A stretch of DNA of 64,000 bases. It comes from Bartonella bacilliformis Ver097 (lineage in GTDB: Bacteria > Pseudomonadota > Alphaproteobacteria > Rhizobiales > Rhizobiaceae). The DNA lies in the NCBI RefSeq assembly GCF_000709795.1, contig NZ_KL503805.1:1-64000 (forward strand), in the 5' to 3' direction. The position numbers were made by a program, and so were the translations under genes. Below, one piece after another: positions 1 to 64,000 of this stretch. Within the stretch, counting starts at the first letter, position 1. Each line of letters begins with the position of its first letter. Under the pieces are notes generated by a model. That model worked only from the letters and a program-made list of their open reading frames with translations, did no database searches and was not told the origin of the DNA.

Positions 1-95
1 AGAAGGAGATCATAGAAGAGGCAATAGACAATTACCAAGAGCTTCTTTGCTTAATCAGTGTGGCAGTGGCAGATGTGCGATTCAATAAAAATTAA
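1..95 (+). CDS. 3' end of an unidentified gene (partial)
   Basis: The frame beginning at base 3 is open to a TAA at 93-95 and would encode about 30 residues ending in ADVRFNKN. The composition (an acidic helix EEAIDNYQELL, then a hydrophobic stretch) looks like a real protein tail rather than noise. The start lies outside the window, so neither the family nor the length can be judged. A second frame, from base 2, is also open to a TAA near base 86, so the choice of frame is uncertain. Confidence 0.3.
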   Translation, partial: KEIIEEAIDNYQELLCLISVAVADVRFNKN

Positions 96-477
96 AGAGT
101 ACTGCAACAATAAAAAAATTTTATGAATCTAAATATGCTGTTTTTAATCTTAATAATTTGATTTTATTTATTTTTCTTTAATATAGAAGCAACAGTGCAT
201 CACATTTAAGTTTATTAATAATCACATGGTATGCATTGATTTAGTGCATACCATTAAAGCTTCTTAAAAAACTTCACCATAATCATATACAATGATAATC
301 ATCGCTATCCTTCTTATCCCATTGATATTATTCTTCTAAAGAAAAACACCAACTTAATATGAAATCACACAATTTTTCAACATAGAGCTTTGCTTTGTAG
401 TTAAGAGAGAAATGTTAGATATATAACCACCAAGAACGCGTGTGAATTAGTGTTCTTAATTTACAACCTTCACAATT
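96..477. other. AT-rich intergenic region
   Basis: No coding frame of useful length, no RNA gene and no convincing terminator is visible here. It lies between the end of the partial gene at the left edge and the 3' end of the leftward RNA helicase gene. An imperfect inverted repeat, GAACACTAATTCAC...GTTCTT, lies at about 439-466 but lacks a U-tract. Confidence 0.5.
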
Positions 478-1893
478 TTAAGCCACCTTCTTTACTGATT
501 TACGAAAACGAAAGAACTTAGCACGTTTTGCAGTCACTTTTGCTTTTTCATGTCTTTCACTTTTATTAAATGAAGGTTTTCTCGTGTGTAACTTTACAGC
601 CTTATCTGAGCGATTAGAAGTCTGCTTATAGCTTTTAGATTTTTTAAAACTCCGTTCTTTACTATTCTCTTTCTCATCACTTTCTAGCATAAATGGCTTT
701 TCTGGATATACTTCAGATTGTAAAGGAATATTTTCACGCGTTAACTTCATACGAATTATGCGCTCTACAGCACATAAACGTGACTTTTCTGACTCTTCAT
801 CAAAAAGCGTAATAGCATCACCAGAAGCACCATTGCGCCCTGTACGGCCAATACGATGCACATAACTTTCAGCATCCTCTGGTAAATCATAATTAATAAC
901 GTGGCTGATACCTGGTACATCAATACCACGAGCTGCAATATCGGTTGCAATAAGAATTCTCACGGATCCTTCGCGAAAAGCTTTCAATGCAGATTGCCGA
1001 GCATTTTGTGATTTATTGCCATGAATCGTTGCAACAGCATGTCCCATATTTTTTAAATAACGTGTAATAGCATCAGCACTATGTTTGGTTCGTATAAAAA
1101 CAATAACGGAAACCAAATCTGGATTTACCAAAAGTCTATTTAAAATATTTCTTTTTTCATTTTTAGGAACACAATATAGTTTTTGGGTAATTTTTACAGC
1201 AGCAGTTCCCTGAGGAACGACCTCTATTTTCACTGGTTCATTAAGCAAACTATTGGCAAGTTCTTTAATTTCCTTTGGCATTGTTGCAGAAAAAAGTGCT
1301 GTTTGATGCTCCTTACATAAAAGTTTGGCGATACGCCGTACATCATTAATAAAGCCCATATCCAACATACGATCAGCTTCATCTAACACCAAAAAACGAG
1401 ACCGAGAAAGATCAATAAATTTTTCACGAACAAGGTCCATTAAACGTCCTGGTGTTGCAATTACAACATCCACACCAGCTCCCATACGTTTAACTTGTTT
1501 AAAACGCGACACTCCACCCACAATTAAACATGTTGAAAGATGAGCTCCTTTCACAACAGCACTTATCATTTCCTCAATCTGAACAGCAAGCTCACGAGTA
1601 GGAACCAAAATCAAAGCACGTGCAGTCTTAGGATAGCGTTTATCACCAAAAGTCAAAATCTGACTTAAGATAGGGAGACCAAATGCCAATGTTTTTCCAG
1701 AACCGGTCTGCGCAATACCTAAAATATCACGCCCTTTCAACATAACTGGAATAGCCTGTTCTTGGATAGGCTTAGGCTCACTGATTCCAGCATTCAATAA
1801 ATTTTTAATTAAAAGAGTCGATAAACCCAATTCTGTAAAAACATTTTCTCTATCTACGTTCAAAATAAAATCTTTCTTTAGCTCAATCACCAT
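478..1893 (-). CDS. DEAD-box ATP-dependent RNA helicase, RhlE-like
   Basis: This is an ATP-driven RNA helicase expected to remodel structured RNA in ribosome assembly or mRNA turnover. The 471-residue product shows the family motifs in order: Q-motif (FTELGLS... PIQEQAIP), Walker A AQTGSGKT at about residues 61-68, PTREL, TPGR, the DEAD box in VLDEADRML, SAT in FSATMP, then the second RecA-like domain with ARGID and HRIGRTGR. The last 80 residues are Lys/Arg/Ser-rich, a basic RNA-binding tail typical of RhlE and related subgroups. I chose the ATG at 1893; an in-frame TTG 18 bases upstream is less likely. RhlE is the closest group by eye; SrmB or DbpA type helicases cannot be excluded. Confidence 0.9.
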   Translation of the reverse strand: MVIELKKDFILNVDRENVFTELGLSTLLIKNLLNAGISEPKPIQEQAIPVMLKGRDILGIAQTGSGKTLAFGLPILSQILTFGDKRYPKTARALILVPTRELAVQIEEMISAVVKGAHLSTCLIVGGVSRFKQVKRMGAGVDVVIATPGRLMDLVREKFIDLSRSRFLVLDEADRMLDMGFINDVRRIAKLLCKEHQTALFSATMPKEIKELANSLLNEPVKIEVVPQGTAAVKITQKLYCVPKNEKRNILNRLLVNPDLVSVIVFIRTKHSADAITRYLKNMGHAVATIHGNKSQNARQSALKAFREGSVRILIATDIAARGIDVPGISHVINYDLPEDAESYVHRIGRTGRNGASGDAITLFDEESEKSRLCAVERIIRMKLTRENIPLQSEVYPEKPFMLESDEKENSKERSFKKSKSYKQTSNRSDKAVKLHTRKPSFNKSERHEKAKVTAKRAKFFRFRKSVKKVA

Positions 1894-2046
1894 AAACGGA
1901 TCACAAACCAAATTACACTATTCAAGAATCTAAGCAATAGAGATTATTATCTTTAATTTTGAAAATGAGTGCTTGAAATAAAAATAAAAAATTTTTCGTC
2001 AATCTCGTAAAATATTAATCATTAGAAAAAAAGAAATATTTTTTAT

Positions 2047-2667
2047 TTATTTTTTTATTATAGTTTTCCTTGGCAAATTTATTCCATCTAAAGCAGGATA
2101 AATTTCAAGAAACACTGGATTTTGTACTGTTTTTTGTCCTCCATAGATTAAATACCATTTGTTATCATCAAAAATTGCTAATGTTTTATATTGCAGGATA
2201 CGATCTTTTGTCTCAAGCGTAGTTGGAATTAGAGCATAAAAACTGTTATTCTTAGTTTGCAAATAATCTATTTTAGTTTCATCCAAATGGTAAGCACCAG
2301 TAGCAATATCCTCAAATTGATCACGCAATTTCTTAAGCAAGCTATTATATAAACTAACCTCTGTCATACCTAATCGACGTGCTACTTCTTTATAGAGCCG
2401 ATTAAGCGTATGAGCAGCAATAACTGCAAAGTTTTTATCTCTTACAGCATTATTGATATCAGAAACTAAATTTGAAAGCTCAGTTTTTTGCAATATTGTT
2501 GGCATATTTGCGAAACTTTGTTTGATAGCACTTAGCAAAAACAGTGCTCCCACAATGAAGCACATAACAGACCTGAGCCTTATATGTTTTATTTTCACAA
2601 AAATATTACACAAAACCACCACAAATTTTACGATACATTTGACAAATTCATTCATAGCACCACTCAT
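2047..2667 (-). CDS. Exported or membrane-anchored protein of unknown function
   Basis: I do not recognise a family. The product has 206 residues. A hydrophobic segment at about residues 34-47 (CFIVGALFLLSAI) is followed by KQSFA, which could be a signal-peptidase site. A shorter start at the Met near residue 35 would give a conventional signal peptide. The remaining ~150 residues are mixed helical and end in a strand-rich part with several aromatic residues (KWYLIYGGQK) and a basic tail. No catalytic motif is visible. It stands alone between the helicase gene and tRNA-Leu. A periplasmic or cell-envelope location is inferred only from the N-terminus. Confidence 0.65.
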   Translation of the reverse strand: MSGAMNEFVKCIVKFVVVLCNIFVKIKHIRLRSVMCFIVGALFLLSAIKQSFANMPTILQKTELSNLVSDINNAVRDKNFAVIAAHTLNRLYKEVARRLGMTEVSLYNSLLKKLRDQFEDIATGAYHLDETKIDYLQTKNNSFYALIPTTLETKDRILQYKTLAIFDDNKWYLIYGGQKTVQNPVFLEIYPALDGINLPRKTIIKK

Positions 2668-2808
2668 TATTTTAATTTTTTGATATCGTGCAAATTTTTA
2701 ACGGTAAGACAAGCATTATCAGTCAAAATTTATTAAAAAATGAAAATTTTTTCTTTTGTTTTAATTCTTGATTCAATAAAAAATATAGCTTATGAAGAGC
2801 GCATCGTC

Positions 2809-2894
2809 GCGGACGTGATGAAATTGGTAAACATAGCAGACTTAAAATCTGCCGGTCAAAGACCTTGCGGGTTCAAGTCCCGCCGCCCGCACCA
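2809..2894 (+). tRNA. tRNA-Leu (anticodon UAA)
   Basis: The sequence folds as a class II tRNA with a long variable arm. The anticodon stem GCAGA/TCTGC encloses the loop CTTAAAA, giving anticodon UAA. The T arm is GCGGG-TTCAAGT-CCCGC and CCA is encoded at 2892-2894. The acceptor stem GCGGACG/CGCCCGC has an A5-C68 mismatch, so it is one pair short of perfect. Confidence 0.95.
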
Positions 2895-3877
2895 TTTTTA
2901 TTTCCACAAAAAATAATTTTAAAATAAGTTTCTAGTATTGTTAATTTTGTAATTTCAGATCAATTTTGTATGGAGCTCAAAAGCAAAAACAAGATTAATA
3001 AATTAGATATAACAAAAAAACTTTCTCAATAAGCTAATGGTCAATTTATCTCCTTTAATTTTAATTCAAGACATTGAAATAACCTGAGAATTTATTAACT
3101 TAATTCTTTCCAAAGAATCTTATTTAGAATCAGATCACTATATAAATTTTCTATTAAAGAAATTCACTTTAATTACAAAAGAATTTTATTACGCTGGTAG
3201 ATAAAATTGCTCATCTTTTGTGAACATGAAAATAACTAGCTTATGCAGAAATAACCAAAGTTTTAATCTTTTATGATCTATAAATAAAATATTTTCAATT
3301 TTTTATATATAAAACTTAATTTATTTTATTCAAAAAAATATGTAATATCATTAATATTACTCATATTTGTTATAAATATCTTATTAGGAATAAGCAACCA
3401 ATACCATTATATATAAATTGTAACTTGACTGTATGGAGTAAAATATCGGGAATGGAATCAAAAAATTAGAAAATAACTGTAACGCTGAAATTATAAATTA
3501 AAATCATGATTACATTATCAAGATTTATATTTTACATAAGCGTTTCAACAATCAATCATTTTTTTGAATAATTTCATCAAATAATTCTGAGATTATTGAT
3601 TGTTCCATTTTTGCAGTACGTCATGTTATATGACACCATGCACAAGCGCGCAATGAAATTGCTCATCGCAAAGACTAAGAAAAAATGTATAGTTTAAAAA
3701 TGAATACATATCTGCATTGAAAATCACTATAAAGAGGGTTACTTTTAGAAGAACATACAATAAAATAATTATTTCAATTTTTATAGAATGCACCTATAAA
3801 AGCTTTCCTTACCCAATAGAGCGGATAAAAGAGGATAAATTAATTGAAGTTAATTAAGACAAAGAAAGCACTTTAAC
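2895..3877. other. Long AT-rich intergenic region, possibly decayed genes
   Basis: Almost 1 kb without an intact gene. Short open stretches occur, for example around 3636-3680, where one frame reads HAQARNEIAHRKD before a stop, but nothing long enough to assign. In related Hyphomicrobiales secDF usually follows yajC and other genes, so this may be the remains of such neighbours. That is inference. Confidence 0.4.
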
Positions 3878-4249
3878 ATGTTTTTTTTGCACTTACATTG
3901 CAGAAAAAGAAATTTTTTCTTTTTTACAATCTGGATTCTCCTATCTAACTTTATGTGGCTGACCGATAGTTCAGCATTTCAAAATCGCTTAGATAAAAGA
4001 CAATATACCAATGATATCATCAATGCTTACACACATTACCTGAAACACAAATACAATCAACCAAATGTAATGACGGCTACAAATAAGAAATTTACAAAGC
4101 CGCATACATTTCATCATTTATCTGCTGTAGCTTTTCAAGACATCCTGATATTAAATGTCCCTTTAAAACCTAACACAATTATCTATGTACAGCTTTATAA
4201 TCTTCAAACGCAATATCTTTCTAAGCAGCGTGCTCCTCCTCTCATTTAA
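3878..4249 (+). CDS. Small hypothetical protein with N-terminal hydrophobic segment
   Basis: The 123-residue reading frame starts with a run of aromatic and hydrophobic residues (FFFFTIWILLSNFMWL, about residues 13-28) followed by SSAFQNRLDK, which could be a signal peptide or a membrane anchor. The rest is polar with many His, Tyr, Asn and Thr and ends in RAPPLI. There is no recognisable domain. It ends 81 bases before secDF in the same direction, so it could share a promoter. The start ATG follows a weak purine run (AAAGAAAG, about 14 bases upstream). It may be a chance open frame. Confidence 0.4.
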   Translation: MFFLHLHCRKRNFFFFTIWILLSNFMWLTDSSAFQNRLDKRQYTNDIINAYTHYLKHKYNQPNVMTATNKKFTKPHTFHHLSAVAFQDILILNVPLKPNTIIYVQLYNLQTQYLSKQRAPPLI

Positions 4250-4330
4250 TCTATAAAGGTCATCATCTCTGTTCATCTTTTTCACGTTTAACTTTAATAA
4301 CTTTTAAAATGCTTATTATTGGAACATATC

Positions 4331-6835
4331 ATGCGTACACCCGGCTGGCTTACTACTCTCTATTGTCTTATTCTCTTAAGCGGTATTTATGTCGCATTGC
4401 CCAACTTATTTTCACAAGAACAAATCGAAAATTCAAAATTCCTACCAAATACCCAAGTAACACTCGGACTTGACCTGAAAGGAGGATCCTCTCTTCTTCT
4501 TGAAGTCGATGCAAAAACATTAAAGCGTGATCAATTACAAACAGTTTTAAGCAATGTACGTGCAAAATTACGCGAAAAAAAAATTCGCACATCAAGTATT
4601 CGCATAATCAAAAATAACGTAGTAGTTGTTCTTTCTGACCTTACGAAAAATCAAGAAGCCATTACTGCTTTAGAAACGCTCATTATGCCTATACACAACA
4701 GTTTTGGCGTTACAACGAATAATATCTCTATCCATGCTCAAAATGAGACAATTCATGTGACATTAACTGAAGCTGGTATAAAGGATCGCATCAGTAATGC
4801 TATAGAACAAAGCTTAGAAATCATCCGTCGTCGTATTGATCAAGTCGGTGTTACTGAACCAGCTATCCAAAAAGTAGGAACAGATCGTATTATGGTTCAA
4901 TTACCTGGCCTACAAGACCCAAAGCAGCTGCGCGATCTTTTAGGAACGACCGCCAAAATGACCTTCCATCTTGTCCCCGCAAACGTAGATTTTAACAACC
5001 CACCTGCAGATGTATCAATTCTTTCTGGATATAACGATGAAAACCAACGTTATGCAATTTACAACCAAATTGCTTTAGATGGCAATGTTCTTAAAGATGC
5101 CCGCACAGGTTTTGATCCACAAATACCGGGACGTTCTATCATCTCCTTCACCATGAATGCTATTGGCTCGAGAATATTTGCAGAAATAACACGCCAAAAT
5201 ATCAATCGCCCCTTTGCAATTGTTCTTGATAACAAAGTTTTAACTGCTCCCATCATTAATGGCGTCATTCCCAATGGACAAGGTCAAATTACAGGAAATT
5301 TTGACCCCAAAGAAGCCTCTACTCTTGCAGCTCTTCTTCGTGCTGGCTCTTTACCTGCACCACTTACTGTTATTGAAGAAAGAACTGTAGGTCCTAATCT
5401 TGGTGCGGATGCTATTAAAATGGGGCTTTATACGGGAATCATAGGGTTTATTCTCGTTGCAATCTTCATTTTTTTTCTATACGGAATTTGGGGAATTATT
5501 GCTAATATAGCACTGGCACTACATACTATTTTGACATTCGCTGCATTAAGTCTTCTTGGTGCTACACTCACACTTCCAGGCATTGCTGGTATTATTTTAG
5601 GTATAGGTATCGCTGTTGATGCCAATATCCTCATTAACGAACGTATCCGAGAAGAAAGCCGAAAAGGGCTTAGTGCTTTTTCTGCTCTAGATCGTGGCTT
5701 TAAACAAGCTTTTACAACGATTATTGATGCCAACGTCACTGCTGTTATTGCAACCATTTTGCTTTTTTGGTTCGGTACCGGGCCCGTCCGTGGTTTTGCT
5801 GTAACAATGTTGCTTGGTGTTATTATTTCTATGTTTACTGATATCACCCTAGTGCGCATGATTATGATTTGGGTAATCCGTAAATGGAAAATAAAAATAT
5901 TAGACATTCAGCCTTTTTTCAATTTTATTCCTAAAAATACAACTTTCCGTTTTATGAACGCCCGTTTTATTGGTATTGGTGTTTCAGTTATTTTATCACT
6001 GTCTTCCATTTTTTTGTTCTTCAAACCAAGTTTAAATTTCGGTATCGATTTTATTGGTGGAAGCCAGATGAGTATTACAACATCAACACCAGCAAATTTG
6101 GCAATCTTGCGATCACAGCTATCTACCCTTAACATCGGTGAAGTGACGCTACAAAATATTGATAGTAAAAATGCAGTACTCATTCGTATCCCGAAACAAA
6201 ATGGTGATGAAATACAGCAAACTATAGCTATTGATAAAGTCAAAACTACTGTACAAGATATTTACCCGGATGCTGCATTTGATCAAATAGAGGTCGTTGG
6301 TCCAAAAGTTTCAGGTGAACTCGCCACTGCTGGTATTACAGCTGTCATTTTAGCAGCAATTGCTATGTCACTTTATATCTGGTGGCGCTTCGAATGGTTC
6401 TTCGCAGCGGGAGCCATTATTACGCTTATCCTTGATACTACAAAAATGGTTGGTTTTTTTGCTCTATGTCAATTTGATTTCAATTTAACCGCCATTGCCG
6501 CTCTTTTAACGATTGTTGGCTATTCCATCAATGACAAAGTCGTTGTCTATGATCGCATGCGTGAAAATATGCGCCTTTACAGAACAAAGCCACTGCGTGA
6601 AATCATTGACCTCTCAATCAATCAAGTTCTTGTACGCTGTATCTTTACATCAGCGACGACAGTACTTGCTATGTTACCTATGGCGATATGGGGAAGCAGT
6701 ACTGTCCAAAATTTTGCAGTACCTATGGTCGCTGGAGTTCTTATTGCAACATCATCTTCTATCTTTATCTCAGCTCCCATTCTATTGTTGTTAGGTAATT
6801 GGTGGCATAACCATAATGAAGAAACTCACATATAA
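4331..6835 (+). CDS. secDF: Protein translocase subunit SecDF (fused)
   Basis: SecD and SecF use the proton-motive force to help complete export of proteins through SecYEG across the inner membrane. Here both are one 834-residue polypeptide. The SecD half has an N-terminal membrane helix, the LGLDLKGG motif near residue 45, a large periplasmic domain with RRRIDQ, GVTEP and VQLPG motifs, and a TM block with GIGIAVDANILINERIREE. The SecF half starts with a helix near residue 550, then FGIDFIGG and TM helices with VGYSINDKVVVYDRMREN. The family aspartates in VDAN and IND are present. The ATG at 4331 is preceded by GGAA at a proper distance; an in-frame TTG at 4319 is less likely. No yajC lies directly upstream. 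A strong terminator follows. Confidence 0.96.
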   Translation: MRTPGWLTTLYCLILLSGIYVALPNLFSQEQIENSKFLPNTQVTLGLDLKGGSSLLLEVDAKTLKRDQLQTVLSNVRAKLREKKIRTSSIRIIKNNVVVVLSDLTKNQEAITALETLIMPIHNSFGVTTNNISIHAQNETIHVTLTEAGIKDRISNAIEQSLEIIRRRIDQVGVTEPAIQKVGTDRIMVQLPGLQDPKQLRDLLGTTAKMTFHLVPANVDFNNPPADVSILSGYNDENQRYAIYNQIALDGNVLKDARTGFDPQIPGRSIISFTMNAIGSRIFAEITRQNINRPFAIVLDNKVLTAPIINGVIPNGQGQITGNFDPKEASTLAALLRAGSLPAPLTVIEERTVGPNLGADAIKMGLYTGIIGFILVAIFIFFLYGIWGIIANIALALHTILTFAALSLLGATLTLPGIAGIILGIGIAVDANILINERIREESRKGLSAFSALDRGFKQAFTTIIDANVTAVIATILLFWFGTGPVRGFAVTMLLGVIISMFTDITLVRMIMIWVIRKWKIKILDIQPFFNFIPKNTTFRFMNARFIGIGVSVILSLSSIFLFFKPSLNFGIDFIGGSQMSITTSTPANLAILRSQLSTLNIGEVTLQNIDSKNAVLIRIPKQNGDEIQQTIAIDKVKTTVQDIYPDAAFDQIEVVGPKVSGELATAGITAVILAAIAMSLYIWWRFEWFFAAGAIITLILDTTKMVGFFALCQFDFNLTAIAALLTIVGYSINDKVVVYDRMRENMRLYRTKPLREIIDLSINQVLVRCIFTSATTVLAMLPMAIWGSSTVQNFAVPMVAGVLIATSSSIFISAPILLLLGNWWHNHNEETHI

Positions 6836-6862
6836 GATTACTTACATATCCAACAAAAACAG

Positions 6863-6897
6863 AAATGACGTATCAATCAATATGATACGTCATTTTT
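6863..6897 (+). terminator. Rho-independent terminator after secDF
   Basis: A perfect 13-base inverted repeat (AAATGACGTATCA / TGATACGTCATTT) with a 7-base loop is followed by a run of T. It begins 28 bases after the secDF stop codon. Confidence 0.85.
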
Positions 6898-7607
6898 ATT
6901 TATCAAAACTATAATTGGATAATTGGCTATTTTGAGTATATGATTAGGTAACTATTTTAAACCTTATATCTCTACCATTGTACATCTAAAAGTAACTCTT
7001 ATGTCCTATTAGACCAACTCATCGTACAGAAAAAATTTTACCACCATGATACGTATCGTTATTTGATATAATCAAAATTTCAACTACTCTCTCTCCACAA
7101 AAGACATTGTGAATGATAAAATTAGATGAATTTATAGTACCTTTTCACGGTTATAGCCCCTCTCTAATACCTAAAAATTGATCATATTGTTATTATTGGC
7201 TACGATATGAAGTTGGTAAATGCGTTATATTATTTCTCTAATAAAAAAGTAAACGTAGACAGAGCGAATAATTTTAGGCAACATCATTAAACAAGAACTT
7301 GTTAATACCAAACAAAAACATTTAAAGTGTATATAAAATTGTTTACAACTGCATCATACCATTGAAATAAAACAATGTGTAACTAACATATTTACTTTTT
7401 AAAAAATTTAATTATTGACTATGCTTTAGTTGAAGTAGAAATAAGCTATTTTTTAGCATCAATGCAGATATTTTAGTGACGGCCTATAAAGAAATTGCTA
7501 ATAATATTATTGACCATGTGATTGAATAACGATCTGTACCTATCTCCCTATACAAAAATCGTAAATTAACCTTGAAACATGGATGAAAACAAAATGGATC
7601 AAGAAGC
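6898..7607. other. AT-rich intergenic region with a possible gene remnant
   Basis: No intact gene. Near the right end, 7461-7532 is an open stretch (INADILVTAYKEIANN, then IIDHVIE and a stop). The stretch before it, in another frame, reads ALVEVEISYFL. Together they resemble the tail of a frameshifted gene. I cannot assign it to a family. Confidence 0.4.
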
Positions 7608-8561
7608 ATGAAACTAAAGAATTTTATATGGCCATCTATCGGCATCTTAGCAATGTTGCTATCGATCCGTATCCTTTATATAAAACTTTCTGCTATTTCT
7701 TTTACTGATGTATTAAATCGTCTAAGTGATTTAGATACACATCATTGGCTCTTAGCCTGCTTATGCTCATTTATCGCTTATGCAGCGCTTGCTGGATATG
7801 ATAGAATTGCCTTACAACATCTCGGTCATAAAATTTCTTGGTTGTTTATCACTATATGTTCATTCACAACTTATGCGCTTTCACATAATATAGGCGCTTC
7901 AATTTTTTCTGGTGCTATTGTACGTTATCGCGCTTATAAAATGAAAGGGTTAAGTGGAACAGAAATCGCAATATTAGTAGGATTTTGCTCCTTTACCTTT
8001 GTGATTGGTACAACCCTTCTTTTTGGCATAGTTCTCATTCTACAACCGAACATTATCACTCTCATTCACAACGATCTTCCTGAATGGCTTGGAATAAGCA
8101 TTGGGGCGCTTTTACTCATGTGTATAGCACTTTATACTTTTGGAAGCTGGCTTCAGTTAAACCCCTTACGCATAGGTAAAAAATTTCAAATTTCTTATCC
8201 AAAGCTTAAAATTGTTATCCAACAACTCCTTATCAGCCCACTAGAACTTTTAGGAGCAGCAGGAATTATATATGCTGTCCTCCCACATCATGCTGATATT
8301 TATTTTATTTCCGTACTCGGTGTTTTCCTAGCATCCTTTAGTGTAGCTTTACTTTCTAATGCCCCTGCAGGAGGGATAGGTGTCCTTGAAGCTTTATTTA
8401 TAGCAGGCATGCCCAGTGTAAATCATGCTGATGTTATTGCAGCCCTTATTGTGTTCAGAATGCTTTATCTGATCATACCCTTTATTATTTCATTGATCTT
8501 TGTAGCCATTTTTGAGGCTCAACAATATTGGAAACAAACGCAGCACATTCCCCCTAAATGA
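7608..8561 (+). CDS. Flippase-like integral membrane protein, UPF0104 / LPG synthase TM family
   Basis: The 317-residue product is almost entirely membrane helices (about eight). It contains the family-type patterns YALSHNIGASIFSGAIVRYRAYK and, near the C-terminus, SNAPAGGIGVLEALF, which match the membrane domain of lysylphosphatidylglycerol synthase (MprF) and YbhN-like proteins. In MprF this domain flips the lipid. The soluble aminoacyl-transfer domain is absent here, so lipid synthesis is not expected; lipid or polyisoprenoid flipping is an inference from the family. The ATG at 7608 follows GGATCAAGAAGC, a modest ribosome-binding site. The gene stands alone. Confidence 0.8.
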   Translation: MKLKNFIWPSIGILAMLLSIRILYIKLSAISFTDVLNRLSDLDTHHWLLACLCSFIAYAALAGYDRIALQHLGHKISWLFITICSFTTYALSHNIGASIFSGAIVRYRAYKMKGLSGTEIAILVGFCSFTFVIGTTLLFGIVLILQPNIITLIHNDLPEWLGISIGALLLMCIALYTFGSWLQLNPLRIGKKFQISYPKLKIVIQQLLISPLELLGAAGIIYAVLPHHADIYFISVLGVFLASFSVALLSNAPAGGIGVLEALFIAGMPSVNHADVIAALIVFRMLYLIIPFIISLIFVAIFEAQQYWKQTQHIPPK

Positions 8562-8731
8562 AAGATAAACTGTACTTTATCTATAGCTATCTTGTAAGAA
8601 AATAGATAATAACTTTTTATTTAGAAGAAAATCACTATAGACTTCGTTAACAACGTCAGTTAATTTAATGTAAGCGAAACTACCAAAATGATGAAGATAT
8701 TTCTGTATACCAAACTTATATGAAAATATAA

Positions 8732-8756
8732 CGCACGTTATTTATATAATAAGTGC
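8732..8756. terminator. Stem-loop between convergent genes
   Basis: CGCAC-G-TTATT pairs with AATAA-GTGCG around the loop TATAT, with one bulged base. It lies between the 3' ends of the flippase-like gene and the leftward TerC/CBS gene. Neither side has a clean T-run, so a terminator role is only suggested by position. Confidence 0.35.
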
Positions 8757-8820
8757 GAGTGTGTAATCTTTCACTCTCCCAATGAATAATGATAAGCTTG
8801 ACTATTTTATCACTACATAA

Positions 8821-10386
8821 TTAGATTTTTTCTGGAAAAATAAGTGGAGAGATAAGAATTTTAGAGATATTCCTGCGATCCATCTCAATCACTTTAAAGG
8901 ACAAACCTTCAGATTCAAAACTTTCTCCCTCATTTGGTAGATGGCCAAAATGCCAAAGCATAAACCCTGCAAGAGTCGTGTACCGATCTGCTTCATCAAC
9001 AAGATCACGTTCAAGATAACCACTTAAACGGCGAATATCCGCATACCCTTCAACAAGAAGACTCCCATTTTCGAGTCTTTCTGCCACAACAGGTTCTTCA
9101 TCATCATCAGGAAAATCACCAGCGATGGCTTCAAGAATATCTGTCGGTGTTGCAATCCCCTCAAAAGAGCCATGCTCATCAACAATGATCGCAAGCTGGA
9201 TTGAAGAGTGCTGCAATTGCTCCATCAATCGTAAAACACTTGTATTTTCATGTACAACAAGTGGTTCACGCATGGCTTTTTGCCAATTAATTTTTTCGCC
9301 CTCAGCTAAATTTAAAAGCAGATCTTTAGTTAAAGCAACGCCAACAAACTCATCTACTTTTTCATATGCAAGAATTAAGCGACTATGTTTAACTTTCTGT
9401 AACTCTTTACGCATTTCATTCTCATCACCGTTCAAATCTAACCATTCAATTTCATTACGCGGTGACATAATAGAACGTACAGGACGATCAGCCAGATCAA
9501 GAACCCCACGAATCATTTCTTTTTCTTCTGGCCGAAAAATTTCTGAAGCAGCAGCTTGTTCAACGATAACATCGACAGTTTCGCCAAGATTACCATCCTT
9601 TTTTCCACCCCCTAAAAGTCTCAGTACAGCATTTGCTGTTCGCTCACGTAAATCGTTTGTTGTAATCATCTTCTCACGATTATGACGTCCAATTTGATTA
9701 AAAATTTCAATGAGCACTGAAAAGCCTATAGCTGCATACACATAACCTTTTGGAATATAAAAACCAAATCCTTCAACAACAAGAGTAAAACCAATCATCA
9801 TGAGAAAGCCAAGACAAAGAATGACAATGGTAGGATGGCGATTAATAAAACGCATGATGATACCAGATCCCCACATCATCACAGCCATAGCAACAATAAC
9901 CGCTATATACATAACAGCCACTTGTTCTTTGTTGATCATACCTGTCGCAGTAATAATACTATCGAGAGAAAATACTGCATCAAGCACAACGATTTGAATA
10001 ATCACTTGCCAAAAAACAGCATAAATAACACCTGTTTCTCTTTCATGTGTTGCACCTTCTAAGCGTTCATGTAACTCCATTGTTCCTTTTGCTAACAAAA
10101 AGGCTCCACCACTCACCAAAATCAATTTATGCCAACTAAACGCAAAAGATCCGATGGAAAAAATCACCTTATCAAGACTCATCACCCAACCAATAACTGT
10201 GAGTAAAAAAAGTCGCATAATTAAAGCTACTGTTAAACCAATTAAGCGTGTACGATCACGCAAATGTAATGGTAATTTTTCCGCTAAAATTGCAATAAAA
10301 ACAAGGTTATCTACTCCCAAAACAATTTCGAGAAAAATTAACGTAACTAAACCAAACCACGCATGGGGATCAACGATCCACTCCAT
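8821..10386 (-). CDS. TerC-family membrane protein with CBS pair and CorC domain
   Basis: The 521-residue product has an N-terminal TerC/Alx-like membrane domain (about residues 1-230) with FLEIVLGVDNLVFI and VLDAVFSLDSIITATG, whose acidic membrane residues are typical of the family. A soluble linker follows, then two CBS domains (about residues 295-425, with RSIMSPRNEIEWLD and IAIIVDEHGSFEGIATPTDILEAIAGDF), and a C-terminal CorC/HlyC transporter-associated domain (about residues 440-515). This is the layout of E. coli YegH and YoaE. TerC relatives are linked to metal ion (Mn2+, tellurite) handling; the substrate here is unknown. No manganese riboswitch was recognised upstream. Confidence 0.88.
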   Translation of the reverse strand: MEWIVDPHAWFGLVTLIFLEIVLGVDNLVFIAILAEKLPLHLRDRTRLIGLTVALIMRLFLLTVIGWVMSLDKVIFSIGSFAFSWHKLILVSGGAFLLAKGTMELHERLEGATHERETGVIYAVFWQVIIQIVVLDAVFSLDSIITATGMINKEQVAVMYIAVIVAMAVMMWGSGIIMRFINRHPTIVILCLGFLMMIGFTLVVEGFGFYIPKGYVYAAIGFSVLIEIFNQIGRHNREKMITTNDLRERTANAVLRLLGGGKKDGNLGETVDVIVEQAAASEIFRPEEKEMIRGVLDLADRPVRSIMSPRNEIEWLDLNGDENEMRKELQKVKHSRLILAYEKVDEFVGVALTKDLLLNLAEGEKINWQKAMREPLVVHENTSVLRLMEQLQHSSIQLAIIVDEHGSFEGIATPTDILEAIAGDFPDDDEEPVVAERLENGSLLVEGYADIRRLSGYLERDLVDEADRYTTLAGFMLWHFGHLPNEGESFESEGLSFKVIEMDRRNISKILISPLIFPEKI

Positions 10387-10859
10387 TACAGTTTATCCTT
10401 TTAAAATATTGCAAAAAGCTTAAATGCGCGTTGCTGAAAAAATAAATTCATGAATTTTCGTTTGCACAATTGATCAATAATTCACAAATACGTACAAGAT
10501 GCTTCCAAAAGCACAGAGCTACAAAATACCGTTTAACCCTATACCACTACTGATAAATTTTATAAAACGCAATAACAACCTGTACTGTTTGATAGTCCAA
10601 TAAGGCTCTTCTGAATTTTTCTCAGGCATTATGCTCGACAATCCTCCTAATATAACTCCGCATAACAAATCAAAATACTTGTTGCCAGAGTTTCCCATGA
10701 TGGATCTATTTTTGTAGAAGATCAAGAGGATACAATATTTTTACATCTTATTAATTAAACTATAAACTTTAATCATCTTATAAAAAAACAACAAAATCAT
10801 CTAGACATCGTTCTTTAGGAACGTTATAGAACCGCTCATTCTTACTTTTAAGAAATTGT
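10387..10859. other. Intergenic region before tRNA-Lys
   Basis: Only a doubtful 68-residue leftward frame at 10519-10725 is present, with no recognisable domain and no good ribosome-binding site. I see no RNA element. The promoter of the TerC/CBS gene should lie at the left end and that of tRNA-Lys at the right end. Confidence 0.4.
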
Positions 10860-10935
<76 letters not shown>

Positions 10936-11342
10936 ATAGAATCAATGAATTAGTGTAAAATATCAAGATATAAATTTTTGTGTAGCTTGCCAGCAGGTTT
11001 TGTATCGATTTATTTTTTTTCAAAGAGCCTTCGGGGTCTCTTAAAGGGTCCTCAGAGATCTTTCAAAAATTGTTTAAAACTCTTCAACGGATCTTTTCTC
11101 TTTTGCTAAAATTGTCATTGGGAGTGATCAGTGCCTTAGAAAAAAGCATATCATTGAGAAAGAGAAGAACTTCCCTTTTCACTCAACAATCTAATCTGAA
11201 AACGCACTATTGCTTAGTTGAGCAATAGGGTAAACTTTCCTCTATTGCTCTAGTGTGCATCATCACTTACCCATCAAAGGGATAAGTTGCCCCTTTAAGT
11301 GTCTATTTCTACCAGGTTTCATTTCTCCCTATTTCCTTGCCC
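10936..11342. other. Non-coding stretch between tRNA-Lys and phage remnants
   Basis: No gene is visible. It contains several inverted repeats, the clearest at 11207-11296, listed separately. The more GC-balanced sequence (for example the CCTTCGGGGTCTC stretch near 11030) differs from the surrounding AT-rich spacers and suggests phage-derived DNA. Confidence 0.4.
11207..11296. repeat. Two tandem three-arm inverted repeats
   Basis: CTATTGCT (11207-11214), AGCAATAG (11221-11228) and CTATTGCT (11242-11249) form a triplet in which the middle arm can pair with either outer arm. Directly after it, CCC/GGG-centred arms ACTTACCC (11265-11272), AAAGGGATAAGT (11276-11287) and CCCTTT (11291-11296) again allow two exclusive hairpins. 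No coding frame lies over them. Confidence 0.6.
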
Positions 11343-11561
11343 TTATTCGACGCTTTTAGGGTAATGGCTATCGTATAGCCCGCTTTTTTTCTCATAGCGA
11401 TGGATAACGGTTGCAACTTTCCATAAACCATTAATTTTGCTACAAACCCCTTGTAACATAGGAAACTGAGCGGCTATAATTTCTGCTGATCCCTCCAGCA
11501 GCAAAGAACCACTGCTAATCGCACGGCAGAGCTTATCTGATCCTGATACCACAGTAGCCAA
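11343..11561 (-). pseudogene. Phage late control protein D fragment (C-terminal part)
   Basis: The 72-residue leftward frame contains GSAEIIAAQFPMLQGVCSKI followed by NGLWKVATVIHRYEKKSGLY. This matches the end of late control gene D (gpD-like baseplate/tail hub) proteins, where a W-x-V-x-x-V-x-H-x-Y pattern precedes the C-terminus. Family members are several hundred residues long, so only the last part remains and no upstream frame continues it. It points away from the exonuclease fragment that follows, as would be expected if pieces of different phage modules were brought together by deletions. The assignment rests on motif memory, not on a database search. Confidence 0.5.
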
Positions 11562-11581
11562 AGCTTATTTTTGGCATATAA

Positions 11582-12019
11582 TCTATAAAGATTGAGCATA
11601 AAGATGAGGCGATTGAAGAATATAGTTTCATCTATGATATCAATGTAATCCGATGCGGTTTCATATCCCATCCAACACTTAAAATGGCTGGAGCCAGTCC
11701 TGACGGACTGATTGGGAAAGATGGATTAATCGAGATTAAATGCCTGCACTCAACAACACATCTACGCTTTTCCCTGAATGGCGATATCAAACCTGAATAT
11801 CTCTTACAAATGCAGTTCCAAATGGCCTGTACGGAGAGAAAATGGTGCGATTTTATAAGCTACGATCCGCAGTTTACAGACCAATCCGTTAGCTTACGGA
11901 TTAAAGTTCAACGCATGAACCGCAATGATGAACAGATTGAACACATAAATAAAGCTGTCGAGCATTTCTTGACAGAAATCAAACAAGACATGAAGCAGAT
12001 CTTTATCAAAGCTGCTTAA
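11582..12019 (+). pseudogene. YqaJ-type phage exonuclease/recombinase fragment
   Basis: The open frame runs from 11582, just after a stop codon, to 12019. It encodes GFISHPTLKMAGASPDGLIG and then GLIEIKCLHSTTH. The SPDG and E-I-K motifs are the nuclease core of the YqaJ / lambda-exonuclease-like fold: Asp of SPDG, then Glu and Lys of EIK. A tail with MQFQMACTERKWCDFISYDPQF follows, also typical. The N-terminal part of the family (helical, with the ...W...R..GIGGSD-like region) is missing and there is no good start codon before the ATG at 11684, so this is a 5'-truncated relic. Such enzymes process DNA ends for phage recombination together with a RecT or Bet-like annealase, which is not present here. 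Confidence 0.7.
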
Positions 12020-12138
12020 AATATGGGAGCGCATTTCTTTTCCACCTCAAGCGTCCCCACCCTTCTCACAACTATTTTCAACTGTGCTTGCTTCACGCCA
12101 CGAACGAATTGCACCCAAACATTAAAAGGATGTTCGAC

Positions 12139-12288
12139 ATGGCTCACAGACTACCGACCATAACACAGCCCACTATTAGAGAGGTTAAAAAACAAGGCTG
12201 TGAATTGATAGAAATTAAACCAACTGGCAAACTATTAATCTATCTGAAACCTAGGTCGGAGTATCTAATACAGCTTGCATCCAGATAA
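12139..12288 (+). CDS. Small conserved protein typically found beside phage integrases
   Basis: The 49-residue product starts MAHRLPTITQPTI and continues REVKKQGCELIEIKPTGKLL. Short proteins with a similar R-x-x-T-I-T-Q-x-x-I start and a G-x-x-x-E-I-x-P-x-G-x-x-x-I pattern are often encoded just upstream of tyrosine integrases in Hyphomicrobiales prophages. I infer that this is one of them, perhaps DNA-binding, but its function is not known to me. An upstream in-frame ATG at 12088 would give 66 residues. It sits 61 bases before the integrase remnant in the same direction. Confidence 0.45.
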   Translation: MAHRLPTITQPTIREVKKQGCELIEIKPTGKLLIYLKPRSEYLIQLASR

Positions 12289-12348
12289 ATTATAGGATCT
12301 CTCAAATGACGATTATGATCCTGAAATCATCTTATAAATCGGTTGTAT

Positions 12349-12894
12349 AATGTCTAAACAACGACCACCTCATCTTGTGAAACAAATCACACAATGACAA
12401 ATATTATTATCATTGGCCATTAGGAACTCATGAACGTGTTTGGATTGATGTTCTTCTATACACAGGATTACGGCGTGGTGATGCAATACGAATTGGCTGG
12501 AAGGATGTAACAGATAATATTATTCATTTAAAAACGGAAAAAAGCAAATTTCAAATGGATGTCTTTCTTCCCATTTTACCTGAATTAGCTGACACCCTTG
12601 AAATTGGCCCGCTTGGTGAAGAAACATTTATCTGTGGCAAAAGCGGTAAGAAGCTAACCAAAGAAGGTTTTGGTAATGTATTCAGAGAAGCTTGTAACGT
12701 AGCCAACGTTAAAAATCAGCTCATGGATTAAGAAAATTAGCAGCGACAAGGGCAGCTAATGCAGGAGCAACAGTAGCACAACAACTAAAAGTAATTTTTG
12801 GATGGACTGAAGACAACATGGCATCCCTTTATACCAAGAGCGCAAAAAACTTGCTCTAGAAGCAATAAAAAAACTACAAAAAGGTGCGGGATAG
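12349..12894 (+). pseudogene. Tyrosine-family phage integrase, truncated and frameshifted
   Basis: Only the C-terminal catalytic half is left. The stretch from about 12399 reads KYYYHWPLGTHERVW, then LLYTGLRRGDAIRIGWKDV, with the first catalytic Arg in LRRGD. Near 12720 the frame shifts: the first frame hits TAA, while another frame continues with SAHGLRKLAATRAANAGA, which carries the H-x-x-R box, and reaches a Tyr in ASLYTK that is probably the nucleophile. A second frameshift near 12845 is needed to read the tail ALEAIKKLQKGAG. A stop at 12378 separates the MSKQRPPHLVKQI start. The end lies 76 bases from the 3' end of tRNA-Ser, the usual place for an integrase that uses a tRNA gene as its attachment site. 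Confidence 0.85.
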
Positions 12895-12970
12895 CTTCTA
12901 AAAAAGTCAATAGAATCAAGGGGCTTTAAATTCCCTAACCTTGATCTAAGTTATTGATTTTATTGACAAA

Positions 12971-13060
12971 TGGCGGAGAGAGAGGGATTCGAACCCTCGA
13001 TACGGTTTCCCGCATACACGCGTTCCAGGCGTGCGCCTTCAACCACTCGGCCACCTCTCC
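12971..13060 (-). tRNA. tRNA-Ser (anticodon GGA)
   Basis: Class II tRNA on the minus strand. Acceptor stem GGAGAGG with TCTCTCC (one G-T pair), D arm with GGCCGAGTGGTTGAAGGC, anticodon stem CACGC/GCGTG with loop CTGGAAC (anticodon GGA), a long variable arm, T arm with GTTCGAATC, and encoded CCA at 12971-12973. The integrase remnant abuts its 3' side. Confidence 0.96.
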
Positions 13061-13640
13061 AAAGATCTGTCACTATATCCAGAAAGAAATAACACGCAAG
13101 CTTAAATTCTACATATAAAATTCAAAAAAATACTTTATTCACTAAAACAATAATCCTGTAAACCAAATTATCCTTACAGTTTCTATTATTGCAAAGGAAA
13201 AATACCTCTCTCCAACCATCAAAAGAAGTAACAAAAGAAAATATTTTTCTACTTTTGATCCCAAAAAAATACGGACTTTTCCCCTCTACTCTATTTGGTG
13301 ACTCAAAATCAACCCTAAAGGTGATTGGGCTAAACAAACCTTATCATTATCATCGCACTGCGTGTAATGAATAAGGATAAGTTTTACACCCCCTCTACAA
13401 ACACAAAAAGCGGCATTAGTAAAGACATAACGGCTGATCACTGGCCTATATACAAAAGACCAATTTAAAATCGTATGATCACCTTTATCGTAAATTACCT
13501 AAATCACATTATAGATACCCTGCTTAACTGATCAGCTTTCATCACAAATCAAAGTTCAATAACGAAAATTGTGTAATGATACGACGTTTTTCATCTGGTG
13601 TGCTACAAGGGAACAGATAGTTGCGATGGATTACTACATC
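13061..13640. other. Intergenic region downstream of the autotransporter
   Basis: Small frames on both strands at 13122-13374 have no recognisable features and overlap each other. Nothing else is seen before the terminator at 13643. Confidence 0.4.
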
Positions 13641-13642
13641 AG

Positions 13643-13677
13643 AAAAATTTTTGCCCTTGCCTAATAGACAAGGGCAA
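13643..13677 (-). terminator. Rho-independent terminator of the autotransporter gene
   Basis: On the minus strand TTGCCCTTG pairs with CAAGGGCAA across a 9-base loop, followed by AAATTTTT. It begins 35 bases after the autotransporter stop codon. Confidence 0.8.
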
Positions 13678-13711
13678 CAAAAAACTTACAAGAATATTCT
13701 GATCTCTTATA

Positions 13712-16700
13712 TTAATTCAATGTAATACTTACTCCTGCACCTATACCCCAATGGCCTCCAGCAGTAGTCGCAGAAAAATTAGAGTGGATCCTTCCGTCTT
13801 CAGATGTATAACCCGTACCCAAAGCAAATGCGGATTGACTGCGCCACATACCACTTCCAAATGCAAAACTTAATCTTCCAGGTGTATCATTATAACGCAA
13901 GTTAGACACTGCCAAACCAATTGCTGCAGCCTGTCTAGCCTCTTTGCGTGCACCTTCAATCCCATAACTTAAGGCCTCAAATTTCATATCTGTATAGCCC
14001 TTAGCCTGAGAAACAGCATCGTCGATGGCATCAACAACAATATTCTTTATTTTGCCATCAGTATATTTTTTTGCATCATTGAGAACAAGTTTCATCTGTT
14101 CCTGAGTATAATCATGCAGCTGACCACCGTTAACTGCTTCTTGTGATCCTTTTTCAATTTTACCATCAGCAACATTGTCAATAGTTACAGGTTTACCAGA
14201 ATCTCCACCTTGTAAAACAACTTTATTAGTCTTTTTGCCATTCTCATCTCTTTGATAGCTAACAGCTCCATCGGCAAAATGGTTAACCGCATTTTCAATA
14301 CTATCAACCCTATCCCCCATATCAATAACTGAGTTATTAATATCAATAATCGTATTTCCAATCTTATCAACCTGTTTACTAACATCATTTACTTTATTTT
14401 CAACGTTAGTAACACGCTCATTAGTTTCCCAAAGCTGACCACCATTGACAGCATCTCCTGAACCTTGCGCGATTTGACCATCGGCTACATTAACAATCTT
14501 ACCGGGCTTACCGTCATGACTAGCATCATAAGCTCCTTTATCCTTGTTCCAACCTAAAGAATCTGACTCTGCCTTATTTTGATCTACCTTGTTTTCAACT
14601 TCCTGAAGGCGATCATTCATGCCAGACATACTCTCATTCACACCACCAAAAGCATCAGAAACATTGTTATAGGCCTTCTCACTAGAGGCACCATTAACAT
14701 CGAAGTGAGAAACCTCGTAAGTAGGAGCTGTCCATTTTCCATTATTATATCCGGCACCACCGCCAAAATAATGAGCAAATATATCGCTTATAGTATAAAT
14801 CTGGCCAAAGTGTCTGGAAATCTCATTCTGAATATTATCAAGAGAATCATTAACAGCAGAAAAAGCAGAGCCAACATTATTATATTGCTTTCCTTCAATA
14901 GTGTAAGTTGGTGCTTTACCACTACTTATGTCTGCACCACCGCCGAAATATTGCGATACGTTTGTATGAGTTTCATCAACACGATGATTTAAATTATGAA
15001 CCTCTTCATTAGTTTCCCAAAGCTGTGCACCATTAATAGCTTCAGTTGATTCTTCTGTGACTTTACCACCTGAAATACCAGAAATAGTCCGCCTTACACC
15101 ATCTTTATTCAAGATATTAATTTCAGTGCTACTATTTCCTGCACCAATGGTGATACGACCATTGTCATCTTCATTTTCTCCTTGCTGAATAAGGCCACTT
15201 CCTTTTATTACCTCTTCTTTTACCTTGTTTAACTGTGCAACATTAACGGCATCACCGTCTAAAACACCATCTGCTAATCCTGTTAGCTTTTTATCTCCAG
15301 CATTAATACCACCAGCAGTTACTGATGGACCATTCTTACAGGCAGTACCATCATTACAACCTTTAATCACCAAACCAGCATTACTTAAGCTGCTCAATCC
15401 TGTTGTTATGCGACCAACTTCAATATGCTCAGCCAAATCAAAAGTTACCGTATCACCTGTCCTTACAATACTCAGATTAGGATTAGCCCACTTGGGATTT
15501 TGAACTGAAAAATCTAAACCATTTTCACCTACAGACATAGCATTCTCACCGTTAATACTCAGCATCCAACCTTTGTTTACCGTATCTCTTAACGCTTTCA
15601 GCTGTGCAACATTAACGGCATCACCGTCTAAAACACCATCTGCTAATCCTGTTAGCTTTTTATCTCCAGCATTAATACCACCAGCAGTTACTGATGGACC
15701 ATTCTTACAGGCAGTACCATCATTACAACCTTTAATCACCAAACCAGCATTACTTAAGCTGCTCAATCCTGTTGTTATGCGACCAACTTCAATATGCTCA
15801 GCCAAATCAAAAGTTAGCTTGTTTTTGTTATCTTTTGTTATAACAAGATTACTACTTCCAACTGAAAAATCTGCGCCATCTGCACCAACAGGCGTGGCAT
15901 CTGCACCATTAACAGTAAGCATCCAACCTTTGTCTACCGTTTCTTTTAATGCTTTTAACTGTGAAAAATTAACAGCATCACCGTCTAAAACACCATCTGC
16001 AACCCCTGTAAGTGTTTTATCTCCAGCGTTAATACCACCAGCAGTTACTGATGGACCATTCTTACAAGCAGTACCATCATTACAACCTTTAATCACCAAA
16101 CCAGCATTACTTAAGCTGCTCAATCCTGTTGTTATGCGACCAACTTCAATATGCTCAGCCAAATTAAATGTTACCGTATCACCTGTCCTTACAATACTCA
16201 GATTAGGATTAGCCCACTTGGGATTTTGAACTGAAAAATCTAAACCATTTTCACCTACAGACATAGCATTCTCACCGTTAATACTCAGCATCCAACCTTT
16301 GTTTACCGTATCTCTTAACGCTTTCAGCTGTGCAACATTAACGGCATCGGTCATTTCACTACCAGCTGAAACTCCTGTAATCTGTCGTGTAACACCATTA
16401 TTAACATCACCAATGCTAACTGCACCCCTTGTACTCACCCATACGTGATCACTACTCTTTGTCATAGTATTATTAGTCGCAGGATTATAACCAGAAACGT
16501 TATACTCGGTACTAGCAATGGATGCAGTACCCAAAGCAACACCAGTCTCAACAATTACATGTGCACTTGCACCAATAGCAACCCCAGCACTTCCGCCTTG
16601 CCTAACGACAGCTCCTCTGCCCAAAGCAACACCAGCTTCATCACGCACCTGCGCACTTAGCCCAATAGCAACCGCCTCTTTAGAATTTTCTGAAGCATAA

Positions 16701-17599
16701 GATCTAACACCTATAGCAATAGCATTTTCAGCTTCCACCATTGCTCCAAATCTCTTACCTTGATCATCTTCTTCCTGTGGGATATCACCGCCTATTGCAA
16801 TAGAACCCCGCTGCGTGGCTAAGGCTTCTGTACCTAAAGCAACCCCATAATCGCCACTTGCCTTTGCTTTGGTCCCTAAAGCAACACTATTTTTACCAAG
16901 TGCACTCGCACGCCCACCAACAGCAACCGCAGATGTATCCCATGCCTCCGCTCCGACCCCCATAGCAATAGTTGCTTGCCCTTTAGCAAGCGCAGAAACA
17001 CCATAGGCTTGTGCTCCACCGCCATTTGTAGTTGCACCTGCACCAAAAGCTGTTGAATAATTACCTGATGCATAAGATCCACAACCAGTTGCAAAAGAAT
17101 AAACCCCATAAGCAGTAGGCATAATATTACTATGACCACCGGTAGTAGAATTCCCCATATAACCAGTGTTGGAGGATGTTATACCATCACCACCCCACTG
17201 AACTTGCTGCGTCGTAACGCCATAAGGATGACGGCCGAAAAATTCTTCATTATTCACAAATCTCTCATATTGCTCCTCTGCACTGATTTCTTTCACTCCT
17301 CTTGATGATTGTGGTAAGTGTTTACCACGATCGGCAACATTATCCACACCACACCAATTATCATCACCAGCCAAAACAATACTTCCATGACTCCCATATG
17401 CATACTTTATATTATCGCTACCTGTGCTTTGAGTAGTTGATCCTAAAATAGCAACATTAGCAGAGAAAACAGGAGAAACACTTGATAAAAGTGTAGCCAT
17501 AACAGTTCCTAATGAAACTGTTTTAACCAAAGGTGACCAACGAAGAGAATGATGACAATTCAAATCATCCTTCTTTGGTATTAAATCTAATTTTTTCAT
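13712..17599 (-). CDS. Trimeric autotransporter adhesin, BadA/Vomp-like
   Basis: Surface adhesin of 1295 residues, type Vc secretion, expected to form homotrimers in the outer membrane and bind host matrix or cells. The N-terminus (MKKLDLIPKKDDLNCHHSLR, then SPLVKTVSLGTVMATLLSSV) is the extended signal peptide pattern of Bartonella BadA and Vomp. Residues about 150-400 are YadA-like head repeats with S-x-A-[IL]-G motifs. A neck (SEMTDAVNVAQLKAL) follows, then three tandem stalk repeats at about 425-789. After these come two glycine-rich YFGGGA-type domains near 885-1000 and several necks (EAINGAQL, DAVNGGQL, EAVNGGQL). The last ~90 residues are the beta-barrel anchor ending GAGVSITLN. It is much shorter than B. 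henselae BadA, mainly in the stalk. A long non-coding region lies upstream and a terminator downstream, so it is monocistronic. Confidence 0.93.
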   Translation of the reverse strand: MKKLDLIPKKDDLNCHHSLRWSPLVKTVSLGTVMATLLSSVSPVFSANVAILGSTTQSTGSDNIKYAYGSHGSIVLAGDDNWCGVDNVADRGKHLPQSSRGVKEISAEEQYERFVNNEEFFGRHPYGVTTQQVQWGGDGITSSNTGYMGNSTTGGHSNIMPTAYGVYSFATGCGSYASGNYSTAFGAGATTNGGGAQAYGVSALAKGQATIAMGVGAEAWDTSAVAVGGRASALGKNSVALGTKAKASGDYGVALGTEALATQRGSIAIGGDIPQEEDDQGKRFGAMVEAENAIAIGVRSYASENSKEAVAIGLSAQVRDEAGVALGRGAVVRQGGSAGVAIGASAHVIVETGVALGTASIASTEYNVSGYNPATNNTMTKSSDHVWVSTRGAVSIGDVNNGVTRQITGVSAGSEMTDAVNVAQLKALRDTVNKGWMLSINGENAMSVGENGLDFSVQNPKWANPNLSIVRTGDTVTFNLAEHIEVGRITTGLSSLSNAGLVIKGCNDGTACKNGPSVTAGGINAGDKTLTGVADGVLDGDAVNFSQLKALKETVDKGWMLTVNGADATPVGADGADFSVGSSNLVITKDNKNKLTFDLAEHIEVGRITTGLSSLSNAGLVIKGCNDGTACKNGPSVTAGGINAGDKKLTGLADGVLDGDAVNVAQLKALRDTVNKGWMLSINGENAMSVGENGLDFSVQNPKWANPNLSIVRTGDTVTFDLAEHIEVGRITTGLSSLSNAGLVIKGCNDGTACKNGPSVTAGGINAGDKKLTGLADGVLDGDAVNVAQLNKVKEEVIKGSGLIQQGENEDDNGRITIGAGNSSTEINILNKDGVRRTISGISGGKVTEESTEAINGAQLWETNEEVHNLNHRVDETHTNVSQYFGGGADISSGKAPTYTIEGKQYNNVGSAFSAVNDSLDNIQNEISRHFGQIYTISDIFAHYFGGGAGYNNGKWTAPTYEVSHFDVNGASSEKAYNNVSDAFGGVNESMSGMNDRLQEVENKVDQNKAESDSLGWNKDKGAYDASHDGKPGKIVNVADGQIAQGSGDAVNGGQLWETNERVTNVENKVNDVSKQVDKIGNTIIDINNSVIDMGDRVDSIENAVNHFADGAVSYQRDENGKKTNKVVLQGGDSGKPVTIDNVADGKIEKGSQEAVNGGQLHDYTQEQMKLVLNDAKKYTDGKIKNIVVDAIDDAVSQAKGYTDMKFEALSYGIEGARKEARQAAAIGLAVSNLRYNDTPGRLSFAFGSGMWRSQSAFALGTGYTSEDGRIHSNFSATTAGGHWGIGAGVSITLN
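15233..16327 (-). repeat. Three tandem stalk repeats within the autotransporter
   Basis: Units of 369 (15959-16327), 357 (15602-15958) and 369 bases (15233-15601) each encode about 119-123 residues running from a neck to the next neck. Each contains GRITTGLSSLSNAGLVIKG and a CNDGTAC pair of cysteines. The units are mosaic: in the plus-strand direction the left part of the third unit is nearly identical to the second, while its right part matches the first. Confidence 0.9.
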
Positions 17600-18590
17600 A
17601 ACAACCCCCTCAATAATAAAATATTTTTAAACGCTAAAACAAAGTTCAGCACTATAACAGCAAACAAAAGAGAACCTTTCGCAAAACCACTCTTGCGCAC
17701 CAGAAAATTAATAAAAAAGACAAATTTCGTGACCTCGATGCCAAATTTACAAAGGCATCATCTTACAATCTCTAAAAAGAGACTAGATCTCAGAAAAAAC
17801 TAAAAGTTCTCCTGCTAAACATATCAAAGTAAAAAAGAAAAACATACAATTTATATGAAAATATTGTATACCTCCTATCAAAAAATAGTGCGGCCAACCT
17901 TTTGATAAAAACGGCCTTTATTAATAATCTATCTTCCCTTCAGATAAAGCGTGTCAAAAAAATGGCAAGAGTATGATCAATAATTTTTTAATCTATTTTT
18001 AATAATGTATCTTAAGAGACCTTTAAACATATGAGATAAGCATAACTGCGTAATGTAAGCACCGATAATATGAAAAAATAACTACACAACAAAGCTTTCC
18101 ATCTTCCTTTTATCTGGAAATGGTTGATAATCACCCAATAATCAACTTTGGAATGCTGCAATACCTTAACTTAAGATAATTCAAAGGAAAATCACATATC
18201 AAATGACTTAAACTTATAACAAGAACATTTATAAAATAAAGCCCATTCATAAATATTCGGTATCTTGCTGCAAGCTTTGCGCTGGCTTATTCATTATTGG
18301 CATAACACGCGAAGTCTACATCATTTGACATCATAGCTTTAACACATTAGAGTATTCTACCGTAGCCTCATATTCCTTTAAAAGATTTATCTTAAATTTT
18401 GATCAAATTTTTGAACAAATAACATAAACCTCATATCCATTGTCTTCTGTATATAAACCAATATGAAAGCATCAAAATCATTGCAACGTTTTTCTTCTTT
18501 ACGACTCACTTTTATCATGCTTTTATGTGTGTGACTGCCTTTTTTGTTAGCTTATTTGTGTCTTAAATAATTAAAGGGAATCCTCTAAAA
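17600..18590. other. Divergent intergenic region between autotransporter and permease
   Basis: Nearly 1 kb without a coding frame. It must hold the promoters of the leftward adhesin gene and the rightward cycA-like gene. I see no clear operator or riboswitch. Confidence 0.45.
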
Positions 18591-19991
18591 ATGGATCACA
18601 AACGAAATTTAGATGAAGGGTATAAAAGAAAATTGCAACGTGGCTTAGATAACCGCCATGTGCAGCTTATCGCTATTAGTGGTGCTATTGGCACAGGTCT
18701 TTTTATGGGCTCAGGGAAAACAATCAGTGTTGCTGGTCCTTCAATTATATTAGTTTACTCTATTATTGGTTGTGTTTTATATTTCATAATGCGCGCGATG
18801 GGAGAGCTGCTGCTTTCTAATACGCAATATCGGTCTTTTATCGACTTTTCAGCTGATTTATTGGGGCCAAGCGCTGGATTTTTTATTGGCTGGACTTACT
18901 GGTTGTGCTGGATTGTAACCGGAACTGCGGATATTATTGCTATTGTCAATTATACGCAATTTTGGTGGCATGAACTCAACCCCTGGATCCCTGCTCTTAT
19001 CTGTATCTTTTTCTTTTTAGTATTTAACCTTGTAGCAGTTAAATTATTTGGTGAACTTGAATTTTGGTTTGGTCTCATTAAAATCGCAGCAATTTTAGTA
19101 TTAGTCTTTGTTGGATTATATATGATCCTTGTTGGCGTTACCTCTCCCAATGGGACTATCTCTTCTTTTAATCATGTATGGAACAATGGGGATATTTTCC
19201 CTCGAGGTATGATGGGATTTTTTGCGGGTTTTCAGATTGCTATTTTTTCTTTCGTTGGTATTGAACTTGCTGGTACAGCTGCAGCTGAGGTAAAAGAACC
19301 TGAAACAGTCTTGCCAAAAGCAATCAATTCAATCCCTATACGTATTGTATTCTTTTATATTGTTTCTCTCATTGTGATTATGTCGGTCACCCCTTGGAAT
19401 CAAATTATGCCACATAAAAGCCCATTTGTAGAAATGTTTCTGCTTATTGGTATTCCAATCGCTGCTGGCTTAGTTAATTTTGTTGTTCTAACATCGGCAG
19501 CATCTTCAGCAAATAGTGGTGTCTTTTCTACCAGTCGTATGATATATGGACTTGCTATTAAACGAGGAGCACCTAGCTTTTTAGGAAAGCTCTCCAATAA
19601 CTCTATTCCTTCTAATGCATTACTCTTTTCTTGCTTATGCATTTTATTAGGATATACAATTTTATCATTATCCCCAACAATCATAGATGCGTTTACAATC
19701 ATCACTACCATTTCAGCAATTTTATTCATGTTTGTATGGTCTTTAATTTTGGTCAGCTACATTGTCTACCGTCGTAACCGCCCTACACAACATGCTATGT
19801 CAATCTATAAAATGCCAGGAGGCGTTTTCGTTTGCTGGAGTATTCTGGCCTTCTTTGCATTTATCATTTTTTTATTGACATTAGAACCCGATACCTTAAT
19901 CGCTCTAAAATATACCCCATTATGGTTTGTTTTTTTGGGTGTCGTATATTTCATATTTGGAAATAAGAATTTTAGTTCACATAAAAAATAA
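18591..19991 (+). CDS. cycA: Amino acid permease, D-serine/D-alanine/glycine transporter type
   Basis: Proton-coupled amino acid uptake across the inner membrane. The 466-residue product has 12 predicted membrane helices and follows E. coli CycA through most of its length: RGLDNRHVQLIAISGAIGTG at the first helix, GSGKTISVAGPSI, MRAMGELLLSN, FAGFQIAIFSFVGIELAGT, EVKEPETVLPKAINSIPIRI, SPFVEMF, LTSAASSANSGVFSTSRM and HAMSIYKMP. These are APC superfamily, AAT family signatures. The GIGTG-like motif in helix 1 and FxGxE in helix 6 form the substrate site. Substrates glycine, alanine and D-serine are inferred from the close match; a changed specificity is possible. The gene stands alone and its start ATG has a weak purine-rich leader. 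Confidence 0.88.
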   Translation: MDHKRNLDEGYKRKLQRGLDNRHVQLIAISGAIGTGLFMGSGKTISVAGPSIILVYSIIGCVLYFIMRAMGELLLSNTQYRSFIDFSADLLGPSAGFFIGWTYWLCWIVTGTADIIAIVNYTQFWWHELNPWIPALICIFFFLVFNLVAVKLFGELEFWFGLIKIAAILVLVFVGLYMILVGVTSPNGTISSFNHVWNNGDIFPRGMMGFFAGFQIAIFSFVGIELAGTAAAEVKEPETVLPKAINSIPIRIVFFYIVSLIVIMSVTPWNQIMPHKSPFVEMFLLIGIPIAAGLVNFVVLTSAASSANSGVFSTSRMIYGLAIKRGAPSFLGKLSNNSIPSNALLFSCLCILLGYTILSLSPTIIDAFTIITTISAILFMFVWSLILVSYIVYRRNRPTQHAMSIYKMPGGVFVCWSILAFFAFIIFLLTLEPDTLIALKYTPLWFVFLGVVYFIFGNKNFSSHKK

Positions 19992-20001
19992 AAAAGCATA
20001 T

Positions 20002-20020
20002 CTAAAAAGTTTCTTTTTAG
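20002..20020. terminator. Possible bidirectional terminator between cycA and ilvC
   Basis: CTAAAAAG and CTTTTTAG form an 8-base inverted repeat with a 3-base loop between two convergent genes. On the minus strand it is followed by a T-rich tract (CTTTTTTATTTTTT). The stem is AT-rich and therefore weak. Confidence 0.4.
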
Positions 20021-20064
20021 CCTTTTACACATTCTGATCTTTTTTACATAAATCTGATTGGAAT

Positions 20065-21773
<1,709 letters not shown>

Positions 21774-22508
21774 TTACACCAATAATTTAGTAAAACGCTG
21801 GACTGTTTCATGCATCCCATATTTTAAAGCATCAGCAATAAGTCCATGACCAACAGAAACTTCATCAAACCAAGGGATCTGACTAATAAGAGCAGGAAGA
21901 TTAGCAACAGTTAAATCATGCCCTGCATTGATACCTAATTTTAACTCTTTAGCTTTTTTTGCTGCTAAAAAAAGTTTATTCAATTCGTGATCTTGTGTTT
22001 TTTTGTCTTTAAACGCACCACCATACAACCCAGTGTAAAATTCTACACGATCAGCACCAATTTCTTTAGCAATATCAAGACCTTCTAAAACCGGATTAGC
22101 AAATAATGATACACGAATTTTTCTTTCCTTCAAACGCTGAATAATAGGTGTCAAAAATTCTGCATCTTTGGCAAAATCCCAACCGTGATCAGAGGTTGAC
22201 TGATCTGGACTATCAGGCACAAGAGTGATCTGATCAGCATATTTTTCTGCTAAACTCAAAAATTTATGACTTGGATAACCCTCAATATTCAATTCAGCAG
22301 CAGGAAAATTATGATTAATTAAAAAACGTATATCCGATAAATCAGAAAAATGAATGTGCCTTTCATCTGGCCGTGGGTGAACCGTTAAACCTGCTGCACC
22401 AGCCGTAAGCGCTATATGTCCCATATCGATAACATTAGGCCATGGTAAATGACGCCGATTACGCAAAACAGCAATAGCATTGAGATTAACTGAAAGTTTC
22501 ACTGCCAT
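21774..22508 (-). CDS. pdxJ: Pyridoxine 5'-phosphate synthase
   Basis: PdxJ condenses 1-deoxyxylulose 5-phosphate with 3-amino-2-oxopropyl phosphate to make pyridoxine 5'-phosphate, the last ring-forming step of the DXP-dependent vitamin B6 route. The 244 residues fit the TIM-barrel family. [15 protein letters not shown] at the start, [17 protein letters not shown], the Glu-containing [23 protein letters not shown] and [14 protein letters not shown] are the phosphate- and substrate-binding segments, and [12 protein letters not shown] is the C-terminal phosphate loop. The start ATG is preceded by AAAGAGGACTGTAA, a good ribosome-binding site. It lies 94 bases downstream of the RecD-like helicase gene and may be cotranscribed with it. 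Confidence 0.95.
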
Positions 22509-22602
22509 TTACAGTCCTCTTTCCATAAATATTCAATAAACAAAAAAGAATTGATGCCTAGTACACTAGTACAAAATATCAGACAATGAAAATATTTTTG
22601 TC

Positions 22603-23724
22603 TTATCGAACAATTGTTAAACGTTCTGCTGAACGTGTAATACCTGTATAAAGCCAACGTTTATACATATCACGAAATGCAAAACTTTCATCAAATAAAA
22701 CGACATTATCCCATTGTGATCCTTGAGCTTTGTGCACAGTTAATGCATATCCATAATCAAAATCATCATATCGTTTTCTTAATTGCCACGAAATTGTATT
22801 ATCAACGCTCTCAAATATTGCTTTTAAAAGCTTAATTTTCACTACCCCAAATTCGCTCTCTTCTGGTTTAACAAGAAGATTGATACCTGGCTTAACAGTT
22901 TCTTTCTGTGAAGTCAGAACTTTCCATAAAGAACCATTCAACAAGTTTTTAGCAGGATCATTGCGCAAACACACGAGCTTATCTCCAACCTGCGGATAAT
23001 TGGCTGTAAATCCTTTTAACTCACGCAAACGCCTGTTATAAAGATAACGTGTTCGATTAATCCCTACCAACAGCTGATCAGCGTCAAGGACCAATTTCTG
23101 ATCAACTTCTTTACGTTTAATAACACGTGCCATCCCATAATCACCATAAGCGATATCACGCCCCTCACGTACATCCATTGCTAAACGAATAATCGGATTA
23201 TCACGTGCTTGTCGGTGAATTTCTGATAAAAGGAAATCCGGTGTACCTTTAGAGAAAAAACCACCCCCAGATATAGGAGGCAACTGACCTGGATCACCAA
23301 GAACAAGAAGTGGTACCCGAAAACTCATTAAATCATGCGCCAATTTTTCATCAACCATTGAACATTCATCAACAATAACCAATTTGGCTTTTGCAATCGG
23401 ACTCTGTCGATTCAAAGCAAATGTTGGCGCAATCGATGTCTTCCCTGTTACTTCATCAGAAACTTCTTCTTCTCCACGAGGACAATAAATCAATGAATGA
23501 ATAGTACGAGCATTATTCGCGCCCTTAGAACGCAAAACTTGCGCTGCTTTACCTGTAAATGCAGCAAATTGAACAGAACCATCAATTGTTTCCGCAAAAT
23601 AACGAGCAAGCGTCGTTTTCCCTGTCCCAGCATAACCAAAAAGGCGAAAAACAGGAAAACGTCCATCTTTCAACCATGCGGCAACAGCCTTCAATGCACT
23701 GTCTTGCTCCAACGAAAACTGCAT
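22603..23724 (-). CDS. RecD-like ATP-dependent DNA helicase (short form)
   Basis: A 373-residue superfamily 1B helicase. Walker A is GYAGTGKTTLAR at about residues 29-40. The next motif is AAFTGKAAQVLRSKGANNA with ARTIHSLIY. Walker B is VIVDECSMVDE, motif III is LVLGDPGQLPP, and the C-terminal UvrD-like module has YALTVHKAQGSQWDNVVLF and WLYTGITRSAERLTIV. It lacks the N-terminal region of RecD proper and there is no recB or recC beside it, so a stand-alone helicase role in DNA repair or recombination is more likely than membership of RecBCD. Similar short forms are common in Hyphomicrobiales. The N-terminus MQFSLEQDSALKAVAAWLKD fits that group. Confidence 0.85.
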   Translation of the reverse strand: MQFSLEQDSALKAVAAWLKDGRFPVFRLFGYAGTGKTTLARYFAETIDGSVQFAAFTGKAAQVLRSKGANNARTIHSLIYCPRGEEEVSDEVTGKTSIAPTFALNRQSPIAKAKLVIVDECSMVDEKLAHDLMSFRVPLLVLGDPGQLPPISGGGFFSKGTPDFLLSEIHRQARDNPIIRLAMDVREGRDIAYGDYGMARVIKRKEVDQKLVLDADQLLVGINRTRYLYNRRLRELKGFTANYPQVGDKLVCLRNDPAKNLLNGSLWKVLTSQKETVKPGINLLVKPEESEFGVVKIKLLKAIFESVDNTISWQLRKRYDDFDYGYALTVHKAQGSQWDNVVLFDESFAFRDMYKRWLYTGITRSAERLTIVR

Positions 23725-24032
23725 AACTCACCAAGATAAGATTCGCATATAAAAAGCAAATATTGTGAAAATAACACAACTCTTAAAAGAAGATTTGATT
23801 GTTACGATATTTTCTGAAAAGTAGTTCATTTTTACTACTCGCTGAATATTCTTCAATTCTTTTACCAATAACAAAGTAACCAACCACAACCAATTGTTCC
23901 AAAGCTATTAAAGATTATCTAATCATTTTAATCAATCAAAATGACAATAATTCCTTTTATCTTTAATATTTCTTTAAGACTTCCATTCAAAATGCCCCCT
24001 ATTTTTGAAGCTTTTGGTGCTCTTTAATTGTA
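23725..24032. other. Intergenic region downstream of miaA
   Basis: AT-rich and without a usable frame. In other Hyphomicrobiales ilvI and ilvH may follow miaA; they are not present here. Confidence 0.4.
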
Positions 24033-24904
24033 TTAAGAGATGATTTTCCATTCTTCATCCAATTGGTGACGAAACCACGTCATCTGCCTTTTTGCATATT
24101 GTCTGGTTCGAGTTTTAGCGACTTCAATAGCATTCTCAAAATTTCTACATCCGTTTAAGTAATCCGTAAATTCGAGTACACCAATAGCTTTCATCGCTGG
24201 TGATAAAGGAGAAATTGTAAGCTGCTTCATAAGCTCTACCTCTTCTAAAGCTCCTTTTTCAACCATATGAGTAAATCGCTCATTAATACGCTCATATAGT
24301 AATTGACGTGGAGGAAGGAGAAGAATTCGTTCTAAACAGTCTTGTGCAATCAAAGATTTTTTTTTTTACTTTGCCACCAACTTAGCTTCTTGCCAGTTGC
24401 CTCATACACTTCTAAAGCACGTACAATACGTTGACCATCTTGTGAAGCAATACGCTCAGCTACAACAGCATCAACCTGTAATAATTCACGATAAAGACTT
24501 TCAGCTCCTTCTTTAGAAAGCCTCATCCGCCATTTTTGCCGTAAAATATCTGGAATATCAGGAATCTCTGAAATTTTTCCTAAAAGTGCACGAAAATACA
24601 ATCCTGTTCCACCAACAAAAATGAGTTGTTTTAACTTGATCGTACTTAAAAGCTTAGTCACATCACACAACCACTGTCCTACTGAATAGCTAAGAGTGGG
24701 ACTTACATAACCATAAAGATAGTGCGGAACAATCATAGTATCAGCGTTTGTTGGCCTTGCCGTTAAAATATTCAACACATCATACACTTGCATTGAGTCA
24801 GCATTGATAATAACTGCATTCCTTTCCTGCGCCATTTTCAATGCAAGCTTTGATTTTCCACTTGCAGTTGGACCAGCTATCAATGTAATCATTCTGTGTG
24901 TCAT
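24033..24904 (-). pseudogene. miaA: tRNA dimethylallyltransferase, frameshifted at an A11 tract
   Basis: MiaA adds a dimethylallyl group to A37 of tRNAs that read UNN codons. The first frame (24350-24904) carries the P-loop GPTASGKSKLAL, INADSMQVY, FVGGTGLYFRALL and DGQRIVRALEVYEATGK up to SWWQSKKKNL and a stop. The second (24033-24353) continues with LIAQDCLERILLLPPRQLLY, MKAIGV..FTDYLNG and TRQYAKRQMTWFRHQ, the rest of the family. The break falls exactly in a run of 11 A on the coding strand (24357-24367). With 12 A, or 9 A, the product would be one protein of about 290 residues, the normal length. Everything else is intact, so this may be a recent mutation, a sequencing error, or a gene kept active by slippage at the homopolymer. 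Confidence 0.9.
24357..24367 (-). repeat. A11 homopolymer at the miaA frameshift
   Basis: Eleven T on the plus strand, eleven A on the coding strand, lying in a run of Lys codons. A tract of this length is prone to replication and transcription slippage. Confidence 0.9.
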
Positions 24905-25434
24905 GAACGAAAACCTTTATGACTATCAATCAACAAGTTATTGCAGCATTCATTACTGAACCTAAAGCATAATATAAAGGATAGAGCTCTTCTCCTCAAA
25001 TTGCCCTTTGAGAAGTATTTATGCACTCCATGGCAGCTTTTTACTGCAACGTTTCTCTATCTTTTGAGAAAATAAAAAAGCAATATAATGAATTTAAATC
25101 TGAAAATATATTGAAGTACAACCTTTTAATATTGTTGCAAGAACAAACATCCAACACAAAAATTCTTACTTCAAAATATAAACCCTACCACATTGACCAC
25201 TTAGCTGATGAAGCAGAGTTGCGTGAAGATATGCCCTTATATCAAGATATCAAAGCATTAGCCGTGAATAGTAACATTCTCTTGCAATGAACACTGCATA
25301 AACACATTTTCTTATCAAGCTGATACTTGAAACGTAAAAATACTAAAAACATCACCTTAACATAACAAAAATACATTAATAAAACCCATAAAAATTCTAT
25401 TTCATAGAAATAAAAGAAAGATTTATTAAAAAAA
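24905..25434. other. Spacer between miaA and degP
   Basis: The region contains only the doubtful small frame at 25021-25290. In Brucella and relatives serB is expected near here; I do not recognise any serB residue patterns. A short AT-rich hairpin (TTCTAT/ATAGAA, 25395-25409) lies just downstream of degP. Confidence 0.4.
25021..25290 (+). CDS. Doubtful small hypothetical protein
   Basis: An 89-residue frame, mostly polar, with Lys/Glu-rich helices (FEKIKKQYNEF) and an acidic stretch (DHLADEAELREDMPLYQDI). It has no signal peptide, no known domain and only a weak ribosome-binding site (GAGAAG, 11 bases upstream). The composition is protein-like, so it could be real or the relic of a lost gene. 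Confidence 0.3.
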   Translation: MHSMAAFYCNVSLSFEKIKKQYNEFKSENILKYNLLILLQEQTSNTKILTSKYKPYHIDHLADEAELREDMPLYQDIKALAVNSNILLQ

Positions 25435-26925
25435 TCAATCCATTTGAATCGTTACAAACCGTAATTCTCCATCTGGACGAGCAACAATAAACAAAGCGTT
25501 TTTACGCCCAGCTTCACGTAATTTATGAAAACGTTTTTTGGCATCATCAATTGTAGTAACCGCACTTTGATTGATATCAATGATTACCTCACCAACTCGA
25601 ATACGCTTTTTATCAGCCTCACTATTCTTTATAATAGATGTTACAACCAACCCATTAACTTTATCAACAATTGAATAACGTTGGCGTAAATCAGCCGTAA
25701 GTGCGGATAATCTCATTCCCATGAATTCCATTGCTACATTCTCTAATGTAACATCGCCTTTTTTATCATTAAATTTTTCTACTGCATTTTCATTTGAATC
25801 TGTTTCAGCCAAACGACCAAGCTTAACTTTTACTATTTTTTCCTCCCCATTACGTAAAATTGTAACGTCCACCACCTGCCCCTCTAAGCTTTCTGCTATT
25901 AAACGTGGCAAATCACGTGCATTCTTAATTTCAGTTTTCCCAAAACGAAGAATAATATCACCAACATGTAATTGGCTATTATCCACCCCTGTATTTTCTA
26001 TTTTACCTGCAACCAGCGCTCCAACAGCTTTGTCTAATTTTAGACTTTTCGCAATATTATCTGTTATTGGTTGAATCCGGATAGCCAACCAACCACGCCT
26101 TACTTCCCCAAAATCACGCAATTGATTAATAATAGAAATGGCTATAGCAGACGGTATAGAAAAACCAATACCAATCGATCCACCAGAAGGAGAAACAATC
26201 GCTGTATTAATCCCAATTACCTCACCGTTTCCATTAAAGAGTGGTCCCCCCGAATTACCTTGATTAATCGCTGCATCTGTTTGAATAAAATTATCATAAG
26301 GACCAGCATTAAGATCACGATTGCGTGCGGAAATAATTCCTACCGTTACGCTACCACCAAACCCATAGGGATTCCCGATAGCCATAACCCAATCACCAAT
26401 ACGTGCCTTTTCCGAATCACCAAAACGCACAGCTGTTAATTTTTTATTTTCTGGTTTTACCTGTAGCAAAGCTAAATCTGTCTTACTGTCTTTCCCAAGC
26501 AATTTTGCTTTTAACTTTGTACCATCAGAAAAATTAACCTCAATATCATCAGCATCAACAATAACGTGGTAATTTGTAACGATAAGCCCCTTTTGCGCAT
26601 CAATCACAAAACCTGATCCCAGAGAGCGCATTTTTTGTAACTGGCTGTTTTTCTTACCATCTTTTGGCACGAAAAAATCATCAAAATATTCTTGTAATAG
26701 TGAATCTTTGGGAATAGCAGGCATAAGAGTATGTTCATCCTGCTCAGTACCATCAACTTTTTGTACTATAGAAATATTCACGACCGTATCTAAAAGTGTA
26801 GCTACTAAATCAGAAACTGATAACGGTACATTTTTCTGCAAAATATTACTGGACCAACTGATTGACCCTGACAAAAATAAGACCACACAGACGGTAATTA
26901 TTGTATAAAAACGCTTCAGCAACAT
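25435..26925 (-). CDS. degP: Periplasmic serine protease, DegP/HtrA family (Do)
   Basis: A periplasmic protease-chaperone that degrades or refolds misfolded envelope proteins. With the ATG at 26925 (AGGT ribosome-binding site 9 bases upstream) the product has about 496 residues and starts with a signal peptide (MLLKRFYTIITVCVVLFLSG). The trypsin-like domain has the triad: His in TNYHVIVDADD, Asp in SKTDLALLQV, Ser in GNSGGPLFNGNG. Two PDZ domains follow (about residues 265-365 and 390-490). A longer start at 26967 is in frame but has no site and would precede the signal peptide. It is the last gene of the leftward run after hflC, 177 bases away, which resembles the hflK-hflC-degP order known in related genera. 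Confidence 0.95.
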   Translation of the reverse strand: MLLKRFYTIITVCVVLFLSGSISWSSNILQKNVPLSVSDLVATLLDTVVNISIVQKVDGTEQDEHTLMPAIPKDSLLQEYFDDFFVPKDGKKNSQLQKMRSLGSGFVIDAQKGLIVTNYHVIVDADDIEVNFSDGTKLKAKLLGKDSKTDLALLQVKPENKKLTAVRFGDSEKARIGDWVMAIGNPYGFGGSVTVGIISARNRDLNAGPYDNFIQTDAAINQGNSGGPLFNGNGEVIGINTAIVSPSGGSIGIGFSIPSAIAISIINQLRDFGEVRRGWLAIRIQPITDNIAKSLKLDKAVGALVAGKIENTGVDNSQLHVGDIILRFGKTEIKNARDLPRLIAESLEGQVVDVTILRNGEEKIVKVKLGRLAETDSNENAVEKFNDKKGDVTLENVAMEFMGMRLSALTADLRQRYSIVDKVNGLVVTSIIKNSEADKKRIRVGEVIIDINQSAVTTIDDAKKRFHKLREAGRKNALFIVARPDGELRFVTIQMD

Positions 26926-27144
26926 ATTTTTACCTGAGACATACGTTTGATCAATACTACTGATCAAAAATTATTAAATTGATTTATACAACCAGCATCC
27001 TACCTTACAACATCATGCCATCTTCATCTGAAAAAAGAAACCATGGACAAAAATTTTAATAAAAAACCTCACCCATAATCTATTCTTTTATTTATGAGCT
27101 ACCAATTACTATATTGTTTTCTATCAACGGTTGATGCAGATATT

Positions 27145-28017
27145 CTATCTACTTTGCGACAAATTACGAAAATAGAAAAAGAAATCTTCTTTGGGTGAAA
27201 TCACCATTGATGTACTCTCTAAGTTCTTATATTGTTCCATTGCTAACCAAAAATCATAAAATGATGGATTGGCTTTCCTTGCATTTAGTAAAAGGCGAAT
27301 ACTTTCAGCTTGACCTTCACCACGCGTAATTTCAGCATCACGCTTTGCTGCCGCTACAATTTCCTCATATTCGCGATTAGCTTCTGCTATAATCCGATCC
27401 CGTTCTTGCTGACCACGAGCACGAATATGCTCTGCCACTGCCTCACGTTCAGCTGCCATTTGTCGATACACATCTTCTAATACGGCATCAGTCAAATCGG
27501 TTTTGCGAATGCGTACATCAACAATAGAAATACCTAATGAGCCGGCATCTACAGAAAATTGCCGCTGGACTTCGGCCATCATTGCTCCACGTTCATCTGA
27601 TAAAGCTGCTTTGAATTCTCGTCTCCCATAAACGGCGCGTAAAGCGTCAATAAAACGTGGTGCAAGATTTTCACGTGCAGCAATTTGTGGCCGCCCTGAT
27701 GCAATACGCTGCAAAAATAATTTAGGATCTGCGATACGGTATATAAAAAACGCGTCTACTTCATAATAAGCACCACCACGAACCTGTACAGACTGGGTAG
27801 GTAAATCGTAACGTAATAATCGATTATCAATGATAACTGTCTGATCAAAAAAAGGAACTTTAAAATAAATTCCAGGATTAAGTTCTACGTTAACAATTTG
27901 CCCGAAGCGCTTAACTGCTACTTGCTGACGAGGATAAACAATAAAAACAGATGACCACAAAGAAACTAAAACAAGCACTATAGTACCCAAAATAAAAAAG
28001 AAACGAGACTGCTGCAT
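27145..28017 (-). CDS. hflC: HflC, regulator of the FtsH protease
   Basis: HflC pairs with HflK in a large inner-membrane SPFH assembly that surrounds FtsH and modulates membrane protein turnover. The 290 residues begin with a membrane anchor (FFFILGTIVLVLVSLWSSVFIV) and the SPFH domain follows (VYPRQQVAVKRFGQI). A long charged coiled-coil segment lies at about residues 165-250, with EREAVAEHIRARGQQERDRI and AEANREYEEIVAAAKRDAEI. The gene starts 2 bases after the hflK stop, so translation is probably coupled. Confidence 0.95.
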   Translation of the reverse strand: MQQSRFFFILGTIVLVLVSLWSSVFIVYPRQQVAVKRFGQIVNVELNPGIYFKVPFFDQTVIIDNRLLRYDLPTQSVQVRGGAYYEVDAFFIYRIADPKLFLQRIASGRPQIAARENLAPRFIDALRAVYGRREFKAALSDERGAMMAEVQRQFSVDAGSLGISIVDVRIRKTDLTDAVLEDVYRQMAAEREAVAEHIRARGQQERDRIIAEANREYEEIVAAAKRDAEITRGEGQAESIRLLLNARKANPSFYDFWLAMEQYKNLESTSMVISPKEDFFFYFRNLSQSR

Positions 28018-28019
28018 AA

Positions 28020-29165
28020 TTAACGCCCTCCAGCAATATCAGAACCCAATCGCGGTGCAGGATGTTCTGATGTTATGGTTGCTTTTTCCGATGCACTACG
28101 CAACAATTCATTCAGCGGTAAATAAGATACAGCTGAAGAATCTACTTGATCTAAAACTAATTTATTGGGTGAAGAGAGAATACGACCCATTGTTTCCATA
28201 TAAATACGATAACGAGCAGCTTCTGGTGAAACTACAGCTTCACGATTTATAGCTGCAAAACGCTCAGCACGTCCTGTCGCTTCCTCAATCATTTGTACTT
28301 TTTCACCTTTAGCGACTTCCCGTGTACGAGAAGCTTCACCATTAGCTAAACCAATCTTAGTAAAACGTACACGATTACCCTCTTCAATCATCCGCCCACG
28401 CGCTTGCTCTGCTTGTTGAACAAAATTAAATGCAGCAGCAACTTTAGTCGGAGGAGCAGCCTCACTGATCGATACACGATTTATATCGACACCAAGCTGA
28501 TATTTATTCACTGTCGACTGAATAATCTTCTTAACATCATCAGCCACTTCCTCTTTTTTGTCACGTAAAACATCATCAACCGGTCGAGAACCAATCACTT
28601 CACGCATTGCACTCTCTGCAACCTGACGAACTGTTCCTTCTTGGTCATTCACATTAAACAGGAATTGGCTTGGACTGGAAATCCGATAATACACAGAAAA
28701 ATTAACATTCACTATATTCTGATCACTTGAAAGCATTAAGCCTTCACTTTGTTGTACCTGACCAGAAGAACCACCAATTGCAATTGTTTTTTCAGTTAAA
28801 GGCACTTTCATATAAGCTTCAATCGGCCACAAATGAAAATGCAGACCATCACTAATGATCCCTTTTTTAGGTACACCAAAACGTAATTCTACTGCTTGTT
28901 CATTTTGCTGAACAATATAAACAGACTGAAAAAGCCAAAAAAGCACAACAAGAAAAAACAATATAATAAAAACACCACTATCACCGATTTTTTTAAACTG
29001 ATGCTGCCCTTTGCGCAAAATATCATCAATATCAGAACCACTACCACCGCTGCTGCTGTTACCACCGGAACCAAAAGGATTCTTTGGTAGTGTGTTTTTA
29101 TCACCACTGGCTTTACTTTTACTGCCATCCCATGGGCCACCGCCATTTTGATTTGTCCAAGGCAT
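28020..29165 (-). CDS. hflK: HflK, regulator of the FtsH protease
   Basis: Partner of HflC. The 381-residue product has a Gly/Asn/Ser-rich cytoplasmic N-terminus (MPWTNQNGGGPWDGS), which is a hallmark of HflK, one membrane helix at about residues 70-92 (FIILFFLVVLFWLFQSVYIV), the SPFH domain (VQQNEQAVELRFGVPKKG, then ISDGLHFHLWPIEAYMKVPL), and a coiled-coil region with AEQARGRMIEEGNRVRF. The ATG at 29165 is preferred over an in-frame GTG six bases upstream; AAAGAGGTGATA gives the ribosome-binding site. It lies 120 bases after folA. Confidence 0.95.
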   Translation of the reverse strand: MPWTNQNGGGPWDGSKSKASGDKNTLPKNPFGSGGNSSSGGSGSDIDDILRKGQHQFKKIGDSGVFIILFFLVVLFWLFQSVYIVQQNEQAVELRFGVPKKGIISDGLHFHLWPIEAYMKVPLTEKTIAIGGSSGQVQQSEGLMLSSDQNIVNVNFSVYYRISSPSQFLFNVNDQEGTVRQVAESAMREVIGSRPVDDVLRDKKEEVADDVKKIIQSTVNKYQLGVDINRVSISEAAPPTKVAAAFNFVQQAEQARGRMIEEGNRVRFTKIGLANGEASRTREVAKGEKVQMIEEATGRAERFAAINREAVVSPEAARYRIYMETMGRILSSPNKLVLDQVDSSAVSYLPLNELLRSASEKATITSEHPAPRLGSDIAGGR

Positions 29166-29285
29166 TATCACCTCTTTAAATTAGTGTGTCTTTAATTAAA
29201 TACTCAAGCATGCAAGCCAGCTACTTATAGAGTACTTCTTCGCTCACCATGCAGTCAATCAGCTACTTTTAACAATCTGAAACGG

Positions 29286-29795
29286 TCAATGCCGTTCATA
29301 AATCACAAAGCGCGTTGGATAACTGTCTTTATCCTGTTCCGAAATATACTGTGTTTCCACAATAGTCCAGTTTTCTTTATCAAAAACAGGAAAAAAACTA
29401 TCCCCTTCGATAGAAGCTAGAATTTCTGTAAAAAATATTTTATCAGCAATACCTAACCCTTCTTTAAAAATCTCACCACCACCAATAATAAAAATTGCAT
29501 CTGCACCAGATTGAGACGCCACTTTTTGTGCAATATCATGAGCTTGAGATAAAGAACCTGCAACCACAGCTCCCTCAGCTGTGAACGTGTGATTGCGGGT
29601 AATAACAATGTTTGTGCGCCCTGGTAGAGAACGCCCAAGAGAATCCCAAGTCTTGCGACCCATAATAACAGGCTTGCCTAAAGTCAAAGCCTTAAAACGC
29701 TTCAAATCTGTTGATAAATGCCAAGGCATCTGACCTTCACGACCGATAACACCGTTTTGTGCAACAGCTGCAATCAAATAAACTGGAAAGGTCAT
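29286..29795 (-). CDS. folA: Dihydrofolate reductase
   Basis: Reduces dihydrofolate to tetrahydrofolate with NADPH, regenerating the folate that thymidylate synthase oxidises. The 169 residues show [20 protein letters not shown] with the substrate loop, [20 protein letters not shown] for NADPH binding, [13 protein letters not shown] and [14 protein letters not shown]. The acidic active-site residue is the Asp in LSTDLKRF. The start codon overlaps the stop of thyA by four bases (ATGA), so the two are translationally coupled and functionally linked. Confidence 0.96.
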
Positions 29796-30586
29796 ACTGC
29801 TACCGGTGCCTTGATGTGTGGTTGAGCTTCATAATTAAGCAACTCAAAATCTTCAAATTGAAAGGAAAAAAGATCTGTTACTTTTGGATTTATGCGAATC
29901 AACGGTAAAATACCCGGTGTACGCGATAATTGCTGCTTTGCTTGTTCAAAATGGTTAAAATAAAGATGAGCATCACCAAGAGTATGAATAAAATCCCCTA
30001 CTTTCAAACAGGTAACTTGAGCAATCATCATCGTCAACAAAGCATAAGAAGCAATATTGAATGGAATACCTAAAAAAATATCTGCTGAACGCTGATAAAG
30101 TTGACAGGATAACTTACCATTAGCGACTTGAAATTGGAATAAACAATGACAAGGTGGTAAAGCCATTTCATCTATTAATGCTGGGTTCCAAGCTGTCACA
30201 ATCAAGCGGCGTGAATTAGGATTATGATTAATCATAGTCAAAAGATTACTAATTTGATCAATATAACGCCCATCAGATGAAGGCCAAGAACGCCACTGAT
30301 AACCATAAACAGGACCAAGATTCCCATCTTTATCGGCCCACTCATCCCAAATGGATACGCCATGTTCCTTTAACCACGCAATATTTGTATCACCTTTAAG
30401 AAACCACAACAGTTCATAAATAATTGATCGCAAATGCAATTTCTTTGTCGTTAACAGAGGAAATCCCTCTTGCAAGTTAAACCGCATTTGATATCCAAAA
30501 ACTGATCGTGTTCCAATACCTGTTCGATCTGAACGATCGATGCCATTATTTAAAACATGAGATAAAAGATCAAGATAAGTTTTCAT
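29792..30586 (-). CDS. thyA: Thymidylate synthase
   Basis: Methylates dUMP to dTMP using methylenetetrahydrofolate. At 264 residues it matches E. coli ThyA exactly in length. Visible motifs are [17 protein letters not shown] near the N-terminus, [12 protein letters not shown], the catalytic Cys in [32 protein letters not shown] for dUMP binding and [15 protein letters not shown]. It is the first gene of the leftward group thyA-folA-hflK-hflC-degP. Its promoter should lie in the 213-base divergent gap to the kgtP-like gene. Confidence 0.97.
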
Positions 30587-30799
30587 AATAATATTATGAC
30601 TGATTCTACCTAATTATAAAAAATAGAAACTTTAAAAATTAATAAAAATACAATTTAAATAAACCCATGCAAAGAATTTTTCATTAGAAAATTGCCATTA
30701 TACCATTTAAATTGTGATGACGTAAAAGACAAAATGTTGTAAAAAAAATCAAGTGTTTAAGTAAATGGTAAAAATGATAATATAAATAGGGATGATTTT

Positions 30800-32107
30800 A
30801 TGGGAAATGAAAAAATTTTAGCACCAAACGATTCAAAGAAGCGTGTTTTATCTATTGTATCTAGTGCGTCAGGTAATTTAGTAGAGTGGTATGATTTTTA
30901 CGTCTATTCCTTTACATCGATTTATTTTGCATCACAATTTTTTCCTTCAGATGGTGATGTTATTGCGCAACTTTTAAAAGCTGCGGGTGTCTTTTTTGTA
31001 GGCTTTCTTATGCGCCCAATTGGTGGATGGCTCTTCGGTTCCATCGCTGATCGTTACGGTCGTAAACACTCAATGCTCATTTCCGTCATTATGATGTGTA
31101 GCGGTTCGTTCTTAATCGCTATACTTCCTACCTATGAAACCATTGGAGTAACAGCAGCAGTTCTTTTGCTCTTACTCAGAATGCTTCAGGGACTATCAGT
31201 TGGTGGTGAATACGGAACGACAGCAACTTATATGAGCGAAATTGCTATCAAAAATCACCGAGGTTTCTTTAGCTCTTTTCAATACACTACACTGATTGGT
31301 GGACAGCTTCTCGCTAGTCTTGTTATATTCATTTTAGCACTTTATCTCACAGAAGATCAATTAAGAGCATGGGGTTGGCGCATTCCATTTGCTATTGGTG
31401 GATTAGCAGCAATTGTTGCAATTTATCTACGTCGTTCTCTCCATGAAACAACAACAAAAGAAAGCCGTTCTAAAGAACAAGCCGGTAGCCTTAGAGGGAT
31501 TCTGCGCAATCATCGAAAGGCTTTTTTCCTGGTTATTGGTTTTACAGCTGGAGGATCATTAACGTTCTACACTTATACAACTTACATGCAGAAATATCTT
31601 ATTACGACTACGGGGCTTGATAAACACACAGCAACAACTTTGATGACTGCTGCACTGTTTGTATTTATGTTGATTCAACCAGCATTTGGTGCCCTAGCTG
31701 ATAAAATTGGAACAAGAACTTCTCTTCTCATTTGGAGTGGTTTGTCAATTATCTTTACAATTCCTGGGCTTCAAATAATTGGAAGTACTGATAACACATG
31801 GGTTGTCCTGATAACTATTATCGGAATGCTATGCATTATAAGCTTTTATACCTCTGTCTCTGGCATCGTGAAAGCAGAAATGTTCCCTTCCTCAGTCCGA
31901 GCAATGGGAGTTGGATTTTCTTATGCTATTGCTAATGCAATATTTGGTGGATCCGCTGAATCTGTAGCACTTGGGTTAAAAAATATGGGTTATGAATCTG
32001 TGTTCTATTTCTATGTAACTGGTATAATGATTATTGCGTTTATTGCAGTTTTCTTAATGCCTGATGCCCGAAAAGAAGGGTACCTTCAAGGTGATGATAT
32101 TCATTAA
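30800..32107 (+). CDS. kgtP: MFS transporter, alpha-ketoglutarate permease type
   Basis: Proton-coupled dicarboxylate uptake, metabolite:H+ symporter family of the major facilitator superfamily. The 435 residues form 12 membrane helices and track E. coli KgtP closely: [56 protein letters not shown] (the MFS loop 2-3 motif), [50 protein letters not shown], and [20 protein letters not shown]. 2-oxoglutarate is the likely substrate, which suits an organism living on host amino and organic acids. Monocistronic, with a terminator right after it. Confidence 0.88.
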
Positions 32108-32131
32108 ACCTACTATAGTAAATTCTAAACG

Positions 32132-32159
32132 AAAAAAGCGCAGAAATCTGGGCTTTTTT
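32132..32159 (+). terminator. Rho-independent terminator after kgtP
   Basis: AAAAAAGCGCAG and CTGGGCTTTTTT pair around the loop AAAT with one internal G-G mismatch. The T-run closes the stem. It begins 25 bases after the stop codon. Confidence 0.75.
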
Positions 32160-32196
32160 CATGATCACGATACAGAAAATTCAGTTGAAAAATTAT

Positions 32197-32502
32197 TTAA
32201 ATTTTATCTAGCATATTTAATTGTTTGGCAACACAATAGTAAAAGATTACACGACTTTTCCTATTATCTCCTGACATCATTTCAGCAACTTTTGAAACAG
32301 CGTTTTTAGCATTTTTTTCATTAGCGCCTAATGCTTTTTGAGTCCATTTCTCAACACGCTCTAGCTCTTTTTTATCCGATGTAGAAACTAACGATGCATC
32401 TTTATTTCTCATAACTAAGGCTAAACGACGCCTGAGCCGTCTTACTGCGTCTTCATCAGGCTTAGGATCATATAATTTAATATCTGCTAGATCATTTGTC
32501 AT
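32197..32502 (-). CDS. DUF2853 family protein
   Basis: A 101-residue soluble protein of unknown function. It starts MTNDLADIKLYDPK and contains the family core NKDASLVSTSDKKELERVEK, then a short helix and SGDNRKSRVIFYYCVAKQLN at the C-terminus. This K-D-[AS]-S-L-V...S-D-K-x-E-L...[NK]-R-x-K-[YS]-R...FYY pattern is typical of DUF2853. The start at 32502 is fixed by a strong GGAGG 11 bases upstream; a longer in-frame start at 32607 would cross that site. A C8/G8 tract lies about 90 bases upstream. It converges on kgtP. Confidence 0.8.
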   Translation of the reverse strand: MTNDLADIKLYDPKPDEDAVRRLRRRLALVMRNKDASLVSTSDKKELERVEKWTQKALGANEKNAKNAVSKVAEMMSGDNRKSRVIFYYCVAKQLNMLDKI

Positions 32503-32649
32503 TTTATACCACCTCCAAATAATTAGCGACCACATTACACAGCCGCATCGTAAAGCTTTTAGGGTAATTAGAGGATTTAAAATATTAACAACCCCCCCCT
32601 TCCCCAAAAACTATTCTTCCTCTATACTTAGAAAGCTGGTTTTCTAGCT

Positions 32650-32965
32650 ATGGTAATAAATGGACAGTGAAATAAGCTCATTGGACCCGGGGGCGGTACC
32701 CGGCGCCTCCACCAAAATATAATTCCTTTAATTATACTTTGGCGGGGGCGAAATAGGATCGACAAGAGTGTAAAGATTGCTCTTTTACTCGGTATTGTAC
32801 CACCGTTATCGGACTAAATGAGTAGTTGCAAACGACAACTATGCGGAAGCACGTCTCGCCGCTTAAGCGGTGCGAATGTTTCAAACTAAGTCTTAACCTG
32901 TCGCAAGGTTAAGCGGGGTTCGAAGGCACCTGGCAACAGAAGCCTTCACTTTTCATGCATTGCTT
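32650..32965 (+). ncRNA. ssrA: tmRNA, circularly permuted two-piece form
   Basis: Rescues stalled ribosomes and tags the nascent peptide. The gene is permuted as in other Alphaproteobacteria. The acceptor piece comes first, with the T arm CCGGG-GGCGGTA-CCCGG, the 3' acceptor strand CGCCTCC, discriminator A and CCA at 32712-32714. A 29-base spacer to be processed out follows. The coding piece then begins with GGGGGCG at 32744-32750, which pairs with CGCCTCC. The tag frame at 32828-32866 reads ANDNYAEARLAA and TAA, the usual alphaproteobacterial degradation tag. The outer ends are estimates. Confidence 0.93.
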
Positions 32966-33116
32966 CTAACCTGTTAAATATTATTTATAGAAAAATTCAC
33001 ACTTCCTCTTATTAATAAGGTGCATAGTGGAAAAAATATTGCTAACTTAAATGAATATTTCATTTCATATGTTGCTCGTACTAAATTACCTTATAAAATA
33101 AAGGAAATAAACTTCG

Positions 33117-33650
33117 ATGGTTCAAGATAAAATCCGTTACGACATTCTCGTTCAGGATGCGCTCCGTGGAGTTATCCGAAAAGTTTTATTAGAAACTTCT
33201 CAAGCTGGTCCCCCAGGTAATCATCACTTTTTTATCACCTTTTTAACAAATGCGCCAGAAGTGCAGATTTCTGATCGACTCAAAAACCGCTATCCCGATC
33301 AGATGACGATCATATTGCAGCATCAGTTTAAAGATTTAAGTGTATCGGAAACTTCCTTTGAAGTAACACTCTTTTTTGAAGAAATTCCTGAAAAACTGGT
33401 TATTCCTTTCTCTTCTATCCAAGTTTTTTATGACCCTGTTGCAGCATTCGAAGCAGCGTTTGATCTGCCCTCAAATCTTATTTCTGGAGAAAGTGAAAAT
33501 TCAGAAAATATTCTGCATGAACCTACCACTCTTTCAAATGAACAAACAAAAGAAAAGCTGTTTACAAAAAAAATAGATAAAGATCCTTCCAACAGCGATA
33601 CCAAACAAAGTGCTGATATTGTTTCTTTAGATTCTTTTCGAAAAAAATAA
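33117..33650 (+). CDS. sspB: ClpXP adaptor protein, SspB alpha type
   Basis: SspB binds the ssrA tag and hands tagged proteins to the ClpXP protease. The 177-residue product begins KIRYDILVQDALRGVIRKVL, has GPPGNHHFFITFLTNAPEVQ as the first strands of the fold, and YPDQMTIILQHQFKDL, VTLFFEEIPEKLVIPFSSIQ and FYDPVAAFEAAF, the pattern of alphaproteobacterial SspB. The divergent, charged last 50 residues end in DIVSLDSFRKK, the likely ClpX-docking tail. It lies about 150 bases downstream of the tmRNA gene in the same direction, so tag and adaptor are encoded side by side. Confidence 0.9.
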   Translation: MVQDKIRYDILVQDALRGVIRKVLLETSQAGPPGNHHFFITFLTNAPEVQISDRLKNRYPDQMTIILQHQFKDLSVSETSFEVTLFFEEIPEKLVIPFSSIQVFYDPVAAFEAAFDLPSNLISGESENSENILHEPTTLSNEQTKEKLFTKKIDKDPSNSDTKQSADIVSLDSFRKK

Positions 33651-33660
33651 GTGAACTATC

Positions 33661-33843
33661 ATGGCCACACTGATTAATCTTCGTCAATTTCGAAAACAGA
33701 AAAAACGTACTGAACGAATGGTTCATGCGGAAGAAAATCGTTATCGTTTTGGGCAAACAAAATCTGAGAAACTGTTAAATAAAAAAGAATCTCTCAAAGC
33801 CCAAAAATTCCTCGATCAAAATCGTCTGTCAAATCGTGAATGA
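33661..33843 (+). CDS. DUF4169 family small protein
   Basis: Sixty residues, very basic, starting MATLINLRQFRKQKKRTERM and continuing ENRYRFGQTKSEKLLNKKE. The N-L-R...R-K-x-K...N-R-x-x-F-G-x-[TS]-K pattern is the DUF4169 signature, and in Hyphomicrobiales these genes commonly follow sspB, as here (10 bases between them). The function is unknown; one long basic helix suggests nucleic-acid or ribosome contact, which is only inference. Confidence 0.8.
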   Translation: MATLINLRQFRKQKKRTERMVHAEENRYRFGQTKSEKLLNKKESLKAQKFLDQNRLSNRE

Positions 33844-34192
33844 AAATAAATTGATATGTTTATATTGCTTGATTAAAAGCAAGCTTTCCAAAATATCCAT
33901 TCGCATTGATAATTTCTCTGTAAGTGTATTTTTACAAAGAAAATTCCTAAAATATCTCTTACCAACAAGAGCTTCTATAGGCATCGATATTGATAAAAAA
34001 AACATATATAATAATGTTTTAGATATCATTGTATATTGAAGCAATTTATAGCATGCTCATACAGAAAGCTTTAATATCTTTTTTCCTATTCTGCAATCTT
34101 TACATTCCTGTTTAATTGCAAGAATTGTGATTTTTCTAAGAAAAAAATTTTAGACCTAGCGTTCAAATCAAAAAAATAATACAGAAAATATA
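33844..34192. other. Intergenic region before uvrD
   Basis: AT-rich, with small overlapping frames on both strands (for example 33836-34039) that look like chance. A short A-T rich promoter-like stretch lies before the uvrD start. Confidence 0.4.
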
Positions 34193-36646
34193 ATGAATGA
34201 CTTTTCCAATCATATACCATTTTTCGATGATGAAGAGCCTCTTTACAGATCTGAAGATAATTCTGAACCGGCAGGTAGTGCTATAGAAGAAAAAGAACAA
34301 ATACAATACGAACCCGACTATTTAAAGAAACTCAACCCAGAACAGCGACAGGCAGTTATAAATACAGAGGGACCTATTTTAGTTCTTGCAGGTGCTGGTA
34401 CTGGAAAAACCCGTGTTCTCACAACTCGCATTGCTCATATTTTGCATCTCAGCCTTGCCTGCCCCAGACAAATACTTGCTGTTACTTTCACCAATAAAGC
34501 AGCACACGAAATGAAAATTCGTATTGGTAAACTTATAGGGAAAACTGTTGAGGGTATGCCTTGGCTTGGAACATTTCATTCAACTGGTGTAAAAATTGTG
34601 CGTCGTCATGCAGAACTGGTTGATTTAAAAAGCAATTTCACAATCCTTGATAGTGATGATGTACTTCGTCTTCTGAAACAGCTTATTCAAGCTGAAAACT
34701 TAGACGATAAACGCTGGCCAGCGCGTAGCCTTGCAATGATGATTGATTCTTGGAAAAATCAAGGGCTTTCACCAGAACATATTCCAGAAAGCGATGCTCA
34801 CTCTTTTGGTAATGGTGTAGGACGTAAGCTTTATCACAGCTATCAAAATCGGTTAAAAAGTCTCAATGCCTGTGACTTCGGTGACCTCTTACTTCACCCT
34901 ATCCACATATTTCAACATAATCCAGATATTCTTCGTAAATATCAAGATAAGTTTCGCTATATTCTTGTAGATGAATATCAAGATACAAATACAGCACAAT
35001 ATCTTTGGCTTCGTCTTTTAGCTCAAAGCTCTAAAAAATCACAAGTCAATCTTTGTTGCGTTGGCGATGATGACCAATCCATTTACGGATGGCGTGGTGC
35101 TAAAATTGATAACATATTGCACTTTGAAAAAGATTTTCCTCCTGCAAAAATCATTCGCCTAGAACGTAACTATCGTTCCACATCGCATATTCTAAAAACC
35201 GCTTCTCATCTTATTTCTCATAATCAAGGAAGATTAGGAAAAACACTATTTTCTGACCAAAACAATAACGAAGAAACAAAGGTAAAAATTCATGCAGCAT
35301 GGGATTCAAAAGAAGAATCTCGTGCTATTGGGAAAGAAATAGAACACACACAACAAAATGGACATTCCTTAAATCAGATAGCTATATTGGTAAGAGCATC
35401 ATTTCAAATGCGCGAATTTGAAGATCGTTTTGTTGCACTTGGTCTTAATTATCGTGTTATTGGTGGTCCACGCTTTTATGAACGAATGGAAATACGAGAT
35501 GCTATGGCTTATCTGCGTGTTGTCGTTCAACCAGCCGATGATTTAGCCTTTGAGCGCATTCTGAATACACCTAAACGCGGTTTAGGAGATGCAACGCTAC
35601 GCCACCTTTATAAGAGTGCACGTGCACGCACTATCCCCCTCTTTTTTGCTGCTGCTGAAATTATTGAAACAGACGATTTAAAACCCAAAGCACGCAGTGC
35701 CTTGCGAAGCGTTGTTGAAAATTTTCACTGCTGGCAAAATATGCTGAAAAACACACCACATACAGAGCTTGCTGAAACAATCCTTGAAGACTCAGGCTAT
35801 ATAACTATGTGGCAAGAAGATCGTTCTCCAGAAGCGCCAACACGATTAGAAAATCTGAGGGAAATGATCCGCTCTATGGAGCAATTTGAAGACCTTCATA
35901 GCTTCTTAGAACATGTTTCGCTGGTTATGGATACTGATAACAATGAAAATATGGATGCCGTTAATATCATGACCCTTCATTCAGCTAAAGGGCTTGAATT
36001 TGATACAGTCTTTCTTCCTGGTTGGGAAGAAGGGCTCTTTCCTCATCAACGCTCATTAGATGAAGGTGGTCGTTTAGGATTGGAAGAAGAGCGGCGGCTT
36101 GCTTATGTAGGCATAACAAGAGCAAAAAAACATTTGCATATATGGTTTGTATCCAATCGACGCATTCATGGACTTTGGCAATCTACGCTTCCTTCTCGTT
36201 TCCTTGATGAATTACCTGAACAACATATAGAAGTAGAAGATATGAACACATCTTATGGTGGTTATAGCCAACCACACTTTAGAAAGCAGGACTCTTTTCA
36301 CAATAATTATTCAACACCAAGATGGCATCGTACACAACAAAACCAAACAGAATCAACACGCAATAATTGGGGAAGACAATCAAATGTTCACACACAACAA
36401 ACCAATTATGATGATAATGATTTAAATTTTGGGCTCACCCACCCTCGTCAGACAAAAAATATTGAAAAACAAACCATCACCAAATCAGTATCGGATATAC
36501 CATCAACTTTTGTAATTAATGATCGAGTTTTTCATATAAAGTTTGGTTATGGTCATATTTTAGCAATAGAGGATAATAAACTAACCATTTTATTTGAAAA
36601 AGCTGGAGAAAAACGTGTTCTCGACAATTTTGTTACCAAAGCTTAA
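34193..36646 (+). CDS. uvrD: ATP-dependent DNA helicase UvrD/PcrA
   Basis: A superfamily 1A 3'-5' helicase for nucleotide excision and mismatch repair. In the 817-residue product the motifs occur in order: Q-motif LNPEQRQAV at about residue 46, Walker A LAGAGTGKTRVL, motif Ia TFTNKAA, motif II VDEYQDTN, motif III GDDDQSIYGWRGA, motif IV LERNYRS, motif V MTLHSAKGLEFDTVF, motif VI AYVGITRAKKHL. A Gln/Asn/Thr-rich linker at about 690-765 leads to a C-terminal Tudor-like module (VFHIKFGYGHILAIEDNKLT) used by PcrA/UvrD for RNA polymerase contact. The N-terminus has an extra acidic stretch of about 40 residues. Single gene with its own terminator. Confidence 0.96.
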   Translation: MNDFSNHIPFFDDEEPLYRSEDNSEPAGSAIEEKEQIQYEPDYLKKLNPEQRQAVINTEGPILVLAGAGTGKTRVLTTRIAHILHLSLACPRQILAVTFTNKAAHEMKIRIGKLIGKTVEGMPWLGTFHSTGVKIVRRHAELVDLKSNFTILDSDDVLRLLKQLIQAENLDDKRWPARSLAMMIDSWKNQGLSPEHIPESDAHSFGNGVGRKLYHSYQNRLKSLNACDFGDLLLHPIHIFQHNPDILRKYQDKFRYILVDEYQDTNTAQYLWLRLLAQSSKKSQVNLCCVGDDDQSIYGWRGAKIDNILHFEKDFPPAKIIRLERNYRSTSHILKTASHLISHNQGRLGKTLFSDQNNNEETKVKIHAAWDSKEESRAIGKEIEHTQQNGHSLNQIAILVRASFQMREFEDRFVALGLNYRVIGGPRFYERMEIRDAMAYLRVVVQPADDLAFERILNTPKRGLGDATLRHLYKSARARTIPLFFAAAEIIETDDLKPKARSALRSVVENFHCWQNMLKNTPHTELAETILEDSGYITMWQEDRSPEAPTRLENLREMIRSMEQFEDLHSFLEHVSLVMDTDNNENMDAVNIMTLHSAKGLEFDTVFLPGWEEGLFPHQRSLDEGGRLGLEEERRLAYVGITRAKKHLHIWFVSNRRIHGLWQSTLPSRFLDELPEQHIEVEDMNTSYGGYSQPHFRKQDSFHNNYSTPRWHRTQQNQTESTRNNWGRQSNVHTQQTNYDDNDLNFGLTHPRQTKNIEKQTITKSVSDIPSTFVINDRVFHIKFGYGHILAIEDNKLTILFEKAGEKRVLDNFVTKA

Positions 36647-36673
36647 AGCTTAATGTAACACAATAAAAATCTT

Positions 36674-36695
36674 CTTTTTGGAGAAAAGTCTTTTT
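36674..36695 (+). terminator. Probable terminator after uvrD
   Basis: CTTTTT and GAAAAG pair around GGA and are followed by TCTTTTT. The stem is short and AT-rich, but it lies 28 bases after the uvrD stop, between convergent genes. Confidence 0.45.
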
Positions 36696-36714
36696 CTACT
36701 ATTTCACTTTAATA

Positions 36715-37344
36715 TTATTTCCATTTGTCAATAAAGGTTTTAATTGGCAAATTTTGCATATCAGATAATGCATTATAAATCTTACTCAGCGGCCAATCCC
36801 ACCAGGTCATATTCAAAAGTTCCTGAATTACATCATCGGGAAAACGCATACGCAAAAGCTTTGCAGGAACACCAGCAACAATTGCATAAGGCATAACATC
36901 TTTCGTTACGACAGCGTTAGCACCAATGACGGCACCGTAACCAACTGTTACTCCAGGCATAATAACAGCACCATGTCCAATCCATACATCATGCCCAATA
37001 ACCACATGCTTTGCACGACGCTTCACACGAAAGCCCTGATCCAAAGCCATATGGTAGAAATATTCATTAGGGCGATAAGTCATTTTATGCGTTGTCAGCC
37101 GTTCCATTGGATGCTCTAATGCATTTATACAGACATGAGACGCTATGGAGCAAAAACGCCCAATGTCACTATAAACAGCCTCACTATTACGTTCAAAATA
37201 AGAAAAATCACCAACGCTTACATCATGTAAAAGAACGCGCTCATTCACTTCTACATAACGCCCTAATTTACAGCCACGCAATCGCGCTGTTGTATGGATG
37301 CGAGGTTCACTATCACGGAATTGGAAATTCTGTTGAATATTCAT
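36715..37344 (-). CDS. Hexapeptide-repeat acyltransferase, phosphonate-associated type
   Basis: The 209 residues form a left-handed beta-helix: an N-terminal coil series (ARLRGCKLGRYVEVNERVLL, VSVGDFSYFERNSEAVYSDI) and a second set (VVIGHDVWIGHGAVIMPGVT, VGYGAVIGANAVVTKDVMPY, AIVAGVPAKLLRMRFP). The insert NALEHPMERLTTHKMTYRPN with its His residues is typical of xenobiotic-acyltransferase-like enzymes and of the subfamily usually found in phosphonate (phn) operons. WWDWPLSKI near the end also fits that subfamily. No phn gene lies nearby, so the acceptor is unknown. It is transcribed toward uvrD and divergently from the SCO1 gene. Confidence 0.82.
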   Translation of the reverse strand: MNIQQNFQFRDSEPRIHTTARLRGCKLGRYVEVNERVLLHDVSVGDFSYFERNSEAVYSDIGRFCSIASHVCINALEHPMERLTTHKMTYRPNEYFYHMALDQGFRVKRRAKHVVIGHDVWIGHGAVIMPGVTVGYGAVIGANAVVTKDVMPYAIVAGVPAKLLRMRFPDDVIQELLNMTWWDWPLSKIYNALSDMQNLPIKTFIDKWK

Positions 37345-37579
37345 TCACCTTAACCAACTGTACTTATCGAATGAACATGAAAAGTATATCAACTAAATTG
37401 ACAAAATTGATTACAAACTATTCCCATATTCTCAATCATCAATCGTAATACACTATTGCATCGTATGATATGCTTTTATAATATTCATAATATCATATCT
37501 ATTTTTCAACACTGAAACAAAGATTGCAAAACTAACCTGCCAATGTTATCATTTTTTAACCTTGCAAGGAAGTGAAGTC

Positions 37580-38158
37580 ATGAAAAATGTGTTGTATATC
37601 CTAGGCCTAAGCGTCGTATTTTTAGCGGGTGTTTTTATTTATGATGCATTGAAAAATAAACCTTTAGGGGATAATTTTACACTCACTTCTTCCAATGAAC
37701 AAATCGTTACTGAAGCCGATATTCGCAGTAGACCTGCCGTCCTTTTCTTTGGCTACACGACGTGCCCTGAAAGCTGCCCGACTACGCTTGCTGATCTTAG
37801 CCGGTGGCTCACAGCAATTGGCCCCAACGCTGATAAATTAGGCATATGGTTTGTTACAATTGATCCTGAACATGACACTCCGGAAATACTCCACGAATAT
37901 CTAAGTAACTTTACTGATAAAGTCGTCGGGATCAGTGGAAATCCTGAAAAGGTTCATGCAATGGTAAATTCTTTTAATATTGTTTCTGAAAAAATCCCTG
38001 GAACAAATGATGATAACTATACCTACAATCATACATCTGCAATCTTTTTGCTTAAAAAAGGTGGAAAATTAGCTGGTATTATCCCTTATAATGCTGAAGA
38101 AGACGAATTAAAAGATGATATAGCGATTACACGGCTTAGGAAGCTTGCCTCAAACTAA
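37580..38158 (+). CDS. SCO1/SenC copper chaperone
   Basis: A membrane-anchored thioredoxin-fold protein that delivers copper to, or reduces, the Cu-A centre of cytochrome c oxidase. The 192-residue product has an N-terminal membrane anchor (VLYILGLSVVFLAGVFIYDAL), the metal-binding C-x-x-x-C in TTCPESCPTTLADLSRW, IDPEHDTPEIL and the conserved metal-ligand His in YTYNHTSAIFLL. An AAGGAAG site 8 bases before the ATG at 37580 decides this start over an in-frame TTG at 37562. It is followed by prmA 26 bases later, but there is no obvious functional link. Confidence 0.92.
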   Translation: MKNVLYILGLSVVFLAGVFIYDALKNKPLGDNFTLTSSNEQIVTEADIRSRPAVLFFGYTTCPESCPTTLADLSRWLTAIGPNADKLGIWFVTIDPEHDTPEILHEYLSNFTDKVVGISGNPEKVHAMVNSFNIVSEKIPGTNDDNYTYNHTSAIFLLKKGGKLAGIIPYNAEEDELKDDIAITRLRKLASN

Positions 38159-38184
38159 TTAAAAAAACTTCATAGAAAAATAAT

Positions 38185-39060
38185 ATGTCACAACAAATTC
38201 GCCTATATTGTGCTGCTTATAAAAAAGAAGCTGAGCAGTTTTATAATCTCATAGAAAATGCTTTTGATGAAGAAGGATATCCTCTTGTTCTTGCTGAAAT
38301 AGACGAAGAAAAGGCTCTTTATGAACTTTCACTTTATGTTGATAAAAATAATCAAGACAATGTTCGTAAAGACTTTGCACGCATTCTATCTTTGGATCCA
38401 AGTAAAATTAATATAGAAATTTTACCTGACATTGATTGGGTAAAAAAGAGTTTTGAAGAGCTAAAACCCGTGCATGCAGGCCGTTTCTTCCTTCATGGAC
38501 ATCATGACCGAGATAAAATTCCTTCCAATGTTTTTTCCATTGAAATTGAAGCTGGTCAAGCCTTTGGTACAGGCCATCATGGAACAACATCTGGTTGTTT
38601 AGAAATGATTACCAAAGTCGTTCAAAATGAAAACCCACAAAATGCTCTTGATCTTGGTACTGGCAGTGGCGTATTAGCCATTGCTATTGCTATGCTCAAG
38701 CCTATTCCTGTACTTGCATCTGATATTGATCCAATTGCTATTCAAGTCGCACAACACAATATTAAACTTAATGGCGTAGAAAAACATGTCACAGCCGTTA
38801 TAGCGTCAGGCTTTAACTATGATGATAAAGAGACTGTACCGTGTGTGCCTTTTGATCTCATTGTTGCCAATATCCTAGCGAACCCTCTCATTGAACTTGC
38901 AGAAGAAATGGTAAAGGCACTGCAAAAAAATGGATCTATTATCTTGTCTGGAATTCTCGAAGAACAACAAGACAATGTTTTACAAGCTTATGTACAGCAA
39001 GGCCTAAAACATATTGAAACATACCACCGCCAAGGGTGGGTTACTGTACATCTACAATAA
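38185..39060 (+). CDS. prmA: Ribosomal protein L11 methyltransferase
   Basis: Uses S-adenosylmethionine to trimethylate L11. The 291 residues have an N-terminal substrate-binding domain (about residues 1-100) and a Rossmann methyltransferase domain with FGTGHHGTTSGCLEMI, ALDLGTGSGVLAIAIAMLKP (the SAM-binding motif I), VLASDIDPIAIQVAQHN and DLIVANILANPLIELAEEM, the family's NILANPL motif. The stop lies 17 bases before the probable pepP start, so the two genes may be cotranscribed. Confidence 0.94.
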   Translation: MSQQIRLYCAAYKKEAEQFYNLIENAFDEEGYPLVLAEIDEEKALYELSLYVDKNNQDNVRKDFARILSLDPSKINIEILPDIDWVKKSFEELKPVHAGRFFLHGHHDRDKIPSNVFSIEIEAGQAFGTGHHGTTSGCLEMITKVVQNENPQNALDLGTGSGVLAIAIAMLKPIPVLASDIDPIAIQVAQHNIKLNGVEKHVTAVIASGFNYDDKETVPCVPFDLIVANILANPLIELAEEMVKALQKNGSIILSGILEEQQDNVLQAYVQQGLKHIETYHRQGWVTVHLQ

Positions 39061-39077
39061 AAGAAAAGAATGTCGTT

Positions 39078-40901
39078 GTGTATCAATCTTTTGAAGCCAT
39101 AACAAATCCAGCCCACGCTGCAGAACGTATTTCTGCTCTTCGCATGCAGCTTGATCACTTTGGATTAGATGGCTTTCTGGTACCACGTACAGATGAACAT
39201 CAAGGAGAACATATCCCCCTGCATGCTCAACGCCTTAGCTGGCTAACCGGCTTTACTGGATCAGCTGGCATAGCACTAATTTTAAAAAATAAAGCCATCA
39301 TATTCACAGATGGGCGTTATACACTCCAAGTTCGCCAACAGACTGATCCTCATATTTTTGATTATGAAGATTTGACAACTTGCTCACTATCACAATGGCT
39401 TGAAAAAAATGGGCAAAAACTTTCTATCGGCTTTGATCCGTGGCTTCACACTATTTCTGCCACAGCAACGTTAAAAAAAGCATTAGAACAAGGAAATGGC
39501 AAACTTGTAGAAAGCAAAACAAATCTGATTGATCTCATTTGGCATAATCAACCATCCTTACCTCAATCTGCTTTATCGCTTCATCCTCTCGAATATGCAG
39601 GATGTAATACTCATGAGAAATTAGCACTAATTTGCAAAGATATACAGAAGGCCGGTGCGAATGCATTTATTTTCACAGATCCTGCCTCTATTGCATGGAC
39701 ATTTAACATACGTGGCAATGATATTTCCAACACACCTTTTACTCTTTGTTTTGCACTCATTCTCATTAAAGAAATGCCAATCCTATTTATTGATGACAAA
39801 AAACTTGGTGTGGAACAAAAAGAATATCTAAAACGCCATGCAAGATTATGTGAACCAGAAGAATTCATTCCAACAATCAAAGACCACGCTCAAGCAGGAA
39901 CGATTTTTGCCTTAGATCCAATGCTTACTTGTGAAAAATTGCGTACCGTTATTGAGGAAAGAGGCAGTCCTTTCATTACACTTTCTGATCCTGCTTCCTT
40001 ACCACGTGCTATTAAAAATAACACAGAGCTGAATGGAGCACGCAAAGCACATTTACGCGATGGCTTAGCACTTATCCGTTTTTTGTCTTGGTTAGATAAA
40101 CAAATACCAGGAACAATCAGTGAAATTTCTGCTGCCCAAAAATTAGAAGAATTTCGCATAATAACAGCAAAAGAAATGGGTGTAAAACTTGAAGATCTTT
40201 CCTTTGATACCATTTCAGCAACAGGGAAACATGGCGCCATTATTCATTATCGTGTAACGACTGAGACAAATAAATTACTAAATGCTGGTGAACTTTATCT
40301 TGTTGATTCCGGCGGACAATATCGTGATGGCACAACAGATGTCACCCGTACAGTAGCTATCGGTCATGTTGGAGAAGAAGAAAAATGCTGTTTTACCCTT
40401 GTTCTCAAAGGTATGATTGCTCTTTCAACGGCACGCTTTCCAAAAGGAACACGCGGACAAGATATTGATGTTTTAGCACGTATTGAATTATGGAAAGCTG
40501 GTTTTGATTATGCACATGGGACTGGTCATGGAGTTGGTTCCTATCTTTCTGTTCATGAAGGACCACAAAATCTCTCATGTCGTGGCAGCCAAGAACTCAT
40601 CCCTGGAATGATCGTCTCTAATGAACCTGGCTATTATCGTGAAGGGACTTTCGGTATCCGTATTGAAAATTTGATGATTGTAAAACCAGCACAAACAATT
40701 ATTTCTGGCGATATAGACATGCTGTCGTTTGAAACACTGACAAATTGCCCTATTGATCGCCGGTTAATTTTACCAGAGCTTCTAACAATGCAGGAACGAC
40801 AGTGGCTTAATGATTACCATACCCACATTTATCAAGTCAGTGCACCTTATCTAAATAAAGAAGATAGACAATGGCTGAAAGAAGCGACAATGCCTCTTTG
40901 A
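39078..40901 (+). CDS. pepP: Xaa-Pro aminopeptidase (aminopeptidase P, M24B)
   Basis: Cleaves the N-terminal residue before proline. The ~607-residue product has two creatinase-like N-terminal domains (about residues 1-300) and a C-terminal pita-bread metallopeptidase domain. The metal ligands are visible: Asp in YLVDSGGQYRDGTTDVTRT (two Asp), His in HGTGHGVGSYLSVHEGP, Glu in SNEPGYYREG and Glu in GIRIENLMIV. The C-terminal CLIP-like tail after residue 540 fits the long eukaryote-like form. The GTG at 39078 (MYQSFEAITNPAHAAE) is my choice; an in-frame GTG at 39036 inside prmA is also open. Confidence 0.9.
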   Translation: MYQSFEAITNPAHAAERISALRMQLDHFGLDGFLVPRTDEHQGEHIPLHAQRLSWLTGFTGSAGIALILKNKAIIFTDGRYTLQVRQQTDPHIFDYEDLTTCSLSQWLEKNGQKLSIGFDPWLHTISATATLKKALEQGNGKLVESKTNLIDLIWHNQPSLPQSALSLHPLEYAGCNTHEKLALICKDIQKAGANAFIFTDPASIAWTFNIRGNDISNTPFTLCFALILIKEMPILFIDDKKLGVEQKEYLKRHARLCEPEEFIPTIKDHAQAGTIFALDPMLTCEKLRTVIEERGSPFITLSDPASLPRAIKNNTELNGARKAHLRDGLALIRFLSWLDKQIPGTISEISAAQKLEEFRIITAKEMGVKLEDLSFDTISATGKHGAIIHYRVTTETNKLLNAGELYLVDSGGQYRDGTTDVTRTVAIGHVGEEEKCCFTLVLKGMIALSTARFPKGTRGQDIDVLARIELWKAGFDYAHGTGHGVGSYLSVHEGPQNLSCRGSQELIPGMIVSNEPGYYREGTFGIRIENLMIVKPAQTIISGDIDMLSFETLTNCPIDRRLILPELLTMQERQWLNDYHTHIYQVSAPYLNKEDRQWLKEATMPL

Positions 40902-41115
40902 TCAAATAAAATTTATATGCATTTCCTTTATTCAAAAAACACTTTTTTGAGAAACAGTTTTTAATTTCTTAAAATACGATAACTTCACAGCAATGAGAAA
41001 TAAAAAGCTGATCTTAGAAAGAAAAATTAAAAAATTACCAGAATTTTTGGTGTACTCACATAGCCAATAGCGCTAATGTATAAGCGTATCATCAATATTA
41101 TTTTGCAAAAAATCT

Positions 41116-43293
<2,178 letters not shown>

Positions 43294-43386
43294 CTATAAT
43301 CAGTACAAATTTCCACTTTTTGAGCGACAAAAGTCTAAAAATATTGCTTACCTGTATCACTATCGATCATTTATCAATGATAATCA

Positions 43387-45054
43387 TTACATCTGTGCTA
43401 AAAGCTTTTGTGCTGCTGCACGTGCCTCTTCCGTGATCTGTTCTCCTGCTAACATACGTGCAATTTCTTCTGCACGTTCATGCTTCTCCAATTTACGAAT
43501 GTCCGTAACAAAATGCCTTCCATCACTCTCTTCAATTTTTGAAATAAGAAAATGACTATGTGCTTTAGAGGCTACCTGTGGTGCATGTGTAACAGCAAAA
43601 ACCTGAACATCTTTTGATAAACGTAGTAACCGTTGGCCAATTGCGGCTGCAACAGCCCCACCTACCCCTGTGTCTATCTCATCAAAAATCAGTGTAGGTG
43701 CTGACCCGCAATCAACTAATACAACCTTTAATGCCAATAAAAAACGAGATAGCTCACCACCAGAAGCCACATTTAACATGGGCCCAGCTCGTGTTCCAGG
43801 ATTTGTTTTCACCCAATATTCAACACGGTCTATACCATCTGCACTACGCTTTTCAGCATCACTTTGTATTTTAACAATAAATTCGGCCTTTTCCAATTTC
43901 AAAGCTGGTAACTCAATCATAACACTTTCAGATAAACGACGTGCGACTTCCTTGCGTTTTACAGAAAGATCTTGTGCTAATGTGTCATAATTTTTTTGTG
44001 CTTCCTGCACTTCCACTTCTAGATGCTCCAATGTGATCTGAGCAGTCTCAAAATCTGCAAGATCCGTATTCATTTTATCTCGTAACTGAGCTAATTCATC
44101 TACAGAAATATGGTATTTGCGCGCTAATCCCCGAAGTGCAAAAAGACGCTCTTCTATACGTTCTAATTCACTAATATCAAAATCCAATGCCTGCATTGCA
44201 GTTTCAATACCTTCTTGCGCTATTTCAAGTGCGCACAATGCATCATCAATGGATTTTACGATAGGTTCAATTAATACTTGCGCTTCATCAATTTTTCGCT
44301 CCAACCGTCTCATTAAATTTGATAAAACAGGAATTGGTGATTTTTGACCATTGAAGAAATCATTGGCTTCTTTTATATCTGCCGCTATTTTTTCTAATTT
44401 AAGCATATCTGAACGGCGTAAAGATAGCTCTTCTTCTTCACCAATTTTAAACTCAAGCTTATCAAGTTCCTCTATACTTGCACGAAGATAATCAGCCTCA
44501 CGTGCAGCATTTTCCACTCTGACACGCTGTTGTTGCACACGTTGTTCCAACTCACGCCATATCTGATAACATTTACGTACATTGCTTACATCACCGTCAA
44601 GCTGGCCAAAAGAATCTAATAACTGACGATACGTGTTCGCATCAACAAGCGCACGATCATCATGTTGGCCATGAATTTCAACCAACATACGACCAACATT
44701 GCGCATTAAAGAAATGCTAACTACTTGATCATTAATAAAAGCACGACTACGACCATCATTTGATTGTACACGTCGTAAAATTATATCACCTTTATCATCA
44801 AAACCGTTTTCACGTATCAGCTGACGCACAGGATGTGAAACGGGAACATCAAAAACAGCTATCACCTGCCCTTGTACTGCACCATGACGCACAAGCGAAG
44901 CATCTCCACGCCCACCAAGAGATAAGGATAAAGAATCAAGTAAAATAGATTTTCCAGCCCCCGTTTCCCCAGTTAAAATCGATAAGCCCGCTGAAAAATT
45001 AACATCGAGCTTTTCGATTAAAACAATATCATAAATCGAAAGCTGCACCAGCAT
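43387..45054 (-). CDS. recN: DNA repair protein RecN
   Basis: An SMC-like ATPase acting in double-strand break repair. The 555 residues have the N-terminal ATP-binding half with Walker A GETGAGKSILLDSLSLSLGG, a long central coiled coil (about residues 150-360) and the C-terminal half with signature ASGGELSRFLLALK, Walker B TLIFDEIDTGVGGAVAAAIG and VFAVTHAPQVAS. It begins 6 bases after bamD ends and is followed by ligA. Confidence 0.96.
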   Translation of the reverse strand: MLVQLSIYDIVLIEKLDVNFSAGLSILTGETGAGKSILLDSLSLSLGGRGDASLVRHGAVQGQVIAVFDVPVSHPVRQLIRENGFDDKGDIILRRVQSNDGRSRAFINDQVVSISLMRNVGRMLVEIHGQHDDRALVDANTYRQLLDSFGQLDGDVSNVRKCYQIWRELEQRVQQQRVRVENAAREADYLRASIEELDKLEFKIGEEEELSLRRSDMLKLEKIAADIKEANDFFNGQKSPIPVLSNLMRRLERKIDEAQVLIEPIVKSIDDALCALEIAQEGIETAMQALDFDISELERIEERLFALRGLARKYHISVDELAQLRDKMNTDLADFETAQITLEHLEVEVQEAQKNYDTLAQDLSVKRKEVARRLSESVMIELPALKLEKAEFIVKIQSDAEKRSADGIDRVEYWVKTNPGTRAGPMLNVASGGELSRFLLALKVVLVDCGSAPTLIFDEIDTGVGGAVAAAIGQRLLRLSKDVQVFAVTHAPQVASKAHSHFLISKIEESDGRHFVTDIRKLEKHERAEEIARMLAGEQITEEARAAAQKLLAQM

Positions 45055-45060
45055 ATGAAA

Positions 45061-45954
45061 TCAATGCGCCTTATCTTTATCACCACTCAAAGCATGTGAG
45101 ATCCAAGAAGATTTATGCTCTCGTGGCACCACATTATTCTTTTTTAACAAATCAATAGCAAATTTATACCAGCTACTTTTGGGATAATGACGCTCTAACA
45201 TAACCGCAGCTGTTTGCGCTTCCTCAATTAAACCAAGAGAAAAACTCACTTCTGTGAACCGGAAAAGTGCCTCCTCAATTTGCTTTGTATCTGAATATTC
45301 TTCAATGACCGTACGGAACCTCCTACTGGCTGCTAAATACTGCTGACCTTTTTCATAATAACGACCAATTTGCATTTCTTGGCCAGCTAACTGCTCTCGA
45401 CCAAAAAGTATTTTAGCTCTAGCATCCTTGACGTAACCAGATTCCGGATAGCGTTCTATGAGGAGTTGCATAGCAGCAATAGCACGCTTGGTATCTTGTT
45501 GATCACGCGTAACATCAGAGATCTGCTGGAAAGAAGAAAGACCAATCAGATAATAAGCATAAGCAGCATCACCTGCAGTCGGATAAAGAGTAATATAACG
45601 TTGTGCCATACTAATTGCATCATCATATTTAGCAAGCCGGTAATTTGTGGAAGCACTCATTATCAAAGATTTACGACCCCACTCAGTATAAGTATGTTGC
45701 TCTTCAATAACAGAAAATTTCTTCAATGCTTCATCAAATTTCCCTGAATTAAAATGAGAAAGAGCTTGAGCATACAATACATCCAGCGAATCGTTTTTTA
45801 AAACATGTACAGCTGGATCAAGGGCATTTTTATCTTTGAACCAACAGCCGGCCAATAAGAAAATTCCTCCTCCACAAACTCCAATTAAGATCTTACGCAC
45901 AATGTTAGATTTCCTACGGACCATATTTCCAACATATACACTAGATTTCGTCAT
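45061..45954 (-). CDS. bamD: Outer membrane assembly lipoprotein BamD
   Basis: An essential part of the BAM complex that inserts beta-barrel proteins into the outer membrane, presumably including the anchor of the autotransporter encoded in this window. The 297 residues begin with a basic stretch and the lipobox LLAGC (lipidated Cys at residue 37), followed by TPR-like helices: LYAQALSHFNSGKFDEALKK, YRLAKYDDAISMAQRYITLY, YAYYLIGLSSF and YPESGYVKDARAKI. AGGGAAATT before the ATG at 45954 supports the start. Downstream of lpxC and tightly followed by recN. Confidence 0.94.
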   Translation of the reverse strand: MTKSSVYVGNMVRRKSNIVRKILIGVCGGGIFLLAGCWFKDKNALDPAVHVLKNDSLDVLYAQALSHFNSGKFDEALKKFSVIEEQHTYTEWGRKSLIMSASTNYRLAKYDDAISMAQRYITLYPTAGDAAYAYYLIGLSSFQQISDVTRDQQDTKRAIAAMQLLIERYPESGYVKDARAKILFGREQLAGQEMQIGRYYEKGQQYLAASRRFRTVIEEYSDTKQIEEALFRFTEVSFSLGLIEEAQTAAVMLERHYPKSSWYKFAIDLLKKNNVVPREHKSSWISHALSGDKDKAH

Positions 45955-46123
45955 AATTTCCCTAGCCTCACGAAAATACTATCTTGTAATAAAAGCCATA
46001 CATTAAAAAGCTTTATGTTACATCATATCAAAAGTCATTAGCGCATTTAGCGTTTTTAGATCAATTATCTTCTTTAAAATCAAATATACTAAAGAAAAAT
46101 TTTTAAATTTTCTTTTATTCTAC

Positions 46124-46987
46124 TTATAAAGTAATTTTCTCATAACATGATTCATCCGCCAAAACAGCTTTAACTAATTGCGAATTAAGCGCATGTCCAC
46201 TACAGTATGAGCGAAATAACCCAATAAAAGGCGCTCCAAGTAAAGAAGTATCGCCAACTGCATCAAGCATTTTATGTCGAACAAACTCATCATCAAAATA
46301 CGTACCTTCTGGATTAATGATTTGATTATCAAAACCAATGATAAGAGAATTTTCTAAAGAAGCACCTAATCCCTTTCCAGAAGCCCATAATTTTTCTACA
46401 TCTTTAACAAAACCAAAAGTACGTGCACGTGATAAGTCATTTAAAAACCCTTGTGAGCTGAGATCAAAATTAAGCTGTTGTTTACCAATAGCAGGTGAAG
46501 AAAAATCAATCATAACGTCAAAACAACATCCATCAAACGGTAAAAACTCTGCAAAACCACTCTCTGTTTCAACCCGCACTGACTTTTTTATGATAAAATA
46601 AGAACGCAATGCTGGCTGCTGCACAATACCAACTTGTTCAAAAGCTTGACAATACTGCCATGAGGCTCCATCTAAAATCGGCATCTCACTGCTCGATACC
46701 TTAATAACAAGGTTATCTAAACTATAGGCAGCAATAGCTGCCATCACATGTTCAATAGTCTCAACTCTTACATCCCCAGACCTAAGGGTTGTTGATAATT
46801 CAGTTTCTCCTATCTGCAGTGCATGTGCTCGCAATATTTGTTCACTTTTACCTATTCCACAACGCTTAAAAATAACACCATCATCGACATCAGCGGGATA
46901 AATCCTAACCACAGATACATTGCCACTATGAACACCATATCCTTCAAATGTTACTGCATTTTTCAAAGTTGATTGATATTTTTTCAT
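46124..46987 (-). CDS. lpxC: UDP-3-O-acyl-N-acetylglucosamine deacetylase
   Basis: A zinc-dependent deacetylase, the committed step of lipid A synthesis. The 287-residue product has VTFEGYGVHSGNVSVVRIYP, the zinc ligand His in VETIEHVMAAIAAY, EMPILDGASWQYCQAF, GLGASLENSLIIGFDN, then DDEFVRHKMLDAVGD, which carries the other His and Asp zinc ligands, and the catalytic His in SGHALNSQLVKA. The ATG at 46987 is used, although a GTG directly upstream is also possible. It lies downstream of ftsZ in the same direction but is separated from it by a hairpin terminator, so it probably has a promoter of its own as well. Confidence 0.96.
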   Translation of the reverse strand: MKKYQSTLKNAVTFEGYGVHSGNVSVVRIYPADVDDGVIFKRCGIGKSEQILRAHALQIGETELSTTLRSGDVRVETIEHVMAAIAAYSLDNLVIKVSSSEMPILDGASWQYCQAFEQVGIVQQPALRSYFIIKKSVRVETESGFAEFLPFDGCCFDVMIDFSSPAIGKQQLNFDLSSQGFLNDLSRARTFGFVKDVEKLWASGKGLGASLENSLIIGFDNQIINPEGTYFDDEFVRHKMLDAVGDTSLLGAPFIGLFRSYCSGHALNSQLVKAVLADESCYEKITL

Positions 46988-47071
46988 CACTGTATCACAT
47001 CACTTCATAGAGCTTTTACAGTTTTTGAAGATTTGAATAAAATCTCTAAAAACTATCTTCAATAATAAATA

Positions 47072-47098
47072 TAAACCCGTTTATTATAAACGGGTTTA
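47072..47098 (-). terminator. Hairpin between ftsZ and lpxC
   Basis: A perfect 12-base inverted repeat, TAAACCCGTTTA / TAAACGGGTTTA, with a 3-base loop lies 112 bases after the ftsZ stop. On the minus strand it is followed by the T-rich TATTTATTATT. It probably terminates or attenuates the dcw transcript. Confidence 0.65.
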
Positions 47099-47209
47099 CA
47101 ATAAGGATTAAAAGCCCTTATAAAAGCTCAATATGTCTTTTAAGAACAAAAAATCTTTGCTTCATTATAAAAAATACAAAAATCTTCTCTCTTTCAACTT
47201 TTTTATTCA

Positions 47210-48988
47210 TTAATTCGCTTGGCGACGCAAAAATGCTGGTATTTCCAATTGATCTTCTTCACTGACAAAAGTACGCTGGTCTTGTAGCGCATGTGACTGC
47301 GACTTTATAGAACGGTGTGGAGCATAAACAGAAGAATCCTGAGAAAACACTTTTTGCATGTTTTTATTGAAAACGTGAGACTCTTCATTCTGGAGAGGTT
47401 TCACAGCAGGCTCTAATCGAGCTTCTGGCTCAATTTCTTCACGGTATGTTAAGCTTTGCTTTAAACGCTGCCAAAGACTGCGTGGTCCTTGTTCTAAACC
47501 AGAAGAATGTATCCCCTGACCATGAGTAAAGGGAGGAAAGTCTTTCAACTCAGGTACACGCGTTGGCACTACATAAGGCTGAACCTGGACTTTTTTTTCC
47601 TCACTTTGCTCTACAATATTAGTCATTTCACTAAGAATATGCGTCGTTGCTTCCATACTCACTGCTGCTGCCGTAGACTGCTGAGAAACACTGTTAACCT
47701 GCATACGTGGTGCATTTGATATCTTCCCATAAATATCACTTTGTCCATGTCCAAAAGGATAAGTAGCAGCACCCCTACTTGAGGCAGCAGTTGTATTTAT
47801 AGGTTTAGAAAAAATTTGGCTCTTTGGAGAAAACATCTCTTCAACTGGCTGACTCTGGCTCACTTCAACTTCAAGAGATTCAATTGTCTCAACCATTGAT
47901 TCAGGACGCAATTGTGATGACTGAGGATGAGAAACTGTCTGATTGATTCCAGAGTCATTTTTACGAACTGAAGATACGGACTTCTGAAATTTAGAATGAG
48001 AAGGCTGAGCTACATCACTAGCCAAACGATCAATACCTGTTGCAACAACCGATACACGAATAACACCCTCAAGCGACTCATCATCAATAGCACCAAAGAT
48101 AACATTCGCATCAGCATCAACTTCTTCGCGAATACGATTAGCAGCTTCATCTACTTCAAATAAAGTCATATCACGGCCACCAGTAATGGAAATCAAAAGA
48201 CCACGAGCTCCACACATAGAGGTTTCATCTAATAGAGGATTTGCAATAGCAGCTTCAGCAGCAGCTAAAGCACGCCCTTCACCAGATGCCTCACCAGTGC
48301 CCATCATTGCACGACCCATTTCATGCATAACAGAACGAACATCAGCAAAATCTAGATTAATTAAACCCTCTTTAATCATCAAATCTGTAATAGAAGCAAC
48401 CCCAGAATAAAGAACCTGATCAGCCATAGCAAAAGCATCAGCAAATGTTGTCTTTTCATTCGCAATGCGAAATAAATTCTGGTTAGGAATAACAATCAAT
48501 GTATCAACGGATTTTTGTAATTCCTCTATACCTACCTCTGCTGTCTTCATGCGACGCGCACCTTCAAACTGAAAAGGCTTTGTCACAACGCCGACGGTCA
48601 AAATACCTTTTTCACGTGCTGCACGAGCAACAACAGGCGCTGCTCCCGTTCCTGTCCCTCCTCCCATACCTGCTGTAATAAAAACCATATGAGAATCTGC
48701 AATGTGATCAATAATTTCATCAATACATTCATCTGCAGCAGCTTGCCCAACTTCTGGTAAAGCACCAGCTCCTAATCCCTCTGTCACTGCCGCACCAAGC
48801 TGGATCACACGTTCAGCTTTTGACATAGCTAAAGCCTGTGCATCCGTATTAGCAACAACAAAATCAACACCTTGAAGACCCGCATTAATCATATTATTTA
48901 CAGCATTTCCACCACCACCCCCAACGCCAAAAACGGTAATGCGCGGCTTTAATTCAGCAATATCTGGCCGGTGCAGATTAATTGTCAT
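47210..48988 (-). CDS. ftsZ: Cell division GTPase FtsZ
   Basis: A tubulin-like GTPase forming the Z-ring. The 592-residue product has the GTPase domain at about residues 10-320, with [20 protein letters not shown], the tubulin signature [13 protein letters not shown] and the T7 synergy loop [12 protein letters not shown] very long Ser/Gln/Glu-rich linker of about 250 residues leads to the conserved C-terminal peptide [14 protein letters not shown], which contacts FtsA and other partners. The linker is far longer than in E. coli but similar to that of Bartonella and other Alphaproteobacteria. The ATG at 48988 follows AAGGAAAAGAAA; an in-frame start at 49012 is weaker. Confidence 0.97.
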
Positions 48989-49057
48989 TTTCTTTTCCTT
49001 CCTATACAACACCGCAATCCAAAGCGATGGAAATTAATATTTCTAAAACAAATTTAC

Positions 49058-50356
49058 TCAAAAAGTCTTACATAACCACTGACCAACACGCTGAAAATAC
49101 TTACCTCTCCCTGTCGATAAATATTTAACTGCAGTTTGAACTGTCTTTTTCTCAAAACCCACCAACTGAGGATAAATTAATAATCCAACAGCAGATGAAA
49201 ATGTCGCCCCTTTTGCAAAGGAAGGAAGCCTAGAAATACCTAAAGGCCGTCCTATACGAACATTTCTTCCCAATATATTACGTGCCATCTCTGGCAATCC
49301 TGTTAACTGACTTGCTCCCCCAGTCAAAATAACACGTTTACCGATGATGTGCCCAAAACCAGAACGGTTCAAACGATCACGCATCATCTCCAATATTTCT
49401 TCAACACGTGCACGAATAATACGACCAAGAACAGCACGTGGATACTCAGTTTCATGATGTCCATTGCCAATTTCTAATACATTAATCATACGGCGATCAT
49501 CGGCACTTACTAAAAACGTTGAACCATATACAATTTTTAAACGCTCTGCTTCTTCAATAGACATAGAAAAACCACGCGCAACATCAAGAGTCACGTGATG
49601 TCCTCCAATTGGAAGAACATCCGCATGAACGAATTTTCCTTCAGAAAACACTGAAAGTGTTGTCGTTCCACCACCCAGATCAATACATGCAGCTCCTAAA
49701 CGCGCCTCATCATTAATTAAGACCGAAAGACCACTAGCAAAAGGTGTTGCTACCATTGCTTCAACGCTCAAATGAGCACGGTTAATACAAGTTTCTAAAT
49801 TACGCAAAGGTGCTGTTTCTGCTGTTACAACATGTACATTCACACCGAGTGTTTCTCCTATCATCCCAATAGGATCAACAATCCCTTTATTACCATCTAA
49901 TGCGTAAAAAGCTGGAACTGTATGCACAATATGATGTTCAGCTTCAAAAGCTTTGCGAGAAACATCTGCTAATGCCATACGTACATCGTATGGAGTCACT
50001 TCACGCCCATCTAAACACACTGTACCATTGATAAAGCTACTTTTTAAACGACTTGAGGAAAAATTCACAATCACTGAATCCACTACTAAACCAGCCATCT
50101 TTTCTGCTGCATCAACAGCTAAACGTATTGATTGCTCTGCTGCAACCATATCCATTATGATACCAGATTTAATGCCACGTGAACGCTGCATACCAAAACC
50201 TAGAATTTCTATAGAATGCGTACGACCATGCAAATGCCGTACATGTTCTAAAGGACGCAAACAGGCAATAAGACAAACGATCTTACTTGAACCTACATCA
50301 AGAACTGTTAGAAAACGCGTTTTGCGCCATCCTCCATGATGTGAGTTAAGAAACAT
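49058..50356 (-). CDS. ftsA: Cell division protein FtsA
   Basis: An actin-like protein that tethers FtsZ filaments to the inner membrane. The 432 residues contain VLDVGSSKIVCLIA (phosphate 1), the 1C insertion domain, CIDLGGGTTTLSVFSEGKFV (phosphate 2), VILTGGASQLTGLPEMA (adenosine motif) and a C-terminal amphipathic membrane-targeting helix (YFQRVGQWLCKTF). Its ATG overlaps the ftsQ stop by one base, and ftsZ starts 69 bases after it ends. Confidence 0.96.
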   Translation of the reverse strand: MFLNSHHGGWRKTRFLTVLDVGSSKIVCLIACLRPLEHVRHLHGRTHSIEILGFGMQRSRGIKSGIIMDMVAAEQSIRLAVDAAEKMAGLVVDSVIVNFSSSRLKSSFINGTVCLDGREVTPYDVRMALADVSRKAFEAEHHIVHTVPAFYALDGNKGIVDPIGMIGETLGVNVHVVTAETAPLRNLETCINRAHLSVEAMVATPFASGLSVLINDEARLGAACIDLGGGTTTLSVFSEGKFVHADVLPIGGHHVTLDVARGFSMSIEEAERLKIVYGSTFLVSADDRRMINVLEIGNGHHETEYPRAVLGRIIRARVEEILEMMRDRLNRSGFGHIIGKRVILTGGASQLTGLPEMARNILGRNVRIGRPLGISRLPSFAKGATFSSAVGLLIYPQLVGFEKKTVQTAVKYLSTGRGKYFQRVGQWLCKTF

Positions 50357-51282
50357 TATACACTCCCTGCTTTCAGCATCTTCAAAAGCCGCTCTTCTTC
50401 TAATACAACAGCACGACGACGTGTTAATGCTTGATCCGATAAAGAAACTGTTATTCGATCAGAAAGACGCAAATCAATATTTAAAACATCACGCGAAAAA
50501 AGATCCTTTGCTACCCCCTGTTCAATAAAAGAAGCAAGCCTTTCAATAGCACCATTTTCAGGCAACATAATACGCACCCCATTCGCCAAAAAAAGATCCC
50601 AACGTCGATCACCTACACGCACATAAGCACGAATACGATTTTGTAGTTGCGGATACACTGAAAGCGCTTGAATAAATAATTTGGCTGTCTTATGCGCACC
50701 CTGGCCAACTACAAATGACAAATTCTGAACGAGATCTGCTTGAAATGGTGCAATCACATACCCCGTATCATCAATAATATTTATTTCGCCATTATGCTGC
50801 CAAACCGCATAGGGTTCGCGCTCTACTAATGAAATACGTAATCGATTAGGATAAATCTTTTGAACATCAGCTAATCGTACCCAAGGCTGCTGTTCCAAAA
50901 TAAAACGGGCTCTATCAATATCAAAACTAATCATTGATGGATATTCATCAAGCCCCAAAATTTTTAAAATATCCTGTTCCATCATATGCTTATTGCCACT
51001 CATATCAACATGAGTAACTAAAAAGCCAGAATTTGATACTGCGACTTTCATGAAATGGTTCATATAACCACCAGATGAAATGCTATAAAGTATAGAAAGA
51101 AAGAAAAAAGACAAAACAGCAAAAGAACCTGCATGACGAGGGACATCAATACCAGCAACACACTTAAATAAAAACCAGAATACGCGACGGTAAAGACGTT
51201 GCAAAACCGTCACTGATAATATTCTCAGAAAACCTGTTTTTTCAACATTCAGCGCATACACGATGCGTCCTCCACTATCCAT
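50356..51282 (-). CDS. ftsQ: Cell division protein FtsQ
   Basis: A bitopic divisome protein linking early and late components. The 308 residues have a ~50-residue cytoplasmic N-terminus, one membrane helix at about residues 53-70 ([20 protein letters not shown]), a POTRA domain ([40 protein letters not shown]) and a beta domain ([20 protein letters not shown]). The first 34 bases overlap the end of ddlB, which suggests translational coupling. Confidence 0.93.
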
Positions 51283-52169
51283 TTAACAATATCGCCATAA
51301 GTACGACCACTCGCTTTTGCAATATCAGGAACAAGAGAAGTCGATGTCATACCCGGCTGCGTATTAATTTCAAGCCAAATTAATTCCCCTGTCTCTTCAT
51401 TAAAACGAAAATCAGAACGACTAACACCCCGACAACCAATAGCTTGATGTGCCGCCAAAGACATTCTTTGCACATTTTGGTAAATATTTGGTGAAAGTTT
51501 TGCAGGACAAATGTGAAAAGAAGCACCAGATTTATATTTTGAGTTATAATCATAGAACTGGAAACACTCTTTGGGTACAATTTCACAAACATCCAAGACT
51601 TCATCCCCTAAAACAGCGCAGGTAAGTTCACGCCCTGGAATATATTTTTCAATCATTATCTCGTCATCATAAACCCACCCATTACTCATAATGTCATGAA
51701 GTGGAATAGTCTCATCACTCCCCACAATCATGACACCAAAACTTGATCCTTCACGTACAGGTTTAATTACATAAGGGGGCTTCATAGGGTGTTCTTCTCC
51801 CAAACTAAAGCGGCTCATCACACAAGAAGGAGCAACAGAAACACCCGCACTGGCAGCAATAATTTTTGCACGTCCTTTATCCATTGCCAAGGCTGATGCC
51901 ATCACTCCAGAATGCGTATAAGGAATTTTTAAATATTCAAGGATACCTTGAATACAACCATCCTCACCAAACGGCCCATGCAATGCATTAAAAACAGTAG
52001 TTGGCCGCAATTCCTTAAGAATAGAAACAATACGATCATCGACATCTACACGAACGACATTACACCCCTGTGCTTCCAAAATATCTGCACAAGCAGTACC
52101 TGAAGATAAACTAACAAACCGCTCAGATGACCACCCTCCCATCAAAACGGCTACATGCTTATCTCTCAT
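51249..52169 (-). CDS. ddlB: D-alanine--D-alanine ligase
   Basis: Makes the D-Ala-D-Ala dipeptide for the pentapeptide stem. The 306 residues form an ATP-grasp enzyme: [16 protein letters not shown] at the N-terminus, [57 protein letters not shown] for [13 protein letters not shown], and [19 protein letters not shown] with the metal-binding Glu and Asn. It overlaps ftsQ. A 235-base non-coding spacer separates it from murB, the widest gap inside the dcw run, and may hold an internal promoter. Confidence 0.96.
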
Positions 52170-52404
52170 GAGACTTATCCTTCTTTAGATACTATATATA
52201 TACCCTGCAAAACAACCAATCACTATATATTAGAAAAAACTAGATTTATCATTTTGAATCAACAATCTAGCGATTTCTCTAATGAATCAGAATCTGGAGA
52301 ATGAAGCAAGAACTTTTCTATTAATTTATTGATTCTTTATAGAAAATTCTGCTTATCTTTTTGAAATGACTCAATTTTTTAATGATGTGAATAAATCAAT
52401 GAAA

Positions 52405-53373
52405 TTAATCAAAGGGAAGAACAATACGATCTTGCTCAAATTGACCAATACGTCGTATTTCCCACTCTAAATGATGGGCTGAATGATTGAAAACACGAGC
52501 ACGCACTGTTTCACCCAATTTTTCAAGATCATAACCTGTAGCTTCACCCATATTAATCATAAAATTACAATGCATTTTGCTCATCTGAGCACCACCTATT
52601 TGCAAACCACGGCACCCTGCTTCATCAATAACCTTCCATGCAGAAATATCTTCAAGATTGCGAAAAGTTGATCCACCTGTTTTTTCACGAATGGGTTGCA
52701 CTGTTTCTCGATGAAGAGAAACTTCATGCATAGCGGCACGAATATCGTCTTTGTTCCCTACCTCTCCCTCCAGCAAAACAGCAGTAAAAACAAGATCTTC
52801 AGGAATATTACAATGACGATAAGCATAATTCATATCTCTCAAATTTAAGATATGACGCTTTCCTTTACGATCAAGTGCATAAACCTCAACAACACGCTCA
52901 GCCGTCTCAACACCATTAGCTCCAGCATTCATTTTCAACGCTCCCCCCAAGCTACCTGGAATCCCATGATAAAAGTGAAAACCAGAAAGCTCTGCTTTTA
53001 AAGCTGCTGATGCCAAATGCTTATCCGCTGTAGCAGCACCAACCAAAAACCGTGTTGAAGAAACCTGTTTTATTTGCCCAAAACTTTTTGTTGAAAGACG
53101 AATAACAACACCAGGAATTCCCCCATCACGCACAAGAAGATTAGAACCTATCCCTACAATTGTTACAGGAACGGATTCAGGTAACACTTTAAAAAATAAA
53201 GCTAAATCAGCTTCATCAGCAGGCTGATAAAAAAGCTCAGCCAACCCACCTGTGCGAAACCACGTTACCTTGCGCATTTCGACATTGGGCGTTATTTTTC
53301 CCCTTATATCACTTAATACAGGCTGCAACCAGGCTAACAGTTTTTCACCATCAATTGGCTGAAAATTTATCAT
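52405..53373 (-). CDS. murB: UDP-N-acetylenolpyruvoylglucosamine reductase
   Basis: Reduces UDP-GlcNAc-enolpyruvate to UDP-MurNAc using FAD and NADPH. The 322-residue product has [40 protein letters not shown] for [23 protein letters not shown], the catalytic Ser in KTGGSTFRN and [19 protein letters not shown] near the end. Type I/IIb form by length. The ATG at 53373 lies 23 bases inside the 3' end of murC. Confidence 0.96.
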
Positions 53374-54778
53374 TGTTATCAAGCTCCGCTAACCGCTTAG
53401 GCAATGCATAAGCCCATTGTGTAATACTACCAGCACCAAGAAAAACTACATAATCACCAGACTTAGCGATTGTAGATACAATCGAAACAACATGTTCCAG
53501 ATCGTCAATCAAACGTACATCACGGTGGCTTGCCATTTGTATGTGCTCTACAAGTTCTTTAGAACCAAAACCAGTGATAGGCTCTTCACCTGCTGCATAC
53601 ACCGGTGCAATCATGACTGTATCAGCATCATTAAAACACGTAGCAAAATCATCAAATAAATTGCACAAACGCGAATAACGATGCGGTTGAGCAATTGCAA
53701 TTACCTGCCCATTTGTGCTCTCACGAGCTGCACGTAAAACAGCTTTGATTTCAACGGGATGATGCCCATAGTCATCAAATACATCAATACCACGCCAACT
53801 TCCTGTTTGGGTGAAACGCCGCTTTACCCCTCCAAATTCTGCTAATCCTTTTCTAATAACTTCATCTGAAATTCCAAGCTCATGAGCAATCGCAATCGCT
53901 GCAGTAGCATTAGAGACATTATGCTTTCCAGACATTGGCAAAACCAAATCTCTCAATTCAGTTTGTATACCTGTCTTTCGTGATCGAATAAGAACATCAA
54001 AATGTGCTTTTTTATTTTTCATTGAAAAATTTAAAAAACGAACATCTGCTTGTGGATTTGCACCATACGTGATTACCCAACGATCATCAATCCGACTAGC
54101 TAACGTCTGAACCTCTGGATGATCAAGGCACACAACAGCAAAACCATAAAAAGGCACATTTTCTAAAAATTGTCGAAAAGATTCACGCATAGCATCAAAA
54201 CTCCCATAATGGTCTAAATGCTCAGAATCTATATTCGTCACCACAACAATGTCAGCAGGCAATTTTAAAAATGTACCATCACTCTCATCAGCTTCAACCA
54301 CCATCCAATTACCGTTCCCCATACGTGCATTGGTTCCATAAGCATTGATAATACCGCCATTAATCACCATCGGATCAAAATTACCAGCATCAAGAAGTGC
54401 AGCTACCATTGACGTAGTGGTTGTTTTGCCATGTGTACCACCAATAGCAATTGCCTGGCGAAAACGCATCAATTCAGCAAGCATTTCCGCACGCTTAACA
54501 ACTGGTAAATGCTTTTCCTTGGCAGCTATATATTCAGGATTTGTTTTTTTAATCGCAGTGGAAATAACAACAACTTCTGCTTCTCTTAGATTTTCAGCCT
54601 GATGACCTATATGAACGCTGACCCCTTTACTTCGTAAACGCTCAATATTTGTATTGTTAGCTTGATCAGATCCTTGAACTTTATAACCAAGGTTATGCAA
54701 AACCTCAGCAATTCCGCTCATACCAATACCACCAATGCCTACAAAATGAATAAGGCCGATATTAAGTGGTATTTTCAT
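53351..54778 (-). CDS. murC: UDP-N-acetylmuramate--L-alanine ligase
   Basis: Adds L-Ala to UDP-MurNAc. The 475 residues have the N-terminal UDP-binding domain ([20 protein letters not shown]), the central ATPase with [32 protein letters not shown] and [16 protein letters not shown], and the C-terminal domain with [20 protein letters not shown] and [16 protein letters not shown]. The ATG at 54778 overlaps the end of murG by 17 bases. Confidence 0.97.
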
Positions 54779-55898
54779 CAAAAAACTCCCTTTTTATGTC
54801 TGATAATGATCTTCCTACAATTAACGCTTCAGCCATATCTGCAAGAATTTTTGTTGCTTGAGGTTTTCCAACTTTTTTCGCAGCAAGCGCTCGTTGTTCC
54901 AATGCATATGGTTCATAACAAACTTTTGTTAAAAGAGAGGAAAGCATCTGTGCATTTAAATCTTTTTCTAACATAATTTGTGCTCCACCTCTTGCAGCAA
55001 ATACCGCCGCATTTTCAGCTTGATCATGATCGAGAGCATGCGGATACGGAATAAGTAAAGCTGGCCGACCAATGATAGCTATTTCACAAACTGTTGAAGC
55101 ACCAGCACGCGACATAATAAAATGAGATCGAGCAATATGCTCAGCCATATTATCAAAAAAAGGGGCAACTTCTGCCTGTATTCCTATTGCTTGATAAGTT
55201 TTCATCAAATCCATCTCTTCACTGCGAACTTGCTGAACAATATACAAACGCTGACGTATATCATGATCAAGCAACTTAACAGCTTCAGGAACAATACGTG
55301 AAAAAGTGGAAGCCCCTTGACTACCGCCAAATACCAGGAAATAAAATGACTTTGTACCAGTAGAAACACAATAAGGAATTTCTGCTGCTTTAAGAATAGC
55401 TTCACGAACAGGATTACCTATAACAAACGTTTTATGAGCATGTATTTTGTTGTTGAGCAACAAACCACTTGTTATTGCATTCACTCGAGCTGCTAACATC
55501 CTATTAGCACGCCCCATAACAGCATTTTGTTCATGAATAAATGTTACATGCCCAGTTAAAGCAGCAATCCAAACTGGAGGAATAGTGGGATAGCCACCAA
55601 ATCCACCGACAAGAACAGGACGCAATTTACGAAAAAGCACCCATGACTGAACCATTCCTCTCAGCAAAAGCCAAAATGTTTTTATAAGTGCAAAAGGGTG
55701 ACGTCGCACCAATGTTGCTGATGAAATTATATGGACATGCTTTTCATCAAAATGGCGTACAAAACGCTTAGCTCTTTCATCTGTTGCTAAATGCACATCA
55801 TATCCGCGCTGCCTTAACTCAACAGCAAGCGCCTCTGCAGGAAAAAGGTGCCCACCTGTACCACCAGCAACTAAAACAATAACTTTTTTATTTGTCAT
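54762..55898 (-). CDS. murG: Undecaprenyl-PP-MurNAc-pentapeptide GlcNAc transferase
   Basis: A peripheral inner-membrane glycosyltransferase converting lipid I to lipid II. The 378-residue product has [79 protein letters not shown] and the UDP-GlcNAc site [20 protein letters not shown] followed by [15 protein letters not shown] start it at the ATG at 55898, which overlaps the end of ftsW by 11 bases; an in-frame start at 55928 is longer. Confidence 0.96.
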
Positions 55899-57048
55899 GA
55901 ATAACATCCGAAACGGTAGATGGAACAAAGACTGAAAATCGTGCTTCTGGCCAGCGGCGTGTTAAACTTAGCAAAATACCCATCGAAATAGCAATCGCCA
56001 ACATAGATGAGCCACCATAAGAAATAAATGGCAATGTCATACCCTTTGGAGGTATTAAATGCAAATTAACTGCCATATTAATTGCTGCTTGCAAACCAAT
56101 TACCATTGATACACCAGTAATACCCAAACATGTAAATGAGTCACGCGTATTTAATGCTACATAAAGTGAGCGTATGATGATAAAACCAAAAATTACCATA
56201 ATCAATAAACAAAAAATAATGCCATATTCCTCGGCTGCCACAGAGAAAACAAAATCTGTATGACCATCAGGAAGAATACGTTTAATCGTACCTTCACCTG
56301 GCCCTTGGCCAAACCATCCGCCATTCAAAATGGCTTCACGCCCCATATCAACCTGAAATGTATCACCTTCACCTGTCAAAAAACCATCGATGCGCTCACG
56401 CACATGGTGAATAAAAAAATAGGCTAGAAAACCTCCCAAAATACCTAAAGCAAGCAATAGAAAAACAATAATAAGAGGTAAACCCGCAACAAAAAACAAA
56501 CCACCCCATGCGGCACTAATTAAAAGTGTTTGACCAATATCAGGTTGTAAAATAAGAAGGATACAACAAACGGTATAAAGTGTAACGGCTAACGTATAAT
56601 GAGGAATACCACGACGTTGTACCTGATCTGAAAAAAGCCAAGCAGACATAACAATAAAAGCCGGCTTCATAAATTCTGAAGCTTGTACAGAAACACCAAA
56701 CACGGAAATCCAACGTCGTGCTCCTTTGACTTCAATACCAAACAATAAAGTTGTAACCATAAGAATAAGCGTTACAACTAACAAAAGAGCACATAGACGG
56801 CAAATATTGCGAGGCGAAAAAAAAGAAATAGTTATCATGGTAAAAAACGCGGGAATGCAAAAAATGATATGCCAACGCACAAAATAAAAGCTATCACTAA
56901 TCCCTATTCTCTTTGCAACAGCAGGGCTAGCTGCAAAAGACAACATGATACCAATTCCCATTAAGATTAAACAAGCAGAAAGGATAGAGCGATCAATTGT
57001 CCACCACCAATTCGTGATTGGATCTCGATTTGCGCGAGTAAACATCAT
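55888..57048 (-). CDS. ftsW: Septal peptidoglycan polymerase FtsW
   Basis: A SEDS-family lipid II glycosyltransferase that works with FtsI at the septum. The 386-residue product has about ten membrane helices. Conserved parts are VKGARRWISVFGVSVQASEF (the extracellular loop with the ARRW motif), LILQPDIGQTLLISAAWGGL with the catalytic Asp, GPGEGTIKRILPDGHTDFVF, VAEEYGIIFCL and LPFISYGGSSMLAIAISMGI near the C-terminus. Followed by murG with an overlap and preceded by murD after a 118-base gap. Confidence 0.96.
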   Translation of the reverse strand: MMFTRANRDPITNWWWTIDRSILSACLILMGIGIMLSFAASPAVAKRIGISDSFYFVRWHIIFCIPAFFTMITISFFSPRNICRLCALLLVVTLILMVTTLLFGIEVKGARRWISVFGVSVQASEFMKPAFIVMSAWLFSDQVQRRGIPHYTLAVTLYTVCCILLILQPDIGQTLLISAAWGGLFFVAGLPLIIVFLLLALGILGGFLAYFFIHHVRERIDGFLTGEGDTFQVDMGREAILNGGWFGQGPGEGTIKRILPDGHTDFVFSVAAEEYGIIFCLLIMVIFGFIIIRSLYVALNTRDSFTCLGITGVSMVIGLQAAINMAVNLHLIPPKGMTLPFISYGGSSMLAIAISMGILLSLTRRWPEARFSVFVPSTVSDVIHDK

Positions 57049-57166
57049 TGCACTTTATCCTTTTCACAATTCTATTTACAGAGGTATGGTCCTTTATTTT
57101 TTGACAAGTACCTCAAAAATTGAATTACACTGAAAAAGATTCCAGTTTCTTAACGTAAAATATTTT

Positions 57167-58573
57167 TTACAATTCGTGTTTATTTAACTGCATAACAAAA
57201 GATATGAAAGCCTCTCCACGCCTTTCATAATTCTTAAACTGATCATAACTTGCACACGCTGGGGACAATAAAACAACTGCCTCTTTCACCTTTTCATGAG
57301 ACGCATCAATAGCAGCTTCACGCACAGCATTCTCTAAGGTTAAACTCATTGAAATAGGAAAAGAAGAGCCAATAACGCGAACAAAATCTTCTGCTGCTTC
57401 CCCAATCAAATAAGCTTTACGGATTTTAGGAAAAAATTTTCTCAAAGTATCAATTCCACCTTCTTTTGCTTTCCCTCCCAAGATCCAAAAAATATCATTA
57501 AAGGTAGCAAGAGCAACAGCGGATGCATCTGCATTGGTAGCTTTACTATCATTGATAAACAAAACCGACCCAATTTTACACACCTGCTGCATACGATGTG
57601 CAAGCCCTGCATAACTAACTAAATGTTTTTCTAAGTGTGAATCTGTAATTTTTAATGCCTGCAATGTTGCCAAAGCCATAAGAGCATTTTGTGCATTATG
57701 ACTACCGCGTAATGAAGTAACCGCAGCAAGATCAACAAGCATATGGCGCTGTCCATGACGAACAGAAAAAAGTTTCGTTCCTTCTGCATAAAAACCATTT
57801 TCAACACAATATTTCTTAGAAATAGCCTCAACTTGATGCTTCTTATCCACAAGTTGTTGATACAAAATTTTACAAGCCGCATCATCAACTGAAATTAAAG
57901 CATGAGACGCTCTAGAAACTAAAAGCCCTTTTACCTGAGCATAATGAGCAAAGGTACCATGACGATCAATATGATCCGATGCTAGATTTAACAAAATACC
58001 GATAGTTGGTTGAAGAGAAGGTGCTAAATCGATCTGAAATGACGAACATTCAATAACATAAATACGTTTTTTAACAAATGGCTTCAGTGTTAATATTGCT
58101 GTTCCAACATTCCCCCCCATCTGCACATCATAACCCATTTGTTCTAAAAGATGAACAAGCAAAGTCGTGGTCGTCGATTTACCGTTTGTACCAGTAATAG
58201 CAATAAATGGAACATCCCAATCGCAAAAACCATATTGTCGCAAAAAACGATTTCGCGCGCGGACAAATAATTCAATATCACCAATAATTTCTACATTTTC
58301 TTGACGCGCTTTATCAACAACCCAATGGGGCTTCGGATAAAATAAAGGCACTCCAGGTGCTAAGATTAATGCAACAAATTCCGACCAATCCTCATGATGA
58401 AGATCCCTCGTTGCAATATTTTGCTTACAAGCAGCTTCCACATCAGCAAGATTATCATCCCACGCAATAATTTCTGCTCCACCAGAGATTAGCGCTTGTG
58501 CTGTTGCTAAACCTGATTTCCCTAATCCAAATAGAGCAACTTTTTTACCTTTATAACACTCAACAGAAATCAC
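57167..58573 (-). CDS. murD: UDP-N-acetylmuramoylalanine--D-glutamate ligase
   Basis: Adds D-Glu to UDP-MurNAc-L-Ala. The 468 residues show [20 protein letters not shown] (UDP-MurNAc site), [20 protein letters not shown] (P-loop), [71 protein letters not shown] and [11 protein letters not shown]. The start codon is GTG, four bases after the mraY stop, so coupling is likely. Confidence 0.96.
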
Positions 58574-58577
58574 GATC

Positions 58578-59648
58578 TTATCTCAACTTAAGTGTTGAAA
58601 GGCCAATCAGCGCTAACACAATAGCAATGATCCAAAAACGTACCACGATCTGACTTTCAGTCCAGCCTTTTTTTTCAAAATGATGGTGAATCGGCGCCAT
58701 AAGGAATACACGCTTTTTTGTCAACTTAAACCAACCGACTTGAATGATAACGGATAATGTTTCCAAAACAAAAAGCCCTCCAATAAAAATGAGAACAATT
58801 TCGTGCTTTGTCGCAACAGAAACAACCCCTAAAAGCCCTCCAAGCGCCAATGAACCAGTATCCCCCATAAAAATAGCTGCTGGAGGCGCATTGAACCATA
58901 AAAATCCGAGACCTGCACCAACAACTGCTCCTAATAAAACCGCCAATTCTCCTACCCCTGATACATAATGGATTTGTAAATAATCAGCAAAATTTATATT
59001 ACCAGAAAGATAAGCAATCAGAGCAAAAGATAAAGAAGCAACCATCACAGGAACAATGGCAAGCCCATCAAGACCATCAGTCAAATTAACAGCATTACCA
59101 AGCCCTACAACAACACAAGCAGAAAAAGGAATAAAAAACCAGCCTAAATTAATAAAATATTCTTTTACAAAAGGTAAAGCCAATCCCGGTGAACTAACTT
59201 GTAAGATAATAAAAGAAGCAATAGATGCTACTAAAAATTCTAAGCTTAACCGTGCCTTACCAGAAAACCCCTTATCTGTTTGCTTTGTCACTTTAAGATA
59301 ATCATCATAAAAGCCAATCGCCCCAAAAAAAAGCATGACAAACAAAGATACCCAAAGATAAATATTGAACAAATTACCCCATAATAGTGTTGATATGACA
59401 ACCCCACTTAAAATCATCAATCCACCCATAGTGGGTGTTCCAGCTTTTTTAAAATGTGTTTGAGGACCATCAGCTCGAATGGGTTGTCCCTTGCCTTGTC
59501 TCACTCTTAGAGAAGAAATAATGCTAGGACCAAATAAAAAAACTATTAAACCCGAAGTTAGCATCGCCGCCACAGTGCGAAACGTAATGTAACGAAAAAC
59601 GTTGACACCTGGAAGCCAATCATAAAGCAAAGAGAAAAATAGCATCAT
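58578..59648 (-). CDS. mraY: Phospho-MurNAc-pentapeptide transferase
   Basis: An integral membrane enzyme that links UDP-MurNAc-pentapeptide to undecaprenyl phosphate, giving lipid I. The 356 residues form ten helices with the family motifs [35 protein letters not shown] with the catalytic aspartate pair, [40 protein letters not shown] and [16 protein letters not shown] with the His triad. Start ATG at 59648, 21 bases after murF ends. Confidence 0.97.
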
Positions 59649-59669
59649 AGTATAAAAATCCCTTTTTAA

Positions 59670-61088
59670 TTATAGAGATATAACTTTATAGCGGTCAAGA
59701 AATGCAGCCACAATATGCGACGAATGAGTGCTGTAGGATGATTTCACCATAATAAGATCCCCCTTTGAAATTTCAGTAAAAATAAGTGGTAAAATTTCCT
59801 CAACATGTTCTGCATAATGAACCTCAACATAAGAAGAAAGATCAATAGCTAAAAATTTCATTTCCTTGCCAAATAAAAAAACTGAATTAGCACCAGAAAC
59901 ACATATTGGCTTTACTAAATCACGATGAAACTTTTCACTATCAACTCCCAATTCAAGCATATCTCCTAAAACAGCAATTCGTCGACCACAGGCACCTACT
60001 GGTCCTATAGAGAGGAGGTTAAGAGCAGCACGCATAGAAGCAGGATTGGCATTATAACTTTCATCAATCAAATGAAATTCTCCACCATCTGGTAGAGATA
60101 ATCGATAACGGGTACCACGACCTTGTGTAAGAGAAAAATGGTTCAAAGCAGGTGCAATACGTGATAAATCAGCACCGACTGCATCACAAGTTGCTATGAC
60201 GCCTAAACTGTTATTCACAATATGTCGACCAGGAGCACCAATTTTAATCATCACATCTCGCCCAAAAAATCGTACAGTCATACAAGAGTGATTTTCTAAA
60301 AGACAAATCTCCTTTGCTTGATAATCAGCACAGTTCGATTCACCAAAGCTCAAAATCTTTTTCACATTGCATTGTTCTGCCTTTTGAACTAAGTAAGAAA
60401 AGAAATCGCTATCTGCATTTAAAATAGCGACTCCCTCATTATCCAATCCTTCAAAAATTTCAGCTTTTGCATCTGCAATTTCTTCAAGATTCTTGAAAAA
60501 TTCCATATGTGCAGCAGCAATATGAGTAATTAAAGCGACATGTGGACATACCAACTTTACAAGAGGACGAATTTCATCTTTATGATTCATACCAATTTCA
60601 AAGATACCATAGTCACTCTCTGCGGGCATCTGTGCTAAAGTCAGCGGAACACCCCAGCAATTATTAAAAGAAGCAATATTGGCATGAACTTTTCCAACAG
60701 TTTGAAGGACTTGCTTAAGAGCTTCTTTTGTTGTCGTTTTTCCAACAGAACCTGTCACCGCTATAATCTTAGCTTTAGAACGCTTACGTGCTTCTTGTGC
60801 AAGCTTTTCTAGGGCTTTCAAAACATCAGGAACAACAATAAGTGGAGCCAATAATTGTTTCATTTCATCTAAACGATTTTGCGCAATGACAAGAGCTCCT
60901 GCGCCTCTTGCAAGAGCCTGTGCAGCAAAATCATGTCCATCTAGACGATTTTTAATACAGAAAAAAATATCACCTTTTACAAGAGTTCGGCTATCAATCG
61001 AAACCCCAGAAAAACTCTCTGGTAAGCACCCCATCGCAACACCATCCATTGCAGAAAGCAGTATTTTTTGATCCCACAACACTGTCAT
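59670..61088 (-). CDS. murF: UDP-MurNAc-tripeptide--D-Ala-D-Ala ligase
   Basis: Adds D-Ala-D-Ala to complete the pentapeptide. The 472 residues show [40 protein letters not shown] (P-loop), [78 protein letters not shown] and [10 protein letters not shown]. The start overlaps the murE stop by four bases (ATGA). Confidence 0.97.
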
Positions 61089-62536
61089 TTATTCAATTCC
61101 TTCAAAGCAGCAATTGCTTCTAAACGATCTGAAAAAGGACGTGTTTTCTGCCCTATAATCTGACCATTTTCATGACCTTTTCCTGCAATAATTAATATAT
61201 CTCCAGCCTTAAGTAATCCTACGGCATAATAAATTGCTTCCCTACGATCTGCTATTTCTAGTGCCCCCGGTGCTGCTTGTAAAATATCCTGTCGAATTTT
61301 TTCTGGCTCCTCTGTGCGAGGATTATCATCCGTGACAATAACAATATCAGCCTTATCAACTGCAATTTTTCCCATCAACTGTCTTTTTCCTTGATCACGA
61401 TCACCACCACAACCAAAAACAACAATCAAACGCCCTAGAGTAAAAGGACGAATCGCAAGCAACACTTGCTCTAAAGCTTCTGGCTTATGAGCATAATCTA
61501 CATAAACAGGTGCATTGTCTTTCGCCTTGCCAACTAACTCTAGCCGACCAGGTGCTCCCTTCAATTTTTTAAGAGAGCTAAAAACCTTATCTGAAGAACT
61601 CCCTGTTGCAATTGCTAAACCTGCAGCCATGAGCGCATTAATAACCTGAAAATGTCCGATAAGTGGCAAATCAAACGTGTAAATATCATTTTCTATATAA
61701 CACTCAACACATTGTTTTGAACGTCGATGTTCAATACGATTAATTTTGATAAATTGCCCTTTACGCCCAATTGTTAAAGCCCGGCGACCTGCTTGTGTGA
61801 CATGATCAATTACTTCTTGTGAATAACCATCATCGGCCATAATCAAAGCAGGTGCATCCGGTGGCAACAATGTATCAAACAACCTCATCTTAGCACGCAA
61901 ATAATCTTTCACACACGCGTGATAATCCATATGATCACGCCCTAAATTAGTAAAAGCAGCTGCTGCTAAATTTACTCCATCAAGCCGACTTTGATCTAGC
62001 CCATGTGAAGAAGCTTCAAGCGCTGCGTGCGTCACACCCTCATCTGCAAGTTCATACAACAGGCGATGTAACATCACCGGATCAGGAGTTGTTAGAGAAC
62101 CATAATCATTTCGCTGAGGAGAGACAACACCTACTGTGCCAATACTAGCTGCACAAAATCCAACATGTTGCCAAATTTGTCGAATAAACGAAACAACCGA
62201 TGTTTTACCACTAGTTCCCGTAACAGCCAAAACAGTTTCCGGCTGAGTATTATAAAAACGTGCAGCTGCTAAAGCCAAGCTATGGCGTACATCTGAAACC
62301 TGCAAAACTGGAACGGATAAATTCTCGGCAACAAAATCAAAATCTGTAACCACAACCCGCGCACCTCGCTTTATAGCATCATTCACATAGTATCTGCCAT
62401 CACTCTGGTTTCCTTTAAGAGCGACAAAAACATAGCCCGGCAATATCTGCCGAGAATCTGCACTGATTCCTGTAATTTTAATTGAGGAAAGATTATTATT
62501 ATAAATACATTCTGTAAATAATGCTCCAAGAAACAT
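61085..62536 (-). CDS. murE: UDP-MurNAc-L-Ala-D-Glu--meso-diaminopimelate ligase
   Basis: Adds the third residue of the stem peptide. The 483 residues have [40 protein letters not shown] (P-loop), [40 protein letters not shown] and [16 protein letters not shown]. The motif DNPR in [14 protein letters not shown] selects meso-diaminopimelate rather than lysine, as expected for a Gram-negative. GKGHENGQI follows near the end. It starts 33 bases after ftsI ends. Confidence 0.97.
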
Positions 62537-62569
62537 ATTTCCTCACATTCATACGGTATGATTTTCGCG

Positions 62570-64000
62570 CTATTGTTTTTTTGATAATTCCAAACCATCA
62601 AAAATCGTCTCATGTTCTTTCTTGAAATCTGATTTTATTCCAAGAAAACTAGCTGAACGGCGAATAATATTGGCAAGCATTGGTGCTGCATTCATTCCAG
62701 CTGTTGCTGAATGTTTTCCCTCTTCAGGTTGTGGTTCATCAATAATTGTTAAAACAACATAAGAAGGATCATCAATAGGAAAAGCAGCAAGAAAACTATT
62801 AAATTTTTTTGTTTTAGAATATTTTCCATTTTCAATTTTTTCAGCCGTCCCTGTTTTACCACCAATACGATACCCTTCTACCTGTGCATTACGTCCAGAA
62901 CCAATAACACTATTCAATTTATAGAGATAACGCATCTCTCGACTTATTTGAGGATGAAGGACCTGTTTGGCATGTTTCATAGCTTGCGCTTCAGTGCGTT
63001 TTAATAATGTCGGTTCAATCAACCAACCATTATTCATTAAAGCAGCTGCACCTACTGCCGTTTGTAATGGCGTTATGGCTATACCGTGCCCAAAAGAAAT
63101 CGTCATAGAATTAATATCACGCCACTGACGTGGCAAAATAGGATTAGCAACTTCAGGCAATTCTACTTTCACACGATCTAATAAACCAAACCGTTTTAAA
63201 AAATCGCGATGTCCATCAACCCCTACCGCTAATGCCTCCTTAGCAGAACCAATATTAGAAGAATAAACAAAAATCTCCCATAATTTTAATGGGCGATTCT
63301 TTCCATGAAAATCGTGAATAAAATAGTTCTTACTTGCTTGAAGTGGTTTGGACGCATCAATGACACTGTTTAGGTGAAAAATTTCTGAATCAAGCGCCAT
63401 CGCTGTTGTGAAACTTTTGATAATGGATCCCATTTCAAAAGCTCCAGCTGTTATCCGGTTTAAGCGATCACTTTTAAGAGCATCAACAGGATTTCCAGGA
63501 TCAAAATCAGGAACAGATGCCATAGCTAAAACTTCACCGGTATGAATATTTAAAATAACAGCTCCTGCAGCAAGCGCTTTGTAAATCTTCATCGCCTTTA
63601 TAAGTTCATCGCGCACAATTGTCTGAACACGCACATCAATCGAAAGTTGAACAGGATTCAATGACATATCTGTTGTAAGACCAGAAGTATGCAGAACACT
63701 CAAACCAGCGTCATCAATATATTTCTCTATTCCCGCTATGCCTTGATTATCAACATTAACCATGCCAAGAATATGCGAAGCAACAGAACTACCTGGATAA
63801 AAACGACGTATTTCTGTGCGGAAACCAATACCTGGAATACCAAGTGCCATAATTTGCTGTTTTTGTGTTGGAGTTAACCCACGTTGAATCCAAGAAAAAC
63901 CAGATTTGCTCTTTAAACGCTTATAAATTTCCTGAAAATCAAGCTTTGGTAAAACTGTTGAAATCAATTCTATTGTTTCGTCTACGTCAATAATACGCCG
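62570..64000 (-). CDS. ftsI: Septal transpeptidase FtsI (PBP3), N-terminus outside the window
   Basis: Cross-links septal peptidoglycan with FtsW. The frame is open to the right edge of the window; the membrane anchor and the first part of the non-catalytic domain lie outside. Visible are FRTEIRRFYPGSSVASHILG (dimerisation/pedestal domain), the active-site S-x-x-K as SIIK in FEMGSIIKSFTTAMALD, S-x-N in YSSNIGSAKEALAVG, SFGHGIAITPLQTAVGAAAL, and K-T-G in IGGKTGTAEKIENGKYSKTK. The active-site box reads SIIK rather than the common STFK, which keeps both catalytic residues. It heads the dcw run in this window, followed by murE. Confidence 0.95.
   Translation of the reverse strand, partial: RRIIDVDETIELISTVLPKLDFQEIYKRLKSKSGFSWIQRGLTPTQKQQIMALGIPGIGFRTEIRRFYPGSSVASHILGMVNVDNQGIAGIEKYIDDAGLSVLHTSGLTTDMSLNPVQLSIDVRVQTIVRDELIKAMKIYKALAAGAVILNIHTGEVLAMASVPDFDPGNPVDALKSDRLNRITAGAFEMGSIIKSFTTAMALDSEIFHLNSVIDASKPLQASKNYFIHDFHGKNRPLKLWEIFVYSSNIGSAKEALAVGVDGHRDFLKRFGLLDRVKVELPEVANPILPRQWRDINSMTISFGHGIAITPLQTAVGAAALMNNGWLIEPTLLKRTEAQAMKHAKQVLHPQISREMRYLYKLNSVIGSGRNAQVEGYRIGGKTGTAEKIENGKYSKTKKFNSFLAAFPIDDPSYVVLTIIDEPQPEEGKHSATAGMNAAPMLANIIRRSASFLGIKSDFKKEHETIFDGLELSKKQ

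Follow-up and report, generated by a model that had tools for sequence, protein, structure and literature searches.

A miaA gene of Bartonella bacilliformis Ver097 split at an A11 tract that is conserved in a diverged genome, and its possible expression through slippage

Introduction

Poly-A frameshifts that are rescued or used by slippage are already known from several bacteria. In Buchnera and Blochmannia, otherwise conserved genes are broken at a long A tract, as is the miaA gene considered here, and their rescue by transcription slippage has been proposed (PMC5009743, PMC5574713). Insertions made during transcription rise exponentially with run length, and those located in runs all fall in A or T runs, while the same study reported no case of a frame restored by a transcription indel (PMC5574713). 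Programmed transcriptional slippage is represented by Thermus dnaX, Shigella mxiE and Deinococcus IS elements, in which two frames are joined through an A tract of roughly 8 bases or longer, a further likeness to miaA; in Shigella mxiE, slippage gives the longer of the products (PMC1088944). At the level of translation, robust sliding of Escherichia coli ribosomes has been described in vitro on A11, with little sliding on A9 or A10, in a setting where three lysines are encoded (PMC4363877), and the miaA tract, with its three lysine codons within 11 A's, belongs to the same sequence class.

Such poly-A frameshifts are easily dismissed as sequencing errors or pseudogenes. Another point of reference is the programmed dnaX-type -1 ribosomal frameshifting of E. 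coli, which shares with miaA both the -1 direction and the slippery heptamer A AAA AAA. The gene analyzed here lies in a stretch of 64,000 nucleotides (hereafter, the window; GC content along it 31-41%) at the start of contig 4 of the Ver097 genome (G000; 1.39 Mb, six contigs). The recF gene is open in G000, whereas a premature stop in the recF of Ver097 is described in PMC4864206. Neither miaA nor Bartonella occurs in the GeneTack frameshift paper (PMC3711429) or in the first 300,000 of the 475,107 characters of a recoding review (PMC5009743), and a search of titles and abstract openings (with the subscription literature mostly outside its reach) returned no published miaA split or Bartonella slippage. 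The miaA/Bartonella instance is therefore apparently new, in the sense that we found no report of it. In our assessment, it is reasonably probable that this is a working gene carrying a fixed A11 frameshift, from which slippage of the polymerase and/or the ribosome gives full-length MiaA at a reduced level.

Results

Structure of the split gene

The split of miaA was confirmed as two open frames on the minus strand at 24033-24904, the second of which is in the -1 frame relative to the first. The features to which we refer are as follows.

24350-24904, minus strand: N-terminal miaA open frame of 184 aa, with ATG at 24904 and TGA at 24350-24352; TIGR00174 match of 158.4 bits; dN/dS 0.20 versus a second genome, G074
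24033-24353, minus strand: C-terminal miaA open frame, in the -1 frame, of 106 aa counted from TTG, with TAA ending at 24033; dN/dS 0.22 versus G074
24357-24367, minus strand: A11 tract of the coding strand, at which the frame must change; flanked by stops in both frames and identical in G074
24366-24368, minus strand: TAA, a stop in the -1 frame that overlaps the tract start and sets the upstream limit of the transition
24350-24353, minus strand: TTGA overlap of a possible TTG start and the TGA stop of the N half, a possible reinitiation site; best Shine-Dalgarno-like match before TTG 3/6

Since a -1-frame stop overlaps the start of the tract and a zero-frame stop follows 4 bases past it, the switch of frame has to occur within the tract or those 4 bases, in agreement with the initial annotation, which had named the A11 tract as the only thing that puts the two halves out of frame. 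The longest run of any other kind in this gene, whatever the base, is 5.

Against TIGR00174 (288 positions, cut-off 148.65 bits), the N half covers positions 3-180 and exceeds the cut-off by itself at 158.4 bits, and the C half covers 191-282 at 79.3 bits; against PF01715 (243 positions), the two halves cover 1-146 and 156-243, respectively. Both parts together thus match the curated MiaA model over nearly its whole length, which points to membership of the MiaA family. The N half carries the P-loop, GPTASGKS, and its best four named matches are Bartonella records, with Candidatus B. washoeensis first. A family search of the G000 genome gave two matches, which are the two halves, and no second MiaA gene.

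The same split in a second genome and a survey of the genus

The miaA gene of G074 has the identical A11 tract and the identical -1 offset, although the two genomes have diverged by about 6% (94.3% nucleotide identity over 33 kb) and their miaA genes differ at 36 of 872 positions. Among the 71 genomes searched, miaA was present in 70 (the exception, with no miaA match, being G017, which is 85% complete), in 65 of them as one match in a single frame. The five frame-broken copies belong to G000, G074, G033, G024 and G089. Intact members of the genus have longest A runs of 4-7 around the tract site.

In G033, an A8 occupies the same place with the same -1 offset (G033:C1, about 1650665-1650680), miaA being intact in its relative G061; G033 also has the highest ratio of C-half to N-half distance (1st of 67). 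Since A8 is shorter than the lengths with robust sliding, G033 may carry a recent break or an error. In G024 and G089 the gene is broken elsewhere, and one-base gaps relative to close relatives occur nearby. Such gaps do not by themselves point to assembly error, as the comparison of G033 with G061 contains one-base gaps as well; the breaks in G024 and G089 may be either errors or real.

The A11 tract among other tracts

Eleven is the longest A/T run length in G000 as well as in G074. The former genome has three A11 tracts, two of which are not A11 in G074; the sole A11 of G074 (which has 56 A/T tracts of length 9 and a single one each of lengths 10 and 11) is that of miaA. Within the aligned stretch, tracts were identical between the two genomes in 63 of 87 cases at length 6, 19 of 23 at length 7, 1 of 4 at length 8 and 0 of 1 at length 9. 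Besides the miaA tract, the 31 kb of the comparison thus contain five A/T tracts of length 8 or 9 (a small sample), and just one of them is identical in G074. The constancy of the miaA tract is a point against the slippage reading, because a pure A tract should be hypermutable; by our own estimate, if substitutions alone are considered, the chance that the tract would stay intact over this divergence is not very low. At 15201-16412 of the window, alignments overlap on the same part of G074, indicative of an internally repeated gene or a repeat array.

Tract constancy also bears on DNA-level phase variation, by which replication slippage would change the tract length and switch MiaA on and off, with both genomes being in the same off state. 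Such a mechanism could draw on the expected hypermutability of a tract that is the longest of its kind in both genomes, and it would also account for selection on both halves, as expected of a gene that is on part of the time. Nevertheless, a toggling tract should tend to differ between genomes, and here its length is equal in both (a sample of two). The on-off switching suggested in the initial annotation has thus gained no pointer from the comparison of these two genomes, and we rate phase variation as unlikely, albeit the first in rank among the alternatives.

We also asked whether Bartonella genes are commonly split at A11 tracts and saw no such tendency among 64 sampled tracts of at least 11 bases (60 chosen among the matches listed, the three of G000 and the one of G074), with homology checked for few of them. 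When 240 open bases were required on both sides, 60 of the 64 fell in neither class, 1 lay inside one frame and 3 at a two-frame junction (two of these being miaA); with 120 open bases on both sides, 4 lay inside one frame and 4 at a two-frame junction. Another gene in which two frames meet at an A11 is L206 (G086:C2, 827418-827428); its N part matches Hydrolase_4 (PF12146), and its C part shows a weak match (E 0.008) to lysophospholipase L2. The in-frame counterparts of the miaA case, with A11 inside a single open frame, are represented by L141 (G000:C1, 266095-266105; shikimate-dehydrogenase-like) and L193 (G005:C11, 77033-77043; dephospho-CoA-kinase-like), both named by eye.

Selection on both halves

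In the comparison of G000 with G074, the N half carries 12 synonymous and 9 non-synonymous changes (dN/dS 0.20), and the C half carries 8 and 7, respectively (dN/dS 0.22); the median dN/dS of neighboring ORFs is 0.18 (range 0.04 to 0.54). This median derives from 18 frame-clean ORFs of at least 100 codons (both halves included) out of 23 compared in the aligned stretch, five ORFs with a frame-breaking gap being left out. When the substitutions were shuffled over sites of the same base, the N half showed 9 non-synonymous codons vs. 14.7 expected (P 0.0037), and the C half 7 vs. 10.9 expected (P 0.015, from only 15 substitutions); with the other genome as reference, the respective P values were 0.0012 and 0.036. 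Taken together, these values argue for purifying selection on both halves of miaA, with modest support for the C half, and, along with the TIGR00174 and PF01715 matches, they bear out the initial description of two MiaA halves that are both present and conserved.

Besides the two terminal stops, neither half contains a further stop in G000 or G074. The usual marks of a pseudogene (relaxed selection, further disabling changes) were not found in the comparison of these two genomes, which a very recent loss would escape. Of 30 C-half residues that do not vary elsewhere in the genus, 29 are kept (the one broken residue gives a rank of sixth of 69, tied with others). The ratio of C-half to N-half distance ranks 23rd of 67 in G000 and 7th of 67 in G074. 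In the protein tree, the stem of the G000-G074 pair measures 0.241 for the C half vs. 0.054 for the N half, and this long C-half stem on the ancestral branch of the pair could reflect an earlier spell of weaker constraint. MiaB, the enzyme that acts on the product of MiaA, was above its family cut-off in all 61 genomes searched, and miaB encodes 458 aa in both G000 and G074 with a dN/dS of 0.149. Given the selection on both miaA halves and the constrained miaB, the MiaA-MiaB pathway looks alive as judged from sequence, and the split gene may provide MiaA activity (i6A37 in tRNA).

These data bear on a recent loss of miaA, that is, on a single inactivation not long before the two lineages separated, or on two inactivations since then, at the slipperiest site of the gene. 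With 5 of 70 miaA genes frame-broken, and the break of G033 at the same site, that site may be a mutational hot spot; gene loss does occur in small reduced genomes, and the two genomes compared could each have acquired the frameshift in parallel and much more recently. Set against this are the dN/dS values of both halves, which resemble those of neighboring ORFs, the absence of a second inactivating change from both genomes, and a miaB gene that is still constrained. We consider a recent loss unlikely and place it second among the alternatives.

RNA signals and protein structure at the site

The slippery heptamer A AAA AAA stands in the zero frame, as in dnaX-type -1 frameshifting. No downstream stem-loop of the kind that stimulates frameshifting was found in a pseudoknot-free fold of 80 bases (z +2.2, with 200 of 200 shuffles folding at least as well), and no Rfam match was found in 23800-25200. 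The best Shine-Dalgarno-like match upstream of the tract is 4/6. A hairpin presenting the tract in its loop through pairing of the CAAAG and CTTTG flanks was rejected: the fold does show this pairing, at a stability no better than that of shuffles (z 0.24).

Two tryptophan codons directly precede the tract. These are read by a tRNA of the class that MiaA modifies. On the improbable set-point reading discussed below, the product of MiaA could, by way of them, feed back on its own frame choice; however, two tryptophan codons are common in the genus and, hence, not special to the split genes.

An intact relative, L051, was modeled with AlphaFold2 (mean pLDDT 84.7, from an input of 8 sequences, two of which were N parts only); here, the tract region is a predicted loop between helix 174-178 and strand 191-196. 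On the solved MiaA structure 2zm5, the alignment of the N half ends at residue 183, and that of the C half begins at residue 206. Judging by the model, extra or missing lysines in this loop should do little harm, and the N half alone would lack a strand and the C-terminal helices.

A two-chain enzyme, in which termination-reinitiation at the TTGA overlap would yield a separate C half that assembles with the N half, appears very improbable. The overlap of the TTG start and the TGA stop is identical in G074, and the -1 frame of G033 has TTG and GTG codons just before its A8, so that a separate start would be possible there; nevertheless, the Shine-Dalgarno-like match before TTG is at best 3/6, G033 is devoid of the TTGA overlap, and, according to the model, a strand and the last helices would sit on the other chain.

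Just as improbable, and no longer the main alternative for which the initial annotation took it, is a homopolymer sequencing or assembly error: several technologies have difficulty with A11, and earlier Bartonella assemblies contained homopolymer frameshifts that needed correction (PMC3610622), but the same A11 is present in two assemblies whose miaA genes have diverged at 36 of 872 positions, an agreement that makes a plain error unlikely, and the frame-breaking gaps seen in 5 of 23 ORFs are all located no more than about 16 bases from an end of the listed ORF.

Discussion

Overall, the preferred explanation of the split miaA remains a fixed A11 frameshift bridged by slippage. The locus combines two conserved frames that meet at a long A tract (about 9 bases or more) with a tract and an offset that are kept between diverged genomes (two genomes only), both frames being under apparent purifying selection. 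According to the proposed mechanism, RNA polymerase and/or the ribosome would slip on A11 in a fraction of passages, joining the two frames and yielding full-length MiaA in an amount below normal; the remaining product would be the truncated 184-aa N half, which is probably inactive. Since a downstream structure for a dnaX-type signal was not found, and two processes are known to act on such tracts, unstimulated slippage is favored over a stimulated frameshift. The slippage on the tract that was put forward initially can therefore be upheld as plausible; actual read-through in this organism, at whatever level and whether in transcription or in translation, is an inference.

In a more elaborate version of the slippage reading, A11 would be maintained as a set-point by which MiaA is throttled. 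The tract length would sit at the threshold of ribosome sliding, and the output of MiaA, with a possible feedback through the two tryptophan codons, would follow the state of the translation apparatus. We regard this version as improbable, more so than either phase variation or a recent loss.

What matters beyond this locus is that two diverged genomes share a poly-A frameshift in a housekeeping tRNA-modification gene, with both of its halves apparently selected. If read-through is confirmed, the gene would show, as an experiment of nature, how far a bacterium can depend on slippage, slippage would be setting the MiaA level of a pathogen, and calling such genes dead would be wrong.

A side-by-side comparison with the known systems reveals differences from each of them. 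Unlike the frameshifted genes of Buchnera and Blochmannia, the present case is hosted by Bartonella, in a window of 31-41% GC, and its tract has the same length in two genomes that have diverged. In contrast to the programmed transcriptional slippage systems, miaA, a candidate for such slippage, is a housekeeping tRNA-modification gene. The dnaX type of -1 frameshifting differs in that no downstream structure was found for miaA, its best upstream Shine-Dalgarno-like match being 4/6. Finally, whereas ribosome sliding on A11 lowers the output in the system described in PMC4363877, for the split miaA any output of the full-length enzyme by this route would need sliding.
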